Positions 1-64,000 of a DNA stretch of 64,000 nucleotides are shown one piece after another. The stretch comes from Bacteroidales bacterium (GTDB taxonomy: Bacteria > Bacteroidota > Bacteroidia > Bacteroidales > Muribaculaceae): assembly GCA_910575545.1 (NCBI GenBank), contig CAJTFH010000004.1, forward strand, positions 62,001 to 126,000. The letters are read 5' to 3'. Position 1 is the first letter of the stretch, and each line of letters starts with the position of its first letter. Both the position numbers and the translations under genes were made by a program. The notes beneath the pieces are model-generated. The model ran no database searches. It was not told the DNA's origin and worked only from the letters and a program-made list of their open reading frames with translations.

Positions 1-5
1 GTAGA

Positions 6-48
6 AAATGGCGCAAGGCCTTGCTTCGAATGCGGTCTTGCGCCATTT
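6..48 (-). terminator. Terminator hairpin after the FIVAR gene
   Basis: A perfect 12-bp inverted repeat (6-17 with 37-48) extends inward by a GU and two GC pairs. Read on the minus strand it lies just past the stop of the gene ending at 83 and is followed by a short T-rich run. Seen directly; the terminator role is inference. Confidence 0.75.
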
Positions 49-82
49 CCCTATAGCGTATCCACGGTTAGAACCGCAGGGA

Positions 83-3000
83 TCAACGTACTACGACCAC
101 ACGGTTGAAGGCCACACCTTCTCCGGCAACGGCCACCACATAACGGCCAGCCATCAGGCTGATGACAACTTCGCCCTGTGCCTTTTCAGCAGCCACCAGA
201 CGGCCGTCGAGACCGTAGACATTAACCAATGCCCCTTGGGGAAGACCGGAAATATTCAAAACTCCATTTGCGGTGCGGATATCGACTCCCTCGGCATTCA
301 CCCCCTCTATACCGGCAACCCAACCGGCGAGAGTCAATGCCTTGTAGAGATTGTCATACGCCTTCTTTATATCATTCTTGGTCTGGTTGTCGGCATCAGC
401 CACAACATCTTTCGCTGCCTCGAGATACATTGCCACAAGGTCATCATCGCATCCTGCCGCAACAAATGCCTCTGCCGACGCAATCAAAGCGTTGATGTCG
501 GTCAGGTCGTGGGCCGGAATAACCGCTCCCTTGAATGTTTCAACGGCATCTTTAAGCGAAGCCACTGCGGCTATCATATCAGCCTGTGCCGAAGCCTCTC
601 CGTCAAGGACCGCCTGTGCCGAAGCGATTGCCGACTCAAGGGCGCCAATTGCCGACTGGGGATAATCGCCGGGGGTCATGCCCACTGTGGCGTCATCAAG
701 CAGGGCCTGAGCCGCAGCAATTGAAGCGTCAAGACCTGTGCTGGCAATGACAGCAGTGGTGAATGTTGATGTAGCTTCGGCAAGTCTGGTTACCTCGGCA
801 TCTACCGAACCCTGGTTCACAGCTGCACGGTCCATGCCTTCAGCTGCAGCTATCGCTCCGCTCAATGCATCAACCACAGCCTTGGGACATTCCCCTTCAG
901 CATCTCCGATCACGGTAACTTTAGCCAGCGAAGCCTTGGCTGTTGCAATTGCAGCATCAAGAGCCTGGAAATCGATTGTAACCAATGCCTTATCGAGAGT
1001 CTTCATTGCTTCTGTCAAAGCGGTTGCAGCGGCAGTCACCTCTTCCTGGGTCTTGCTCTTGTCGGCTTCAACATCTTTGGCGGCGGCGAGAGCTTCCTTG
1101 AATCCGTCAATGGCCTCCTGGCTATACTGGCCCTGGAAATCACCTGCAACAAGATTCTGATAAGCCTCTCCTTCAGCTTTGGCGATTGCATTGCGCAGCG
1201 GTGTGCGGTCAACAGCAACTGCACCTGAAACAAATGCATTGCGTGCATCGATAAGACCTTGCAGGTCGGCTACAACAGGCGTGCTTATGGCTTTGGCAGC
1301 ATCTATGGCAGATTTGAACGCATCGATAACTTCTTGCGGACGCTGGCCCTGGTTATCGCAGACATTATCTTTTTCAGCTTCATAGAGGGCCTCACAGCTC
1401 ATAACATAGTCGTTGAGAACATCAGCCACCGGCTGAACTTCAGTGTTACCTTTGAAATCTTCAATAGCCTGTTCAACCTCGGCGGTGAGAGCATCGCAAG
1501 CCTCCTGTTCGCTCACTTCACCGGCCTGTGCCTCATAATCATCCATAAGAGCCTGGAAGGCTTCGATAGCAGACATGTAGTATTGGCCGATTTCAACGCC
1601 GACCTCAGCTCCGGCGGCCTTTTCACGGCCTGCGGCTATAGCAGCTTCGAGGTTGTCTTTTATCACTGTGTTGGGATTATCCTCAAATTCCGTGCGGGCC
1701 TTGTTCAGTGCTTCTGTTGCAGCGTCTGCCTCTTCCTGGCTGATACCTGCAAGAGCCTCGGCTTTATCGATTTCTGCCTGGAAGGCATCGCACTTTGCAT
1801 CGCTCCACTGCCCCACAGCATTCCCACGGTCGATATTTTTCAAAGTGTTTTTAGCAGTTGCAATCGCAATCTCGAGCATGCCGAGATTGGGGTCATTGGC
1901 AGCATCAACACGCATCATACGTCCCTGATGGGCTATGTTGCCTTTGTCAAGAGACTGGAACGCCATATTGTTGCCACTCGAGAATGTCATAACAGAAGTG
2001 GGGTCGTCAGCCTTGACCAAAGCAAAATAATCGATATTGTTCCTCGTATTAGTATAAACAGTCATCCAACGGGGTGCGTCGGCATCCTGAACTGACACCA
2101 TATTACCATCATAATCAAGCACTTTACCATCATTCTTCAAAATGAAGGTGTTACGGGCAACCTCCTGGAAAGTCCAGTGCTGGGCGGTGTTGCCGGCAGC
2201 GAATTCAGCTGTAACCTTGGCATCAGACCCGTTGTTGGTCATGTATTTGCTTTCATATTCGTTGATTGAGAAACGGTAGGCAGTGTTTTCACGTGGCTGG
2301 AACCAAGGGAGAACACGGGCTGATTCAAAAGCATCCACAGCCTCACTGAGAGTCTCTATAACAGCATTCACCTCTTCCTGCGATGTGAATTCAGCAGCTC
2401 TGGCACTTGCTATGGCTGCCTCCAAAGCGTTTTTGGCCTCCTGAGGATAGTTCCATGGCTGATCGCCGACTTCAGCTCCGGCAAGAATGGTTTCAGCGTT
2501 TTCTATCGCCTTATCAAGACCGATAGTCAATATCTCACCTTCGACAACCTTCAGAATCTGCCATGTTGAAGTGATGCTTGCCCCTTTGTTGGTATACACA
2601 AGCGCCCCGGGTGTCATCTCGTCAGTTGCCATATAGCCCCATTCATTATATTTCTTGATGCGGTAGACAGCTTCTTCAAGGTCGACCGGTTCAAGTTCGA
2701 ACCTGGTCTCATTGGCAGAATTATCTGTTGTGGCAGTAGTGTTCCAGCCACCTTTGCGGGCAAGGAAATTTTCCCCGTTTTTGAGATAAAATGCGTTATT
2801 GCTCCCTTCAACCAGAATAATTTCCCATTTCTGGTCATCAGCCCCGGTGATTGTGGCAATTTTTGCTTCATTATTCTGAAGCGCCATCATAGTGCTTGTG
2901 GCAGTATTGAAGAAATAATACTTGCTGCCTGATTCCGGCAAGAACACAATCCTCTGGGTGTAGAATGAGGTAACAGCATTGTTAAGCATCTGTCCGCCTT

Positions 3001-3643
3001 CGTTAACCTCCTTCTGATCCTGTGATGACAGAAGCGCCTTCGCAGCGGCGATGGCAGCATTAAGCTCGTCTATCGCATACTGGGGATACGAACCGGGGGT
3101 TGTGCCGACAACTGCCTCGGCATTGGCAATGGCGGTTTCAAGAACGTCATAGACAACGCCGTCGCGGGCTTCCACGAATGCCCATGCATGTTTGCCGTCA
3201 GTACCGGGTTTATCGGAATACACACCGGAACCGGCATTATTATTGTCACTTCCCATATAGGCGCCACGGCCTACGTTATACAACTTTACATGGTCTGCCT
3301 CGTGCGACTCCCATATGGTGTATTGCGCGTAAGGATCGGCAGGGTCCTCGAGAAACACATGGGTGTAGCCTCTATCGCTGCCAACATACTTGCCGTTTTC
3401 ACTCTTGATGTTGTAGATTGTGGCACCCTCTTCGGTTGTGCCGAACACTTCAACGGTGAATTTCTGCAAAGCATCACCGACATTCATAATCTTCAAGGAA
3501 TTCCCGTCGACCGACAGCAACAGCTTGCTTGAATGCACAATGTTGTAGGTCTTGGCCGGATCCGGATTTGTGAGCGCTTCGGCATAGGCTTTGCTTGCCA
3601 TCAGCCCAAGCATCACAAACAAGATTGTAAAGATTCTTTTCAT
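83..3643 (-). CDS. Large secreted FIVAR-repeat protein with T9SS sorting domain
   Basis: The 1186-residue protein starts with a clear signal peptide (about 1-21, ending KAYA). Three beta-rich stretches resembling ricin-type/beta-trefoil lectin modules (about 25-170, 230-380 and 445-590) alternate with helical FIVAR-type repeats. I count eight repeats, near residues 180, 390, 608, 682, 763, 838, 915 and 990, each built on a pattern like G-x-YPQ-x-AI followed by an alanine-rich helix. A further helical stretch leads to a C-terminal beta domain (about 1105-1186) ending in VVVVR, typical of T9SS type A sorting domains. It is therefore probably exported and anchored to the surface or released. FIVAR modules are associated with sugar-binding and adhesive surface proteins; no catalytic domain is visible. 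It lies downstream of the hybrid regulator, separated by about 550 bases, so it may be its own transcription unit. Confidence 0.85.
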   Translation of the reverse strand: MKRIFTILFVMLGLMASKAYAEALTNPDPAKTYNIVHSSKLLLSVDGNSLKIMNVGDALQKFTVEVFGTTEEGATIYNIKSENGKYVGSDRGYTHVFLEDPADPYAQYTIWESHEADHVKLYNVGRGAYMGSDNNNAGSGVYSDKPGTDGKHAWAFVEARDGVVYDVLETAIANAEAVVGTTPGSYPQYAIDELNAAIAAAKALLSSQDQKEVNEGGQMLNNAVTSFYTQRIVFLPESGSKYYFFNTATSTMMALQNNEAKIATITGADDQKWEIILVEGSNNAFYLKNGENFLARKGGWNTTATTDNSANETRFELEPVDLEEAVYRIKKYNEWGYMATDEMTPGALVYTNKGASITSTWQILKVVEGEILTIGLDKAIENAETILAGAEVGDQPWNYPQEAKNALEAAIASARAAEFTSQEEVNAVIETLSEAVDAFESARVLPWFQPRENTAYRFSINEYESKYMTNNGSDAKVTAEFAAGNTAQHWTFQEVARNTFILKNDGKVLDYDGNMVSVQDADAPRWMTVYTNTRNNIDYFALVKADDPTSVMTFSSGNNMAFQSLDKGNIAHQGRMMRVDAANDPNLGMLEIAIATAKNTLKNIDRGNAVGQWSDAKCDAFQAEIDKAEALAGISQEEADAATEALNKARTEFEDNPNTVIKDNLEAAIAAGREKAAGAEVGVEIGQYYMSAIEAFQALMDDYEAQAGEVSEQEACDALTAEVEQAIEDFKGNTEVQPVADVLNDYVMSCEALYEAEKDNVCDNQGQRPQEVIDAFKSAIDAAKAISTPVVADLQGLIDARNAFVSGAVAVDRTPLRNAIAKAEGEAYQNLVAGDFQGQYSQEAIDGFKEALAAAKDVEADKSKTQEEVTAAATALTEAMKTLDKALVTIDFQALDAAIATAKASLAKVTVIGDAEGECPKAVVDALSGAIAAAEGMDRAAVNQGSVDAEVTRLAEATSTFTTAVIASTGLDASIAAAQALLDDATVGMTPGDYPQSAIGALESAIASAQAVLDGEASAQADMIAAVASLKDAVETFKGAVIPAHDLTDINALIASAEAFVAAGCDDDLVAMYLEAAKDVVADADNQTKNDIKKAYDNLYKALTLAGWVAGIEGVNAEGVDIRTANGVLNISGLPQGALVNVYGLDGRLVAAEKAQGEVVISLMAGRYVVAVAGEGVAFNRVVVVR

Positions 3644-3950
3644 GATAATTTTTGGTTGAAATTAGATATGTAAAAATATTGGTTGTCGATTTAAGATCCT
3701 TTGGTTTCCGTCATTGTAAAATCGGTTTTCATGGCCAACAAAAATGCCCTATCCGGTTTAAATTACCGGTAATTTTGTAGATTTGCCAGTCAAAATTACC
3801 ACACCAAAATATATAATGCGGACATCATGCACCCCAAATAGGTCTAACTATGTTTCAAAAATGGGGAAAATACGAAATACGCCCGTTTTTCGCATCCCCT
3901 TTACGATTTTAATCCCATGCGAAATCCCCTACCACCACATAAAACACAAA
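3644..3950. other. Intergenic region upstream of the FIVAR gene
   Basis: About 300 bases, AT-rich, without a credible gene. It should hold the promoter of the FIVAR gene. The nearest minus-strand match to TAnnTTTG is weak, close to the gene around 3677-3683. A better one (TAATTTTG, 3798 to 3791) lies within the palindromic element at 3760-3800. Confidence 0.5.
3760..3800. promoter_or_regulatory. Interlocking palindromes, possible operator
   Basis: AAATTACCGGTAATTT (3760-3775) is a perfect 16-bp palindrome. Its right half, GGTAATTTTG (3768-3777), also pairs with CAAAATTACC (3791-3800), so the half-site AAATTACC occurs three times. Both strands carry TAATTTTG, a match to the Bacteroidetes -7 motif TAnnTTTG. 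It lies 120-160 bases upstream of the FIVAR gene. It could be a dimeric regulator site or overlapping promoters; binding is inferred. Confidence 0.4.
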
Positions 3951-4125
3951 GGCGCTGTGTCGAAATTCGACCAACGCCTTTTTTGCATCCGGATGGAGAG
4001 GGTGCTGTCAGAATGGTTCAGATGGTAGGAGCCTGAGGGTGAGGGTGAAGGGAGTTGACTAAGGTCAATGACCGAACCCGAAGCCCTCGGGCGACGACCC
4101 AGATGAGCCATTATGACACACCCTC
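3951..4125 (-). repeat. 175-bp dispersed repeat, copy A
   Basis: This matches 45050-45224 on the opposite strand over the full 175 bases with two differences that I can see. One end contains an inverted repeat (GGCG..CGCC with an inner GTCGAAATTCGAC-like core) followed by TTTTTT, resembling an intrinsic terminator reading on the plus strand, against both flanking genes. A shorter internal hairpin pairs CCCGA with TCGGG. It contains no convincing coding frame. Confidence 0.9.
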
Positions 4126-4195
4126 TTTGTGCTGAAGCCCGGGATTATCCGCCACTCCCGCTGCAAGACCCATATTCAACCAACATGCCACCCGC

Positions 4196-7100
4196 TCAGG
4201 AACGGCAATCGGAAGAATGATTGCCTGATGCAAGGAACTCCGTCGGGGTCTGTCCGAATTCCTTCTTGAAAACTTTAGTGAAATAATTCGGATCGGAATA
4301 GCCGGTGCGATAAGCCGTCTCACTCACATTATACCCCTCCTTGAGCAGTCGGCAGGCCACCGACAGGCGCTTCTTCTTGATGAAATCAGTCATTGAAGCA
4401 TTGAAGAAGCTCTTCATCTTTATGTGGAGCAACGACCGGCTTATGCCGAACTCACGGGTAATGTCGGCTATGGCAAACTCAGAATTGTCGAGGTTAGCCT
4501 CTACCAGGGAGTTAATTCTGGTGATGAATTCTTTATCGAAGGCATTCAGCGCCGGGGTCTCCTCAACAGGCTCAGCCTCATGGTCAGATGCATCCACATC
4601 TACAATCGACTTGAGGAACTTCCGGCGTGCACGCAGGATGTTCTTCACCCTAAGTTCGAGAATCTGCGGGTCGAATGGTTTTGCCACATAAGCCTCGGCA
4701 CCGCTCTCGAAACCGCGCATAATGCTGTCTTCATCATTCTTGGCCGTCAGCAAAATCACCGGAATATGCGACGTTGCCAGGTCGTTTTTCAGATGTTCAC
4801 AAAGAGTGATACCATCCATCTCTGGCATCATCACATCCGACACCACTATGTCAACCGGGTATTCGGCGGTTATTTTCAACGCGTCTTTGCCGTTGACCGC
4901 CGTATACACATTGTACGCTTTCGAAAACGACTCAGCCAGGAACCGCAGCAGTTCGGCATTGTCTTCAACAATAAGAACCGAAGTGCGGTCGGCCGTGCGG
5001 GCATAGTCGGGCACCTCTTCGGGCGCATCAGCCACAGGCGTCACAGCCCTGCGGTAGGATGGTTCGGAGGCTCCACTGGCACCGGCCGCCGTTATGCGGC
5101 ACGACGGGTCAAAGGCCTCAGGCGTCACATTGAGCCGCACGCGGAAGGTGCTACCTTCCCCCATAACGCTCTCAACCCCAATGCTTCCCTTGTGGATCTC
5201 AACCAGTCGTTTCACTGTTGCCAGCCCTATTCCCCACCCTGTATGATTGGTATTATAACCGCGTTTGGTCTGGTAATATTTGCGGAAAATGTTTTCGACC
5301 TCTTCGGGAGCGATGCCGATACCATTGTCGCGCACCTCGAGGCAGAGGTAGATATTTGAATCCTCACCCTCCTCGATTGAAGCCCTTACATCTATTTCCC
5401 CACCTTCGTGGGTATATTTTATGGCATTCGACAGCAGATTGTTGATTATCCTCTCAAGATAGTTTGTCGAGAACCACACCGTCTCCCCATTGTTTTCCGT
5501 AAACAGATGTATGGCTATATGTTTCTCCTGCGCCGGCTCATAGAAATAGCGTGTCATGGTTTCTATAAAAACCAACGGGTTCCCCTGTTGCAGGTAGAGC
5601 TGGAAATTGCCCGACTCCACGCGGTTGAATGTCACCAGCTCGTCAATCAGACCAACCATCTTGTTAGTGTTGGTTATGGCCACACCGAGGCGCTTCTGCG
5701 AATCGCCGGTCATGGGCTGGTGCTGCAAAAGATATTTCAACGGGGCAAGTATGAGGCTAAGGGGTGTTTTCAGCTCATGCGATATGTTGGTGAAGAACTC
5801 CATCTTTTCGCGGTTAAGCTCGTCGCTTTTCTCTTTCTCGATTTTAGACAGGCGGATTGAGTTCTTTTCACGGATTCGCAGATTCACGAAATGATACACC
5901 ACCCAGGCCACAAGGAGCAGCAACACGATATAGACTATAAACGCCCATACCGACAGATATAACGGGGGCGCTATCTTTATCACCAGCTCACGCACCGGCG
6001 CATCCTCCCATCCGTCAGGGCTCGTTGCCCCGCGAATCATCAGCTTGTATGTGCCGGGGGCGAAATCCATGGCGGTGAATGTGCGCTGCGCGCCCACGTC
6101 GCGCCATGACCTGTCGATACCCTCGACATAGACTTGGTAGACCGTAGACTGAGCCGAAGCCGGGTCTACGATACCATAGCAGATGGTGAACGTGCGCGAC
6201 TGGTCATAATCAAGCCGCAGTTCCTTTGTCTGATCCAGAACCGCCTCCAGCGGCGAGCCGGACACTCCTGCCGTAACGCCACGGTTATTTATAAGCAAAT
6301 CCCACAAATGCACCTGCAGCGGATGGTCGGCGGCCTTCTCCACATCAGGCGAGAACGACACAAGGCCGTTGACCGTGCCGAAATACATATTCCCGTCGGA
6401 AGCCTGCATGGCAGAGGCGAAATTAAACTGGTTTTCAGGCAGACCGTCGCCGATTGTGAAATGGCGCATGTGCATCGTGGCGGCATCAATGGCAAACAGG
6501 CCGTTTGACGTGCTCATCCAAAGGCAACCCCTGTCGTCGCCGGTCAGGCCGCATATGGTGCCGAATTTACCCACAGTCTCTTCTACCGGATGGATTTTCA
6601 TTGTGGCCATATCCATCTTGTGCAGGCCACCGTTATTAGTGCCCACAAGCATGAAGCCATGACCGTTCTCATATATGCTCGTGATATAGCAGTCGCGAAG
6701 ACCGTCACAGGCCGGGTCGGAGGCAATATCCCATCCCTGCACCTTTCCCGTAGCGGCATCGATGCGGAAAAGGCCATGGTTGACCGTACCCGCCCATAGA
6801 TTGCCGCCGCTGTCAACTGTCATGCAATAAACAAAATCAATATCCAGCACCGGATGGTTGATTCTGACAAACGAATCCGTAGCCCTGTTGTACCAGCGCA
6901 GCCCCTGGGTTGAACCGATCCACACACGCAACGCGCCGTCAGGCAGCGTCTGCCCGACGACACTGAAGATGGCATTACTCCCCAGGCCGCAATCTCCGGC
7001 CATATAATGGCGGGTAGCGCCGGATCCGAGATTATAGCAGAACAGGCCGTTACGGAACGACCCTATCCACATCTCCCCGGTTGTCTTGTCGTGGTAAAGC

Positions 7101-8284
7101 TCATGCACATTCGTGCCCAGCCGGTCTATACGGTTGAAAGGCTCTATGCGGTGCGACTGCAGATCCATGATGTTGATGCCGCCATCCTCTGTGGCAAGCC
7201 ACAAAGTGCCGGCCACAGGTTCGGCGATGCGCCTGATAGCCTTCCCGCGCAGCGACATCGGGTCATAGCCCGGAGCAGTCCAATGGAAACGCGAATAATT
7301 GCGGCAAAGCAGATTTATGCCGCCGAAATATGTACCGATCCATATGTTGTCGTGGCGGTCAGGCACGATGCAATAAATAGCGTTATCGTTGAGCTTGTTG
7401 TTATTGACCAGATCCTGACGCATCCCGACAACCTCCCCGGTAGCCGTGTCTATGACATTCAGCCCCATTTCCGTGCCGAGCCAGATGCAGTGGCGGTTGT
7501 CCTCGGCTACAGCCCTCACTGTGCCGTTGGTCAGAACAGGCACATCATAGATAGTCTTATCTCCCGACTGCAAATCAATACACATAACCCCTTTCCCATT
7601 GCGCCCTATCCACATCCGGCCCGCACTGTCGAAAAACATCGGCACTATATCATCGAACCCCATCAGGAAATCGGAATAGAGCGCCGGATCAAGAAAAGTG
7701 CAGCTCTCGATAGCGGCATCATACCACGCCAGCGACTTGTTGGTGGAAACAAACACCCTGTTGTCGGGCGACACGGCCAGACCGACAATATAGCCTTCGT
7801 CTTGCCGGGGCATCCGGCGGAACGTCTGGGTCTTACGGTCGAATTTACGCAGGTTTGAACCGCCTATTATAATGGTGCTGTCGAGTGTCTCAACTATGCG
7901 CCCGACACGTTCACCGCCAACGTCATAGCTTCTGAAATTGTCGGTTTCGGGACAATAGCGGCAGACCCCTTTCTCGGTGCCCACCCACAAATCATTGCGC
8001 GAGTCAACCAACAGCTTTATAACGAAATTGTGGTTCAACGAAGTTGAATCACCGGGGTCATGATAATATGTGGTGAACGAATAGCCGTCGTAACACGCCA
8101 GCCCGTTGCGTGTGCCAATCCACAAACGCCCCATACCGTCAAAAGCCATGGTTTCGACCTGCTGGTGAGGCAGCCCGTTGGCGCTCTTGATGTGAGTGAA
8201 ATGGTAATCGGAGTGTGTGCTCCCTCCGGCTGAAATAGCCATAGCCTGCATCAGCCCGACAATCGCTATCAGAAATCTCTTCAT
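4196..8284 (-). CDS. Hybrid two-component system regulator (HTCS)
   Basis: A single 1362-residue protein combines sensor and regulator. A short signal or anchor segment is followed by a long periplasmic region of two-component propeller repeats (about 30-640), many with the pattern LWIGT-x-x-G-L. Then come a Y_Y_Y domain (about 690-760), one membrane helix (about 780-800), a HisKA domain with the phospho-acceptor in NISHELKTPL (about 828), a HATPase domain with N box NNLLSNAIKYT and G boxes DNGIGI and GWGIGL, a receiver domain with the acceptor Asp in SDVMMPEMDG (about 1148), and a C-terminal AraC-type HTH. Such proteins sense oligosaccharides in the periplasm and activate adjacent susC/D loci. 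An in-frame ATG nine codons upstream exists; I chose 8284 because MKRFLIAIVG begins the signal-like segment. It lies 62 bases after the sialidase-fold gene on the same strand. Confidence 0.95.
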   Translation of the reverse strand: MKRFLIAIVGLMQAMAISAGGSTHSDYHFTHIKSANGLPHQQVETMAFDGMGRLWIGTRNGLACYDGYSFTTYYHDPGDSTSLNHNFVIKLLVDSRNDLWVGTEKGVCRYCPETDNFRSYDVGGERVGRIVETLDSTIIIGGSNLRKFDRKTQTFRRMPRQDEGYIVGLAVSPDNRVFVSTNKSLAWYDAAIESCTFLDPALYSDFLMGFDDIVPMFFDSAGRMWIGRNGKGVMCIDLQSGDKTIYDVPVLTNGTVRAVAEDNRHCIWLGTEMGLNVIDTATGEVVGMRQDLVNNNKLNDNAIYCIVPDRHDNIWIGTYFGGINLLCRNYSRFHWTAPGYDPMSLRGKAIRRIAEPVAGTLWLATEDGGINIMDLQSHRIEPFNRIDRLGTNVHELYHDKTTGEMWIGSFRNGLFCYNLGSGATRHYMAGDCGLGSNAIFSVVGQTLPDGALRVWIGSTQGLRWYNRATDSFVRINHPVLDIDFVYCMTVDSGGNLWAGTVNHGLFRIDAATGKVQGWDIASDPACDGLRDCYITSIYENGHGFMLVGTNNGGLHKMDMATMKIHPVEETVGKFGTICGLTGDDRGCLWMSTSNGLFAIDAATMHMRHFTIGDGLPENQFNFASAMQASDGNMYFGTVNGLVSFSPDVEKAADHPLQVHLWDLLINNRGVTAGVSGSPLEAVLDQTKELRLDYDQSRTFTICYGIVDPASAQSTVYQVYVEGIDRSWRDVGAQRTFTAMDFAPGTYKLMIRGATSPDGWEDAPVRELVIKIAPPLYLSVWAFIVYIVLLLLVAWVVYHFVNLRIREKNSIRLSKIEKEKSDELNREKMEFFTNISHELKTPLSLILAPLKYLLQHQPMTGDSQKRLGVAITNTNKMVGLIDELVTFNRVESGNFQLYLQQGNPLVFIETMTRYFYEPAQEKHIAIHLFTENNGETVWFSTNYLERIINNLLSNAIKYTHEGGEIDVRASIEEGEDSNIYLCLEVRDNGIGIAPEEVENIFRKYYQTKRGYNTNHTGWGIGLATVKRLVEIHKGSIGVESVMGEGSTFRVRLNVTPEAFDPSCRITAAGASGASEPSYRRAVTPVADAPEEVPDYARTADRTSVLIVEDNAELLRFLAESFSKAYNVYTAVNGKDALKITAEYPVDIVVSDVMMPEMDGITLCEHLKNDLATSHIPVILLTAKNDEDSIMRGFESGAEAYVAKPFDPQILELRVKNILRARRKFLKSIVDVDASDHEAEPVEETPALNAFDKEFITRINSLVEANLDNSEFAIADITREFGISRSLLHIKMKSFFNASMTDFIKKKRLSVACRLLKEGYNVSETAYRTGYSDPNYFTKVFKKEFGQTPTEFLASGNHSSDCRS

Positions 8285-8346
8285 TCTTGTGTTATATCTT
8301 GCAGTTATCATTATCCCCTACCCCGGAGCAATAGCGCCCCGGTGGC

Positions 8347-10326
8347 TCAGAGCACCACAACCTTCGCGCATTCCTCCACCCCGTCGGCATAGATGATTCT
8401 TACCAACGCGAGCCACCCCGCACCGGGGAGGCTCACTTTGGCGTTGAATGCATTTACTCCAGACGAGGCAATCTCCACACCCGCCGATGAATAGACCCTG
8501 ACGAAGGCTATTTCGCGCGATGCGCAAACCTGCAGTTCACCATCCCGGGCCGACACAGCTGCCGCATTGTCCCCCCCTACGGCAACACCGCATTCGTTGT
8601 CTATCCCGGCCCCCGCATCCTTGTTGAGCCGGAATTCAGGCCACGTCCACGACTGGCGGTTGATGGTCTCAGGTATGGTTTCAAGAATCAAGGCGTCGGC
8701 GCGCCGGTCGCGCACCTCGATATTGCATCGCATCAGCTTATCGACAGGCGGAGCATCGAATCCAAGAGCTTTCCAAGGGATGGCCAGCTCCATATCGTAG
8801 TAGTTCTTCTGCAGCCTGGCTACGAATTTCACCCCGGCAGGAGTTTCGGCATGTATCCACCGGTTGTTGCCCCCCGACGACAACTCAACCTCACCGTTTG
8901 CATTGAGAAACAGGCGGAACATACCCTCCTGCGGATATGTGTCGCAGGCATTCGCCAGGTCGAGATAAAGGAAAATGCCGTCATTGTCAGATTTGTCAGT
9001 GAATATGGTGCGGTCTATCACGCGGCCGAAGAAATAAAGGTTATCGTTGTCATAAAGGAAATCCATCGTGGCGCGGTTGCGCGTCTTGACACCCATAAAC
9101 ACCTGGGCTGCATTTTTAGCCGTCCATGTCTCTCCGACAAAAGAGCCGTCGATCTCCGGTGTGCCGTAACCGGCCTCGAAACCGCTCATCGCATAGCCTT
9201 TCATAATGTTTACAGCACTCCCTTTGTGGGCTTCCCCCAACGAAGAGATGGCAAAAACCGTGCCGTCACCAGCCACCGAAAGCGAGTTCCAGAACCCATG
9301 GTGAGACAATGGCATCGCAAACGGCTGGCTGATAGCCTTGAAGTTGCGGGCATCCTTGTCGCCTACGGCCACGAACATATCCATATACTCCAGATCGGTC
9401 ACACTGCTGCGGTCGCCGTAATTACCCTGCCATGAGGCGATTGTCTCTCCGTTTTTCAGTTTGCGGATATATGGGGCGGCAGAAATGTATTTCTTGTCGG
9501 CCTCATTGGCGAAAATCATGTTGCGGTTGGGGCTGGAGGCATCGACCCACTCTTTCCAGTTATCCTCGAGTTTACAACGCATCGTGGTCACACGGAAGTT
9601 TGGATAGCCCGGATGGCCGTTATCCTCGACCGACACCACGATTTCACCGGCATCGGTTATGATGGCCGACGGCATCCCGTCGCGCGAACCTGCGCGGAAG
9701 CTCACCCTTTCCGGCGCACTCCAGGTCTCCCCCATGTCGAAACTGCGGCAAACCGAAATTTCCTGCTCATCTGAAGCCGTGAACGGGTTTTCATTGGCGA
9801 AATAAAGATGCAGCTCACCCGAAGGAAGTTCCAGGAAGGATGGCTCCCAACAGCCGTCGCCGAAAGTGTGTTGCGCGTCGAACACGAATATCGGTTCGCT
9901 CCAGCTCTTGCCATTATCAGTCGAGCGGAGCACCCGTATACCGAATTTCCTCTCTTCGCTATAAGGACGCGCCGGACGCGGATTATATCCCACTATGATT
10001 GTGCCGTCGGCCAGCTGCACCAGGTCGGGCACGGCGATAGGCACACGGTCTGTGCCGCGGATCAACAGTTCGGGGGCGCTCCACTGCGAGCCGTTATCGG
10101 AACTGAAACTCATCAGCACGCCGCCGCCACCTTCGGTCACAGCCATCAGCCGGCCATCCTGCAGCTGTGCGATACGGGCATAGGCACCCGACGGGAACAC
10201 TTCTCGCTGGGAATTGACATCCCAGTAGATGCGCGATCCTTCATATGGTTCGTGATATTTGGCCGACAGCGCAAACGAGCCGCCGACCGTTGTAAACAGG
10301 CAAAATGCGAATAAGGATTTTTTCAT
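8347..10326 (-). CDS. Sialidase-fold (BNR) secreted protein with CBM9-like domain, paralog 1
   Basis: 659 residues with an N-terminal signal peptide (about 1-22). Residues about 30-375 form a predicted sialidase/GH93-type beta-propeller with Asp-box motifs SSDNGSQW, STDNGKSW and SFDMGETW. The FRIP motif of classical GH33 sialidases is not seen; the acidic stretch WEPSFLELPSGE is closer in style to GH93 exo-arabinanases, so naming it a sialidase would be unsafe. Residues about 390-570 resemble a CBM9/DOMON-like sugar-binding module (DGIFLYLDL, EVRDRRAD, INRQSWTWPEF). The last 60 residues look like a T9SS-type sorting domain. It is 24 bases downstream of its paralog and probably cotranscribed with it. 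Confidence 0.85.
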   Translation of the reverse strand: MKKSLFAFCLFTTVGGSFALSAKYHEPYEGSRIYWDVNSQREVFPSGAYARIAQLQDGRLMAVTEGGGGVLMSFSSDNGSQWSAPELLIRGTDRVPIAVPDLVQLADGTIIVGYNPRPARPYSEERKFGIRVLRSTDNGKSWSEPIFVFDAQHTFGDGCWEPSFLELPSGELHLYFANENPFTASDEQEISVCRSFDMGETWSAPERVSFRAGSRDGMPSAIITDAGEIVVSVEDNGHPGYPNFRVTTMRCKLEDNWKEWVDASSPNRNMIFANEADKKYISAAPYIRKLKNGETIASWQGNYGDRSSVTDLEYMDMFVAVGDKDARNFKAISQPFAMPLSHHGFWNSLSVAGDGTVFAISSLGEAHKGSAVNIMKGYAMSGFEAGYGTPEIDGSFVGETWTAKNAAQVFMGVKTRNRATMDFLYDNDNLYFFGRVIDRTIFTDKSDNDGIFLYLDLANACDTYPQEGMFRLFLNANGEVELSSGGNNRWIHAETPAGVKFVARLQKNYYDMELAIPWKALGFDAPPVDKLMRCNIEVRDRRADALILETIPETINRQSWTWPEFRLNKDAGAGIDNECGVAVGGDNAAAVSARDGELQVCASREIAFVRVYSSAGVEIASSGVNAFNAKVSLPGAGWLALVRIIYADGVEECAKVVVL

Positions 10327-10350
10327 GGCAAATGTAATATATACTATGAT

Positions 10351-12321
10351 TCAACGCACCACCACCTTGGCGCACTCCAGGTCTCCGTCGGCATAGCTGA
10401 TTCTGACCAATGCGAGCCATCCAGCCCCCGGAAGGGAGATGCCCGTATGATGGGCATCCACTCTCTGCTCCGCAACCAACGACCCATCGGGGGAATAGAC
10501 ACTGATGCTATCGATTTCACGCGAAGCGCAGACCTTCAGCTCATTTCCTGATATGGCCACAGCGGCTTTCGCCTCCGTGCCGGCATCCTCAACGACCGCC
10601 TCGACCCCGGCTCCAGCATCTTTGTTGAGGCGGAATTCAGGCCATGTCCACGACTGGCGGTTGATGGTTTCAGGTATGGTTTCAAGAATCAGCTCATCGG
10701 CGCGGCGGTCGCGCACCTCGATATTGCATCGCATCAGACGGTCAACCGGCGGAGTGTCTAATCCGAGCGCTTTCCATGGGATAGCCACCTCCATATCATA
10801 ATAATTCCTCTGCAATTTGACCACGAACTCCACTCCTTCAGGAGTTTCGGCATGTGTCCACCTGTTGCTTTTGCCCGGAGAGAAATCCACTGTGCCGTCG
10901 GCATTTAGGAAAATTCTGAACATCCCATTCTGAGGATATGTGTCACAGGCATTCTCCAAGTCGAGATAAATGAATATCCCATCATTGTCGGCCTTGTCGG
11001 TGAATATCTCGCGGTCTATGACCCGCCCGAAGAAATAAAGGTTGTCGTTGTCGTATAGGAAATCCATCGAAGCACGGTTGCGGGTCTTCACTCCCATGAG
11101 CACCTGAGATGCGTTCTTTACCGTCCACGGTTCTTTCAGAAACGACCCGTCAATTTCAGGAGTGCCGAAACCTGCTTCAAAACCACGCATCGGATAGCCT
11201 TTGATGACATTTATCGCATTGCCATGGGTTGCATCGCCTATCGAAGCGAGGGCGAACACCGATCCGTCGTCGGCCACAGCCACTGAGTTCCATAAGGCAT
11301 GGCTCGACAGAGGAAGCCCGAAAGGCTCAGACACCCCCCGGAAGTTCTTTGCATCGGCATCACCCACAGCCACGAACATATCGAAAGCGTTTTCTCCACG
11401 CCCTTGGCGGTTGCCATGGTCGCCTTGCCACGAGGCGATGGTCTCACCCGTTTTCAACTGCCTCAGATAAGGGGCAGCCGAGATGAATCCCTTGTCATAG
11501 TCATTGGCAAAAATCATGTTGCGGTTGGGGCTGGAGGCGTCGACCCAGGTCGCCCAATTGTCTTCAAGGGTGCAGCGCACAGTTGTGGCGCGGAACCCGT
11601 GGCAACCCGGCTGGCCATTGTCTTCAACAATAACCACGATTTCACCGGCAGGGGTGAGGATGGCCGACGGCATACCGTCGCGGGTTCCGGCTCGGTAGCA
11701 TACCCTCACCGGCTCACTCCAGGTCAGACCCTTGTCGAATGAGCGGCACATTGAAATCTCCTGCTCGTTTGACTGCTTGAAAGGGAACTCATTGGCAAAG
11801 TAGCAGTGAACCTCGCCCGAAGGTAGTTCGATAAATGAGGGTTCCCAGCAGCCGTCGTCCCATATGTGGGAAGCGTCGAAAATGAATATCGGGCCTTCCC
11901 AGGTCTTGCCGTTATCGGTGCTGCGCATGGTGCGGATTCCGAAATGACGGTCTTCGCTGAAAGGTTGCGACGGGCGTGGGTTGAATCCGACCAGGATTGT
12001 GCCGTCTGACAGCTGCACCACATCAGGCACGGCATACGGAACTTTGTCGGCACTGCGGACAATCAGCTCAGGCGACGTCCACCCGTCGCCGTTATTTGAA
12101 CTGTAGCTCACCGAAATGCCACCACCGGCCTCAGCAACGGACATCAGACGCCCATCATCCAGATGGATTATACGGGCATAGTTACCCGACGGAAAAAGGG
12201 TTTTCTTCGAGTTCACATCCCAGAAAATTCGTGAGCCTTCATATGGCTCATGATATTTGGCCGATGCCACAAACGATGCGGCAGGCACGGCAAGCGCTAA
12301 CAGCGCGGTCAGTAGACGCAT
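10351..12321 (-). CDS. Sialidase-fold (BNR) secreted protein with CBM9-like domain, paralog 2
   Basis: 656 residues, the same architecture as the next gene and clearly a tandem duplicate: long blocks such as MDFLYDNDNLYFFGRVIDR are identical. It has a signal peptide, then a propeller with Asp boxes STDNGKTW and SFDKGLTW, and a first box in which the Asp is Asn (SSNNGDGW). A CBM9-like module and a sorting-type C terminus ending KVVVR follow. The reaction is probably exo-glycosidase cleavage of a terminal sugar, but the specificity (sialic acid, arabinose or other) cannot be read here. Divergence is concentrated in the signal peptide, the loops and the last 90 residues. A TAGCTTTG promoter motif lies just upstream. 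Confidence 0.85.
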   Translation of the reverse strand: MRLLTALLALAVPAASFVASAKYHEPYEGSRIFWDVNSKKTLFPSGNYARIIHLDDGRLMSVAEAGGGISVSYSSNNGDGWTSPELIVRSADKVPYAVPDVVQLSDGTILVGFNPRPSQPFSEDRHFGIRTMRSTDNGKTWEGPIFIFDASHIWDDGCWEPSFIELPSGEVHCYFANEFPFKQSNEQEISMCRSFDKGLTWSEPVRVCYRAGTRDGMPSAILTPAGEIVVIVEDNGQPGCHGFRATTVRCTLEDNWATWVDASSPNRNMIFANDYDKGFISAAPYLRQLKTGETIASWQGDHGNRQGRGENAFDMFVAVGDADAKNFRGVSEPFGLPLSSHALWNSVAVADDGSVFALASIGDATHGNAINVIKGYPMRGFEAGFGTPEIDGSFLKEPWTVKNASQVLMGVKTRNRASMDFLYDNDNLYFFGRVIDREIFTDKADNDGIFIYLDLENACDTYPQNGMFRIFLNADGTVDFSPGKSNRWTHAETPEGVEFVVKLQRNYYDMEVAIPWKALGLDTPPVDRLMRCNIEVRDRRADELILETIPETINRQSWTWPEFRLNKDAGAGVEAVVEDAGTEAKAAVAISGNELKVCASREIDSISVYSPDGSLVAEQRVDAHHTGISLPGAGWLALVRISYADGDLECAKVVVR

Positions 12322-12354
12322 TGATACAACGATTTAGAGATTTTCTGAAAATTA

Positions 12355-12362
12355 CAAAGCTA
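12355..12362 (-). promoter_or_regulatory. Promoter -7 motif TAGCTTTG
   Basis: A perfect match to TAnnTTTG on the minus strand, 34 bases before the start of paralog 2. No well-spaced -33 TTTG is seen. It suggests the two sialidase-fold genes can be transcribed separately from susCD. Confidence 0.5.
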
Positions 12363-12440
12363 AGATAGCAAATTCCAAAGGCTCCGGCAACAGCAACCCC
12401 AACTATAATGGCCATCAGAGCCATTGGAAATCTTATAGCA

Positions 12441-12483
12441 CGCGCCCGCGCAGGCATGGCTGGCCGCTGTCTGCGCGGGCGCG
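12441..12483 (-). terminator. Strong GC hairpin after the lipoprotein gene
   Basis: A perfect 13-bp stem, CGCGCCCGCGCAG (12441-12453) with its complement at 12471-12483, and a 17-base loop. It lies 19 bases past the lipoprotein stop on the minus strand. No T-run follows, so it may be a processing or mRNA-stabilising hairpin that sets differential expression rather than a full terminator. Confidence 0.6.
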
Positions 12484-12501
12484 ATATCGTGGATGCACCC
12501 C

Positions 12502-13476
12502 TTATTTCAAGGTCACATTCACCACACAGGTCGATTCCACCTTGACGGCGGGGTTATCCTTGTGGCTGGCCTCGAAACGGTAAGTCACCGGAGAGCTGAA
12601 ATCAACAGCCGTAGACCCTGACACCTGCGGAGCATCGCCGATGAACACCTTTTCGTTAGCGGCATCGTAGAGTGTGAACTCCGGAACGAGCGCTTTAAGG
12701 TCTGTGCCGGCCGGTAGTTCCATGTTGATTTCAAAATAGCTGTAGTCGAATTCGGTGCGCTCGATTTTACCCTCCACACCGGCAAGTTTGAATGTCTCGA
12801 ACTCGCCATAGTTGACTGTGTAGAGTTTGTAGTCGCGCGTGGTGCCCTGGTGCGACTTGGCGGTAATCTGCTGAACCTGGTCAAGTTTGTATTTGGTTCT
12901 GGCATTGAAAGCCTCGCCGTTGACCATGATTTCAGTGGTGAGCGAAGGGATGTAGAACTTCAACAGCTGCTGCATCTGAATCTTTGCGTCCTTACCCCTG
13001 AAACGGATTTTCCGGGGGATAGCCATCATCCAGTCGCTGTCGGTGAGACGGCGGGCAAACACCTCGTCGTAGAGCACCTGTGGAGCGGATATACTGTTGA
13101 TTTCAGTGTTATCGTCGATAACCTTAACATACATCGAGCATGTGTCGGTCTCAACCGATTTGCCCGCATCCTCATGGTTGACAGCCACACAGACAACCTT
13201 GTATGTGCCGGGGGTGGAATATGAATAGGAAATAACCCCCTTGTTTACCACCAGACCGGTATTGCTCTGGTCGCGGAGTTCATAGTCATGGTCGGTGTCG
13301 CCGGTATAGACCACCACATTGTCGGCGCTCCCATGGAATCTCACCATCATAGACTCGTTGATTTCAAGCGTGGTCTTGTCGATTGAGATTGCTGCCGTCG
13401 GCTTTTCGGCCTTGTCATCTTCACACGATGCCATGACAAGCGCAAAAGCCATAAGCGGAAATATGTAACGTTTCAT
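12502..13476 (-). CDS. PKD-domain surface lipoprotein in SusE/F position
   Basis: 324 residues. The N terminus has a lipoprotein signal with lipobox VMASC (Cys near residue 18), then a PKD/Ig-like domain (about 35-125) with the typical turn YSYSTPGTYKV, and a beta-rich remainder resembling DUF5018-type repeats. No catalytic motif is seen. Its place directly after susD is where SusE/F-type glycan-binding lipoproteins sit, so glycan binding at the cell surface is the likely role. The reading frame is open 13 codons further upstream; I chose 13476 because MKRYIFPLMAF begins the signal peptide. It is 45 bases downstream of susD and presumably in the same operon. Confidence 0.8.
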   Translation of the reverse strand: MKRYIFPLMAFALVMASCEDDKAEKPTAAISIDKTTLEINESMMVRFHGSADNVVVYTGDTDHDYELRDQSNTGLVVNKGVISYSYSTPGTYKVVCVAVNHEDAGKSVETDTCSMYVKVIDDNTEINSISAPQVLYDEVFARRLTDSDWMMAIPRKIRFRGKDAKIQMQQLLKFYIPSLTTEIMVNGEAFNARTKYKLDQVQQITAKSHQGTTRDYKLYTVNYGEFETFKLAGVEGKIERTEFDYSYFEINMELPAGTDLKALVPEFTLYDAANEKVFIGDAPQVSGSTAVDFSSPVTYRFEASHKDNPAVKVESTCVVNVTLK

Positions 13477-13521
13477 GTTTTGTCTGTTCTTTATGAGATG
13501 TAACAACAATTGCAACGGTTA

Positions 13522-15252
13522 TCAATAACCGGGGTTCTGGGTCACGACACCGTTTGACACGTCGATTTCGGTCTGGGGAATCGGGAACACCTCGTTGATG
13601 CCTTCACGGAAATACAATCCCCTGTGATTCGATTTCTTATCGGCATACGACCTCAGAATTTCTTTAGCCCTGCCCTGACGCACGATATCGAAGAAACGGT
13701 CCCACTCGAAGGCAAGCTCCATTTCGCGCTCCGACCAGATCTGGTTGCGCATATAACCGTAGCCGCCTCCGTTATAGAGCGTCGAGCTGTTGTTGATGGC
13801 ATTCACCACCTTCTTGTTGCTGTTGAGCTGCTCAAGAGCCTCGGCTCCATGGCCGCACTCGTTGAGAGCCTCGGCATACATCAGCACCACCTCGGGCATA
13901 CGGATCAGACGGCGGTTCTTGTCGCTGTCGCCCTTATAGGTCGGGCGGTCTTTGCGGGGGATATACCATTTTAGCGACAGCACACGTCCAGAACCGATTT
14001 CGGTGTTGTCGAAATCTGGAAGGGTTTCGTGGTGACCGATGGTGAAATCCTTGCGTTTGTCAGAGCCGAAAATACGGTTGGTATAGTCGGAAGTAGACCA
14101 TATCTGAGATTCCACGCTTTGGAAATCCTGATAGATTCCGGTGCCTTCGTTGGTGTCGCCAGAAGTTCCGTCGCCAGATTCCTTGAAAACTATCTCGAAA
14201 ATCGAAGCGGAGCAGAATTCCCCCTGGCTGTAGAACTGCTGGTCGTAGGTGAGAGGGGTGCCGTAGGCATCCTTGTAGTCCAAAGAATATGCATTCGACA
14301 GTTTGGGACACTCGAAATCAGGGCCTTCATAGGGGTCTGATTCACTGTTGAGGGCCTGGGGCTTGAACCACAGCGCCTTGCGCAGCTCTTCCCAATCCTC
14401 CACATTACCGTCGGCATCGGTGTAGCGGGCGGGGTAATCAAGCATCTCTTTCAAGGTCATAGAATTGCCTTTAACGAAATATCCTCCCATCTGCACCATC
14501 TGCTCCCATTTGTCGGAAAGCTCGCCCGGTGTGGCCTGATACATCAGCACCTTCATCAGCAATGCCACAGCAGCACCCGACCCGGCTTTGCCGCAATTAG
14601 ACCCTGTGAAACGGTTGGGCAACATGATGGCAGCCTCGCGCAGGTCTTTTTCGATGTATGCATAGGTCTCTTCGCGCGTGCTGCGGGGAACTACCAACCC
14701 CTCAACGGTTTCGGTCTCAGGGCGGATAGGCACTCCGCCGAAAGTCTTCACCAGGTTGAAGTAGAAGAAGGCGCGCAGGAATTTGGCCTGCCCCAGAATC
14801 TCGCGCACCTCGCGGTATTGCTGGTAATCGTTAGTCGACAGCCTCACACGGTGGGCATTGGCAATCACCTGGTTGGCACGGTGTATGCCCTTATAATAGA
14901 TTTTCCAGCGGTCGAGAATAACCGTATTGGAGGTGTTGAAGCGGAAATGCGACAGCTGACCCATGTGGGATGTCAGACCCTCGTCAGCCCCGTCGACATG
15001 GTCGCCCAAAGCCTCGCCGAAGCGCCAGTCGGAATTGTTGAGCGCATCTGTCTGGAGAATGTCGTAGGTGGCGTTGAGTGCCGACTGGAGCTTATATTTG
15101 GTGTCGTAGAAATTGTCGGCGGTGTTGTTGCCGAGCACTTCCTGGTCGAGGAAGTCGTTACAGCCGGTCAGTGCGAGCGCCCCGGCTCCGAGAGCCAGGA
15201 TGGCGGCAACGAGACCGCACGATTTAAATCCTGATTTTTTGAATATGTTCAT
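13522..15252 (-). CDS. SusD/RagB-family nutrient-binding lipoprotein
   Basis: 576 residues. The lipoprotein signal ends LALTGC (Cys near residue 31), followed by the characteristic start NDFLDQEVLG. The TPR-like N-terminal half contains YYKGIHRANQVI, and the conserved C-terminal part includes LRLIRMPEVVLMYAEALNE-like and ELAFEWDRFFD-like segments. SusD proteins cap the SusC barrel at the outer membrane and bind the incoming oligosaccharide. It lies 31 bases after susC, which is the normal order and spacing for a transporter pair. Confidence 0.96.
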   Translation of the reverse strand: MNIFKKSGFKSCGLVAAILALGAGALALTGCNDFLDQEVLGNNTADNFYDTKYKLQSALNATYDILQTDALNNSDWRFGEALGDHVDGADEGLTSHMGQLSHFRFNTSNTVILDRWKIYYKGIHRANQVIANAHRVRLSTNDYQQYREVREILGQAKFLRAFFYFNLVKTFGGVPIRPETETVEGLVVPRSTREETYAYIEKDLREAAIMLPNRFTGSNCGKAGSGAAVALLMKVLMYQATPGELSDKWEQMVQMGGYFVKGNSMTLKEMLDYPARYTDADGNVEDWEELRKALWFKPQALNSESDPYEGPDFECPKLSNAYSLDYKDAYGTPLTYDQQFYSQGEFCSASIFEIVFKESGDGTSGDTNEGTGIYQDFQSVESQIWSTSDYTNRIFGSDKRKDFTIGHHETLPDFDNTEIGSGRVLSLKWYIPRKDRPTYKGDSDKNRRLIRMPEVVLMYAEALNECGHGAEALEQLNSNKKVVNAINNSSTLYNGGGYGYMRNQIWSEREMELAFEWDRFFDIVRQGRAKEILRSYADKKSNHRGLYFREGINEVFPIPQTEIDVSNGVVTQNPGY

Positions 15253-15283
15253 GACATTAATGCTCTAAAATTAAACCGGATAA

Positions 15284-18200
15284 TCAGAAGCCGAATTTCA
15301 GGCCGAAAGTGAATGAACGGGCCTGCGGGTAGTTACCATGGTCAACGCCCATGCTGAGGTTGTTACCCTCAGTGCCGACAACCTTGCCGACCTCAGGGTC
15401 GAAACCGTCATATTTGGTGAAAGTCAACAAGTTATAGGCTGTTGCCGAAAGCTGCAGACTGCTCAGTCCGATTTTCTTGATCATCTGCTGGGGGAAAGAA
15501 TAGGAGAATCTGACCTCTTTCAGACGCAGGTAGCTGCCGTCTTTCACAAAGAAATCGCTTGAGCGGAAATTGCGGTTGCTGTCGTGGTTGCGCAGATCGG
15601 GCACCTCGGCATCGGTGTTCAACGGGAAGAACTTACGGTTCTCCACAACCTGACCCGACCAGTGGTTTTCGCGGATATCGGCATAGACGTTGCCCTCGGC
15701 GGCATTATAGAGATAATAGTCCATCACATTGAAAATCTTGTTACCGGTCTGCCCCTGGAAGAAGAGGCTCAGCGAGAAGTTGTCATACTGGAGGTTGATG
15801 GGCACACCGAACACGAAGTCGGGCAGCGGGGAGCCGAGATATGTGCGGTCCTCAGCCGTGATTTTACCATCGCCGTTGAGGTCTTTGAAGCGGAAGTCGC
15901 CCACCTGTGCGGTCTGCTGCGAGTCGAGCTTGCCCGGTTCATACTGGGCGCTGGCGCGCACCTCCTCGGGGCTTTGGAAAATTCCATCGGTCACATATCC
16001 GAAGAAGCTCCCTATAGGGCGCCCTACGGCAGTCTTGGTTACATAGTCGGCGATGCTCCCCTCCGACAGGTATGAGCCGTAGATAGGTTCGTTGCCTGTG
16101 CCGAGCGAGGTTACTTCATTCTTAATCCACGACAGGTTGAACCCGACGTCGAAAGAGAACTTGCCGAACTGGCGGCGGTAGGTGAGCGAAGTTTCAACAC
16201 CGTAGTTGCGCACAGCACCCGCGTTGGTCATAGGATCGGTTTCAAGACCAGCCGATGAAACCGTCGGCACCGCCAGAAGCATGTCGGTTGTGTGCTTGTT
16301 GAAATATTCTATACCGAACAGCAATGTGTTGTTCATAAACGCGAAATCGAGACCTGCATTGTATGTTTCAGTCTTCTCCCACTTAATGTTATCATTGCCT
16401 ATTACCATGGCAATCTGACCGGGCTGCAACACATGCGACCCCTGGCCGTAGGGATAATTGAACTGGCTGGTCAGGTAGGTGTAGCGGGCCAGCTCGTCGA
16501 TGCGGTTGTTACCCAGCTGCCCCCATCCCAGACGGAGTTTACCGAGGCTCAGCCATGTCTGGTCGCGCAGGAACGGTTCGGAGGAGAATTTCCAACCCAC
16601 GGAAACCGATGGGAAATACCCCCAGCGATTGTTTTTGGCGAATTTCGACGAACCGTCCATACGGATATTGGCCTGGAGCAGATAGCGGTCGAGCACGTTG
16701 TAGTTCACACGGCCGATTACGCCGACTGCAGTCCACTTGCGGTCGAGTCCATAGGTTTTGTCGCCTGTGAAACCGCTCGACAGGAACCACTGTGACGGAT
16801 CATTCGAGGCAGTACCTTTTTTCGTTGATTCCTGGAACGAATATTTGTAACCCTCAGCGGTCTGACCCACCAGGGCTGTTATGGAATGCACTTTGTTGTT
16901 CCAGTTGAAGGTCAACAAGTTGTTGATTTCCCATTTGTTGGTATGGGTCTTATATTTATAGACCGTCGACAGGTCGGTCATCACGAAGTCTTCCTCAAGT
17001 TTGCCGACTTCAGTGAACTGGCTGGTCGTCTCGGGTGTGGTGTAATAAGACACCTTGAACTGGTAGTTGAACCATTTCCAGTTGGCCGAGAGCGTGAGGT
17101 TCATGTCGGCACGGTCGCGGTTTATGCTGCGGTGATAGCGCTCAAGCTGGGCAAGAGGATGGTCTTCGCGCCAGTAAAGGCCCGCATCGTCGAGCGTCTT
17201 CACCATGGGGTTCTGGTAAAGGGCTCGTTTCAGCACCGAACTCTGTCCTTCCGGAATCAGTTCGCGGTCTTCATTGGCATAAGAGAGGTTGGCGATAAGG
17301 TCGAGCCACGAAGTGAGTTTCTGCTGCAGGTTCATGCGCACGTTGAAACGCTGGTAGTCTGACGACTTCACGATACCTTTCTCATTATAGTAGCTTCCGC
17401 TGACCATGAATTTGGTGTTGTCGTTGCCTCCGCTGACGGCCACGTTGTACTGCTGTTTAACACCTGTCTGTGTGATGGCATCCCACCAGTTGGCGGGGGC
17501 ATTGTTGCGCACATCGTCGATGAGGAATTTCTTGTGTTCGTCGAACTTAAACGAACCGTCATCCTGCTTTGTCTGATAGAGGCGCCCCTCCTCTGAATAA
17601 AGCGTTGTTCCGTTGATATAGTCAAGCATCATGGCATAGTTTTCTGTGTCCATGACCTTGATTTTCTTCCAGGGATTAGAGAAACCAACATAACCGTCGA
17701 AAGTCACAGACACCTTCCCCTTTTCGCCACCCTTCGTGGTGATGGCCACAACTCCGTTGGCGGCACGCGCTCCATACACGGCAGACGAGGCAGCGTCTTT
17801 GAAGATTTCGATGTTTGCGATGTCGTTGGGATTGATATGGTTGATGTCATCTACAATAAAGCCGTCGACAACGTAAAGCGGGTCAGCATCGTTGACCGTA
17901 CCCGTACCTCGGATTTTGATGGTTGTCGCACCACCTGGGGCGCCGCTGTTCTGGATGATATTCACACCCGAAGCCTTACCTTGCAGAGCCTGCAGGGCCG
18001 AAGATACCGGCACATCGTTGACATCTTTGCCCGATACGGAAGAGATAGAACCGGTTATGTCGCTCTTGCGCTGCACACCGTAACCGATTACAACCACCTC
18101 GTCGAGCATGGCTGAGGTGGAGGTCATCTGGATGTCGATGTGTGTGCGGCCATCGACCGCAATCTCTTTGGTTTCGTAACCGATTGATGATATGATTAAT

Positions 18201-18418
18201 GTTGATTTCGGCGGAACGCTGATGGAGTAATTCCCGTCGATGTCGGTGGCTACCCCCGCAGAGGTGCCTTTGGCCCTGATGGTGGCACCGATCAACGGCT
18301 CGTTCTCCGCCGGATCAACCACTGTGCCTGTCACGGTAATGTTTTGTGCGGCAACGCTTAAGTTTATGGCAGATAGCAATAAAAGCACTAAAAGCCGTGA
18401 AAAAATTTTCTTACACAT
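15284..18418 (-). CDS. SusC/RagA-family TonB-linked outer membrane transporter
   Basis: 1044 residues from the chosen start MCKKIFSRLL, which begins a good signal peptide ending SVAAQ; the longer open frame adds 49 residues with no signal character. Next come a carboxypeptidase-regulatory-like domain (about 25-100), a TonB-box-like segment MLDEVVVIGYG (about 105), a plug domain and a 22-stranded barrel ending in RSFTFGLKFGF. It imports large oligosaccharides with SusD, powered by TonB. There is no N-terminal STN domain, so signalling goes through the HTCS rather than an anti-sigma factor. Confidence 0.97.
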   Translation of the reverse strand: MCKKIFSRLLVLLLLSAINLSVAAQNITVTGTVVDPAENEPLIGATIRAKGTSAGVATDIDGNYSISVPPKSTLIISSIGYETKEIAVDGRTHIDIQMTSTSAMLDEVVVIGYGVQRKSDITGSISSVSGKDVNDVPVSSALQALQGKASGVNIIQNSGAPGGATTIKIRGTGTVNDADPLYVVDGFIVDDINHINPNDIANIEIFKDAASSAVYGARAANGVVAITTKGGEKGKVSVTFDGYVGFSNPWKKIKVMDTENYAMMLDYINGTTLYSEEGRLYQTKQDDGSFKFDEHKKFLIDDVRNNAPANWWDAITQTGVKQQYNVAVSGGNDNTKFMVSGSYYNEKGIVKSSDYQRFNVRMNLQQKLTSWLDLIANLSYANEDRELIPEGQSSVLKRALYQNPMVKTLDDAGLYWREDHPLAQLERYHRSINRDRADMNLTLSANWKWFNYQFKVSYYTTPETTSQFTEVGKLEEDFVMTDLSTVYKYKTHTNKWEINNLLTFNWNNKVHSITALVGQTAEGYKYSFQESTKKGTASNDPSQWFLSSGFTGDKTYGLDRKWTAVGVIGRVNYNVLDRYLLQANIRMDGSSKFAKNNRWGYFPSVSVGWKFSSEPFLRDQTWLSLGKLRLGWGQLGNNRIDELARYTYLTSQFNYPYGQGSHVLQPGQIAMVIGNDNIKWEKTETYNAGLDFAFMNNTLLFGIEYFNKHTTDMLLAVPTVSSAGLETDPMTNAGAVRNYGVETSLTYRRQFGKFSFDVGFNLSWIKNEVTSLGTGNEPIYGSYLSEGSIADYVTKTAVGRPIGSFFGYVTDGIFQSPEEVRASAQYEPGKLDSQQTAQVGDFRFKDLNGDGKITAEDRTYLGSPLPDFVFGVPINLQYDNFSLSLFFQGQTGNKIFNVMDYYLYNAAEGNVYADIRENHWSGQVVENRKFFPLNTDAEVPDLRNHDSNRNFRSSDFFVKDGSYLRLKEVRFSYSFPQQMIKKIGLSSLQLSATAYNLLTFTKYDGFDPEVGKVVGTEGNNLSMGVDHGNYPQARSFTFGLKFGF

Positions 18419-18498
18419 ATTCGCATAAAATTGTTTCGGTGGAGAGTGTAGATTTAAGGGAGAGTAAGGTCTTGAAAAACAGGGAGGAGGGAAGGAAA

Positions 18499-18536
18499 CT
18501 CCGGGCTTAGCCTGCCAAGGCTCACCAAGCCCGGAG
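18499..18536 (-). terminator. Double-stem hairpin between the ELWxxDGT gene and susC
   Basis: CTCCGGGCTT (18499-18508) pairs perfectly with 18527-18536, and inside it AGCC pairs with GGCT, giving a nearly continuous 14-bp rod. A second, weaker hairpin (18556-18590) directly follows the stop of the upstream gene. Both lie in the susC leader, so they may partly terminate upstream transcription or set the susC mRNA end. Confidence 0.5.
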
Positions 18537-18590
18537 TCGGATGAACTTACGTTTCTAAGCCGCAATAGCCATTATAGCTATTATAGGCTT

Positions 18591-20435
18591 TTAACGGACA
18601 ATCAGTTTTGCAGTCTGGGTGGCATTGGCTGTGGCCACAGTCACCATGTAGACGCCGGAGCCGAGGCCGTTGACATTGACAACATTGTTTTCAGGCTCGC
18701 TGACAGCCTTCACCTGTGCGCCGGCCATGTTGTAGATGCGCACATCTTTCACAGGCACGTCGATGTCGATGCGGAAGCTCTCGACAGCAGGGTTGGGATA
18801 GAGGGCGAGTTTCACATCGCTGACGGTGATGGCTTCAAGCGCACCCTGTTCTTCGATTTCCTTACGTGTGCGGAATTCGATAGCCATAGCTTCTTCATCC
18901 TGTTTGGGATCATAGCCGTCTTTGCGGTAGTGGTAGCGGTAAATCTGATTGGTTACGGAGGAGGTGAACAGCAGGTCGCCGTTGAAGTTGCGCAGACAGT
19001 AAACCTTGTCGCCGTTGGCGTCGATATCGCTGACAATCTGAGGAATCGCGTCAGGAGCGTCAAGACGGTGGAGTTTGGTGTCGGTTGCGCCGGTGCCGTC
19101 ATGCGAGCCTTCGTTCCACCAATACATCGAGCCTCCGACAACGATAGCCTCTTTCACCCAGTTACAGCCCAAGCCGGGGGCGAAGTCATATTGCAACCAT
19201 ACTTTGTTGCCGTCGTAGCACCAGAGTTCGCCTCCGTAGTTGTCCTCTTTACCTTTAATCAGACCGTTGTTGGCACAGAAGATATACACATTGTCGAGCA
19301 CTACACCCGGGTCGGGGAACGACTGGTTGTCCTGTGTCGGTTCGTTCACGTTGATGTCGAACAGGCGGAAGTTGCCAGGTTCGCAGGTTGAAACGCCAAG
19401 CTCGCAGCCATGGATACCGTCGTTGCCACGGAAAATCACTTCACCGTTGTAGAGGTCGCCGACGCAGGTGACACCGCCACCGATACCGATACCTTTTTCA
19501 TCCTTGTTGGGGTTTGTGTCGAAGATATTATATGTGCCTTCGGCTGTTCCGTCGGATGCCCAAGGCTCATTGCCATGCTCCTGATCCCAAGCCTTGAAGA
19601 AGAGTTTCTCATTGTAGAAGTTCTTCATGTGGGCCAGAGCCGGGCCGTTGGTAGAGCCTTCCGGTTTTCCATCGGCAACTTCGAGGTTGATGTCCTTAAC
19701 CAGGAATGTGCCTTCGGTGGTTCCGTCGGTCACCCAAAGCTCAACACCATGGGTCACACCCTCTTTATCGGCCTCCTCAGCTTTGAAGAAAACCTTGCGG
19801 CCAACGCGGGCATTAGCTCCCCAGCGGTTGTCGTTCTCTTCCTGGCCGGGATATTTGCAATCAACCTCTTTAACAAGGTTAGTGCCCTCTTCGGTTCCGT
19901 CGGAAACCCAAAGCCACTGCTGGGGCTCTGTGCCGTAGTTCTCACTGTCAAAAGTGGTTGCGTAGAACACGAACCTGTTTTCGTCGAGCTGGCGGAAACC
20001 GATAGGGTTCGAGCTGCCGAAATCGTGTATATCCTTCACCATGTAGGTGCCATCTTCCGTACCGTCGGAAATCCACAGCTCCTGGCCGTTGTCTTCACCG
20101 TCGGTAGCGGAGAAAACAACTTTGTCGTTGAAGCGGGTCAGATACTGCACATTTGAAGTGTTCATGCCCGGATTGATATCCTTGACCATGCGGGTCCCCT
20201 CAGGGGTGCCGTCGGTCACCCACAGCTCCTCACCATGCTCGGTGTCTGTGGCCTGGAAGAAAGCCTTGTAGCCTTTTTCCGGTGAACCGGCAACGCAGAG
20301 GTTCTTCTGCTCGTCGAAATGTTTTGTCTGGCTCAGGTTAGCCTTGACACCGTCGGGAAGCAACGTTGTCATCTGGGCAACCATTCCTGCGGAGCACATC
20401 AGCGCTGCCGAAAGGAGTAAAGATTGTTTTTTCAT
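18591..20435 (-). CDS. ELWxxDGT-repeat secreted protein with T9SS sorting domain
   Basis: 614 residues with a signal peptide (about 1-20). About seven repeats carry the core ELWVTDGTPEGT or variants (ELWISDGTEDGT, LWVSDGTEEGT, ELWVTDGTTEGT, EPWASDGTAEGT, then two degenerate copies), each followed by VKDI-like strands. This looks like a beta-propeller. The C-terminal about 75 residues start LALYPNPAVESF and end KLIVR, a textbook T9SS type A sorting domain. The molecular role of this family is unknown; no catalytic residues can be assigned. It sits between the GH2 gene and susC on the same strand, so it probably belongs to the glycan locus as a surface binding or scaffold protein. Confidence 0.85.
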   Translation of the reverse strand: MKKQSLLLSAALMCSAGMVAQMTTLLPDGVKANLSQTKHFDEQKNLCVAGSPEKGYKAFFQATDTEHGEELWVTDGTPEGTRMVKDINPGMNTSNVQYLTRFNDKVVFSATDGEDNGQELWISDGTEDGTYMVKDIHDFGSSNPIGFRQLDENRFVFYATTFDSENYGTEPQQWLWVSDGTEEGTNLVKEVDCKYPGQEENDNRWGANARVGRKVFFKAEEADKEGVTHGVELWVTDGTTEGTFLVKDINLEVADGKPEGSTNGPALAHMKNFYNEKLFFKAWDQEHGNEPWASDGTAEGTYNIFDTNPNKDEKGIGIGGGVTCVGDLYNGEVIFRGNDGIHGCELGVSTCEPGNFRLFDINVNEPTQDNQSFPDPGVVLDNVYIFCANNGLIKGKEDNYGGELWCYDGNKVWLQYDFAPGLGCNWVKEAIVVGGSMYWWNEGSHDGTGATDTKLHRLDAPDAIPQIVSDIDANGDKVYCLRNFNGDLLFTSSVTNQIYRYHYRKDGYDPKQDEEAMAIEFRTRKEIEEQGALEAITVSDVKLALYPNPAVESFRIDIDVPVKDVRIYNMAGAQVKAVSEPENNVVNVNGLGSGVYMVTVATANATQTAKLIVR

Positions 20436-20488
20436 GTTTATAAGAATAGTGAGTTAATAATTGGTAACGTTCAATATGATTTTCACCA

Positions 20489-20515
20489 CTTATGTGCGGC
20501 TGAGCCGCACATAAG
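20489..20515 (-). terminator. Hairpin after the GH2 gene
   Basis: CTTATGTGCGGCT pairs perfectly with AGCCGCACATAAG around a single G, a 13-bp stem. It lies about 80 bases past the GH2 stop and before the next gene on the minus strand. No long T-run follows, so termination is likely but not certain. Confidence 0.55.
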
Positions 20516-20597
20516 GCCCCATGGGGCGTGGATGCAGTTCTTCAAAGACTATTCAACGGGGAGGACAGAGCCGTCAGGCTTGTCCGACAGACCATAA

Positions 20598-22478
20598 TCA
20601 CCGCTGGGCGCGGTCGCCGAGCATTTTCTCGACTTCCCGTTTCGCCTGGGCACGGTCTTTGCTGAAGATGGCCTTGATGCGGGCCATGTCGAATTTAGGC
20701 GCGCGGTCGTAGGTGTAGATTCCGTTCTTCTCCAGTTCCACATCAACAATCTGAGTGTAGCAGAATCCTGCGATATGGTCGTGGCTGAGAACCACATTAA
20801 CCTGGTCTTCAAGGCGGCGGTAGAACTCCTCGATTGTGCGGGGCGGCTCTCCGTAACCCCAGAACGCCTCTTCCGTGGCTACCTCGGGCGCATCCATGGT
20901 CTTCATCCATTTTATGCCGCCGAATTCATCAATCATATAGCATTCCCCTTTATATGGAGCGCTGTGGGCGGGATGGTGGATATATGGCTGGCCATCTTCT
21001 TTCAGCGACAGCTGTTTGTGCAGCTCCACAGGATCCTGCACATAGGTATGTTCGGCATAGATGTCGGTAAAACCTGCATGGTAACCGCCGCTGACAGTCA
21101 CCACCGGACGGGTGCGGTCGAGGTTCTTGGTCAGGAAATAGAGGTCGTTGCTCAGGCGTGCACGTTGCGCGTCGTGGGTGTCGGCAATCCATGTCTCATT
21201 CAGGGGCGACCATGCTATGAGCGAAGTAACATTATAATCGCGGTTGATGCATTCGTGCCACTCGGCCAGAAGGTTGCGGGCGGCCACCTTGTCAGTCCAG
21301 TTCATGCCCCAGCTTGCCGATTCCCCCCAGGTGAGATAACCGAGCTTATCGGCCCAATAGAAATAGCGGGGTTCAAACACTTTCTGATGGAGACGCGCGC
21401 CGTTGAAACCGGCTTCTTTGGCCAGCTCTATGTCGCGGCGCAGCTGGCTGTCGTCGGGCGCGGTCCACTGCCCGTCGGGATAATACCCCTGGTCGAGCAC
21501 CAGACGCTGGTAATAAGGTTCGTTGTTGAGATAGAACACCTTGCCGCGAAGTTCGGCCTTGCGCATACCGGCATAGGATGTAACCTTATCGATTTCCTTG
21601 CCTGCCTGATCGGTTACAGTAAACTCTATGTCGTAGAGAAACGGTGATTCGGGACTCCATGTCTTAGGATTCTTCACCGGAATCACTGCGAATGAAGAGC
21701 CTGAGGCAGCCACCTGCTTGTCGCCCACCACTTTCTTTCCGTCGAGCACACGGATACGCAGCTTGGCATCCCGGTCGAGGTCGTAGAACTGAGGCTCGAA
21801 CACAAACTGGCTGCCGTCGAGGTCGGGGGTGATACGGCAACTTTTTAGCCCTCCGTAGTTAACTGCCTCAAGCCATACGGTCTGCCATATGCCTGTTACT
21901 CGGGTGTAGAGGCATTCATAAGAATTGAGCCTGCGCGACTGCTTGCCACCGGTCTGCTGCCAAGAGCGCACATCGTCTTCCACATAGACCACAAGGTCGG
22001 CCTCTTCGCCCGGCTTGACGGCAGAAGTGATGTCAACGGCAAACGACGCTCCGCCACCATAGTGGGTGAAAAGCGATTTGCCGTTGATGAAAACCTCTGC
22101 ACGGTAGTCAACACCCCCGAAATTGAGCATCACGCGCTTGCCCTGCCACTGCTGCGGCACGGCAAGTTTACGATGATACCACATCGCATTGATGAAATCT
22201 GTGTGCCCCACCCCTGAGAGAGGGCTCTCGGGGCAGAACGGCACTATGATATTATCTGAAAACCCTGTTGATTTCTGGAGGTCCTGCTCCTTGCCGCTTT
22301 TCCCGAAGTCGAAACGATAAGTCCAGTCACCACCGTTGAGATTTACCCACTGGGGTCTCTCAAACTGGGGACGCGGATATTCCGGACGCGGAACAGACTG
22401 CGACTGCTCTGCTGCGGCAGATACCGGCGCACATAAAGCTATCAGAAATAGACCGACCGGCAAAAGATAATTTTTCAT
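20598..22478 (-). CDS. Glycoside hydrolase family 2 enzyme
   Basis: 626 residues from MKNYLLPVGL, which opens a signal peptide ending VSAAA. It has a jelly-roll sugar-binding domain (about 40-200, with GVDYRAEVFINGK), an Ig-like domain (about 205-310) and a TIM barrel. The acid/base Glu is in AWSPLNETW (about 428) and the nucleophile Glu in MIDEFGG (about 517), so the active site appears intact. Family activities include beta-galactosidase, beta-glucuronidase and beta-mannosidase; specificity is not readable here. The longer open frame upstream (29 residues) has no signal character and overlaps the promoter. It is probably the first gene of the minus-strand glycan operon. Confidence 0.92.
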   Translation of the reverse strand: MKNYLLPVGLFLIALCAPVSAAAEQSQSVPRPEYPRPQFERPQWVNLNGGDWTYRFDFGKSGKEQDLQKSTGFSDNIIVPFCPESPLSGVGHTDFINAMWYHRKLAVPQQWQGKRVMLNFGGVDYRAEVFINGKSLFTHYGGGASFAVDITSAVKPGEEADLVVYVEDDVRSWQQTGGKQSRRLNSYECLYTRVTGIWQTVWLEAVNYGGLKSCRITPDLDGSQFVFEPQFYDLDRDAKLRIRVLDGKKVVGDKQVAASGSSFAVIPVKNPKTWSPESPFLYDIEFTVTDQAGKEIDKVTSYAGMRKAELRGKVFYLNNEPYYQRLVLDQGYYPDGQWTAPDDSQLRRDIELAKEAGFNGARLHQKVFEPRYFYWADKLGYLTWGESASWGMNWTDKVAARNLLAEWHECINRDYNVTSLIAWSPLNETWIADTHDAQRARLSNDLYFLTKNLDRTRPVVTVSGGYHAGFTDIYAEHTYVQDPVELHKQLSLKEDGQPYIHHPAHSAPYKGECYMIDEFGGIKWMKTMDAPEVATEEAFWGYGEPPRTIEEFYRRLEDQVNVVLSHDHIAGFCYTQIVDVELEKNGIYTYDRAPKFDMARIKAIFSKDRAQAKREVEKMLGDRAQR

Positions 22479-22548
22479 GGTATAAACTTCTATATTTATT
22501 GGTTCGTTGAACGGCCAGAAACTGTAACCGCCCATGTTTTTGATGCTG

Positions 22549-22556
22549 CAAATATA
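22549..22556 (-). promoter_or_regulatory. Promoter -7 motif TATATTTG for the GH2 gene
   Basis: A perfect TAnnTTTG match on the minus strand, 71 bases upstream of the GH2 start. A TTG lies about 17 bases further upstream as a possible, weak -33 box. It supports the 22478 start over the longer frame. Confidence 0.6.
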
Positions 22557-22706
22557 CCGCCGCACCGTTCTCGCAACATAGTAAAAATGGATTTTTATTG
22601 GGGAAATATGTCCAACCTCTTGTCAGACTTTGCATTTTTACCCCGATTTGCACACCATTACCCACTTTCGGGACATATTAACCCTTTTCGACCCCTCATT
22701 CATATA

Positions 22707-22714
22707 TATATTTG
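22707..22714 (+). promoter_or_regulatory. Promoter -7 motif TATATTTG for the GH43 gene
   Basis: A perfect TAnnTTTG match ending 34 bases before the ATG at 22749. The upstream -33 region is T-rich without an exact TTTG at the ideal spacing. With the GH2 motif it makes this a divergent promoter region. Confidence 0.65.
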
Positions 22715-22748
22715 CAAAAGTAAAAACAAAAACAGATATAAACATACC

Positions 22749-23747
22749 ATGACTGTTAAATCATTATCATCCCTCACCCTGGCTCTTGCCATGACACCTG
22801 TGGCAATCACCAGCCTCACCTCCTGCCAGTCGCAAAAAGAAGAAATGGCGCAAGGGGAACAGATTTTCTATGCCGACCCGACAATATATGCGGAAAACGG
22901 CAAGTTCTACCTCACCGGCACCCGCAACCGCGAGCCGCTGGGCTTCGCCCTGCTCGAATCGACCGATTTGAAGAACTGGACTCCAGCCCGGCCCGACAGC
23001 ATGATCCTGACCCCAGGCGAAACCGTTTTCGGCACAATGGGCTTCTGGGCGCCCCAAATCATCAAAGACGGAAACAGATACCTGTTTGCATATACCGCCA
23101 ACGAACAAACCGTGCTGGCCGCTTCCGACAGCCTCAACGGCATCTACACACAGGCTGAGCCACTCCCCATCGACGGTTCGGAAAAAAATATCGACCCCTT
23201 CCTGTTCACCGATTCCGACGGGCGCAGCTATCTCTACCACGTGCGCTTCGACAACGGTAATTTCCTTTGGGTTGGCGAATTCGACCCCGCCACAGGCAAA
23301 ATAAAAGAGGGCACACTCCAGCGCTGCTTCGTCAACGACCAGCCATGGGAAGCAACCCCCGCCTATGAAAGCGCACCGATAATGGAAGGCCCAACAGTAA
23401 TCAAAATCGATGACCTCTATTATCTGTTCTATTCTGCCAACCATTTCATGAGTGAAGATTACGCCGTTGGTTACGCCACAGCGCCCACACCCGTTGGGCC
23501 TTGGACCAAAAACCCCGCCAACCCCATCATACACCAATCAATAGTGGGCGAGAAAGGCTCAGGCCACGGCGACATATTCACCGATAACGACGGTAAGTTA
23601 CGATATGTCTACCACGTCCATAACTCCGACTCGGTAGTGTCGCCCCGACGCACACGCATCATAACACTCAACGTGGAGCGTGACAGTGCCGGTCCCGCAC
23701 GCATAACAGCCGACCCAGCCACAATCATAATACCGGTTAAAGCATAA
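22749..23747 (+). CDS. Glycoside hydrolase family 43-type lipoprotein
   Basis: 332 residues from the ATG at 22749; the lipoprotein signal MTVKSLSSLTLALAM ends in LTSC. The five-bladed propeller of GH43 is recognised by its three acidic residues in order: base Asp in FYADPTIY (about 42), modulating Asp in KNIDPFLF (about 148) and acid Glu in MEGPTVI (about 212). Typical activities are alpha-L-arabinofuranosidase, beta-xylosidase and exo-galactanase. The frame is open upstream to 22587, but that stretch lacks signal character and contains the promoter. Divergent from the GH2 gene and probably coregulated with it; it is the only plus-strand gene of the locus. Confidence 0.9.
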   Translation: MTVKSLSSLTLALAMTPVAITSLTSCQSQKEEMAQGEQIFYADPTIYAENGKFYLTGTRNREPLGFALLESTDLKNWTPARPDSMILTPGETVFGTMGFWAPQIIKDGNRYLFAYTANEQTVLAASDSLNGIYTQAEPLPIDGSEKNIDPFLFTDSDGRSYLYHVRFDNGNFLWVGEFDPATGKIKEGTLQRCFVNDQPWEATPAYESAPIMEGPTVIKIDDLYYLFYSANHFMSEDYAVGYATAPTPVGPWTKNPANPIIHQSIVGEKGSGHGDIFTDNDGKLRYVYHVHNSDSVVSPRRTRIITLNVERDSAGPARITADPATIIIPVKA

Positions 23748-23859
23748 TCGTGTGTTTGCATTTAACTCACACACGGATTGAGGGATAAATCCAGACCAAA
23801 ATCCAAGTCTATTTCATAAGGTTAAAAGATTCAATAGAAAAAGGTTAGTATTTAAGGCA

Positions 23860-23892
23860 GTAAGCCGCGCGGAACAGTTCCGCGCGGCTTAC
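23860..23892. terminator. Bidirectional terminator between convergent genes
   Basis: A perfect 16-bp stem (23860-23875 with 23877-23892) has only one unpaired base at the turn and is followed by TTTATTA. It serves the GH43 gene on the plus strand and probably the flippase-like gene on the minus strand. The tight perfect stem suggests cruciform potential. Confidence 0.8.
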
Positions 23893-23966
23893 TTTATTAT
23901 AACCGAGGATATTCAAAACTCCAACTATAGGAAAATGTGTCCGCTCCCTCGAACCAACAAATTCTG

Positions 23967-25091
23967 TTACGATTCCGATTGACGTGATAGACGGTGTTTC
24001 TCAACAGCTATCATGGCAAACGTAACCAGCCCCAGCGCTATCATAACCAAAGTCTGCGAAGCAATCAGAACATTGCCGAAGGCAGCACCGACAGTAACAA
24101 ATTCCGTATGGCTGACACCTGCAAGCGCTCCAGACGAGGTGGCAGCAGGCATAAACAGCCCTAAACCGAACAACATCGTTGTCTGGTACGGACCTATCCC
24201 TCCATTCGACGGGATGCCCATCGAGATGCTCGTAAGCACGAAACAGACCAGCACCACCAGCAATCCATGGCTGTCAAACAGAGCCCGGGTCAACGGAAAG
24301 GCATGGAAAGCCACCTCCAGTTGCAGGAAATAACATCCCCATATACACACAGTCAGCCCAAGCCACTGGAATTTGCCCCTCATACGGGCAATCGCCGCAA
24401 ATCCACCCCACAGGCCATTGAGGAAATCGCGCGACTTTGCAACCAAACGGCTGCGGCTATGGGAGAGAACCCACCACATCGCAAGCACCACAACAGCCAA
24501 CGCCCCCCATGTCCACGGGGAAGTGGCCATATTGAGGAGCTTCTGATAGGCATCGGGATAAGCGCGCACAAACTCGACAATCGGGCCACGCGCCATGACG
24601 AAGGTGGCCAGCGTCAGCAGCCCGACTGTGACAAGATCGGCAAAGCGGTCGGCAATCATCGAACCGAAAACAGTTGAAAACCTGGCATCCTCGCGGACAG
24701 AAACATACCCCGTGCGCCACACCTCTCCCAACCGGGGAAACACCAGGTTAACGGCATATGTGCCGAAAATGCTGCAGACAAGCACATGAACCGGCGCATC
24801 GATGCCTAAGGCACGCAATTGGATGCCCCATCGCAATGCCCTGAACACCATCGGCATCACGCTCATAACCATCATCAACCCTATCCAGCGGAAATCACAA
24901 TCATGACGGATAACCCTCATCATATCGCCAAAATCGATATCGCGGAACATTACCACACACAACCCCACGCTCACCACCACCGGGATGATGAACTTCACAG
25001 CCTTGGCCACCTTCCCCTCTTTACGCTGGGGAGTGCCGTTTCCAACCGGGTCTTTTCCAGCCTCTGATGATTCTATCTGCTGTTTTCGCAT
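23967..25091 (-). CDS. Lysylphosphatidylglycerol synthase-like/UPF0104 membrane protein
   Basis: 374 residues with a short charged N terminus and about eight hydrophobic helices. The fold is that of the membrane (flippase) half of MprF-type proteins: conserved FRALRWGIQLRALG in the first third and GGIGPYQTTMLFGLG near the C terminus. No aminoacyl-transferase domain is present, so it is unlikely to lysinylate lipids by itself; transport or flipping of a lipid is the family inference. It is followed by a terminator and preceded by a promoter motif, so it is probably monocistronic. Confidence 0.85.
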   Translation of the reverse strand: MRKQQIESSEAGKDPVGNGTPQRKEGKVAKAVKFIIPVVVSVGLCVVMFRDIDFGDMMRVIRHDCDFRWIGLMMVMSVMPMVFRALRWGIQLRALGIDAPVHVLVCSIFGTYAVNLVFPRLGEVWRTGYVSVREDARFSTVFGSMIADRFADLVTVGLLTLATFVMARGPIVEFVRAYPDAYQKLLNMATSPWTWGALAVVVLAMWWVLSHSRSRLVAKSRDFLNGLWGGFAAIARMRGKFQWLGLTVCIWGCYFLQLEVAFHAFPLTRALFDSHGLLVVLVCFVLTSISMGIPSNGGIGPYQTTMLFGLGLFMPAATSSGALAGVSHTEFVTVGAAFGNVLIASQTLVMIALGLVTFAMIAVEKHRLSRQSES

Positions 25092-25102
25092 AAATTACGT
25101 TG

Positions 25103-25110
25103 CAAAAATA
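25103..25110 (-). promoter_or_regulatory. Promoter -7 motif TATTTTTG for the flippase-like gene
   Basis: A perfect TAnnTTTG match on the minus strand, 11 bases before the ATG at 25091, implying a very short leader. A TTTG lies 16 bases further upstream, slightly closer than the usual 19-21. Confidence 0.5.
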
Positions 25111-25280
25111 GCAATTCCGTGCCATTCAAAAAAACATGAATGCGACCTCTTACAACAACTACTGCATGAAACAGGCATATATGATGGAAATCTGCAAAGG
25201 TTTTTGTATAAAATTAACCAAACCCAAACATATTTTATCAGTAAAACTTCATAAATTCGCCATTACAATCACCGGCCAAT

Positions 25281-26189
25281 ATGAAGCACCAGAAACTACT
25301 ATCCGACGCCCCTATCCGGCTATCAGAACTGGCAACCCTCAAAGAGGTGTCAGAGGATTTCAGCCATCTGGGGCAGGACTACATACTGTCGCACATCACC
25401 ACCGACCTGTCGTTGTTCTTCTCCGAAGAAGCCCGGCGCCTCGACGGCCACACCATGATTGTATGCGTCAAAGGGATGCTCAAAGGCACCATCGACCTGG
25501 AAACCGTTGTGGTGCCACCGCTGTCTGTGGCCTTTGTAGCTCCCGACAGGGTCTTCCATATCCTCGAATGGGAAGGCCAGGAGCATGAAGCCTACCTCCT
25601 ATTCCTGTCAAACAAGTTCGTCTACGACCTCAACATCGACCTAAACGCCATAGACACCAACATCTTCACATCGGCGAAATCGGTGCTGGAGCTTACCGGC
25701 GACCAGGTTGACCTGCTGATACGCTATTTCGAGATGCTTCACAAGGTAGCTTCGGAGCGAAACCACTACAACCGCCACATCGCCCGGGCGCTAACCTCAG
25801 CCGCCGCCTACCAGGTTATGGCCTTCGGAGAAGCCCACACCGCAGTAGAAAGCAATAAAAAATCATATTCGCGCAAACTGGCCTATGTCAGGACATTCCT
25901 CCGGCTCGTGCGCAACAATCACCGACAAGAGCGAGCCATAGGCTTCTATGCCGACCAAATGTTCATATCGCCAAAATACCTCTCGCTGATAATCAAAGAA
26001 GCAACGGGGCGCTCGGCAGCCGAATGGATCGACCAGTATGTCATACAGGAAGCCAAGAACCTGCTGAAATATTCCGGCAAGAACGTGCAACAGGTAGCCT
26101 ATGAGCTGAACTTCTCAAACCAGTCATCATTCGGCAAGTATTTCAAGCACCTCACCGGCATGTCGCCCACCCAGTTCCAGAACCAGTAA
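25281..26189 (+). CDS. AraC-family transcriptional regulator
   Basis: 302 residues. The N-terminal about 190 residues form a cupin-like sensing domain. The C-terminal about 100 residues contain two helix-turn-helix motifs, including AIGFYADQMFISPKYLSLII and VQQVAYELNFSNQSSFGKYF, followed by the family ending LTGMSPTQF. It is a soluble one-component activator or repressor, probably responding to a small molecule. It is divergent from the flippase-like gene and its target is unknown. A TAAATTCG sequence (25252-25259), close to the -7 consensus, precedes it. Confidence 0.92.
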   Translation: MKHQKLLSDAPIRLSELATLKEVSEDFSHLGQDYILSHITTDLSLFFSEEARRLDGHTMIVCVKGMLKGTIDLETVVVPPLSVAFVAPDRVFHILEWEGQEHEAYLLFLSNKFVYDLNIDLNAIDTNIFTSAKSVLELTGDQVDLLIRYFEMLHKVASERNHYNRHIARALTSAAAYQVMAFGEAHTAVESNKKSYSRKLAYVRTFLRLVRNNHRQERAIGFYADQMFISPKYLSLIIKEATGRSAAEWIDQYVIQEAKNLLKYSGKNVQQVAYELNFSNQSSFGKYFKHLTGMSPTQFQNQ

Positions 26190-26245
26190 CACCCCCGTAA
26201 AAGGCTTTCATGCGCATCACTGACGCAATTGCCGACGGCAACCGA

Positions 26246-26935
26246 TTACTCATATATTGCCGGGAAAATGCGGCTCAGATTGGCCTGTATAATGCCTGAA
26301 AGTGAAAATGCATCAGTTGACAATGCGTCAGCCACATTGTCAACCACTCGGCTGAGTGGCATATCAGCCTCGTCGGTTTCGACAAGCATACGGCCGGGAT
26401 TGACGGCTGCTGCCGCAGCCGGGTTGAACCTCTCTCCGAATGACAGGTAATTTTTTTCCCGCAACGCCAAAAATTGATCCGCTTGTTGGGGTGAGCCCCG
26501 GAAACCGTGCCATATCCAAGGCTGGCGAATCCCTTGCGGTAGTTCCCGCTGCAGAGTCTTGCACAGCTCCATCAGCCTGTGGCCGGTTCTGACCACATGC
26601 AGCACCAAAGGCTTGCCCACAGCCTCGCTGATTTCCACCTGACGCCTGAACACAAACTCCTGCAGAGCCAATGAAGCGCCACGCAGAGCATCAAGACCCA
26701 CTTCTCCCACTGCCACCACGCAGGGCAACTCCACCACACGCTCCAGCCGGGCCAGCTCGAGATTCATACCCTCAACACCAAGATTTTGCGTAGCCCACGG
26801 GTGAATGCCTGCGGAAAACGGCCCTGGGCATCCATCCTCAATCATATCCATGACTTCCGCAGGAGAGCCGCTGACAACGGCGCTGCCGCATTTCTGCCGC
26901 CCATGGGCATGTATATCCAAAGGTATCTGTTGCAT
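26246..26935 (-). CDS. TatD-family metal-dependent hydrolase
   Basis: 229 residues, shorter than the usual 255-265. Metal-binding residues are in place: DIHAHG near the N terminus, GEVGLD, VLHVV, WHGFRG and VETDEAD. The family are metal-dependent DNases/hydrolases. Starts at 26968 and 26935 are possible; I chose the second, where MQQIPLDIHAHG fits the family start. It follows yidD on the same strand, matching the common Bacteroidales order hemD-rnpA-yidD-tatD. It converges with the AraC gene, with 56 bases between stops. Confidence 0.88.
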   Translation of the reverse strand: MQQIPLDIHAHGRQKCGSAVVSGSPAEVMDMIEDGCPGPFSAGIHPWATQNLGVEGMNLELARLERVVELPCVVAVGEVGLDALRGASLALQEFVFRRQVEISEAVGKPLVLHVVRTGHRLMELCKTLQRELPQGIRQPWIWHGFRGSPQQADQFLALREKNYLSFGERFNPAAAAAVNPGRMLVETDEADMPLSRVVDNVADALSTDAFSLSGIIQANLSRIFPAIYE

Positions 26936-26971
26936 AAAATATAAGATGGTATATGCCACAGGGGGCACTTG

Positions 26972-27202
26972 TCACGGCACAGGGTCATAGCCGCTGCCTC
27001 CCCACGGATGGCAACGGACAATTCGCTTCACTGTCAACCACAGGCCTTTCAACGGGCCGTGACGGCGCAATGCCTCTATGGCATATTGCGAGCATGTGGG
27101 AGTGAACCGGCAACTGCGTGGAAGCAAGGGGGAGATAGCTCCGCGATAGAACCACACACACCCCTCCAGCACCTTGGCAAGGCCTTTAAGAACGGGATTC
27201 AT
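26972..27202 (-). CDS. yidD: Membrane protein insertion efficiency factor YidD
   Basis: 76 residues, the normal family length. It shows the family signature [16 protein letters not shown], with the conserved cysteines, and GGSGYDPVP at the C terminus. YidD is a small membrane-associated protein that aids YidC-dependent insertion. Its start overlaps the end of rnpA by 17 bases, the usual close coupling of the pair. Confidence 0.97.
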
Positions 27203-27599
27203 CCATATGCTTATTACAATCCCCGAAAATGCCCGTCAGGATGCGTTTTACCGACTTTTCAATCCGGCTGTAAGATTCAAGACTGTTGGATATGTAGACA
27301 AAAGCCACATCGACCGGCACAGCCACCTCAGAAGGGATAAGCGCGCCACGGTTGAGGCGGTAGGCCTCGCGCACACGACGGCGCGCCGTCACACGGTCAA
27401 CGGCATGGCGGATGCGTTTTTTAGGAATGGATATAAGAAACTGCACACTTTCACCCTTTTCCCTGCCTGGATTCTCCGCCCAGACAGCCCGCAGCGGGTA
27501 GGCCATAACGGTATGCGACCCGCCAGTGTTGCTAAAAAGACGGTCAACGGCTATCTTCGCACACAATCTGTGGTTTTTCCCTAACGAAAACTGCTTCAT
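27186..27599 (-). CDS. rnpA: Ribonuclease P protein component
   Basis: 137 residues. RnpA binds the catalytic RNA of RNase P and helps mature tRNA 5' ends. The N terminus [13 protein letters not shown] is typical, and the central RNR-like basic helix [14 protein letters not shown] is present. It overlaps yidD and follows hemD by 44 bases. The linkage with rpmH/dnaA seen in many bacteria is absent, as is common in Bacteroidetes. Confidence 0.95.
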
Positions 27600-27643
27600 A
27601 ACCGGCGGTTATTGGGTGAATGCGGAAAGGCTGACTCAAACCA

Positions 27644-28435
27644 TCAGGCGTGGGTCACACATTCGTTGTGTTCCTTCAGGAAAAGGTCTAAAGCGGCTGT
27701 GATTGAAGGCGCTTTGGGATTCGGAGCCTCGAGGTCGAGACGCAATCCGGCCCCTTCAACAGCTTTGGCGGTTGAAGCCCCGAAGCAGCCGATCTGGATA
27801 TCGCCCTGCTTGAAATCGGGGAAATTCTTCATCAGCGAATCTATGCCGGCTGGAGAGAAAAACAGCAGCATGTCGTAGTCGAACTTCTCCTCAGGGGTGA
27901 AATCGTTACTGACCGTGCGATACATCACAGCCTTTGTATAGTTGATTTTCGCTTTGTCGAGCATATCGGCATTGGCGGAATCCTTATGCACGTCAGACAC
28001 AGCATAGAGGTATTTCTCTTTGTTGTGTTTGCTCAGCGACGGCAACAGGTCGTCAAGCCGGCCTGTGCTGCCATGGAAAATCTTGCGTTTACGGTAAACG
28101 ATATATTTCTGGAGATAGAGGGCTATCGACTCTGTGGTGCAGAAATATTTCATCGTGTCGGGGATATTGACACGCATCTCTTCACACAGGCGGAAGAAAT
28201 GGTCGATAGCTGTGCGTGCGGTGAAGATAATAGCGGTGAAATCTCCGATATTGATTTTCTGCTGACGGAACTCGCGGGCGCTGAGACCTTCAACTTTTAT
28301 GAACGGGCGGAACACGACCTCAACGCCATAACGGGTGGCAATGTCGTAGTAAGGTGATTTTTCCGAAGACGGCTGGGGCTGAGAAACAAGTATTTTCTTT
28401 ACGTTCACTTTCTGATTCACTTCAGGTTTACACAT
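27644..28435 (-). CDS. hemD: Uroporphyrinogen-III synthase
   Basis: 263 residues. It cyclises hydroxymethylbilane to uroporphyrinogen III in tetrapyrrole synthesis. The two-lobed family pattern is visible: KKILVSQPQP at the start, IIFTARTAIDHFF in lobe one and LLFFSPAGIDSLM with IGCFGASTAKA in lobe two. Sequence conservation in HemD is always low, so the call rests on these motifs plus the Bacteroidales gene order (DUF4271, hemD, rnpA, yidD). Its start overlaps the end of the DUF4271 gene by 19 bases. Confidence 0.88.
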   Translation of the reverse strand: MCKPEVNQKVNVKKILVSQPQPSSEKSPYYDIATRYGVEVVFRPFIKVEGLSAREFRQQKINIGDFTAIIFTARTAIDHFFRLCEEMRVNIPDTMKYFCTTESIALYLQKYIVYRKRKIFHGSTGRLDDLLPSLSKHNKEKYLYAVSDVHKDSANADMLDKAKINYTKAVMYRTVSNDFTPEEKFDYDMLLFFSPAGIDSLMKNFPDFKQGDIQIGCFGASTAKAVEGAGLRLDLEAPNPKAPSITAALDLFLKEHNECVTHA

Positions 28436-29238
28436 ATTTCCCTGGCCAAAATGAGTATTGTTATGACCGGTATTATTTCAAGAGTGCAAAGGTACAAAAT
28501 AAAATAGAGCAACGATGGGAAATTGTTGTAAAAAATCCTAAAACCCTTTGAGATATAACATATCCGCGACAAAATATAAAGCCCCGCAGCGATGGCGAGC
28601 ATCACACCGGAAACGCCGGGATAGAACAACGCTACGAGTGTCGGAACCGTCAGCACAACACCTAAAAGCATCTGGGAAGCATTGAGCCCACGCCGCCACA
28701 GCCCGGCACCCACACTATCGGTGAACACATATCCCACGGTGACACATGCCCCCAGCTGGAAGAGATAGAATGCCCCCGCCAATCCGGCCAAAGCGGCAAC
28801 CGTCACCACAGTCTGCCCGGCAGCCTCCCCGGCACCGAGCCACATAAACATCATCAGCCCCTCGCACACGCAGAGCTGAAGCAGCAGCAGCATAGCCACA
28901 CGGCTTTCGCTTGCGGTGTGCTCATCGAATGCGTTTGCGCGCCGGCGCACCGACAACAAATCCTGCGGCAGCGATTTGAACAGACGTTTCACATGGCGCA
29001 TGTTCAGACCGATAAGCACCAGCACTCCTACCACCAGCGACAGCACGGCCGAATCCGCTCCCGGAGCAACCACACGGCTGACGGCCTCGACCCCGCGAGT
29101 CCATGCCGGAGGCTGCGAGCTGTAGAGCATCCGGTCTGAAGCCGAGGTTGGAGCATCAGCCTCATGGCAGACATTCCACGGTAACGAGGCGGATTGTGAC
29201 GCCCGGGCCATTGCCGTTGTGTCAGAGTTTGCGGCCAT
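28417..29238 (-). CDS. DUF4271 membrane protein
   Basis: 273 residues from MAANSDTTAM. After a low-complexity 60-residue N terminus come about six to seven hydrophobic helices typical of the DUF4271 family (for example AVLSLVVGVLVLIGL and SGVMLAIAAGLYILSR). Its function is unknown. The family is regularly found beside hemD in Bacteroidales. The frame is open to a GTG at 29298, but that would lead by just 20 residues without helical character. The 3' end overlaps hemD. Confidence 0.8.
   Translation of the reverse strand: MAANSDTTAMARASQSASLPWNVCHEADAPTSASDRMLYSSQPPAWTRGVEAVSRVVAPGADSAVLSLVVGVLVLIGLNMRHVKRLFKSLPQDLLSVRRRANAFDEHTASESRVAMLLLLQLCVCEGLMMFMWLGAGEAAGQTVVTVAALAGLAGAFYLFQLGACVTVGYVFTDSVGAGLWRRGLNASQMLLGVVLTVPTLVALFYPGVSGVMLAIAAGLYILSRICYISKGFRIFYNNFPSLLYFILYLCTLEIIPVITILILAREICVNLK
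28487..28494 (-). promoter_or_regulatory. Promoter -7 motif TACCTTTG for hemD
   Basis: A perfect TAnnTTTG match on the minus strand, inside the 3' end of the DUF4271 gene and 52 bases before the hemD start. It would let hemD-rnpA-yidD be transcribed separately from upstream genes. Confidence 0.5.
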
Positions 29239-29284
29239 TAAATGAATCAAAGAGGGTGTTCGATAACATCTGTCGACGGCCCTG

Positions 29285-31117
29285 TCATTTGAGGGCACGG
29301 CGGAATTCGTCGCGCATAGTGTCGACCACGTTTATCACATAATCGCCCGTTTTCTCAAGGGTGCTGATTATATCCATGTAATATATTCCGCTCTGGTATT
29401 CATAATGGCGGTCGTTGATATTGGCCACATTGGCTGTGCGCAGCTGGTTACGGAGATTGTTGATTTCCCTCTCCGCGTTATACGACGATATTATGTTGCG
29501 CTCATCGATGTTCTCGATATTATTCAGCGATTTCAGCATATCTTTAATGGCCGTGTCGACATAGCGGAACATTATGTCGATGTTGTCGTAGATCTCTTCA
29601 TTGAAGTGGACACCGCTCTGCTGTTTGCGCAAAAGGATTTTACCCACGCCCAACATGCAGTCGGCAATGCTTTCGATTTCCGAATCTATCGACAACATCG
29701 CCGATATGCGGCGCTTCGATTCGTTTGACAACCGCCCTTCCGCGCACCGGTTTAGATAATTGGCGATTTCAAGCTCCATGCGGTCGGAAATTTCCTCATA
29801 TTTTTCGAGCCGCGAATAGATTCTGTTGAAATCGTCGCTGCCAGATTTCGTATGCACCAGCTCTTTGGCCATAGGCAACATGCGCGAAACCCTCTCGGCA
29901 AACACATACATCTCTTTCTCCGCCTGGCTTATGTTTAGCTCTGAGGCGCTGAGAATACCGGCGGAAATGAATTTCAGCTGGAACTCGTCGTCGCCACGAT
30001 GCTTGGCCGGCACAAGAAGCTCAACGATTTTGACATACACATTGGTCAGCCATATCATTATGCTCAGGTTGATGAGGTTGAAGACAGTGTGGAACATCGA
30101 CAACCCGAATGACACGCTCACCTGCATCTGCCCGATTATGGTGCGGTGGTGCAAAACATCGCCGCTGTCGGTCGGCAACGAGCCTGCAAACACCTGGTTA
30201 TACATGTCGGGGTTAGAGGCTTTAAGGTCGGTCACATAAGTGTATAGCGCCATCGGGTCACCCTGCCCTATCTCCTGGGTTATCCATGAGTTAAGCTCCA
30301 CAAAGGGATAGAAAACGGCAAGAGTCCACAATGTGCCGAGGAAGTTGAAAAGCAGATGCCCCATAGCCGTGCGTTTGGCCGCTACGTTACCACTCATCGA
30401 GGCGAGCAAAGGCGTTATGGTAGTTCCTATGTTAGACCCCAGCACCAGGGCACATGCAAGGTCGAAAGTTATCCACCCTTTACTACACATAATCAGGGTA
30501 ATGGCAAACATGGCGGCCGATGACTGTATTGTCATAGTAACCAGCATTCCGACGAAGCAGAAAATCAGCACCGAACCGAATCCCATCGAAGCGTAGCGCT
30601 GAAGGAACGCAAACATCTCCGGATTGCTCTGGAGGTCCGGCACATATTTGCTGATCATGTCAAGCCCCATGAAAAGGAAGGCGAAACCGATGGTGAACTC
30701 ACCTATAGACTTTGTACGCCCTTTGCTTGAAAACAACAACGGCACCGCAAGTCCGATTAACGGAAGCGCGAATGCCGATATGTCAACTTTAAACCCGAAA
30801 AGAGCTATTACCCAGGCGGTGAATGTGGTTCCCACATTGGCGCCCATAATCACGGCCATCGACTGTGCCAGCGTCATAAGCCCCGCATTGACGAAGCTCA
30901 CAACCATCACCGTCGATGCCGACGAACTCTGGATAAGTGCTGTTATGAAAAAACCTGTAGCCGTTCCGGTGAAACGGTTGCGTGTCATCGCACCCAGGAT
31001 ATTGCGAAGCCTGTCTCCGGCGGCTTTCTGCAATCCCTCACTCATGACCTTCATTCCGTAGAGGAACAGGCCGACAGCTCCCAGGAGCCCTAAAAAATCG
31101 AGTATCGAATAGTTCAT
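29285..31117 (-). CDS. Na+/phosphate cotransporter family protein with PhoU-like domain
   Basis: 610 residues from MNYSILDFLG. The membrane half (about 1-340) has the repeated Na/Pi-cotransporter motif: GANVGTTFTAW and GSNIGTTITP, each after a QSSSA or QSSAA element. The cytoplasmic half (about 370-610) is a helical PhoU-like domain. It imports phosphate or exports it to balance internal levels. A 30-residue upstream extension is open but contains the promoter motif and lacks homology-like character. It ends 46 bases before the DUF4271 start, so the two may be cotranscribed. Confidence 0.92.
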   Translation of the reverse strand: MNYSILDFLGLLGAVGLFLYGMKVMSEGLQKAAGDRLRNILGAMTRNRFTGTATGFFITALIQSSSASTVMVVSFVNAGLMTLAQSMAVIMGANVGTTFTAWVIALFGFKVDISAFALPLIGLAVPLLFSSKGRTKSIGEFTIGFAFLFMGLDMISKYVPDLQSNPEMFAFLQRYASMGFGSVLIFCFVGMLVTMTIQSSAAMFAITLIMCSKGWITFDLACALVLGSNIGTTITPLLASMSGNVAAKRTAMGHLLFNFLGTLWTLAVFYPFVELNSWITQEIGQGDPMALYTYVTDLKASNPDMYNQVFAGSLPTDSGDVLHHRTIIGQMQVSVSFGLSMFHTVFNLINLSIMIWLTNVYVKIVELLVPAKHRGDDEFQLKFISAGILSASELNISQAEKEMYVFAERVSRMLPMAKELVHTKSGSDDFNRIYSRLEKYEEISDRMELEIANYLNRCAEGRLSNESKRRISAMLSIDSEIESIADCMLGVGKILLRKQQSGVHFNEEIYDNIDIMFRYVDTAIKDMLKSLNNIENIDERNIISSYNAEREINNLRNQLRTANVANINDRHYEYQSGIYYMDIISTLEKTGDYVINVVDTMRDEFRRALK

Positions 31118-31165
31118 CTGCAAGGCATCGGGAGGAGAAGGTTTGTTCGGCTCCCATACCGCCCG

Positions 31166-31197
31166 CAAAGTTAAGAAAGATTCTGCAAACCACCAAT
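31166..31197 (-). promoter_or_regulatory. Promoter for the Na/Pi cotransporter gene
   Basis: The -7 TAACTTTG (31173 to 31166) is a perfect match on the minus strand, with ATTG (31197 to 31194) 20 bases upstream as a near-consensus -33. It lies 48 bases before the chosen start and argues against the longer frame. Confidence 0.55.
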
Positions 31198-31312
31198 CTC
31201 CTGGCATATCAAACTCCGTTATCGTCTACATCGACAATCCGAAGTGAGTCGTACCGGCGCACATAGTGGCGCATCACCACACAACGCCGGTCTTTATTCC
31301 CGTGGATCAGCA

Positions 31313-34300
31313 TCATTCAGGTGCTGTGAGCGATTTCACCGGGAATCGCAACGGATCAGGATTCGGGATAAGCCCCTGGCGGATAAGGCGCAGGGAGTCG
31401 GCCACAGTCATCGTTTCATTGCCTGCCAGCTGCAACGGGCCCATCTGGTTAAACCCGGCAGCAGAAGGATGGCGGCGACCAAGCGAATCGGTGGCTTCTA
31501 CCGGCACAGGCGCTCCGGGATAATGGCTGCCCGGGGCTCCGGGGAAGGTGAGCCTGCCAGAGCGGGCTTTCTTTATGCCAGATCGGAACATGCGGTTAAT
31601 CTGCTCAACAAGGTTGATGCGGGTGTCGGCGGCAATGGTCTGGCGCTCACCCACCATCCGGTCTTTGACTTTCGCACCTCCGAGGCGTATTTTCATGTCA
31701 TCGGGGGTTCCTTTGATGTTTATGCCGAATTTAAACGGCACAGGCGATTTCAACACCGAAACATGATAATCGAGATTCATCGCCAGATCGTTATGCCCCA
31801 TCACACCGAGCTTGTAACGGTCGATGTCGAACATGAATGGAAACACCTCTATGGCAGAGTTCTCAACAACCACCTCAACCGCCATATGGTCGATCATATT
31901 GCGTTTCTTATTCTGGAACATCAACCATTTCGACAGAGTTTTAAACGTGTCGGCATCAAGCAACACAAGCGAGTCCCCCTCGATTTTCATGGCCGCCCGG
32001 AGCGTTGGCAACTCAATATCCATTTTCGGCGAAATATCGGTTGTGACAGCCAGATCGGCATTGACGATTCCTTCAAAGCTCTTCATAACCGGCAATATCG
32101 AATCTATCGCTGGCACTATCGAGGTCAGCCGGTCAAGGCGGAAATCGGTCACTTTCAGTCCCAGTCCGAACCTGAGGCTGTCGGGCATCTGGGCGGCATA
32201 CATGCCGTCGACCCGCAACGCTCCCACCCCTGTAGAAGCCGACAGATTCCGGAGGTTCAGCACTCCGTCGTCGACCAGGAGGTCACCTCTGAATGAATGT
32301 AGCTGGAGGTCGGAATATAGCACATTCTTTGCACGCATTGCAAAAATAGCATCAAGGTTGCGCGGCAAAAGCACCGGCCCGGCGGCAGCAGTGTCAACCG
32401 CCTGTTCCAAAGTGATGTCAGCCCGGTCGTCGTCGCTCCATACGAGAGCCGAATCGGCCTGTTGGGCGGTGGCGCTTCCGGCAAATACGGCATCGACAAT
32501 CTGGTTCACATTGATGGTGTCGCTGACAACGACAAACCGTATGCCGAGTGTGTTGTCGCGTCTCGAAGTCAAGGCTTTACGCAGATTCGACACCGTGCCG
32601 TTGATAAGGAAATCGCTGCCACCTGCTTTATAGACCAGGTTGCGAAGCTGCAGAGAGTCTTGGTTGAATTTGAAATCGACATTCTCAAGTCTGTTGCGTA
32701 ACGGGAAATATGGGGTTACAAGCCTTCCGCTGCGGGCTTTCACGATGCCGTTGAAATCCCACCTCCGCAACAGCTTGCGGTCGTCGGCCGACAGCCGGAG
32801 GTCGGTTGTGCCGGCTCCGTTCACCCTGACGGAATCGCGGCGCAGACGGGCAGCGGCAACGCGCAAAGAATCGGCATGTGACATCACCCTTTTGCGACGG
32901 GGACGCATATTGACCGTCATATCCACCATTGCCTCCCGGAGAGCCACTTTCGTCAATGCCTGGCCGAAAATAAGGCCGCCAAGATCAAGTTTCAGAGAAA
33001 GTTGCGGCACACGGGCCTCCCCCTTGTAACGGCGCAGCGAAGCCCCTACAGATGCATTTCGGAGGCGGCAACGGAGCGTGTCGGCAGGGTCATCAAGATT
33101 GAGCCTGTCGAATGCAAGCACCATGCCGAAAGGATTGATTGCCGTGGTATCCGCCGAGCTGCTGCGGTTCGACGTGCCGGCACCGGCCCGCAACCCACGG
33201 CATTGCAGATTCATACCATCGAAAGCCGCCGCAAGCGTGTCGGCCTTCAGCGAGATTGTCAACAAGGAATCGACTTTATGGTCGTTCTTTACAAACGTAT
33301 TGTTAGAGCCGAATTCAAGCGCAACGTGATTGGCATACACACGGCCGATACTGTCGAAATCCGCCTCAAACCCGTCGAGCCCGAATTTGCCGTTGAGCTT
33401 CATGCGATGGAAGCTGTTGGCATTCAAATCACTGAGACGGAACCGGAAATCGGTGGCGCCTGACAGCACTCCCGTCAATGAGCCGGGTAACAAACTACGG
33501 AGCCGCCGGGGAAAACGCCCGAAATCCACCGCCCCCTTAAACGCCCCTTCAACGGCGGCATCAGAAACCACATCGGTGGCTGAGGCCGAAAGGTCTACAT
33601 CGACAACCTCGCCGTCGATTATCAGTTTGCGGAGAGTGAACACCGATTTATCCATATCGCGCCCATTGACCTCTGCGACGAAATCAACCGAGAAGTCATG
33701 GAAATTAAGGGTCTCATAACGAACTTCGCAAGAAGGAATCTCAACCGAGGCGGAAAACGACGGAAGCAAGGAATCAGCGATATTCCATGGAGTTGTAAGG
33801 GCGGCCTTCACACGTAACCTCATATCGGTCTGCAAAGGTTGTGCCAACTGCCGCGCCGACACAGGAAGATGCGACAGGATTTCTGCCACCGGCAGGTCGG
33901 AAGTCTCAGCTTTGAGGTCGGTCAGAACAGGGCTATGGGTAAAATCGGCCTTTGTGGCAAACTTGACACTATAGTCATGAAGAGAAACAACGAAATCGTC
34001 GATAGTTATAGCCATGGGAAGTTGGGGATCCCACGTCACCGCACCGTCGGCACCGAATGTCAACCGGTCGAAATTGAAATCGCGGAGCAGAGGTGTGTTG
34101 AGATTACCGCTGAGCCCCAGCCTGTAGCGGGGTGCGGCATCCCCCTTCAGCTCGATATTCTCTATCGCCACTGCAACATCGACAGAATCTTTCAACGAGC
34201 GGAAACGGAGAGGGTCGGCTCCGACAATGGCGAACCGGTTTATCGATATGCGTGGCAATGCCGTTACCGACGAACCGGAAGTTTTCTCAGAGGCCTCTTG

Positions 34301-34777
34301 CGGTGGCGCTATCAGGTAATTCGCCGATGAATCATCGACCTGCAGCAGATTGACCTCCGGATGTGTAAACACAACATCATAAAGGCTGACATGCCCTCCA
34401 AGCAGGGCGAACACATTCACCCCGGCATGGAACGACGGCAACGACAGCAGCGAATCGGCATCGGCCGGCAGTGTAGCCCTGACCGAATCCGGCAACGTGT
34501 GGAGCGACCGCGAAACAACGCGGAGCGAATCCATTTCGAGCGTCATTTTAGGGAATGTGTGCCAGAATGTCAGTTCAACCCTGCTGAGGCTGACATCGGC
34601 ATCAATCGATTCCGAGGCGATTTTTTCAACCATCGGGGTCAGACGCCCCGGGGTCAGACACCAGACCAGGAGGCTACATACAAGAATAAAAACGGCAAAG
34701 ACCGTTGCCACGGCAATGCCCGACCATTTCAATATCCTGCGCCACAGGGGGCGCTTCTTCGTGGTAGTCTCTGACAT
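31313..34777 (-). CDS. AsmA-family large envelope protein
   Basis: 1154 residues. A basic N terminus (KKRPLWRRILKW) precedes one membrane helix (about 15-37) and a long beta-rich periplasmic region of the AsmA/bridge-like type. The helix is followed by SESIDADVSLSRVELTFW, the usual AsmA N-terminal signature, and later the C-terminal AsmA block LKVTDFRLDRLTSI. AsmA-like proteins span the envelope and are thought to move phospholipids or assist outer-membrane assembly. It is 54 bases downstream of DUF5715 on the same strand and is likely to be cotranscribed. Confidence 0.88.
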   Translation of the reverse strand: MSETTTKKRPLWRRILKWSGIAVATVFAVFILVCSLLVWCLTPGRLTPMVEKIASESIDADVSLSRVELTFWHTFPKMTLEMDSLRVVSRSLHTLPDSVRATLPADADSLLSLPSFHAGVNVFALLGGHVSLYDVVFTHPEVNLLQVDDSSANYLIAPPQEASEKTSGSSVTALPRISINRFAIVGADPLRFRSLKDSVDVAVAIENIELKGDAAPRYRLGLSGNLNTPLLRDFNFDRLTFGADGAVTWDPQLPMAITIDDFVVSLHDYSVKFATKADFTHSPVLTDLKAETSDLPVAEILSHLPVSARQLAQPLQTDMRLRVKAALTTPWNIADSLLPSFSASVEIPSCEVRYETLNFHDFSVDFVAEVNGRDMDKSVFTLRKLIIDGEVVDVDLSASATDVVSDAAVEGAFKGAVDFGRFPRRLRSLLPGSLTGVLSGATDFRFRLSDLNANSFHRMKLNGKFGLDGFEADFDSIGRVYANHVALEFGSNNTFVKNDHKVDSLLTISLKADTLAAAFDGMNLQCRGLRAGAGTSNRSSSADTTAINPFGMVLAFDRLNLDDPADTLRCRLRNASVGASLRRYKGEARVPQLSLKLDLGGLIFGQALTKVALREAMVDMTVNMRPRRKRVMSHADSLRVAAARLRRDSVRVNGAGTTDLRLSADDRKLLRRWDFNGIVKARSGRLVTPYFPLRNRLENVDFKFNQDSLQLRNLVYKAGGSDFLINGTVSNLRKALTSRRDNTLGIRFVVVSDTINVNQIVDAVFAGSATAQQADSALVWSDDDRADITLEQAVDTAAAGPVLLPRNLDAIFAMRAKNVLYSDLQLHSFRGDLLVDDGVLNLRNLSASTGVGALRVDGMYAAQMPDSLRFGLGLKVTDFRLDRLTSIVPAIDSILPVMKSFEGIVNADLAVTTDISPKMDIELPTLRAAMKIEGDSLVLLDADTFKTLSKWLMFQNKKRNMIDHMAVEVVVENSAIEVFPFMFDIDRYKLGVMGHNDLAMNLDYHVSVLKSPVPFKFGINIKGTPDDMKIRLGGAKVKDRMVGERQTIAADTRINLVEQINRMFRSGIKKARSGRLTFPGAPGSHYPGAPVPVEATDSLGRRHPSAAGFNQMGPLQLAGNETMTVADSLRLIRQGLIPNPDPLRFPVKSLTAPE

Positions 34778-34831
34778 GGATGCTGTCGTTTTAGAGCGTG
34801 TCTCAAAAATTTCAGGGTACCGGCCCCGAAT

Positions 34832-35752
34832 CTAACGGGCCGTTATGTGGAAACAGGCCTGCTTATGCTCATATTTGACATAGCAGCGGCCTTGGCTGCG
34901 CATGGCAAACACCACTTCGGCGAGGAGATTCTTCATATCCTCCTGGGTGCGCGGAGTGGCGGGGTTGTCGCAAATGAATTTGGCATAGCTTATGTCGAAT
35001 GTAGTGCCGAACAGATGTGCCGACGTGTCGACCGCATTGCGGTTGCGCCGTCGCAGCCGCTTGACAAGCGAGGGGGTGCGGAGCACACTTGTCACTTTTA
35101 TCCTATAATCACCGCCACCCCTGGCTTCAAGCGAATCGCGGAAAGCGGCACCTATGTCAGTGAGCAGCCTGTGGGCTTGCGGCACAAGATACGGAAGCGA
35201 ATGGGTGAGGTTGTCGAGATAATATTCCGGGCAGCTTTTCAGGCGCGACAGCGCAGCCCCTGCGCGCCAGGCATCTGCGACGCCACTAATCGGGGAAACT
35301 CCCACACTGCGCGCGGCGGCAATATGGAGGTAGTTGCTGTCATTGAACACACGGCGCAGCGGCCCTACGGAGTTTATGTGCATTTTCCTGCCTCCTGCAG
35401 GCATTGAATCGAAATGGGCCTCATAGCGGTTGAGCGACCTCACCGTGTCTGTTGCCGAAAGAATTGCAAGCACCTCACTGCCATGCAAGCTACCGGCATC
35501 GGACGCTCCAGGTTCAGACGGCTTGGCGGACGATGGTTGCGGCGCAACCTCAGAATCCGAAACAGAAGGGAGCGGCGCCACGGGAACGGGCGCCACAGGT
35601 TCCACCGAAGGGGCTTCGCTCAAAGTGGAGTCGGCAGCGTATTCAATCATGCCTGCGTCGCCCTTGCCGCCGAAAGACACCCATAGAACCAACAGAAGTC
35701 CCAGCCCCCCCATTACATAAAGGGTATGTTTTTTTATATTATTCTGATTCAT
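34832..35752 (-). CDS. DUF5715 protein, putative M15-like peptidase
   Basis: 306 residues with an N-terminal membrane anchor (about 9-27) and a Pro/Ser-rich linker to about residue 95. The C-terminal domain has SAHLFGTTFD (about 245), which fits the SxHxxGxxxD zinc pattern of D-Ala-D-Ala carboxypeptidase/VanY-type peptidases, and a late His in CFHITAR that could be the third ligand. I infer a murein-related peptidase held in the periplasm, but the function is not established for this family. It is one base from the phosphatase gene, so the two are translationally close. Confidence 0.75.
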   Translation of the reverse strand: MNQNNIKKHTLYVMGGLGLLLVLWVSFGGKGDAGMIEYAADSTLSEAPSVEPVAPVPVAPLPSVSDSEVAPQPSSAKPSEPGASDAGSLHGSEVLAILSATDTVRSLNRYEAHFDSMPAGGRKMHINSVGPLRRVFNDSNYLHIAAARSVGVSPISGVADAWRAGAALSRLKSCPEYYLDNLTHSLPYLVPQAHRLLTDIGAAFRDSLEARGGGDYRIKVTSVLRTPSLVKRLRRRNRNAVDTSAHLFGTTFDISYAKFICDNPATPRTQEDMKNLLAEVVFAMRSQGRCYVKYEHKQACFHITAR

Positions 35753-35753
35753 C

Positions 35754-36230
35754 TCAACGCCTGTCTGTTACCAGATAATAGAGATTGGCAGTCGCCGACT
35801 GCAACAGGTCGAGCACCAATTCAAAACCTTCAGCACCTTCATAATAGGGATCAGGCACATAATCATAGCGGGTAGCGATGCCGAAAAATGCCGACATGGG
35901 CATAATCTTCTCCCCGGCCTCAGGCGTAGGGGCAAGACGGCGCAAATCGCGCAGGTTCATATCGTCCATGCCGATTATGATGTCGAAATCATCAAAATCG
36001 GCCTCCCTGACCTGGCGGCACCGGTGGGTAAGCTCGTAGCCCCGTCGGCGCGCATGGATGCGCATCCGCTTGTCGGGCAGGTCGCCTATATGGTAATTAC
36101 CCGTCCCCGCCGAGTCTATCTGCCACAGGCCCCGGCCGTCTTTCTCCTCAACCAAGGCGTGCATTATACCGTCGGCGGCCGGTGAACGGCATATATTGCC
36201 CAGGCATACGAAAAGCACCCGCACCGGCAT
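35754..36230 (-). CDS. Low-molecular-weight protein-tyrosine phosphatase
   Basis: 158 residues from MPVRVLFVC. The P-loop VCLGNICRS carries the catalytic Cys and Arg close to the N terminus, and the general acid Asp is in VPDPYYEG. The family dephosphorylates phosphotyrosine, often on capsule or envelope regulators. The frame is open 19 codons upstream (to 36287); I prefer the start that places the P-loop at the usual distance of seven or eight residues from the N terminus. Likely first gene of the operon with DUF5715 and AsmA. Confidence 0.9.
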   Translation of the reverse strand: MPVRVLFVCLGNICRSPAADGIMHALVEEKDGRGLWQIDSAGTGNYHIGDLPDKRMRIHARRRGYELTHRCRQVREADFDDFDIIIGMDDMNLRDLRRLAPTPEAGEKIMPMSAFFGIATRYDYVPDPYYEGAEGFELVLDLLQSATANLYYLVTDRR

Positions 36231-36348
36231 CCCGGCGCGGTAGCGGTCGCGCAACGATTCGATTAAACGTGATTGTGTAGCAGCCATTGCATGATTTTGG
36301 TGCAGTCTTCACCGGCGGTGCCGGAAGTCTATATTGTTGAATTTCATG

Positions 36349-36356
36349 CAAAATTA
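36349..36356 (-). promoter_or_regulatory. Promoter -7 motif TAATTTTG for the phosphatase operon
   Basis: A perfect TAnnTTTG match on the minus strand, about 120 bases upstream of the chosen phosphatase start. No well-placed -33 box is seen. Confidence 0.4.
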
Positions 36357-36482
36357 GTGATTATTTTCCTAATCGCAGACGCTATGCAAACAAAAAGAGC
36401 GGGTGTCGCCTTATCCACCTCGTCCGGCTCCGCATCAATAACACTATTGTCAATGCTCACATTGTTATCCCTTACCCTTTCG

Positions 36483-36644
36483 TTAAGTGGTTATTATCAC
36501 CGGCTTCTTCAATCTCACTTGTGAATCCATCAAAGGCTTCGCCACCACAGGCATGCCCTCTTCAGCATATGGCAATATTGTGCCGGTCTGCAACTGCAAT
36601 GTTAAGACATCTGCATTGGTTTTGATGCTACACAGAGCCCCCAT
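36483..36644 (-). CDS. Possible small protein (53 aa) in the phosphatase-secDF gap
   Basis: An ATG-to-TAA frame of 54 codons lies in an otherwise empty 818-base gap. The product starts MGALCSIKT and ends KKPVIITT, with ordinary amino-acid composition, no signal peptide and no membrane segment. Another ATG in a different frame 39 bases upstream (MKKLYFPSF) runs for 16 codons, so the region could be a short gene or a frameshifted remnant. I recognise no family. The remaining gap (36231-36482 and 36645-36758) shows nothing else but the phosphatase promoter motif. Confidence 0.3.
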   Translation of the reverse strand: MGALCSIKTNADVLTLQLQTGTILPYAEEGMPVVAKPLMDSQVRLKKPVIITT

Positions 36645-36758
36645 AAGAATCAAATGAAGGGAAGTAAAGTTTTTTCATAATCGGGACACGGACGCCGTTA
36701 AACACGAAAAACCGTTATGCCGCAAAAAGAAATGAAAGAGGCGAAAAGGAGCAAAAAG

Positions 36759-36789
36759 TTTGAGGTGTTGAAGATTATTCGTATATTTG
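36759..36789 (+). promoter_or_regulatory. Consensus Bacteroidetes promoter upstream of the secDF leader
   Basis: TTTG (36759-36762), exactly 19 bases of spacer, then TATATTTG (36782-36789). Both boxes match the Bacteroidetes -33/-7 consensus. Transcription should start near 36796, about 250 bases before secDF. Confidence 0.8.
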
Positions 36790-36796
36790 CGAGCTG

Positions 36797-36993
36797 AAAA
36801 ATAGGCATTAAGGGGCGTTGCAACGCCCTTGACGTAGCTGCAACGCTGTCAATCAACAGGTTGGAGTTGCGAAACACCTATTTTACCAACCGTTTTCCAC
36901 CACCGGCGGCCATCGGGCGACAGCTATAACACCCCGCCTGAAGCCACTCTGCGGAAGCGGCAGAACCAATCATTGCCACGCCTGGCGAGGCGT
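36797..36993 (+). ncRNA. Structured leader RNA or small RNA candidate before secDF
   Basis: Right where transcription should begin, AAAATAGG (36798-36805) pairs with CCTATTTT (36877-36884), closing a branched structure. Inside are GGGCGTTGCAACGCCC (36813-36828, perfect palindrome) and a stem TTGAC../..GTCAA with inner AGC/GCT (36829-36852). Further down are small stems at 36905-36938, 36948-36964 and ACGCCT-GGCG-AGGCGT (36978-36993). I do not recognise a known riboswitch or RNA family. It could be a cis-regulatory leader of secDF or a separate small RNA. Pairing is seen in the sequence; function is inference. Confidence 0.5.
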
Positions 36994-37048
36994 TGACACG
37001 TTAAGGAAATTTAAAAATAATAACTTTAAAATACTTTCTAAAAACCAC

Positions 37049-39955
37049 ATGCAAAGCAAAGGAACCCTCGGAAGCATCATTGCGGGTGTTATCGCGATTT
37101 TCTTGGTGCTGGTGTGTCTGTTCTACCTGTCGTTTACGCTCGTAAGCAGCAAGCAGGAGGCCAAGGCCGAACAGTATGCACTGGTAGCCGCAGGCCAACA
37201 AGGCAAGAATTCCGAGCAGTACAACAAGGCTTACAAAGCCTACATCGACTCAATCAGCAAGCAACCCGTCTGGTTGGGCTACAACTACAATGAAGTGCAG
37301 AAATGGGGCGTAGGCCTCGGTCTCGACCTCAAGGGGGGCATGAACGTCATCCTCCAGGTGTCGATGCCCGACATGCTCCGCTCTATGAAGAATGCCGATG
37401 CCGACGCATCGTTTGACCAGGCTCTCGCCAACACCGATTCGATTATCGGCGGCAACCATTCGTCAGACTACGTGGGCACATTTGTCGAGCAGTATCGCAA
37501 ACTCAATTCCGGTGCAGACTTCTCGGTGGTTTTCAACTCGATAATCAAACCCGGGCAGAGCGACAAGGATGTTGCATCAATCCTGAAATCGGAAGTTAAA
37601 GACCGGGTCAACAACTCAGCCACCAACGTGTTGCGCAGCCGTATCGACGCCTATGGCGTTGTGTCGCCCAACATCCAGGTGCTTCAAGACAACGACGGCC
37701 AGATTCTTCTGGAACTCCCGGGCGTTAAAGAGCACCAGCGTGTGCGCGAACTGCTGCAGCGCTCAGCCAACCTTGAGTTTTATGAGTGCTACGGCGCCAA
37801 CGAAATCACCGGCCAGCTCGCACAGCTCGATAACGCACTGCGCGCCAAAAACGGCACAGGCCTCCGCGAGCGTTTCCTGATGATCAACAGCGACGCAACC
37901 CCGATTCTCGGTATCGCCACCGCCAAAGAACGCGAAGCCATCGACGCCCTTCTGGCAACCAACGAGGCAAAACAATATCTGCCCAGCAACCTGAAACTCC
38001 GTTGGTCGGTGAAGCCCACACCGGTGAATTTCAACGACACCGTGACCAAACAGGAACGCCAGATTGACACATACCAGCTCATCGCCCTGCGCACCACCAA
38101 CGGCGGCCCCGCCCTCGACGGAAGCTGCGTTGTGAGCGCATCAAGCGACTTCGAGCAGATGCAGGGCAATGTGGTTTCAATGACCATGAACTCTGAAGGC
38201 GCCCGCGACTGGGCACGAATCACCCAGCGCAACATCGGCCACCCCGTGGCCATCGTGCTCGACGACCTGGTTTACTCTTATCCCAACATCCGCCAGGCAA
38301 TTGAGGGAGGCCGCTCACAAATCACCGGCGACTTCACCGTTGAAGAAGCCCAAGACTTGGCCAACGTGCTCAAGAGTGGCAAAATGACTGCTAAGGTCGA
38401 CATAATCTCCGATATGGTGATCGGCCCGACACTGGGTAAACAGGCCATCGAATCAGGCATATGGTCGTTTATCGTGGCGCTTGTGCTGCTGATGATATTC
38501 ATGTGTGCCATCTACGGCATTATCCCCGGCCTCATCGCCAATTTCGGTTTGATCTGCAACCTGTTCTTCACTTTCGGAATCCTCGCATCGTTCCAGGCAG
38601 TGCTGACCCTCAGCGGTATCGCCGGTATCGTGCTTGCCCTGGGTATGGCTGTTGACGCCAACGTGCTCATCTTCGAGCGCGCCAAAGAGGAACTCCGCGC
38701 CGGCAAGACAGTGCGCACCGCCATCGCCGACGGTTACAGCAACGCATTCTCGGCCATCTTCGACTCGAACCTGACCTCAATCATCACAGGTGTAATCCTG
38801 CTGTTCTTCGGCACAGGCCCCATCAAAGGCTTCGCCACCACCCTCATCATCGGTATCATCTGCTCGTTCTTCACCGCAGTCTACCTGACCCGCATCATCT
38901 TCATCGCCTTCGGCAAGAAGAAAGCGTTCCAGAAGCTCACATTCTCAACCGGGTTGTCGCGCAATCTGTTCAACAGCACCAACTTCAACTTCCTCGGCGC
39001 CCGCAAGGTGTCGTTCATGGTTGTCGGCGTGTTCGTGGCAGTGGTTGTTATCTCGCTGTTTGTGCGCGGCCTTAACCAGGGCATCGACTTCTCAGGCGGT
39101 CGCAACTATGTTGTGAAATTCGAGAAACCGGTTGAAACCGGCCATCTGCAACAGGTGCTCACCCCGATGTTCAACCAGAACGGCGAAGTGGCATCAGTTT
39201 CGGTGATCACTATCGAAAACTCCAACCAGGTGCGCGTTTCGACCAACTACAAAATCAAATCGACAGAAGACGCATCTGCCATTGAGGGTGAAATCACCAA
39301 CCTGCTCTATGAGACATTCAAAGCAGAGGGGCTTCTGCCCGACGGCATGACATTGGAAGAGTTCTCGACAACCGACGAAACCCAGGGCATACTGTCGTCG
39401 CAGACCGTAGGGCCGACTGTGGCAAACGACATGCGCAACAAGGCTTACATCGCCGTAATCCTGTCGCTAATCGCAATGTTCCTTTACATCCTGTTGCGCT
39501 TCCGCAACGTGGCATTCTCATTGGGAGCACTTGCCGCCGTTGCCTTCACCGCCTTCACCATCATAGGCTTCTATTCGCTGTTCTGGGGCATACTGCCCTT
39601 CGCGATGGAAATCGACCAGACGTTCATTGCCGCCATCCTGACCATCATCGGTTATCAGATTAACGATACGGTGGTTGTGTTCGACCGTGTGCGCGAGAAT
39701 GTAGGCCTCTATCCGAAACAGGACTTCTTCACCACTGTCAACAAATCGCTCAACTCGACATTGACCCGTACGATTATGACATCGGCATCGACATTGCTCG
39801 TACTGCTGTGCATCTTCATCCTCGGTGGAGACTCTATCCGCTCGTTCATCTTCGCAATGCTGTTCGGTGTGATTACCGGTACGCTGTCGACGCTGTTCAT
39901 CGCATCGCCTGTGGCCTACCTTACCAACAAACGCAAAGTTGCAGCTGCCAAATAA
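37049..39955 (+). CDS. secDF: Fused protein translocase subunit SecDF
   Basis: 968 residues, SecD and SecF in one chain as usual in Bacteroidetes. It uses the proton gradient to help pull secreted proteins through SecYEG. The SecD half has an N-terminal helix, the motif GLGLDLKGG (about 88-96), a large periplasmic part and a six-helix block with ALGMAVDANVLIFER. The SecF half starts near residue 640 with GIDFSGG (about 683-689) and ends with its own six-helix block containing YQINDTVVVFDRVRE. Preceded by a long structured leader and followed by a clear terminator, so it is a single-gene unit. Confidence 0.97.
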   Translation: MQSKGTLGSIIAGVIAIFLVLVCLFYLSFTLVSSKQEAKAEQYALVAAGQQGKNSEQYNKAYKAYIDSISKQPVWLGYNYNEVQKWGVGLGLDLKGGMNVILQVSMPDMLRSMKNADADASFDQALANTDSIIGGNHSSDYVGTFVEQYRKLNSGADFSVVFNSIIKPGQSDKDVASILKSEVKDRVNNSATNVLRSRIDAYGVVSPNIQVLQDNDGQILLELPGVKEHQRVRELLQRSANLEFYECYGANEITGQLAQLDNALRAKNGTGLRERFLMINSDATPILGIATAKEREAIDALLATNEAKQYLPSNLKLRWSVKPTPVNFNDTVTKQERQIDTYQLIALRTTNGGPALDGSCVVSASSDFEQMQGNVVSMTMNSEGARDWARITQRNIGHPVAIVLDDLVYSYPNIRQAIEGGRSQITGDFTVEEAQDLANVLKSGKMTAKVDIISDMVIGPTLGKQAIESGIWSFIVALVLLMIFMCAIYGIIPGLIANFGLICNLFFTFGILASFQAVLTLSGIAGIVLALGMAVDANVLIFERAKEELRAGKTVRTAIADGYSNAFSAIFDSNLTSIITGVILLFFGTGPIKGFATTLIIGIICSFFTAVYLTRIIFIAFGKKKAFQKLTFSTGLSRNLFNSTNFNFLGARKVSFMVVGVFVAVVVISLFVRGLNQGIDFSGGRNYVVKFEKPVETGHLQQVLTPMFNQNGEVASVSVITIENSNQVRVSTNYKIKSTEDASAIEGEITNLLYETFKAEGLLPDGMTLEEFSTTDETQGILSSQTVGPTVANDMRNKAYIAVILSLIAMFLYILLRFRNVAFSLGALAAVAFTAFTIIGFYSLFWGILPFAMEIDQTFIAAILTIIGYQINDTVVVFDRVRENVGLYPKQDFFTTVNKSLNSTLTRTIMTSASTLLVLLCIFILGGDSIRSFIFAMLFGVITGTLSTLFIASPVAYLTNKRKVAAAK

Positions 39956-39997
39956 AAGCCTCAACCTAATAGCCTAAAAAGGCAAATAACAGATAGT

Positions 39998-40030
39998 CAA
40001 GGGCATCCCATTTTCTACGGGATGCCCTTG
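39998..40030 (+). terminator. Terminator after secDF
   Basis: CAAGGGCATCCC pairs perfectly with GGGATGCCCTTG (12 bp, nine-base loop), followed by GTTTATG. It lies 42 bases after the secDF stop. Confidence 0.75.
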
Positions 40031-40109
40031 GTTTATGTCATAGAAGCCGCCCAAACAGCCGTAACCAATGATTTTTGCAACAGAATATCGGAGAATGGAG
40101 ATTTTTTGC

Positions 40110-40117
40110 TATTTTTG
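40110..40117 (+). promoter_or_regulatory. Promoter -7 motif TATTTTTG for the Lrp-type gene
   Basis: A perfect TAnnTTTG match 71 bases before the ATG at 40189. The only TTTG upstream is 32 bases away, too far for a normal -33, so the assignment is moderate. Confidence 0.45.
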
Positions 40118-40188
40118 CAGTGCAATCGTCAAAGAGCATTTGCCAATCACGGCAAGCTCTTGGCCGTTAACCCAAAAACCTGCAAAAC

Positions 40189-40662
40189 ATGGATAAATTG
40201 GACTGTATCGATAACCTTGACAAACGAATACTTCAGATTGTGATGCACAACGCACGCATACCGTCGAAAGATGTTGCACTGGTGTGTGGAGTGTCGCGCG
40301 CAGCTATCCACCAACGCATTCAGCGCATGATTGAACTTGGAATAATCACAGGCTCAGGATACAATGTCAACACCCAGCTGCTCGGCTACAGCACATGCAC
40401 ATATATCGGCGTCAACCTCGAGCGGGCGGCACTCTACAGCACCGTTGTGCAAGAATTTGAAAAGATTCCGGAAATCACCGAATGCCATTTCACAACCGGC
40501 CCCTACACCATGCTCATCAAACTGTATGCCAAAGACAACCAGCACTTGATGGAGCTGCTAAACAAAAAGATACAGATGATACCCGGCGTTGTAGGCACAG
40601 AGACACTCATTTCGCTCGACCATTCTATAAAACGCCATATCCCGCTTTATCCCGAAGAATAA
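40189..40662 (+). CDS. Lrp/AsnC-family transcriptional regulator
   Basis: 157 residues. An N-terminal HTH (DVALVCGVSRAAIHQRIQRM, about 25-45) is followed by a RAM ligand-binding domain (about 70-150). These proteins form octamers that sense amino acids or related metabolites. The N terminus MDKLDCIDNLDKRILQIVMHNAR matches the family start. It has its own promoter motif and no close operon partner; the next gene is 88 bases away. Confidence 0.93.
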   Translation: MDKLDCIDNLDKRILQIVMHNARIPSKDVALVCGVSRAAIHQRIQRMIELGIITGSGYNVNTQLLGYSTCTYIGVNLERAALYSTVVQEFEKIPEITECHFTTGPYTMLIKLYAKDNQHLMELLNKKIQMIPGVVGTETLISLDHSIKRHIPLYPEE

Positions 40663-40750
40663 GAGCGTGAAGCGATTGAGCTTTTGTGTTTGAGTGTAAC
40701 ACATTAGCCCTTATCCAAAGAATCATCGCAACGAAAACCACTACAGAACA

Positions 40751-41893
40751 ATGAAAATCGGATTCGACGGGAAACGTGCGGTTAAAAACAACACCGGCCT
40801 GGGGAATTATTCAAGGCTTCTTATCGACATTCTCGCCACCCGTTATCCTGACAACGAATACCTGCTCTATACTCCGGAGCTGAAAGACAACCCAAGGCTT
40901 AAACCAGTGCTGGCACATCCTAATGTGAGGCTTATCACTCCGCAAAGCCATGCCGGCAAGGCCTTGACCGGCCTTTGGAGGGTAAAAGGGGTAACCAGCC
41001 AACTTAAAACCGACGGTATAGACCTGATGCACGGCCTGTCGGGAGAGCTGCCGCTTAACATCCACAACAGCGGCATCGCCTCGGTTGTCACCATGCACGA
41101 CCTGATTTTCCGCCGTTTACCGCAATATTACAAAGCCTTCGACCGGCAGATTTATGATTATAAATTCCGAAAGGCTGCCGAAAACGCCACCCGAATACTC
41201 GCAATATCGGAATGCACCAAACGCGACCTCATCACAGACTATGGCATCGACGGGAGAAAAATCGACGTTGTATACCAAGGATGCGCAGACCAATTCAAGC
41301 GCATACCTGATGCCGACGAAATCGCCTCTGTCAAAGCCCGCTACGGACTCGACAGACCATATATCATCTCGGTAGGCACAATCGAACACCGCAAAAACCA
41401 GATGATTGCAGTCAGAGGGATGAGAGGGCTCGCGGATGATTTCGAGCTTGTGCTTGTGGGACGACGCACAGACTACGCCCGCACACTCGACAGCTACATC
41501 AGCACCTACGGACTGGGCAACCGTGTGAAATTCATTGAAAACGCGGCATTCACCGACCTGCCCGCACTCTATGCCGGGGCACTCTGCTCAACCTATACCT
41601 CGCGATATGAGGGGTTCGGCATCCCTGTCATAGAAAGCCTGAACACCGGCACGCCTGTTGTGGTGGCTACCGGTTCATGCCTTGAGGAAGCTGGAGGCCC
41701 CGACACTCCGGCCATCAATCCCGATGATGTAGAGGGATGGCTCAATGTGGTTAAAGAATTGGCTAACTATCCCGAAGTCAGAGAGAAAATTGCCCGTGCA
41801 GGAAGAAGATATGTAGAAAAATTCAACGACACCACCATGTCAGAAGGAACTATGGCGTGTTATGCGAAAGCCCTTTATACGTTTAACGGCTGA
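40751..41893 (+). CDS. GT4-family glycosyltransferase
   Basis: 380 residues with the two Rossmann-like lobes of GT-B enzymes. The C lobe shows VGTIEHRKNQ and the E-x7-E nucleotide-sugar motif RYEGFGIPVIES (about 288-299). It transfers a sugar, often mannose or a related hexose, to a lipid- or glycan-linked acceptor at the cytoplasmic face. No membrane segment. The acceptor is unknown; the nearby SDR epimerase gene could supply a sugar nucleotide, but the 110-base gap leaves cotranscription uncertain. Confidence 0.9.
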   Translation: MKIGFDGKRAVKNNTGLGNYSRLLIDILATRYPDNEYLLYTPELKDNPRLKPVLAHPNVRLITPQSHAGKALTGLWRVKGVTSQLKTDGIDLMHGLSGELPLNIHNSGIASVVTMHDLIFRRLPQYYKAFDRQIYDYKFRKAAENATRILAISECTKRDLITDYGIDGRKIDVVYQGCADQFKRIPDADEIASVKARYGLDRPYIISVGTIEHRKNQMIAVRGMRGLADDFELVLVGRRTDYARTLDSYISTYGLGNRVKFIENAAFTDLPALYAGALCSTYTSRYEGFGIPVIESLNTGTPVVVATGSCLEEAGGPDTPAINPDDVEGWLNVVKELANYPEVREKIARAGRRYVEKFNDTTMSEGTMACYAKALYTFNG

Positions 41894-42003
41894 CCGGCAC
41901 CATGCACAGCTCCTTCAATATCCGGGCAAACGGCAAGGAGGGGACATAGTGATACTTAATATTACCACATATAGAGCGTCTGGTAGAAATTAACAGTAAC
42001 AAA

Positions 42004-43059
42004 ATGCAGAACGACAACAAACACAACAATACACCCATAGATTTAACCGGGAAGCGGCTCTTAGTTGTAGGTGCGGGGGGATTTATAGGAGGTTTTATCG
42101 CCGCCGAAGGTGTAAGGCGGGGCATGGATGTGACAGTAGCTGTCAGGGAAAGCACCTCAAGGCGCTATCTGACGGCGCCTGGATTGCATTTCCTTGTGCT
42201 CGACTATGAAAATCCAGCCTCTCTCAAAGAATCAATCAGCGCCCGGGAAAGATGGGATTATATCATCTACAACCTCGGGGCTACTAAATGCGCCAATTAC
42301 CTCGACTTTAAAAAAATAAATTTCGAATACCTCCGCAACTTCACCACTGCGCTCAAAGAAACAGCTCATGAGCCTGACAGATTGCTATACATGAGCTCGC
42401 TATCAGCTTTAGGGCCGGGCGACGAGCGGAATTACACGCCATATGATTCAAGCAAAGAGCCTGAGCCTAACACCCGCTACGGACAATCGAAAATAATGGC
42501 GGAACAGTGGCTCGAACATATGGCGGGAATCCCCTACATAATTTTCCGCCCCACCGGGGTTTATGGCCCGCACGAGAAAGACTATCTGATGATGATACAG
42601 TGCATCGACAGCCATTTTGACTTCGGGGTGGGGTTCAGGCGCCAGATGCTGACATTCATCTATGTCGACGACCTTGCAGGAGCCATGTTCGACGCTCTCG
42701 CCGCCGGGATAGAGAACAAGAAATATATCATCTCAGAGAAGCGCGCCTATACCCAGAAAGAGTTCCGCGACATTGTGGCAGAAGAGCTTGGCGGCAAATG
42801 GGTGATACCGGTCAAACTACCGATGTGGATGGTATGGACAGTTTCGGCCATAGCCGAGAAAATCGGCAAATGGAGGCTGAAGCCCTCAACCCTCAACCGC
42901 GACAAATTCAAAATAATGAAACAACGCAACTGGCAAGCCGACGTGAGCGAGGCTGAACGCGATTTCGGTTTTTCGCCAAAGGTTGACCTCCGCGAAGGAA
43001 TCAGACGCACTGTTGAGGAATATCGCAAAGCTGCCGGCGGAAAAGCCAAAAGGCAATAA
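42004..43059 (+). CDS. NAD(P)-dependent SDR epimerase/dehydratase
   Basis: 351 residues. The nucleotide-binding motif GAGGFIGGFIAAEG lies near residue 23. The catalytic pair Tyr-x3-Lys is in RYGQSKIMAE (about 159-163) with an upstream Ser in YMSSLSALG. This extended-SDR type includes sugar epimerases, dihydroflavonol-type reductases and steroid dehydrogenase-like enzymes; the substrate cannot be read. It ends 21 bases before the GH97 gene, so those two are probably cotranscribed. Confidence 0.87.
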   Translation: MQNDNKHNNTPIDLTGKRLLVVGAGGFIGGFIAAEGVRRGMDVTVAVRESTSRRYLTAPGLHFLVLDYENPASLKESISARERWDYIIYNLGATKCANYLDFKKINFEYLRNFTTALKETAHEPDRLLYMSSLSALGPGDERNYTPYDSSKEPEPNTRYGQSKIMAEQWLEHMAGIPYIIFRPTGVYGPHEKDYLMMIQCIDSHFDFGVGFRRQMLTFIYVDDLAGAMFDALAAGIENKKYIISEKRAYTQKEFRDIVAEELGGKWVIPVKLPMWMVWTVSAIAEKIGKWRLKPSTLNRDKFKIMKQRNWQADVSEAERDFGFSPKVDLREGIRRTVEEYRKAAGGKAKRQ

Positions 43060-43080
43060 CAGCCAAACCAATTATAACCC

Positions 43081-45030
43081 ATGAAAATTCACAGCAGATT
43101 AACATCTATCGCAACCTTATTGACGCTGGCGCTAAGCACCGGCGCGGAAAGCGTCACAAGTCCCGACGGCAGACTCGTTGTAACGGTTGATGCCGAAGGG
43201 GGCATTCCGGCCTACAGCGTCAGCTACGACGGGGCTGAAATCATCAGACGTTCCCCATTAGGATTCAAAAGCAATATCGGCGATTTCAGCAGCGACATGA
43301 CACTGACAGGCTCCAAGAGCGGCACTGTCAACAAAAGTTTCGACCAAGACAAGCTCAAGAAGAGCCACATAGATTATAACGCCAACACCCTGGCAACCAC
43401 ATTCAAAAACACCAAAGGGGGAAAGATGAAAGTTGAATGGCAGGTTGCCGACAACGACATAGCATTCCGCTATATCATCCCCGCGCAAGGAGAAAGCCGA
43501 AGCATGGTGGTTGAAAGCGAAGCCACGGGCTACCGTTTTCCTGAAGAGACAACCGTGTTCATGACCCCGCAGAGCGACCCGATGATAGGATGGAAACGCA
43601 CCAAACCGAGCTACGAGGAGTATTATATAACCGACGCAGCGGTCGGCACACCTTCGCAATACGGCCATGGGTTCACATTCCCCGCCTTGATGAAGATCGG
43701 CGACAAAGGGTGGGTGCTCCTGAGCGAGAGCGGTGTCGACGGCTATTATTGCGGTTCCCACCTGAGCGACAGCAAAGAGGGGGTCTACACCATAGCCTAC
43801 CCCATGGAAGGGGAAAACAACGGCAACGGCTCCGCAAGCCCCGGAATAGCCCTCCCCGGGAAAACGCCATGGCGCACCATCACCGTTGGCCGCACGTTGG
43901 CACCTATCGTTGAGACCACAGCCCCCTGGAATGTTGTGGAGCCGCTCTATACCACTTCGCGCCCGGCAAACCCGGGGAAAGGCACATGGAGCTGGCTTCT
44001 GTGGCAAGACAACAGCATCAACGCCGAAGACCAGCGGAAATTCATAGACCTGGCCCACGCCATGGGCTACCAGAATGTGCTCATCGACAACTGGTGGGAC
44101 AAGAATATCGGCCGCGACGGCATGAAAGAACTCATCGGATATGCCCGTTCCAAGGGTGTGAATGTGATTCTGTGGTATTCTTCGAGCGGCTATTGGAACG
44201 ATATCGAACAAAGCCCTGTCAACCATATGGACCGCCCCATAGTGCGCAAGAGAGAGATGGCATGGCTGCGCGACATGGGCGTCAAGGCCATAAAAGTCGA
44301 CTTTTTCGGAGGCGACAAACAGGAAACCATGCGGCTCTATGAAGATATACTCAGCGATGCCGCCGACTACGGACTTGATGTGATTTTCCATGGATGCACC
44401 CTGCCGAGAGGATGGGAACGGATGTATCCCAATTACGTGGGGAGCGAAGCCGTGCTTGCATCTGAAAACCTTGTGTTCGAACAGAAATTCTGCGACATGG
44501 AAGCGTTCCACGCCACCTTGCACCCGTTCATACGAAATGCTGCCGGCATCATGGAATACGGCGGCACAGTGCTCAACCACCGCCTCAACCGTGGAAACGA
44601 CGGCGGCACAGTGCGGCGCACCGGCGACGCATTCCAACTGGCCACAGCCGTGCTGTTCCAGAACCCTGTGCAGAATTTTGCATTGGCGCCCAACAACCTG
44701 ACCGACGCTCCGTCTGATGCAATCAGCTTCATGAAGGATGTGCCCACAACATGGGACGATGTCAAGTTTATCGACGGCTATCCCGGCCGTTATGCCGTTG
44801 TAGCACGCCGCTCAGGAAACAGATGGTATATAGCAGGTGTCAACGCCACCGCAAAGCCATTGAAACTCACCCTCGACCTCAAGCCACTCGGCCTGACAAG
44901 CGACACCATCCGGATGCTTGCCGACAGAAACGGGAAAGAGCTGAAAGCAACAGATGTTAAAATCAAACAGGGGGAAGTAAAGGTTGTCATCGAACCAGAC
45001 GGAGGCGTTGTGCTTACCGCAACGATGTGA
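43081..45030 (+). CDS. Glycoside hydrolase family 97 enzyme
   Basis: 649 residues with a signal peptide (about 1-22). A beta-supersandwich N-terminal domain (about 25-270) leads to a TIM barrel (about 280-560) and a small C-terminal beta domain. The barrel motif KVDFFGGD (about 406-413) carries an Asp where retaining GH97 alpha-galactosidase-type members have their nucleophile; inverting SusB-type enzymes use Glu residues elsewhere. I therefore favour the retaining subgroup, likely alpha-galactosidase, as an inference. It is far from the susCD locus and paired with an SDR gene, so it may act on a different glycan. Confidence 0.92.
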   Translation: MKIHSRLTSIATLLTLALSTGAESVTSPDGRLVVTVDAEGGIPAYSVSYDGAEIIRRSPLGFKSNIGDFSSDMTLTGSKSGTVNKSFDQDKLKKSHIDYNANTLATTFKNTKGGKMKVEWQVADNDIAFRYIIPAQGESRSMVVESEATGYRFPEETTVFMTPQSDPMIGWKRTKPSYEEYYITDAAVGTPSQYGHGFTFPALMKIGDKGWVLLSESGVDGYYCGSHLSDSKEGVYTIAYPMEGENNGNGSASPGIALPGKTPWRTITVGRTLAPIVETTAPWNVVEPLYTTSRPANPGKGTWSWLLWQDNSINAEDQRKFIDLAHAMGYQNVLIDNWWDKNIGRDGMKELIGYARSKGVNVILWYSSSGYWNDIEQSPVNHMDRPIVRKREMAWLRDMGVKAIKVDFFGGDKQETMRLYEDILSDAADYGLDVIFHGCTLPRGWERMYPNYVGSEAVLASENLVFEQKFCDMEAFHATLHPFIRNAAGIMEYGGTVLNHRLNRGNDGGTVRRTGDAFQLATAVLFQNPVQNFALAPNNLTDAPSDAISFMKDVPTTWDDVKFIDGYPGRYAVVARRSGNRWYIAGVNATAKPLKLTLDLKPLGLTSDTIRMLADRNGKELKATDVKIKQGEVKVVIEPDGGVVLTATM

Positions 45031-45049
45031 ATGGAAGAGGAAATATAAG

Positions 45050-45224
45050 GAGGGTGTGTCATAATGGCTCATCTGGGTCGTCGCCCGAGGGCTTCGGGTT
45101 CGGTCATTGACCTTAGTCAACTCCCTTCACCCTAACCCTCAGGCTCCTACCATCTGAACCATTCTGACAGCACCCTCTCCATCCGGATGCAAAAAAGGCG
45201 TTGGTCGAATTTCGACACAACGCC
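45050..45224 (+). repeat. 175-bp dispersed repeat, copy B
   Basis: The inverted partner of 3951-4125, with two visible differences over 175 bases. It starts 20 bases after the GH97 stop. The AAAAAAGGCG..CGCC end would terminate minus-strand transcription, opposite to both neighbouring genes. A third, shorter and diverged relic lies at 60645-60685. Confidence 0.9.
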
Positions 45225-45264
45225 CTGAACCCCGGCGAACCAAACAATTATAACTTCAAGAAAG

Positions 45265-45540
45265 ATGAGCGAACACAGAGTGCCATGGTGGATGTGGATT
45301 GTGATAACGGTCTGTATGCTTCCGGGGTTGTCATTCCCATGGATGGCCGGACTAATCCAAAACACCAATCCGGTTGTTAGAGGTCTGACATGGTTCTATC
45401 CGGCCTATGTTCTCATCTCAGGATTCCTTGCATGGCAATGCTACGGAAGGCGCACAGTAATGACGTGGATTGTGCTGGTGCTCTTGTTGCTCAGCCACGC
45501 ATGTTTCTACTACATGAGCTTTGCAACAATAGAACCATAG
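45265..45540 (+). CDS. Small membrane protein of unknown function
   Basis: 91 residues with three predicted membrane helices (about 8-30, 40-58 and 64-85) and short polar ends. No family is recognised. It lies between the dispersed repeat and the sirtuin gene on the same strand, 50 bases before the latter. Good start context and ordinary codon use support a real gene, but not strongly. Confidence 0.6.
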   Translation: MSEHRVPWWMWIVITVCMLPGLSFPWMAGLIQNTNPVVRGLTWFYPAYVLISGFLAWQCYGRRTVMTWIVLVLLLLSHACFYYMSFATIEP

Positions 45541-45590
45541 AAGCCATCTTGACTTCATAGTCTCGAACCGACAAACTGAATACAAACATT

Positions 45591-46277
45591 ATGGGCAAGA
45601 AAAAACTGGTCATATCCACGGGCGCAGGAATGAGCGCCGAAAGCGGCATAAACACCTTCCGCGATGCCGGAGGCCTGTGGGAGAACTACAACGTTATGGA
45701 TGTGGCTTCAGCCGACGGATTCCGCCGCAACCCCGGGCTGATCCATGAGTTCTATAACGCCCGCCGACGCGAGCTGCTGAAAGCCGAACCGAATGCGGGT
45801 CATCTGGGGCTGGTTGACCTGGAAAAGGATTTCGACGTTTATGTAATCACCCAGAACGTTGACAACCTGCACGAAAGGGCCGGCAGCAGCCATGTGCTCC
45901 ACCTACATGGAGAACTGATGAAGGTGCGCGCTCTTGACGACGAAAGCAAAGTGTGGGAACTGAAGCCCGAAGCTATCGAGACAACCGTTGACACGGTAAT
46001 CGACGGCCACCTGGTGCGCCCCCACATAGTGTTTTTCCAGGAGGCAGTTCCGAATATCGAACCGGCAGTGAAACTGGTTGAACAGGCCGATGTGTTTGTT
46101 GTCATAGGCACAAGCCTCAACGTTTACCCAGCGGCGGGACTGCTGCATTACGTCAGACCAGGAGTACCGGTCTACTATATCGACCCGAAGCCGGCAGCCG
46201 TGCCTCAGGGTGTCACCGTCTTGCCCATGAAAGCATCGGAAGGTGTTGAACGGCTGGCTCAGATATTGCGCAATTAA
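45591..46277 (+). CDS. cobB: NAD-dependent protein deacylase, sirtuin
   Basis: 228 residues. It removes acyl groups from lysines using NAD. The NAD-binding motif GAGMSAESGINTFRDAGG (about 11-28), TQNVDNLHERAG (about 87-98) and the catalytic His in HLHGE are present. The Tyr-x-x-Arg pair in FYNARRREL marks class III enzymes able to remove succinyl or malonyl groups. The zinc-binding cysteines of most sirtuins are absent; the stretch between HLHGE and RPHIVFF has none. The zinc-less form occurs in related Bacteroidetes proteins as far as I recall. A strong terminator follows. Confidence 0.92.
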   Translation: MGKKKLVISTGAGMSAESGINTFRDAGGLWENYNVMDVASADGFRRNPGLIHEFYNARRRELLKAEPNAGHLGLVDLEKDFDVYVITQNVDNLHERAGSSHVLHLHGELMKVRALDDESKVWELKPEAIETTVDTVIDGHLVRPHIVFFQEAVPNIEPAVKLVEQADVFVVIGTSLNVYPAAGLLHYVRPGVPVYYIDPKPAAVPQGVTVLPMKASEGVERLAQILRN

Positions 46278-46343
46278 ACCACTGGCAACCACCGGAATCA
46301 ATAGATTCAGGCAGACCTGGTTTACATTTGAGAACACATACGG

Positions 46344-46385
46344 GTTATCAACACCCCCGGAAGGGATGGTGTTGATAACTTTTTT
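46344..46385 (+). terminator. Intrinsic terminator between cobB and the division cluster
   Basis: GTTATCAACACC (46344-46355) pairs perfectly with GGTGTTGATAAC (46368-46379) and is followed at once by TTTTTT. A classic rho-independent terminator that isolates the cell-division cluster from upstream transcription. Confidence 0.9.
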
Positions 46386-46441
46386 AATGATAGTGAGAGG
46401 AATTTGGAGTTTGTCGTTGTAAATTCTTGCGAATTATTTGC

Positions 46442-46449
46442 TAACTTTA
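46442..46449 (+). promoter_or_regulatory. Likely promoter of the division cluster (TAACTTTA)
   Basis: Seven of eight bases match TAnnTTTG, 25 bases before the rsmH ATG. Possible -33 boxes (TTG at 46417, TTTG at 46410) are slightly too far. Since a terminator lies just upstream, a promoter is expected somewhere between 46386 and 46474. Confidence 0.45.
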
Positions 46450-46474
46450 CACTTTGAATGCGCATTGTAGGCAG

Positions 46475-47440
46475 ATGACGACACAACCTTATCACATACC
46501 GGCATTGCTGGGCCAATCACTCGACGCTTTAAACATCAAACCGTCAGGAATTTATGTCGACTGCACCTTAGGGGGCGGGGGGCATAGCGGAGGTGTGCTC
46601 AAACGGTTGGGCGAAGAGGGAAGATTGCTGTCGTTTGACCAGGACATGGACGCCATCGCACATGCCCGAAGCAACCCGCAACTCGGAGAAGATCCCCGCC
46701 TGACCCTTGTGCATGGCAATTTCCGTTATCTGCGCAATTTCCTGCGGTATTACGGGGCAGAACATGTCGACGGCATTCTCGCCGACTTAGGGGTGTCGTT
46801 CCACCATTTCGATGACCCCGGGCGGGGATTCTCTTTCAGGTGGGAAGGCCCCCTGGATATGCGGATGAACCGCGATGCCCGGCGCGATGCCACCACACTG
46901 ATTGCCGAATCAAGCGAAACCGAGATGGCCGACATCCTCTACCTCTACGGCGAACTGCGCCAGTCGCGCAAAATAGCCGCAGCCATAGTCAAAGCCCGCA
47001 GCAAAGAGGCCATAACCACAGCTCCACAGCTGTTAAACGTTATAAAGCCGCACATCAACCCCAGGCAGGAGAAGAAAGAGCTGGCCCAGGTGTTCCAGGC
47101 TCTCCGCATCGCGGTCAACAACGAAATCGAGGCGTTGAAACAGCTTCTCACACAAGCCTGCGAAGCCCTCAAGCCGGGTGGGCGCCTGGCAGTGATTACC
47201 TATCATTCGCTTGAAGACCGCCTGGTGAAGAACTTTCTGAAAACCGGGAACCTCGAAGGGCACGAAGCAAAAGATTTCTTTGGCCGCAACCTTTCCCCCT
47301 TCCGGCTTCTGACCTCTAAACCGATAGTTCCGGATGCCGGTGAAGTTGAACGCAATCCCCGCTCAAGAAGCGCCAAACTGCGTGTGGGGGAAAAATTGAC
47401 ACCTGACAACGAAAACCGGATGCAACAAAAAGGAATTTGA
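46475..47440 (+). CDS. rsmH: 16S rRNA m4C1402 methyltransferase RsmH
   Basis: 321 residues. It methylates N4 of C1402 in 16S rRNA using S-adenosylmethionine. Motifs: YHIPALLGQSLDAL at the start, the SAM-binding CTLGGGGHSGG, and DLGVSFHHFD. A TTG seven codons upstream also opens the frame; I chose the ATG at 46475 because MTTQPYHIP fits the family start. First gene of the division cluster. mraZ, normally just upstream in this phylum, is not there. Confidence 0.96.
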   Translation: MTTQPYHIPALLGQSLDALNIKPSGIYVDCTLGGGGHSGGVLKRLGEEGRLLSFDQDMDAIAHARSNPQLGEDPRLTLVHGNFRYLRNFLRYYGAEHVDGILADLGVSFHHFDDPGRGFSFRWEGPLDMRMNRDARRDATTLIAESSETEMADILYLYGELRQSRKIAAAIVKARSKEAITTAPQLLNVIKPHINPRQEKKELAQVFQALRIAVNNEIEALKQLLTQACEALKPGGRLAVITYHSLEDRLVKNFLKTGNLEGHEAKDFFGRNLSPFRLLTSKPIVPDAGEVERNPRSRSAKLRVGEKLTPDNENRMQQKGI

Positions 47441-47451
47441 ACAGCAGTGTG

Positions 47452-47853
47452 ATGGAAACGCACAGAGACGACACAAGACGTAGACAAGCCCAGGCAGACG
47501 ACGCGATTGATGCCGGAGGGGGCAACAGCAGGAAGACACAAGACACCTTTCTGCTGCGCACCCTGCATGGCCGGATAATCTCAATCGATTTCTTCAGGCG
47601 CAACTGGTGGGTGGTGCTCGGTGTGGTTGTGATGCTGATGGTATATATCACCAACCGCTACACCTGCCAGACGCAGATGGAGCGCATACGCACCCTTGAA
47701 CGGGAACTCGAAGTGGCCAAAACCGAAAGGGTCAGGGCAAAGTCGGCCTACATGAGCAAAATCCGGGAATCATCAATCCAGGAGATGGTCGATTCACTCG
47801 GCTTAGGCATCACCGTGCAGGAGCAACCGCCCTACCGACTGAGCCGGAAATAA
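47452..47853 (+). CDS. ftsL: FtsL-like division protein
   Basis: 133 residues with a cytoplasmic N terminus (about 1-50), one membrane helix (about 54-75, WWVVLGVVVMLMVYI) and a periplasmic coiled coil (about 80-110). This fits FtsL, the small bitopic partner of FtsB/FtsQ that controls septal wall synthesis. The call rests mainly on size, topology and position between rsmH and the PBP gene, since FtsL sequences are poorly conserved. A TTG five codons upstream is an alternative start. Confidence 0.8.
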   Translation: METHRDDTRRRQAQADDAIDAGGGNSRKTQDTFLLRTLHGRIISIDFFRRNWWVVLGVVVMLMVYITNRYTCQTQMERIRTLERELEVAKTERVRAKSAYMSKIRESSIQEMVDSLGLGITVQEQPPYRLSRK

Positions 47854-47938
47854 CAGACCGGGAACAAACCTCAAAAACGAAATAAGGACAAAACAGGCAG
47901 AAACGATACAACAACATCAGTTGAGGAGGAGCTAAGAG

Positions 47939-50023
47939 ATGGCAGCAACGAAAAAAGGCAATCATTTGCACATATTGTTCAGGTATGGCCTGGTGACCAT
48001 ACTGATACTGCTGTTTTCGGGGGCAATAGGCTACAAGCTGTTTTCAACCACCGTTATCAATGCCCCGCATTGGAACGAGAAAGCACGCCGGCAGCTTGAA
48101 AAAGTCGATACGATTCTTCCCGAAAGGGGCGATATATTGTCGGACAAAGGAGACATCCTTGCCACCAACCTGCGCTATTACACCGTCAGGGTTGACTTCC
48201 GGTGCGAAAATTTCAAGCAGCACCAATACCAGATGGCCATAGACCAGCTTGCCGACTCGATGGGAAAGCATTTTCCTGTAAGAACCCGCGACCAATGGCG
48301 CAAACGCCTGGAAGAACCGCTTAAAAGCGACCCCAGGAAGCGCCCGCGCGCTTGGCCGCTAATCACCAATATCAGCTATCTCGACCTGCAGAAAATCAAG
48401 GGATTCCCGTTTTTCAACATCGGCAACCGCAACAAGACCGGCATGACAGTAGAGAGTGTGATGCGCCGGAGCAACCCCTACGGAGCAATGGCCCGCCGCT
48501 CTGTGGGCGGTGTAGGCCAGACGGCAGAGTGCAGCGAAGTCCACGGCATCTACGGCCTTGAGAAAGCCCTCGACTCGCTGTTGTACGGCATTCCCGGGCT
48601 TGCCAAGAAAATCCCGCTGACAAAGGATATCGTCAGCTGGACAGACGTGGAGCCGACCCCCGGCTATTCTGTGCGCACCACCATCGACATCCAGCTGCAA
48701 GACATTGTTGAAAACGAACTGAACCGCGTGCTTGACTCCTGCTCTGCGGAATGGGGATGCGCGGTGCTCATGGAGGTTAAAACCGGCGACATAAAAGCCA
48801 TCTCCAACCTTGAAAGGTCGAAAACCGGCAACGGTTATATCGAGGCTCTCAACTATGCCGTGGTGGGATTCGAGCCGGGATCGGTTGTAAAACCGATTTC
48901 GATGATGATTGCCCTTGAAGACGGACTGGTCAACAACCTTGAAGAGGTGATTCCCATCGGGAAATCATGGGGATATGCCGGCGGGCGCCCCATCACCGAC
49001 TCCCACTACAACGGTTCGCTGAAAGTCAGGGAAGTCATAGAGCAATCGAGCAACATCGGCATGGCGCGAATCATAACACGCGGCTACGACAAACACCCTA
49101 AGGGGTTCGTTGACAGGCTGAGAAGCATCGGGTTCCTCGACCCGATGAACACCGGCATAGCGGGTGAGACCACCCCCTATTTCAGGTCGAATCCCGGAAG
49201 GGTCGATTTGTCGCGCATGTGCTACGGTTATGCCTCCCAGATACCGCCGATATACACCTTGTCGGTCTATAACGCCATCGCCAACGGAGGCCGCTATGTC
49301 AGGCCCAGGCTTGTTAAAGGGCTCCGGACCGAGAATTTCGATTCTGTAATGCCTGTGACATATATCCGCGACAGAATCTGTTCGGAAGAGAATGCCCGGA
49401 AGATGCAGTATATGCTCAAACAGGTTGTATGGGGCGACCATGGCACAGGGCGCTCATTGAAAAACGACAAAGTGGCCCTTGCAGGGAAAACCGGCACCTG
49501 TTACAGTGTCGACCCCGGCACCGGCAAATATAACACCGCACGCAAACGACTGGCATTCTGCGGGTTCTTCCCTGCCGACGACCCTCAGTATTCCTGCTTC
49601 GTGCTGACATTCTATCCCAAACGCAACATGTTCGGAGCGGCATCGACATCGGGACAGGTAATGAAGAACATTGCCGTGAAGATGTATTCACGCGGTCTCT
49701 TAGGCAACTCTTCCGATTTTGCAGAGGGAACCGCCGGAGTTGCGCGCGCGCAGCTCTACGGCACACTGAAAGCCGACCGCCACAAGGCCGTACGCCGTGC
49801 TGCGGGCATAAAATCGGAAGCCCATCCGGCCACCCCCCGCAAGATGCCGAAAGGCACAGTGCCCTCGGTGCTCGGACTTGGTCTGCGTGAAGCGGTTGTG
49901 GCATTGGAAAACGACGGATTCAATGTCAAATTCCACGGCTCCGGTTATGTGAAGCAACAGATTCCGGCAGAAGGGACTCCATTGAAGCGAGGGGCCACAG
50001 TCACATTGGCGCTGGCACAGTGA
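47939..50023 (+). CDS. ftsI: Septal penicillin-binding protein with PASTA domain (FtsI/PBP3 type)
   Basis: 694 residues. It cross-links septal peptidoglycan in the periplasm. One N-terminal helix (about 12-33) is followed by the dimerisation domain (ERGDILSDKGDILATN) and the transpeptidase domain. Catalytic motifs are in order: Ser-x-x-Lys in GSVVKP (about 315), SSN (about 370) and KTG in AGKTGTC (about 516). The C-terminal about 55 residues form one PASTA domain (VPSVLGLGLREAV), which is not found in E. coli FtsI but is common in Bacteroidetes. It lies 85 bases after ftsL and 23 before murE. Confidence 0.95.
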   Translation: MAATKKGNHLHILFRYGLVTILILLFSGAIGYKLFSTTVINAPHWNEKARRQLEKVDTILPERGDILSDKGDILATNLRYYTVRVDFRCENFKQHQYQMAIDQLADSMGKHFPVRTRDQWRKRLEEPLKSDPRKRPRAWPLITNISYLDLQKIKGFPFFNIGNRNKTGMTVESVMRRSNPYGAMARRSVGGVGQTAECSEVHGIYGLEKALDSLLYGIPGLAKKIPLTKDIVSWTDVEPTPGYSVRTTIDIQLQDIVENELNRVLDSCSAEWGCAVLMEVKTGDIKAISNLERSKTGNGYIEALNYAVVGFEPGSVVKPISMMIALEDGLVNNLEEVIPIGKSWGYAGGRPITDSHYNGSLKVREVIEQSSNIGMARIITRGYDKHPKGFVDRLRSIGFLDPMNTGIAGETTPYFRSNPGRVDLSRMCYGYASQIPPIYTLSVYNAIANGGRYVRPRLVKGLRTENFDSVMPVTYIRDRICSEENARKMQYMLKQVVWGDHGTGRSLKNDKVALAGKTGTCYSVDPGTGKYNTARKRLAFCGFFPADDPQYSCFVLTFYPKRNMFGAASTSGQVMKNIAVKMYSRGLLGNSSDFAEGTAGVARAQLYGTLKADRHKAVRRAAGIKSEAHPATPRKMPKGTVPSVLGLGLREAVVALENDGFNVKFHGSGYVKQQIPAEGTPLKRGATVTLALAQ

Positions 50024-50046
50024 AAAATTGAATCAAATTTGAAAAG

Positions 50047-51510
50047 ATGAAACTGAAAGAACTGATAGGGCCGATTAAAATCAATGAAATTATCGGCGAC
50101 ATAAATAAAGAAATCAGCGGGCTGACAGCCGACTCACGCAAGGCGGCCGAGGGATGGATGTTCGTGGCAGTGAGGGGGGTAACCGTCGACGGCCATAGTT
50201 TCATAGGCTCGTTAAAAGGGAAAGGCGTGGCGGCAATTGTGGTGGAGACCATGCCGGAGGATAGAGAGGAAGGGGTGACATATCTGAAAGTCGACAACTC
50301 AGCGGTAGCCCTCGGAGAACTGGCGTCGCGATGGTATGGGGAACCGTCGAAACGGCTGAAACTCGTCGGGGTGACAGGCACAAACGGCAAAACGACCACA
50401 GCCACTCTGATATATGAGATGGCGAGGCTGATGGGCTACAAGGCCGGACTGCTTTCAACGGTTGTGAACTATGTTGACACAGAGGCCATACATGCCGACC
50501 AGACCACTCCCGACGCCCTGACCATCAACCGCCTGTTGGCGCAAATGGTTGAAAGAGGATGTGAATATGCCGCGATGGAGGTAAGTTCACACGCAGCCGA
50601 CCAGCACCGCATAGCCGGGCTGCAATTCGCCGGAGGGGTGTTCACCAATCTGACCCGCGACCATCTTGACTACCACAAAACCGTGCAGGCCTACCTCGCG
50701 GCGAAAAAATCGTTTTTCGACGGCTTAGGAGCTGACGCATTCGCCCTTACCAATATCGACGACAAAACCGGGGAAGTTATGCTTCAGAACACCCGCGCCG
50801 CAAGGAAGGGCTATTCGCTGAGAAATATGGCCGATTTCCGTGGCAGAGTTATCGAAAGCCGCCTCGACGGCACCCTGATGAGCTTCAACGGCAGGGAAGT
50901 CGACGTGTTGTTTACCGGAAAGTTCAATGCCTACAACCTCACAGCAGTTTACGGCACATCAATATTGCTCGGCTGGGAACATGAGACGGTGCTGCTCAAC
51001 ATGAGCCGCCTTGTGCCGGTGGCAGGCCGCTTCCAGACGTTCCACTCGCAACAGAGCGGAGTTACGGCGATTGTGGACTATGCCCATACGCCCGACGCCG
51101 TGGTCAATGTTATCAGTGCGATACGCGACGTTGTCGGCAACCGGGGGCAGATAATCACCGTTGTAGGAGCGGGTGGCAACCGCGACAAAGGGAAACGCCC
51201 TATCATGGCGAAAGAAGCCGCCAGGCTATCCGACCGTGTGATTCTGACATCTGACAATCCACGTTTCGAGGAGCCGTCTGAGATCCTACATGACATGGAA
51301 GCCGGACTTGACACTGAGGAGGCCCGCCGAAAGGCTCTCAGCATCGTTGACAGGCGCCAGGCCATCCGCACAGCCGTTGCGCTTGCGCAGAATGGAGATG
51401 TTGTGCTGGTTGCCGGCAAAGGTCATGAAGACTACCAGGAGGTGAAGGGTGTGAAACACCATTTCGACGACCGCGAAGAGGTGAAAGAGGCATTGGGAGG
51501 AGGGAAATAA
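50047..51510 (+). CDS. murE: UDP-MurNAc-tripeptide synthetase MurE
   Basis: 487 residues. It adds the third amino acid to the peptidoglycan precursor in the cytoplasm. The ATP-binding loop is in [11 protein letters not shown] (about 108-118), and the specificity motif DNPR (about 403) points to meso-diaminopimelate, as expected for a Gram-negative. The start ([10 protein letters not shown]) follows the PBP stop by 23 bases. The 3' gap carries heptamer repeats. Confidence 0.96.
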
Positions 51511-51545
51511 GAAGGAAGAAGTCGTAAGTTAGAAGTTAGGAGTTT
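51511..51545 (+). repeat. Degenerate heptamer repeat after murE
   Basis: Five consecutive 7-base units directly after the stop: GAAGGAA, GAAGTCG, TAAGTTA, GAAGTTA, GGAGTTT. The common core is roughly GAAGTTA. The same periodicity recurs after mraY, ftsW and ftsZ. Confidence 0.7.
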
Positions 51546-51557
51546 CTGGCGGGGGGA

Positions 51558-51579
51558 GAGACGTGGCAGGCCAAGTCTC
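51558..51579. repeat. Imperfect palindrome in the murE-mraY gap
   Basis: GAGACGTGGC and GCCAAGTCTC pair at nine of ten positions around AG. A related AGAGACGTGG lies in the ftsQ-ftsA gap near 59155. The rest of the gap up to 51619 shows TTGACATTT (51592-51600), which also precedes murG at 55705-55713. Confidence 0.55.
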
Positions 51580-51619
51580 AGATGGGAATGATTGACATTT
51601 TAAGTAAGAATTTAGAAAA

Positions 51620-52885
51620 GTGTTATATTATCTGTTTAAATATCTGGAGGGTACGGGGTTTCCCGGAGCAAGACTGATGGACTACATCACCTTCCGCTCA
51701 GGGGCAGCGCTGATGCTGTCGCTCTTCATAGCCATGGTCTTCGGCCGGAAAATCATCGACAGGTTGCAGAAGATGCAGGTCGGCGAAATCATCCGCAATC
51801 TCGGCCTTGAGGGGCAGATGAAAAAGACCGGCACACCGACCATGGGTGGCATCATAATAATTGTTGCCACACTCGTGCCATGTCTCTTAGTCGGGAACTT
51901 AGGGAATGTCTATATGATTCTGATGCTTGTGGCCACAGTCTGGCTTGGTTGCCTGGGGTTTGCCGACGACTATCTCAAGATGCAGAAGAAGAACAAAGAC
52001 GGCATGAGCGGGAAATTCAAAATCATCGGGCAGGTAGGCCTTGGACTGATTGTCGGCCTTACGATGATGCTCAGCCCCGACATAGTGATGCGTCAGAACC
52101 ATGAGGTCACCAATATGACCACCAATGAGGTTGAAGAGGTGATTTATGAATCTCACGACATCAAATCAACCCAGACCACCATTCCGTTTGTCAAAGAAAA
52201 CAACTTCGACTATGCGTCTCTGACAAAATGGATGGGCGATAACGCCCAGACGGGAGGATGGATATTATTCATACTTGTCACCATCTTCGTGATTACGGCC
52301 ACCAGCAACGGGGCCAATCTCACCGACGGCCTCGACGGCCTTGCCACGGGATGTTCGGCCATAATCGCTGTGGCGCTTGCCATAATGGCCTATCTCGGGG
52401 GCTCAATCATATATTCGAGCTATCTGAACATCATGTATATCCCGATGAGTTCGGAGCTGGTGGTGTTCTGCGCGGCCTTTATCGGAGCGCATGTCGGCTT
52501 CCTGTGGTATAATGCCTATCCGGCACAGGTGTTCATGGGCGACACAGGCTCGCTGACAATCGGTGGCATCATAGCGGTGCTTGCCATATTGATTCACAAA
52601 GAGCTGCTGATACCTGTGCTGTGTGCCATCTTCTTCGTTGAGGATGTGTCGGTTATGATTCAGGTGGCCTATTTCAAGATCACCAAACGCCGCAGCGGGG
52701 TCGGTAAACGGGTGTTCAAAATGACACCGTTGCACCACCATTTCCAGAAACCGGGCAATGCCGGAATCGAGGCGTTGATACAGAAACCGCTGAATGCCAT
52801 TCCGGAGTCGAAAATAGTGACACGGTTCTGGATTATCGGACTGTTTCTGGCTGTGATAACGTTTGTGACGTTGAAAATTAGGTAG
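51620..52885 (+). CDS. mraY: Phospho-N-acetylmuramoyl-pentapeptide transferase MraY
   Basis: 421 residues, longer than the usual about 360 because of an extra periplasmic stretch (about 155-205), as in other Bacteroidetes. It makes lipid I at the cytoplasmic membrane. About ten helices. Catalytic and binding motifs: FADDYLKMQKKN, NLTDGLDGLATG and the HHHFQK stretch. The start is GTG; the product MLYYLFKYL matches the family start, and no better ATG is nearby. Confidence 0.96.
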   Translation: MLYYLFKYLEGTGFPGARLMDYITFRSGAALMLSLFIAMVFGRKIIDRLQKMQVGEIIRNLGLEGQMKKTGTPTMGGIIIIVATLVPCLLVGNLGNVYMILMLVATVWLGCLGFADDYLKMQKKNKDGMSGKFKIIGQVGLGLIVGLTMMLSPDIVMRQNHEVTNMTTNEVEEVIYESHDIKSTQTTIPFVKENNFDYASLTKWMGDNAQTGGWILFILVTIFVITATSNGANLTDGLDGLATGCSAIIAVALAIMAYLGGSIIYSSYLNIMYIPMSSELVVFCAAFIGAHVGFLWYNAYPAQVFMGDTGSLTIGGIIAVLAILIHKELLIPVLCAIFFVEDVSVMIQVAYFKITKRRSGVGKRVFKMTPLHHHFQKPGNAGIEALIQKPLNAIPESKIVTRFWIIGLFLAVITFVTLKIR

Positions 52886-52891
52886 CAGCCG

Positions 52892-52919
52892 TAATTTAGA
52901 AGTTTGAAGTTAGAAGTTA
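52892..52919 (+). repeat. Degenerate heptamer repeat after mraY
   Basis: Four 7-base units: TAATTTA, GAAGTTT, GAAGTTA, GAAGTTA. It fills most of the 52-base gap to murD. Confidence 0.7.
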
Positions 52920-52937
52920 TACACTGACAAAAAGCAT

Positions 52938-54317
52938 ATGAGCGAAATGGAAACTAAGAAGCGCCTTGTGGTGCTTGGAGGGGGGGAAAGCGGCATTGGA
53001 GCCGCCGTACTCGGCAAGGTTAAGGGGATGGAGGTTTTTCTGAGCGATTGCGGCAAGATTGCCCCCCGCTATCTTGAGGCACTCGACCGCTATAAAATTG
53101 ATTATGAGCAAGGCGGACACACATCTGAGCTTATCCTCAATGCCGATGAAGTTGTGAAATCGCCCGGAGTTCCACCAACCGCGCCCATCGTTAGAGAGTT
53201 GGTTGAACGTGGCATACCTGTGATTTCTGAGATTGAGCTTGCCGGACGCTACAGTGATGCCAAAATGGTCTGTATCACCGGTAGCAACGGTAAGACAACC
53301 ACTACAATGCTCATCTACCACATCTTGCGGGAAGCGGGCATAAACGTTGGCCTTGCCGGAAATGTGGGGCGCTCGCTGGCATGGCAGGTGGCGGAAGACA
53401 AACATGATGTTTATGTGGTGGAACTCAGCTCGTTCCAGCTGGAGAACATGTATGACTTCAGGGCAAACATCGCCGTGTTGATGAATATCACGCCCGACCA
53501 CCTCGACAGATATGAATACAAGATGCAGAATTACATCAACGCCAAATTCCGCATATTGCAGAACCTGACTCCGACCGATGCATTCGTGTTCTGGGAGGAA
53601 GACCCTGTGATTACTGAACAGTTGAAGCACATTGCGACTGAAGCACGCCTGTTCCCGTTTGCAGAGACACAGCATGAAGATTCGGCAGCCTGGACCAACC
53701 CGAGCGGGGAACTTTTCATAAAAACACCCGGCACAGACCTTGTGATGCCACGTGCCCAGTTGGCCCTTAGGGGTTTGCACAACCTGTTGAACTCGATGGC
53801 AGCAGGTCTCAGCGCCAGCCTTTTAGACATCCGCAAAGAGGATATACGCCGGGCACTTAGCGATTTCGAGGGGGTTGAGCACCGACTGGAACATGTAGAG
53901 ACCATCGGTGGAGCCCGTTGGGTCAACGATTCAAAGGCCACCAATGTGAATTCATGCTGGTATGCTCTGGAGTCGATGAAGCCAGGGAAATCAACCATAC
54001 TGATCCTCGGAGGCAAAGACAAAGGGAACGACTACAACGAGATTCTTCCGCTGGTTAACGAGAAGGTTAAAGCTATCGTTGCCATGGGTAAGGACAATCA
54101 GAAAATCGTTGATTTTTTCACTGGGAAGGTTGCCGAAGTGCGCGACACACACTCGCTGGCCGATGCCGTTAAGGCTTGCCGCGAACTTTCGGAAGCTGGC
54201 GACACCGTTCTGCTGTCGCCGTGTTGCGCCAGCTTCGACCTTTTCAACAGCTATGAAGACCGCGGCCGCAAATTCAAAGCCGCAGTGAGGGAGATGAAAA
54301 AACAGGAACTGAGATGA
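52938..54317 (+). CDS. murD: UDP-MurNAc-L-alanine:D-glutamate ligase MurD
   Basis: 459 residues. It adds D-glutamate to UDP-MurNAc-L-Ala in the cytoplasm. Three Mur-ligase domains: an N-terminal UDP-binding one (VVLGGGESGIGAAV), a central ATPase with TGSNGKTTTT (about 114-123), and a C-terminal one (ILGGKDKGNDY). Its stop overlaps the ftsW start (ATGA), so the two are translationally coupled. Confidence 0.96.
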   Translation: MSEMETKKRLVVLGGGESGIGAAVLGKVKGMEVFLSDCGKIAPRYLEALDRYKIDYEQGGHTSELILNADEVVKSPGVPPTAPIVRELVERGIPVISEIELAGRYSDAKMVCITGSNGKTTTTMLIYHILREAGINVGLAGNVGRSLAWQVAEDKHDVYVVELSSFQLENMYDFRANIAVLMNITPDHLDRYEYKMQNYINAKFRILQNLTPTDAFVFWEEDPVITEQLKHIATEARLFPFAETQHEDSAAWTNPSGELFIKTPGTDLVMPRAQLALRGLHNLLNSMAAGLSASLLDIRKEDIRRALSDFEGVEHRLEHVETIGGARWVNDSKATNVNSCWYALESMKPGKSTILILGGKDKGNDYNEILPLVNEKVKAIVAMGKDNQKIVDFFTGKVAEVRDTHSLADAVKACRELSEAGDTVLLSPCCASFDLFNSYEDRGRKFKAAVREMKKQELR

Positions 54318-55633
54318 TTAATGATGGCGGGGGGACGGCCGCCCCTAAGGTGGAAGCAAAGGTGAAGAGACCGCTGCCAAAGGCCGACAAATATATCATG
54401 GCTATTTACATAGCCATCCTGGTGATTTCGGTGATTGAGCTTTACAGTGCCTCGTCGCGCGAAGTGCAGGCATCGAATGTGTTCGGGCCGATTATACGCC
54501 ACGGCCAGATGCTGCTGCTGGGTGTTGTGTTGACCCTCGGCATCTCGCGGTTGCACTACCGGTGGCTGATTCCGCTGACCCCGTTGTTTGTGGCAGTTAC
54601 GGTCATATTGGCTGTGTATGTGCTGTTTAAGGGAGACATCATCAACGGCGCTCGCCGTAGCACTACCCTGCTCGGCATCCCGATACAGCCGGCCGAACTG
54701 CTGAAACTGGCGGTGGTGCTTCTTATAGCGCTTGTTATGTCGAAAATGCAGGAGCGACGGGGGGTGAAAACATCGGGAGTGGTCATAAGCGCCTCATTCG
54801 TGCTTCTTTGTAGCGGACTGCTATTCACTCAGGGGTTGACCAACACCCTGCTTCTCATGGGGATATCGTTTGCCATGATGCTCATCGGGGGGTTGCAGAT
54901 GAAGAAATTCCTTCTTGTGCTGGTTGCCTATGGGGTAGTTGGCGGAGCGGCAATATTGGTGAAGAAATCTAATGAGCAGCATTATTCAGAAGCAGAACTG
55001 CTCCATATAACCGAAACGGGGAAAAACTTCGCCGGCGAGGTGGTTACGCTTGAACGTAGCGGCACCCAAAGGGGGCGCATAGACCGCTGGCTGGGGGATT
55101 CCATACCCAAATATGCCGAACCCATCACTGCTGAAAACCGCCAGGAACAGTATTCTTATATGGCCCAGGCCCATGGAGGATGGATCGGCCAACTGCCGGG
55201 TAATTCACGCGAGACCGCACGGTTGCCGCTTGCATTTTCCGATTATATATTCGCAATCGTGGTTGAAGACTGGGGCTTTCTGGGCGGAATGTTCCTGCTC
55301 GCGCTCTATCTGATGCTGCTTGCGCGGGCGGGTGCTATAGCATCGCGGTGCGCACAGCCTTTTCCTGCGCTCCTGGTGATGGGTATGGCAGTGATGATTG
55401 TGCTTCAGGCGCTTTTCCATATGGCGATCGTCACCGGCGTGTTCCCCGTGTCGGGTCAGCCTCTGCCATTGATTTCAAAAGGGGGCTCGTCAATCATAGC
55501 AACTTCGATAGCCTTCGGTGTTATGCTGAGCGTGAGCCGTTTTGCCGTGCAGAGCAACAACCGCAAGGAAATCAACGCTGAAATCATGGCTCTTCCACCC
55601 GATATCGTGGGTGAGAATCTAGGGAAGTTGTAG
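54314..55633 (+). CDS. ftsW: Septal peptidoglycan glycosyltransferase FtsW
   Basis: 439 residues, SEDS family, about ten membrane helices. It polymerises lipid II at the septum with the FtsI-type PBP. The conserved loop GNSRETARLPLAFSDYIFA and the motif FPVSGQPLPLISKGGSS near the C terminus identify it. A soluble N-terminal tail of about 25 residues precedes the first helix. The start codon overlaps the murD stop by four bases. Confidence 0.95.
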   Translation: MINDGGGTAAPKVEAKVKRPLPKADKYIMAIYIAILVISVIELYSASSREVQASNVFGPIIRHGQMLLLGVVLTLGISRLHYRWLIPLTPLFVAVTVILAVYVLFKGDIINGARRSTTLLGIPIQPAELLKLAVVLLIALVMSKMQERRGVKTSGVVISASFVLLCSGLLFTQGLTNTLLLMGISFAMMLIGGLQMKKFLLVLVAYGVVGGAAILVKKSNEQHYSEAELLHITETGKNFAGEVVTLERSGTQRGRIDRWLGDSIPKYAEPITAENRQEQYSYMAQAHGGWIGQLPGNSRETARLPLAFSDYIFAIVVEDWGFLGGMFLLALYLMLLARAGAIASRCAQPFPALLVMGMAVMIVLQALFHMAIVTGVFPVSGQPLPLISKGGSSIIATSIAFGVMLSVSRFAVQSNNRKEINAEIMALPPDIVGENLGKL

Positions 55634-55660
55634 AAGTCGGAAGTTGAAGGTTTGAAATCG
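55633..55660 (+). repeat. Degenerate heptamer repeat after ftsW
   Basis: Four 7-base units starting on the last base of the stop codon: GAAGTCG, GAAGTTG, AAGGTTT, GAAATCG. The rest of the gap to murG holds TTGACATTT (55705-55713), as before mraY. Confidence 0.65.
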
Positions 55661-55726
55661 GGGGTGGGGTTTAAGGGGGTAACCCGTTGCATAGGGGAAG
55701 GAATTTGACATTTAGTGTTATAAGAT

Positions 55727-56821
55727 ATGAAAGTGCTGATTTCTGGTGGAGGAACCGGAGGACATATATTTCCGGCATTGGCCATAGCCAATGCCGTGCG
55801 GAGGCGTGTGCCTGAGACCGGGATATTGTTTGTCGGAGCCGAGGGACGCATGGAGATGGAGCGTGTTCCCGCGGCAGGATATGAAATCGTAGGTCTTCCG
55901 GTGGCGGGCTTCGACCGCAAACGCCTGTGGCGCAATGTGAAGGTTTTGTGGAAGCTGATGAAAAGTATGCGTATGGCCCGTCGGGTGCTGCGCGATTTTC
56001 AACCCGACATTGCCGTGGGTGTGGGGGGCTATGCTTCAGGGCCGATGCTGAAAGAGGCCCAGAAACGTGGTATACCGACCCTTATCCAGGAGCAGAACTC
56101 CTATGCCGGGGTGACCAACAAACTGTTGGCGGCCAATGCCGACAGAATCTGTGTTGCCTACGACGGCATGGAACGATTCTTCCCCGGTGAGAAAATAATC
56201 AAGACCGGAAATCCGGTGCGAAAAGATGTGGTAAGCTCAAAGCTGAGCCAAGAGGACGCGAAACGGGAATTGGGCTTCAACCCTAACCGCCCGCTGGTGG
56301 TAGTTGTGGGGGGAAGCCTGGGCGCACGAACCATCAACGACTCAATGAAGCTGGCTGTCAGGGACATGCTGAAATCAGGGGCGTCGGTGCTATGGCAGAC
56401 GGGGAAGCTCTATGCCGACGAATGCCAGAAAGCAATCGCCGACATCAACAACGAAAACCTCATTGCAACAGCCTTTGTCGGGCGGATGGATCTGGTCTAC
56501 AGGGGGGCAGACCTGGTAGTGTCGCGCGCAGGAGCAAGCACGATTTCTGAAATCCAGCTGGCAGGAGTTCCGGCAGTGCTCGTTCCATCACCGAATGTGG
56601 CCGAAGACCACCAGCGCAAGAATGCCGAAGCGCTTGCCCAGCGAGGTGCGGCGGTTATGATTCTCGACCGCGAATGCGCCGAGAAGTTGCCAAGAGTGGT
56701 GACGGAGATGCTCCGCGACCCGAAAAAACGCGAAGAATTAGGCGCGAATGCGCGGAAAATGGCGTTGGAAAACGCTGATGAAAAGATTGTTGACGAAATT
56801 CTGAAAATCATAAAGCGATAG
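55727..56821 (+). CDS. murG: Lipid II synthase MurG (GlcNAc transferase)
   Basis: 364 residues, GT28. It transfers GlcNAc from UDP-GlcNAc to lipid I at the inner face of the membrane. The signature SGGGTGGHIFPALAIA is at the N terminus. The donor-binding region has VGGSLGARTIN and SRAGASTISEI. It ends six bases before murC. Confidence 0.97.
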   Translation: MKVLISGGGTGGHIFPALAIANAVRRRVPETGILFVGAEGRMEMERVPAAGYEIVGLPVAGFDRKRLWRNVKVLWKLMKSMRMARRVLRDFQPDIAVGVGGYASGPMLKEAQKRGIPTLIQEQNSYAGVTNKLLAANADRICVAYDGMERFFPGEKIIKTGNPVRKDVVSSKLSQEDAKRELGFNPNRPLVVVVGGSLGARTINDSMKLAVRDMLKSGASVLWQTGKLYADECQKAIADINNENLIATAFVGRMDLVYRGADLVVSRAGASTISEIQLAGVPAVLVPSPNVAEDHQRKNAEALAQRGAAVMILDRECAEKLPRVVTEMLRDPKKREELGANARKMALENADEKIVDEILKIIKR

Positions 56822-56827
56822 GCGGAG

Positions 56828-58249
56828 ATGGAACAGATTGAAAGGATATATTTCGTGGGTGCCGGAGGAATCGGGATGGCCGCCTTGGAGAGGTATTATC
56901 TGGCCAAAGGAATTCCGGTGGCGGGATATGACCGCACTCCAAGCGAGCTGACCGAACACCTTGAAAAAGAGGGCGCAAGGATTTTTTTTGAAGACGACGC
57001 AGAGAAATCGATTCCGGCGGAGTTCCGCAGCCGGGAAGGGACACTTGTGGTTTTCACCCCTGCCATTCCTGAAGATAACCGGGTGCTGGGATTCTTCCGC
57101 AACAACGGTTTTGAAATTATCAAACGGGCGGCTCTTTTAGGGATGATTACCCGCGAAAGCAAAGGGCTATGTTTTGCCGGAACGCATGGCAAAACCACAA
57201 CCTCTTCGATGGCCGCGCATGTGATGCACAGCTGCGCGGCCGACTGCAATGCATTCTTAGGTGGGGTTTTACGCAATTATGATTCAAATTTCCTGCTGGC
57301 TCCCCGCAGCCCGTATTCCGTGATTGAAGCGGATGAGTTCGACAGGTCATTCCACCAGCTGCGCCCTTATATAGCTGTAATCACCTCTACCGACCCCGAC
57401 CATCTCGACATCTACGGCACAGAAGAGGGGTATCTCGAGGGGTTCGCACGGTTTACAGAACTTGTGCGCCCCGACGGGGCATTGGTGGTGCATGAGGGGC
57501 TGAAACTGCGCCCCCGCCCACAAAAAGGGGTAAAGGTCTACAGTTACGGACTCAACAGCGGAGATTTCCATGCCGAGAATATACGACACGGCAACGGTGA
57601 GATACACTTCGATTTCATCGCACCCGACGGCAGAATCGATGACATCAACCTAGGGGTGCCGGTGGAGATAAACATAGAGAACGGGGTGGCCGCACTTGCA
57701 GCCTGTTGGCTGACAGGCGATATTGAACCGGAGAAAGCCAAGGAGGCGATGTCATCGTTCATGGGGCCGAAACGACGCTTTGAATTCAGACTGAAAGAAC
57801 CTGGCAGCCAAGGGAGGGCGATAATCGACGATTATGCCCACCATCCCGACGAACTTAAGGCATCGATAACCTCGGTGAAAGCGCTCTATCCCGACCGGCG
57901 GCTCACGGTGGTTTTCCAGCCTCATCTCTACACACGGACCCGCGATTTCGCCGACGGTTTCGCCGACGCTCTCAGCCATGCCGACGAAGTGATACTGACC
58001 GACATCTACCCTGCCCGCGAACTTCCTATCGAGGGGGTTACATCGAAAATAATCTATGACAAGATAAGATGCGGGAAAAAAGCGTTAATACCCCGTGAAG
58101 ATTTGATAAAAAGCGTCGGAAATCTTAACTTTGAAATTCTATTGACGGCCGGAGCGGGCGACATCGCTGACCTGGTGGAGGGGATGGTCGAAGCGGTGGC
58201 GGATGCACCCAGGTGCATCCCTGCAAGCCGAGGAACGGCAGGTTTATGA
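56828..58249 (+). CDS. murC: UDP-MurNAc:L-alanine ligase MurC
   Basis: 473 residues. It adds the first amino acid to UDP-MurNAc. N-terminal Rossmann motif FVGAGGIGMAAL; ATPase loop FAGTHGKTTTS (about 116-126); C-terminal domain with DDYAHHPDE. It is followed by ftsQ after 28 bases. Confidence 0.96.
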   Translation: MEQIERIYFVGAGGIGMAALERYYLAKGIPVAGYDRTPSELTEHLEKEGARIFFEDDAEKSIPAEFRSREGTLVVFTPAIPEDNRVLGFFRNNGFEIIKRAALLGMITRESKGLCFAGTHGKTTTSSMAAHVMHSCAADCNAFLGGVLRNYDSNFLLAPRSPYSVIEADEFDRSFHQLRPYIAVITSTDPDHLDIYGTEEGYLEGFARFTELVRPDGALVVHEGLKLRPRPQKGVKVYSYGLNSGDFHAENIRHGNGEIHFDFIAPDGRIDDINLGVPVEINIENGVAALAACWLTGDIEPEKAKEAMSSFMGPKRRFEFRLKEPGSQGRAIIDDYAHHPDELKASITSVKALYPDRRLTVVFQPHLYTRTRDFADGFADALSHADEVILTDIYPARELPIEGVTSKIIYDKIRCGKKALIPREDLIKSVGNLNFEILLTAGAGDIADLVEGMVEAVADAPRCIPASRGTAGL

Positions 58250-58277
58250 CCGGGATGGGAAAGATGACTGACGAAGA

Positions 58278-59135
58278 ATGACAAAAAAAGGTGTGATAAG
58301 GTGTCTGCTGTCGGTGGTGCTGATGTGCTACCTGGCATTCGCGTTGTTTGTGGCCAATGATATGGCCGCCCGCGAGATGTGTGCCGGCATCGACATAAAA
58401 GTTCTTCAGGAAGAGGGATTGCGCAAATTCGTGAGCGGAGGAGAAGTCAGGAGACTGCTCGACGAATGGGGTCTCGGAGATGTGAAACGCCCTGTTGCAA
58501 CGATTGACCTTCAGGAGATTGAAGACCGGCTCAACAGCATCGTCAATATCGAACACGCAACGGCTGAAAGACTGGCTAACCGAAAAGTCAGAGTAAGCGT
58601 AACCCCGATGATTCCTGTTGCGAGGGTGTTTGACATTAATGGATCGTACTACATCAACCGGTCGGGCAAACGGTTGACGGCCAACCACCGTTTCCGCCTG
58701 GATGTTCCTGTAATTACAGGGCATTTCGACAGCATAAACAACGCTGTGTCGCTCATACCATTGGTTGAACGGCTTGCAAACAATCCTGACTGGAACGCTA
58801 TTGTAGCCCAGATTTCCATTGACCCTAAAAACCACGATGTCATACTGGTTCCTATGATACGCGGGCATGTGGTGAATCTTGGCGACACATCTGACATCGA
58901 TAACAAGCTGGAACGTGTGATGCTGATGTATCACAAGGTTCTTCCGCTCAAAGGATGGAACTATTACGACACTATTTCTGTTAAATGGGGGGGGCAGGTT
59001 GTCGCCACCCGACGGCAGAAAAAGATTGCCGAACCGCTGATAAGGTTTGACCAGGAGGGGGATGAGACCGAAATCGAGGATGTCAACTCGATGCTTGTGT
59101 CAACCGAAACCGACACTGCGGCGGTGAAGAGATGA
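58278..59135 (+). CDS. ftsQ: FtsQ-like division protein
   Basis: 285 residues. A short cytoplasmic N terminus, one membrane helix (about 8-28) and a periplasmic POTRA-plus-beta region as in FtsQ/DivIB. The POTRA-like part is about 35-110. Sequence similarity is weak, so the call depends on topology and on the place between murC and ftsA, which is the standard Bacteroidetes order. An acidic, Thr-rich tail ends the protein. Confidence 0.85.
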   Translation: MTKKGVIRCLLSVVLMCYLAFALFVANDMAAREMCAGIDIKVLQEEGLRKFVSGGEVRRLLDEWGLGDVKRPVATIDLQEIEDRLNSIVNIEHATAERLANRKVRVSVTPMIPVARVFDINGSYYINRSGKRLTANHRFRLDVPVITGHFDSINNAVSLIPLVERLANNPDWNAIVAQISIDPKNHDVILVPMIRGHVVNLGDTSDIDNKLERVMLMYHKVLPLKGWNYYDTISVKWGGQVVATRRQKKIAEPLIRFDQEGDETEIEDVNSMLVSTETDTAAVKR

Positions 59136-59200
59136 AGGGAGAAGCCGGGTGGGCAGAGACGTGGTTCAGCCCGTCAGCCAAGATAAGAAAAGAAAAACGA

Positions 59201-59220
59201 TATAACCGAATATAACCGAA
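59201..59220 (+). repeat. Two tandem 10-mers touching the ftsA start codon
   Basis: TATAACCGAA occurs twice in a row and ends directly before the ftsA ATG. It covers the ribosome-loading region, so copy number could affect ftsA translation; that is inference. Confidence 0.6.
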
Positions 59221-60639
59221 ATGGGAGATAAGAGCAGTGAACGCTATATAGTGGCGTTTGAGATAGGCAGCTCTAAAATCAGGGGTGCCGTTGGCGTGGT
59301 CGACAACTCAGGTGTTGTTGATATTGTCGCCACCGAAGAGGAGAAACTCACCGACAAGGTGCGCTATGGATGCATTCAGAATGTGGAGGTGAGCAACGCC
59401 CTGGGCCGTGTTGTTGACCGGCTTGAAGCCTACCCCCGCGTTGACCCCAGGGAGATTACCGGCGCATATGTGGCTCTTGGGGGCCGATCTCTCCAAATCA
59501 AACAGGTAGATGTTAGCATCAGCCTGCCGGCAGAGATAGAAATCACCCGTCCGCTCATCAACGACCTGATGCAACAGGCGGCCGCCACAATCGGCAGCGA
59601 CCGCGATGTGGTTGATGTTGTGCCGGTGCGGTTCACTGTCGACAACAAAGCCCAGAATAATCCCATCGGGTCATATGGCCAGCACCTGGGGGCACGCATG
59701 AGTGTTGTGAGCTGTATGCCGCAAATCAAACGTATGCTCCGCAGGGTTATCGGAGAACGCCTTGGGCTCGACATCAACGGGTATATCACCCGCCCGCTGG
59801 CCGAGGCGGAAATGGTTCTGACGGGCGATGAACGTAGGCTGGGATGCATGTTCGTTGACTTCGGGGCGGAAACAACAACCGTTGCCATCTACAAAGGGGG
59901 CGCCCCGGTTTATCTTGCCACGCTACCTATCGGTTCGCGCAACATCACCATGGATCTCTGCTCACTGAACTACACCGAGGAACGGGCTGAAGACATCAAG
60001 AAATCAATCGGGAACGCAATGCCGCAGGAAGGGACCAAACGCCGCAACGCCGGCGACGGCATCGACTATACGGAGGTAAACAATTATGTGCACGCACGCG
60101 CCGACGAGATTGTTGCCAACATAATGGCACAGCCTGAATATGCCGGTATGCGCGACACCGACCTACCCGGAGGAATTGTAATCGTAGGGGGAGGTTCACG
60201 TCTGCGCGGGTTCAACGAGCTACTGTCGCAGCAGAGCAAGATGAAGGTAAGAATCGGCGCCCCGACAGCCGCCGTGCGCATATCCGACGGCGCAGTTCAC
60301 GGCTCAGATGCCGTTGACGTGATATCCATTGTTGTGGCGGCGGCGGACATGCCGGGCAGCGAATGTGTGACCCACGTTGAAGAAGTGGAGGAGGAGAATC
60401 CCCGCAACGGATATGACGGCATGTATTCCGATGAAAATGATGACCATGAAGAGGAATCGCGTATTGGGCGCATGGACGACGATTTCAGCGAGGATATCAA
60501 CGAAAAGAAACGGAAGGAGAAAGAGAAAGCCAAGGCCAAGGAGAAAGAGAAGAAAAAAGGGCCGTCGTTTATCGATAATATCAGGCAGCGAATCAGCAAT
60601 ATGCTGAGCGATACGAGTGACTGGGAAGCCGACGAGTGA
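59221..60639 (+). CDS. ftsA: Cell division protein FtsA
   Basis: 472 residues. The actin-like protein tethers FtsZ to the membrane. ATP-binding parts: FEIGSSKIRGAVG at the N terminus, FVDFGAETTTVAIYKGG (about 211-227) and GGIVIVGGGSRL (about 318-329). After the core (to about 385) comes an unusual charged linker of acidic residues and a Lys/Glu-rich run (about 420-450), then a short amphipathic helix FIDNIRQRISNML as membrane anchor. It is 117 bases before ftsZ. Confidence 0.95.
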   Translation: MGDKSSERYIVAFEIGSSKIRGAVGVVDNSGVVDIVATEEEKLTDKVRYGCIQNVEVSNALGRVVDRLEAYPRVDPREITGAYVALGGRSLQIKQVDVSISLPAEIEITRPLINDLMQQAAATIGSDRDVVDVVPVRFTVDNKAQNNPIGSYGQHLGARMSVVSCMPQIKRMLRRVIGERLGLDINGYITRPLAEAEMVLTGDERRLGCMFVDFGAETTTVAIYKGGAPVYLATLPIGSRNITMDLCSLNYTEERAEDIKKSIGNAMPQEGTKRRNAGDGIDYTEVNNYVHARADEIVANIMAQPEYAGMRDTDLPGGIVIVGGGSRLRGFNELLSQQSKMKVRIGAPTAAVRISDGAVHGSDAVDVISIVVAAADMPGSECVTHVEEVEEENPRNGYDGMYSDENDDHEEESRIGRMDDDFSEDINEKKRKEKEKAKAKEKEKKKGPSFIDNIRQRISNMLSDTSDWEADE

Positions 60640-60644
60640 TGATG

Positions 60645-60685
60645 CGTCTGAACCGTTCTGACAGCGCCCTGCCCCATCCGGACGC
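60645..60685 (+). repeat. Diverged partial copy of the 175-bp repeat
   Basis: This 41-base stretch in the ftsA-ftsZ gap resembles the middle of the dispersed repeat: it has TCTGAACC, TTCTGACAGC and CCATCCGGA in the same order with a few substitutions. It lacks the terminator-like end. Probably a decayed member of the same family. Confidence 0.6.
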
Positions 60686-60756
60686 GATATATACCAAGTA
60701 TTACGGTATTATGGAGGGGGAGCCGGAAGCCCTTTATTGCTAAAAGAAGAGAAATC

Positions 60757-62163
60757 ATGACAATGGAAGATATAGACAGAACCTCAAACTTCGTGGACGA
60801 GAAGCACGATGATGTTATAATCAAGGTTATCGGTGTTGGCGGCGGCGGCGACAACGCAGTGAACCACATGTATGAGCAGGGCATCAAAAAGGTGTCGTTT
60901 GTGGTGTGTAACACCGACCGGCAGGCGCTCAACAACTCGATTGTGCCTAACCGGCTGCTTATAGGCCCGACAGTGACAGGCGGACTCGGAGCGGGGAACG
61001 ACCCCGAAAAGGCGCGCCTGGCTGCCGAAGAGAGTGCCGACGAAATAGCCCGCCTGTTCGACGATGAGACCAAGATGGTTTTCATCACAGCAGGTATGGG
61101 GGGCGGCACCGGCACCGGCGCCGGACCGGTGGTTGCGCGCATCGCCCAGGAGAAAGGGTTGCTGACCATAGGCATCGTCACTATCCCATTCTTCTTCGAG
61201 GGGGAAAAGAAGATTTTCAAGGCGCTGAAAGGAGCTGAAGAAATGAGCAAGTATGTGGATGCACTTCTGGTTGTCAACAACGAGCAGCTGACCGAGATTT
61301 ATCCTGACCTCGACTGGCTCAATGCTTTCGGCAAGGCTGACGACACACTGAGCAATGCCGCCCGCTCGATTTCGGAACTTATCACCTGCGACGGCTATAT
61401 GAACCTTGACTTCAACGACGTTAACACCACTCTGCGCAACGGCGGCGCGGCCATCATCTCGACGGGTTATGGCGAGGGGGAACACCGTGTTACCAAGGCC
61501 ATCCAGGACGCGTTGAACTCTCCGTTGCTGAAAAACAAGGATATTTTCGGGTCGAAGCATCTGCTGTTCAACCTCTACTTCTCGCGCGAGGCCGAGGAGA
61601 AATTCGTTATGGGCGAAGCACGCGAGCTGACCTCGTTTATCCAGAACATCGACAAGGATGTGGATGTGATATACGGTATCGGCTTCGACGAGACTTTGGG
61701 CAACAAAATCAAAATCACCATCCTTGCCGCCGGTTTCGAGCTTTCAATCATGGGCGACGGACCCGCATCAGGCAAAAGCGCCAAGCCCGCCAACCCGTTT
61801 GCAAGCAAAGACACCCCTGCGCGCGAGGATGAGGAGGCGATTCTCACCGACACCCTCAAGAACGTGTATGGCGAAGACAAGGTTGAATCAATCAAGCGGG
61901 AGAGGGCTTCGCTACGCTATATAATCCTGCAGCCCGACCAGTTTGAGGATGATGCCGTGATTGAAACTTTCGAGCATTCTCCGGCCTACAACCGCGACAA
62001 ACGTATCGCCGACGAGGTGCGCCAGTCGGCAGGGAAAAACCCGGCAACCCCCCAACCCGAAAAAAGCGGGGAACCATCGGATGGTCCGGCTCCGGAAAAA
62101 CCGGCGGCGACATTCAACCGGATGGCCTCCGATTCAGGATCGAAAGTGATTGATTTTTTGTAG
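60757..62163 (+). CDS. ftsZ: Cell division GTPase FtsZ
   Basis: 468 residues. The tubulin-like protein forms the division ring. GTP-binding: VIGVGGGGDNAVNHM near the N terminus and GMGGGTGTGAGP (about 113-124). The polymerisation domain ends near residue 330. A variable linker follows, then the conserved C-terminal peptide ending KVIDFL that binds FtsA. Last gene of the cluster, followed by a long repeat hairpin. Confidence 0.98.
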   Translation: MTMEDIDRTSNFVDEKHDDVIIKVIGVGGGGDNAVNHMYEQGIKKVSFVVCNTDRQALNNSIVPNRLLIGPTVTGGLGAGNDPEKARLAAEESADEIARLFDDETKMVFITAGMGGGTGTGAGPVVARIAQEKGLLTIGIVTIPFFFEGEKKIFKALKGAEEMSKYVDALLVVNNEQLTEIYPDLDWLNAFGKADDTLSNAARSISELITCDGYMNLDFNDVNTTLRNGGAAIISTGYGEGEHRVTKAIQDALNSPLLKNKDIFGSKHLLFNLYFSREAEEKFVMGEARELTSFIQNIDKDVDVIYGIGFDETLGNKIKITILAAGFELSIMGDGPASGKSAKPANPFASKDTPAREDEEAILTDTLKNVYGEDKVESIKRERASLRYIILQPDQFEDDAVIETFEHSPAYNRDKRIADEVRQSAGKNPATPQPEKSGEPSDGPAPEKPAATFNRMASDSGSKVIDFL

Positions 62164-62286
62164 GGTTCTAAAGCCGAAAGTAACAAGTCGCAAGCCGCAA
62201 GTCATAAGACGTAAGTTGTAAGTTAGGAATTGCCATCCGGCCACTTATGACTTACGGCTTATGACTTGCGGCTTGCGGCTTTTCGG
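62164..62286 (+). terminator. Heptamer-built long hairpin after ftsZ
   Basis: The left arm (62164-62233) is a run of ten 7-base units, mostly AAGnnnn (AAGCCGC, AAGTCAT, AAGACGT and so on). After a nine-base loop the right arm (62243-62286) repeats the complements in the same period (ACTTACG, GCTTATG, ACTTGCG, GCTTGCG) and runs into TTTT. At least 30 bases pair with a few mismatches. It probably terminates the division cluster transcript. Confidence 0.75.
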
Positions 62287-62321
62287 GATTTTTAGGGCGG
62301 GTAGGTGGATCTGTTGGGGAG

Positions 62322-62329
62322 TAACTTTG
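62322..62329 (+). promoter_or_regulatory. Promoter -7 motif TAACTTTG before the last gene
   Basis: A perfect TAnnTTTG match 14 bases before the ATG at 62344. No consensus -33 box at 19-21 bases. It supports independent transcription after the ftsZ terminator. Confidence 0.5.
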
Positions 62330-62343
62330 CCGGAAAAAAGATT

Positions 62344-64000
62344 ATGGCGAAGATTTCAATGGTGAGGGATTTAACGGGGAGCGTGTCAACAGGGGGAAAG
62401 ACCGGAAGAGGAGTGTCAAATGGGATGAAACGGATGGAGGGGATTCTGGTCAGGGCGGTGAATGCCAGGCGCGACGACAAGGAAAGGAAGGTATGGCGCC
62501 CGGCGGGAATGCCTATGACAATGAGGGCTGACGGGTGGTTGCCGTTGACGCCGATGCCGCTCCCGGGAGCAAAAGTTGGAGACTGCGAGGCGACTGCCCT
62601 GTTCTGGCGCAAGGGGAACCGTATTGGAGTGAGTGTAGCCGGAGCTGCCGAAGATACTATAACGGGGCAGATAGACGCCCTGGCGGAGTTGACGGCAGAG
62701 ATGCTTATGGCAGAGGTTGTGGAACCTGGGATTGTCAGGATGCTGATGAAGCATCAGCGCCCTGTTTACCTGACTTATGACACCGGCGGCAAGATGACAT
62801 TCCACGGAGAGATGCCGGAGTTGCCGCCGGCGGGGCTAACCGTGGTTGACGAAACCACGCTGAGTGAGCCGCTGCAGAATGTGGCTCTGACGGGGTTGAG
62901 CAACAGCCGCAACGGGGCGCTGACCGCCGAAGACCAACGGCGAGTGACTGCGGCCATGCTCGATGCATATGAGCGACTGATGGCCAAAGCAGAGGATAGC
63001 GGGTTGCTTCTGCAACCGGTTTTTGCCCGTTACCGCCTGGAGGACGGAGCCGGTGACACCGTGGCTTGTTCAGCAACGATCCTGGCAAGCGGTATTACCG
63101 GTTTCCAATGCTGCGGCAGTGTTGAGATGACCGGCAGCGACGGATTGTCGACCCTGGCCGGCGGTGCGTTGACCGCCCGGGGATACCGTTTGCGTCTGCT
63201 CGCCCCTGAAAAACTCGATGAACCATGGCGCACAATCATCAGAAGCCTTTCGGTTGAGCTTACGCCCCAGATCGACCCTGTAGACCGCTCGGCGCTATGC
63301 CAGGCTACAGTGAGCAACAACGGCAATACCACCACTGTCACACTACATCTGCCTGGCATCGGAGCTGCCAGTGCATATGCCAAGGCCCGCAGACGTATGC
63401 TTGTCAGGGATGCGTTGGCCGGCAGTGGCGGGAATTTCAGAATTCATGAGAGGTATCAATCGCCACTTGGCGGCGGGATAGCCGACCATACTGTCGCGAT
63501 ACGACGGAATGCGCCCGTCGCACCATCGGTCACGGCCGGGTTCCGGCGCGACTTGATAAGCTACAGCGCATGTTGCCACACATCACAGCTGACACTCCTT
63601 GCAAACAGAATGAGCGAAGGATTCAAAGGACATGACGCCAAAGAGATGATGCTCTCGGCAACCACCACGGGAAGATGGAGCGCAGAGGTGAAGGTGACCA
63701 TACGACGAGGAAACGGAGTTACGGAATCTGCATCTAAACATATGTCGGGGACATCGAACTGCCCCACCCTGCTGTCGCCGTTGCTTATCTATCCCGATAC
63801 AGAGGCCTCGGAGATGACAATAACCATCAGCGGGCAAGCCGGCACACGCACGGGGACATTCGCCCTGACACCAGTGCCGGAAGCGGGCATAGCCTACTAT
63901 CTGTCGCCGGAACTGCGGCCCATGGAACTTTCATCGTCAGGCGGGTCTGTCTCCTCACCGGAATCAGTGCCGTCGCCAACAGTCAGACAGGGGACAGTCG
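62344..64000 (+). CDS. Large unidentified protein, 3' end outside the window
   Basis: An open frame of at least 552 codons starts MAKISMVRDLTGSVSTGG and runs to the window edge without a stop. No signal peptide or membrane helix is visible. The first 60 residues are basic, residues about 180-230 may be helical (AEDQRRVTAAMLDAYERLM), and the rest is beta-rich with many Thr, Gly and Ala residues. The last visible part is Ser/Pro-rich (SSSGGSVSSPESVPSPT). I recognise no family. A -7 promoter motif just upstream supports the start; codon use resembles its neighbours. A structural or large multidomain cytoplasmic protein is possible, but no function can be given. Confidence 0.8.
   Translation, partial: MAKISMVRDLTGSVSTGGKTGRGVSNGMKRMEGILVRAVNARRDDKERKVWRPAGMPMTMRADGWLPLTPMPLPGAKVGDCEATALFWRKGNRIGVSVAGAAEDTITGQIDALAELTAEMLMAEVVEPGIVRMLMKHQRPVYLTYDTGGKMTFHGEMPELPPAGLTVVDETTLSEPLQNVALTGLSNSRNGALTAEDQRRVTAAMLDAYERLMAKAEDSGLLLQPVFARYRLEDGAGDTVACSATILASGITGFQCCGSVEMTGSDGLSTLAGGALTARGYRLRLLAPEKLDEPWRTIIRSLSVELTPQIDPVDRSALCQATVSNNGNTTTVTLHLPGIGAASAYAKARRRMLVRDALAGSGGNFRIHERYQSPLGGGIADHTVAIRRNAPVAPSVTAGFRRDLISYSACCHTSQLTLLANRMSEGFKGHDAKEMMLSATTTGRWSAEVKVTIRRGNGVTESASKHMSGTSNCPTLLSPLLIYPDTEASEMTITISGQAGTRTGTFALTPVPEAGIAYYLSPELRPMELSSSGGSVSSPESVPSPTVRQGTV

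Follow-up and report, generated by a model that had tools for sequence, protein, structure and literature searches.

Our aim was to understand what the 175-bp repeat at positions 3951-4125 represents, and how it came to occupy its present location. The locus lies in a 64-kb stretch of DNA (hereafter, the window), where a preliminary description had recognised two copies on opposite strands and a relic. All three are real. Copy 1 (3951-4125, plus strand) and copy 2 (45050-45224, minus strand) are each 175 bp long and differ at exactly two places: position 5 (C/T) and position 91 (G/T). With covariance model R1 they score 149.7 and 148.2 bits, respectively. The decayed fragment, at 60645-60685 on the minus strand, corresponds to the middle of the element. 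It comprises the spacer and the left arm of hairpin B (see below), and has three mismatches in a 23-base core. Note that this fragment was recognised from core-pattern matches and is not reported by model R1. The DNA flanking copies 1 and 2 is unrelated. Hence, the two copies do not belong to one larger duplicated block. The repeat was also said to have no coding frame. This holds for five of the six frames, which contain stops; one minus-strand frame is free of stops over the 175 bp, and we take this to be chance.

The element consists of two hairpins separated by a spacer. In copy 1, all parts being on the plus strand, hairpin A (3951-3984) is a terminator-like stem-loop (3951-3978) followed by six T residues; this feature, pointed out previously, is borne out by both sequence and fold. 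The spacer (3985-3997) contains CCGGATGG, which recurs with variation in copies from relatives. Hairpin B (3998-4125) forms a structured rod of 128 nt, whose internal loops are conserved and G-A-rich. The equivalent parts of copy 2, on the minus strand, are at 45191-45224 (hairpin A, again with T6) and 45050-45177 (hairpin B, assigned by sequence and its match to model R1). Folded as RNA, the plus strand has a predicted free energy of -97.6 kcal/mol and a z score of -11.0, compared to a z score of -6.8 for the other strand. Folded as DNA, the plus strand has a z score of -7.7.

While the window does hold two full copies, 'present twice' is too modest for the genome. The exact 23-base core, from the left arm of hairpin B, matches 54 times in the 3.27-Mb, 73-contig assembly, where the window occupies positions 62001-126000 of contig 4. 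Two additional matches appear if three mismatches are permitted, and a reversed-pattern control gave none. The 54 core-bearing copies occupy 54 distinct contexts, and the 128-base hairpin B is identical in 38 of them. We conclude that the repeat is dispersed and has spread recently. The number of distinct contexts also counts against assembly error or segmental duplication as the source. In a similarity search, where 40 of 80 candidates were scored, at least 40 copies were full or nearly full and at least 12 places, including copy 1, were 100% identical across the full 175 bp. Length is exactly 175 bp in 49 of the 53 copies measured. The 54th copy (L089), with an interrupted right end, is omitted from flank counts.

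Related genomes, in which the preliminary description proposed a search, yielded many further copies. At the DNA level, matches were found in 11 of 61 genomes: the genome of origin and 10 of 60 relatives, the latter with diverged versions. Of these relatives, 8 are from the same genus (13 others searched) and 2 from the rest of the family (23 searched), while the 24 searched from the rest of the order gave no match. The covariance model, built on 17 sequences, matched 18 of 149 family genomes and 9 of 30 genera. Note that these values count the genome of origin and three weak matches (G013, G064, and G085, with E values from 7e-4 to 1.9e-6). Among named genomes, the exact core pattern occurs in 39 stretches from 15 assemblies, and the carriers are recorded as Muribaculaceae, Paramuribaculum, Porphyromonadaceae, Prevotellaceae, or Bacteroidales. 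The window itself probably comes from a Muribaculaceae-type genus. The preliminary description had suggested that the repeat was copied recently and may be a non-autonomous mobile element. Near-identical dispersed copies, further copies in relatives, and unrelated flanks support both ideas. The element is absent from the plasmid and phage collections searched, and no viral contig has the core pattern; we therefore reject plasmid or phage carriage. Hairpin A varies between genomes. In many of the copies examined from relatives the sequence of this hairpin is different, frequently GTGTCAAAAT...ATTTTGACAC, and is followed by a T-rich run; other copies have no recognisable hairpin A.

The fold of hairpin B is conserved. 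In a 17-sequence MAFFT alignment, double changes occur at 25 of 40 predicted pairs. With 43 distinct sequences this increases to 33 of 40 pairs, and 93.1% of 1683 cells are paired; note that the larger alignment was fitted to the covariance model and hence leans towards it. Covariation is 0.521, compared to 0.187 for shuffled data (0 of 500 shuffles reach the observed value); with slid partners it does not exceed 0.091. The non-Watson-Crick cells comprise 162 G-U and 29 C-A or A-C combinations. Since G-U cells are in such excess, the plus strand is the one that folds. However, G-T wobbles also form in DNA, so conservation of hairpin B fits RNA and single-stranded DNA alike. The proposed 'RNA-coding repeat' is thus right in that one strand has a conserved fold, but the selected molecule could be of either kind. 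Conservation is not confined to pairs: of the 37 columns with at least 93% conservation, 19 are unpaired, including the facing GA/GA positions. According to one published account (PMC8794818), template switching can itself produce compensatory changes in hairpins. Hence, part of the covariation need not result from selection. We would expect, as a matter of argument, that template switching erases internal loops; those of hairpin B are kept. No Rfam 15 family matches the window at the gathering score, and the best weak match to the element region has an E value of 4.8. We therefore reject a known Rfam RNA as the identity of the element.

Most copies are located just behind genes. A gene or tRNA 3' end is within 120 bp of 47 of 53 copies, in a count made by hand from open frames of at least 80 aa and tRNAs rather than curated genes. 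The background value is 53% of intergenic bases, taken from the 64-kb window alone with frames of at least 100 aa and tRNAs ignored. This placement could reflect selection against promoter insertion. We rejected L096 as a case of insertion within a gene, because the long antisense frame does not look genuine and the element lies 26 bp beyond the end of a 447-aa frame. Gene ends within 120 bp are on the terminator's side only for 20 copies, the other side only for 11, and both sides for 16, so orientation bias is weak. At both window copies, the terminator does face against the flanking genes, as stated previously. Across the genome, however, this is a minority arrangement (a gene end on the other side only, 11 of 53). 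Furthermore, at 36 of 53 copies a gene or tRNA that runs in the same direction as the terminator ends no more than 120 bp upstream. This counts against 'anti-antisense insulator' as a general role. Locally, hairpin A, as a predicted terminator, probably ends or insulates transcripts. The order of the hairpins is odd if an RNA from hairpin B is active, since the upstream gene's transcript should stop before reaching it.

Target-site duplications, which the preliminary description proposed to look for, are all but absent from the 53 copies. There is one clear case, L002:1482-1694, the sole copy with a long direct repeat (19 bp) at its ends. What emerges instead is an unforeseen signature, in which the two flanks tend to be inverted complements. 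For copy 1, the left flank CACAAA (3945-3950, plus strand) is the reverse complement of the right flank TTTGTG (4126-4131, plus strand). Abutting direct matches of 1, 2, 3, and 4 bases occur in 5, 2, 1, and 0 of 53 copies; the values expected from swapped flanks are 12.3, 1.6, 0.3, and 0.2. Hence, L002 excepted, abutting direct repeats are not enriched. An A at position -2 and a T at position +2 are each present in 81% of copies, and the commonest insertion centre is AA/TT (the slash marks the insertion point; 21 of 53). Position -1 is complementary to position +1 in 36 of 53 copies, compared to 22.3 in shuffles (0 of 5000 reach the observed value), and in the other 17 copies this first position is not complementary. 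Over four positions, complementarity is 130 of 212, compared to 95.8 (sd 5.4; 0 of 5000 shuffles). Over 2 and over 12 positions, the observed value is reached by 1 of 5000 shuffles. Perfect complementary runs of at least four bases are found at 16 copies, where 2.5 are expected, and the gapless complementary arms of flank pairs reach 12, 11, and 11 (L079, L019, and L072, respectively). The complementarity persists without the three longest cases.

The same signal recurs, more weakly, in relatives. Ends were set by eye for 29 of 58 copies, and the first position is complementary in 18 of these, compared to 11.4 in shuffles (20 of 5000). The analysis was repeated with 37 copies, leaving out those with unclear or cut ends, and one of the two L033 copies because its flank was a repeat. 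Here, the values are 22 of 37 and 15.8 (44 of 5000), with 66 of 5000 shuffles reaching the observed value over four positions and 203 of 5000 over three. Hence, the signal falls as copies are added (44 to 203 of 5000). We also considered possible empty sites at algH, the neighbour of copy L019. This gene is present in 13 of 14 genus genomes, with 61-78% amino-acid identity outside the genome of origin. In 5 of 12 relatives (L243, L245, L248, L252, and L254), algH follows what by eye looks like the end of that same upstream gene, and no element was seen in the 300 bases examined at those five loci. The intergenic DNA of relatives is unalignable to that of our genome, so the algH loci yield no alignable empty site. 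Consequently, both the lack of duplication and the making of flanks at insertion are read from filled sites.

A repeat of this type would need an enzyme supplied in trans for its mobility. The Y1_Tnp domain (PF01797) has no match in the genome of origin, with 5 of 14 control genomes positive. Hence, we reject a REPIN/RAYT or IS200-IS605 derivative. The IS110-type Transposase_20 domain (PF02371) is similarly without a match, with 4 of 14 control genomes positive, and only 1 of 14 genus genomes (G007) has it; an IS110/IS1111 derivative was rejected for this reason. There are three reverse-transcriptase loci, and Rfam detects group II intron domains beside them. Rfam detects none in the element, which matches the reverse-transcriptase regions over 10-11 bases only, at chance level (E 0.95 or worse). 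On both grounds, we reject a group II intron derivative. Inward-facing pairs of sequences resembling the element's right end, 0.1-7 kb apart, were absent at up to one mismatch from a list read by eye, in a search that would miss more diverged ends. Hence, the Y1, IS110-type, and right-end pair searches found no mobilising enzyme or autonomous relative in this genome. Separately, two reverse-transcriptase frames lie close to group II intron domains in L153:1-8700, near the start of contig 15.

The explanation that we favour, with somewhat better than even confidence, is a recently amplified, non-autonomous mobile double hairpin that is mobilised in trans, inserts without target-site duplication, and has flanks generated by fold-back copying. 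The 175-bp unit would comprise a terminator-like hairpin A and a long structured hairpin B, of which one strand folds, either as RNA or as single-stranded DNA; this folded strand may be the transposition intermediate. Recent amplification would have produced about 54 copies, mainly just behind gene 3' ends. Each insertion would occur at an A-rich/T-rich junction (A at -2, T at +2) using the enzyme supplied in trans. The mirror-complementary flanks, of variable length, probably arose as the element inserted or afterwards, by fold-back copying in the form of snap-back synthesis or of quasipalindrome template switching; the latter process is known from E. coli.

Alternatively, the flanks could be the old halves of a target. 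For this to apply, palindromes or stem-loops would already be present behind genes, and a structure-specific recombinase would recognise them and insert the element at their centre. We regard this as a credible but unlikely reading. It accounts for complementarity centred on the insertion point, with AA/TT as the commonest centre, and for placement behind genes. In addition, the insertion site in one relative (L031) is flanked by 12-base arms with interruptions. However, no gapless palindrome with arms of at least 9 was found in 255,846 sampled unique positions of the genome, while 3 of 53 insertions would need AT-rich gapless arms of 11-12. Stem-loops with arms of at least 9, and loops of up to 10 bases, do exist; 31 were listed and ten have loops of 1-2 bases. 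Two of these ten are parts of the element family itself, and the ten include near-palindromes in the window with arms of 17 (at 23875) and 13 (at 20501). Arms are at least 50% G+C in 20 of the 31 stem-loops, and in only 2 does the 5' arm end in AA. Hence, AT-rich gapless palindromes look rare in this genome, though near-palindromes are present. Palindromic targets are possible since near-palindromes with 1-2-base loops occur elsewhere in the genome. These, together with the weaker signal in the enlarged set of relatives, weaken the case for fold-back copying, which we still consider the probable origin of the flanks.

Two further readings concern the nature of the repeat. An ordinary MITE, derived from a DDE insertion sequence with ends resembling GNGGNTGTGTCAWAAT, is improbable. 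By eye, the outer 16 bases of hairpin A in copy 1 agree at 11 of 16 positions with the right end of the element, read in inverted orientation, and the likeness between the outer ends looks closer in relatives, for example G027. The short, non-coding, multi-copy nature of the element, its size, and its intergenic placement also fit. Conversely, a target-site duplication is clear in only 1 of 53 copies, and the right-end pair search described above was negative. Still less probable, in our judgement, is a functional cassette, of terminator plus structured RNA, that is under selection and copied by recombination or conversion instead of transposition. Strong structural conservation of hairpin B, and 3'-end placement well above the window background, would be explained. 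However, a burst is suggested by the 54 near-identical copies, their exact ends, and the many unrelated contexts in which they occur. Furthermore, there is no DNA match in three genomes of the same genus (G005, G008, and G012; 95-99% completeness), although G005 has 4 model matches.

Bacterial genomes commonly contain small repeats, which are often classed as remnants of insertion sequences. One survey (Delihas 2007, PMC2229807) describes them as under 200 bp, non-coding, multi-copy, mostly intergenic, and giving transcripts with long stems. SPRITE is described, in another account (PMC10969869), as rho-independent-terminator-like. Our element shares with Correia/NEMIS, ERIC, RUP, BOX, and SPRITE a length below 200 bp, a lack of coding capacity, many copies, and a mostly intergenic location. 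It differs from them, by description, in having mirror-complementary flanks and no general target-site duplication. Two separate hairpins, a conserved folded rod, and occurrence in another phylum also set it apart from these small repeats and MITEs. Mitochondrial GC clusters and double-hairpin elements are mobile palindromic units without genes (PMC4478555). Our element can be likened to them in this respect, but those are mitochondrial. REPINs, and other palindromes mobilised by RAYT/IS200-IS605 enzymes, are paired extragenic hairpins that are not known to produce target-site duplications. While our element resembles REPINs in these properties, its genome is without Y1_Tnp and its unit combines a terminator-like hairpin with a structured rod. 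IS110/IS1111 elements insert at palindromes and some members have a structured non-coding RNA. Insertion at a palindrome and structured RNA would be points of likeness, whereas the lack of Transposase_20 is a difference. Comparing known families by description, and Rfam by sequence, we conclude that the element is a new sequence family, close in kind to known small bacterial repeats. No description of it was recognised in the open-licence PMC papers searched.

The element stands out for its inverted-complement flanks, general lack of target-site duplication, and a fold conserved across genera. Through it, dozens of genes in a group of gut bacteria are followed by terminator-like hairpins. If flanks do arise by fold-back copying, an unusual insertion or mutation process operates at hairpin elements; if palindromes are the targets, a palindrome-specific recombinase is indicated. 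A new class of mobile element would be a larger claim, and one that we view as doubtful. Here, a strand-folded double hairpin would insert without duplication, leave an inverted copy of its flank at the site by fold-back synthesis, and depend on an enzyme that recognises the G-A-rich loops of hairpin B.

Variants of the element were also noted. In the genome of origin, L232, L233, and L234 (contigs C2, C18, and C19) are diverged versions in which, by eye, the left arm of hairpin B contains an additional stem; in L232 and L233 the inner part is also different. On contig C6, L241:1080-1125 is a miniature palindromic form with only the outer part of hairpin B. L236:867-942 is a 76-bp inverted-repeat unit that has GTGTCAAAAT-type ends and no hairpin B. 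An apical motif, GGAG-stem-TGACTG, recurs in other family sequences and is common to the weak model matches L113 and L114; a stricter pattern of the motif has no match in viral contigs. At L113:1473-1892 the motif sits in a different inverted-repeat element, of approximately 420 bp, with unrelated ends. Finally, at L233:752-826, the tip of hairpin A seems to bear a second inverted repeat, with 33-base arms in all, and looks like one hairpin inserted into another.
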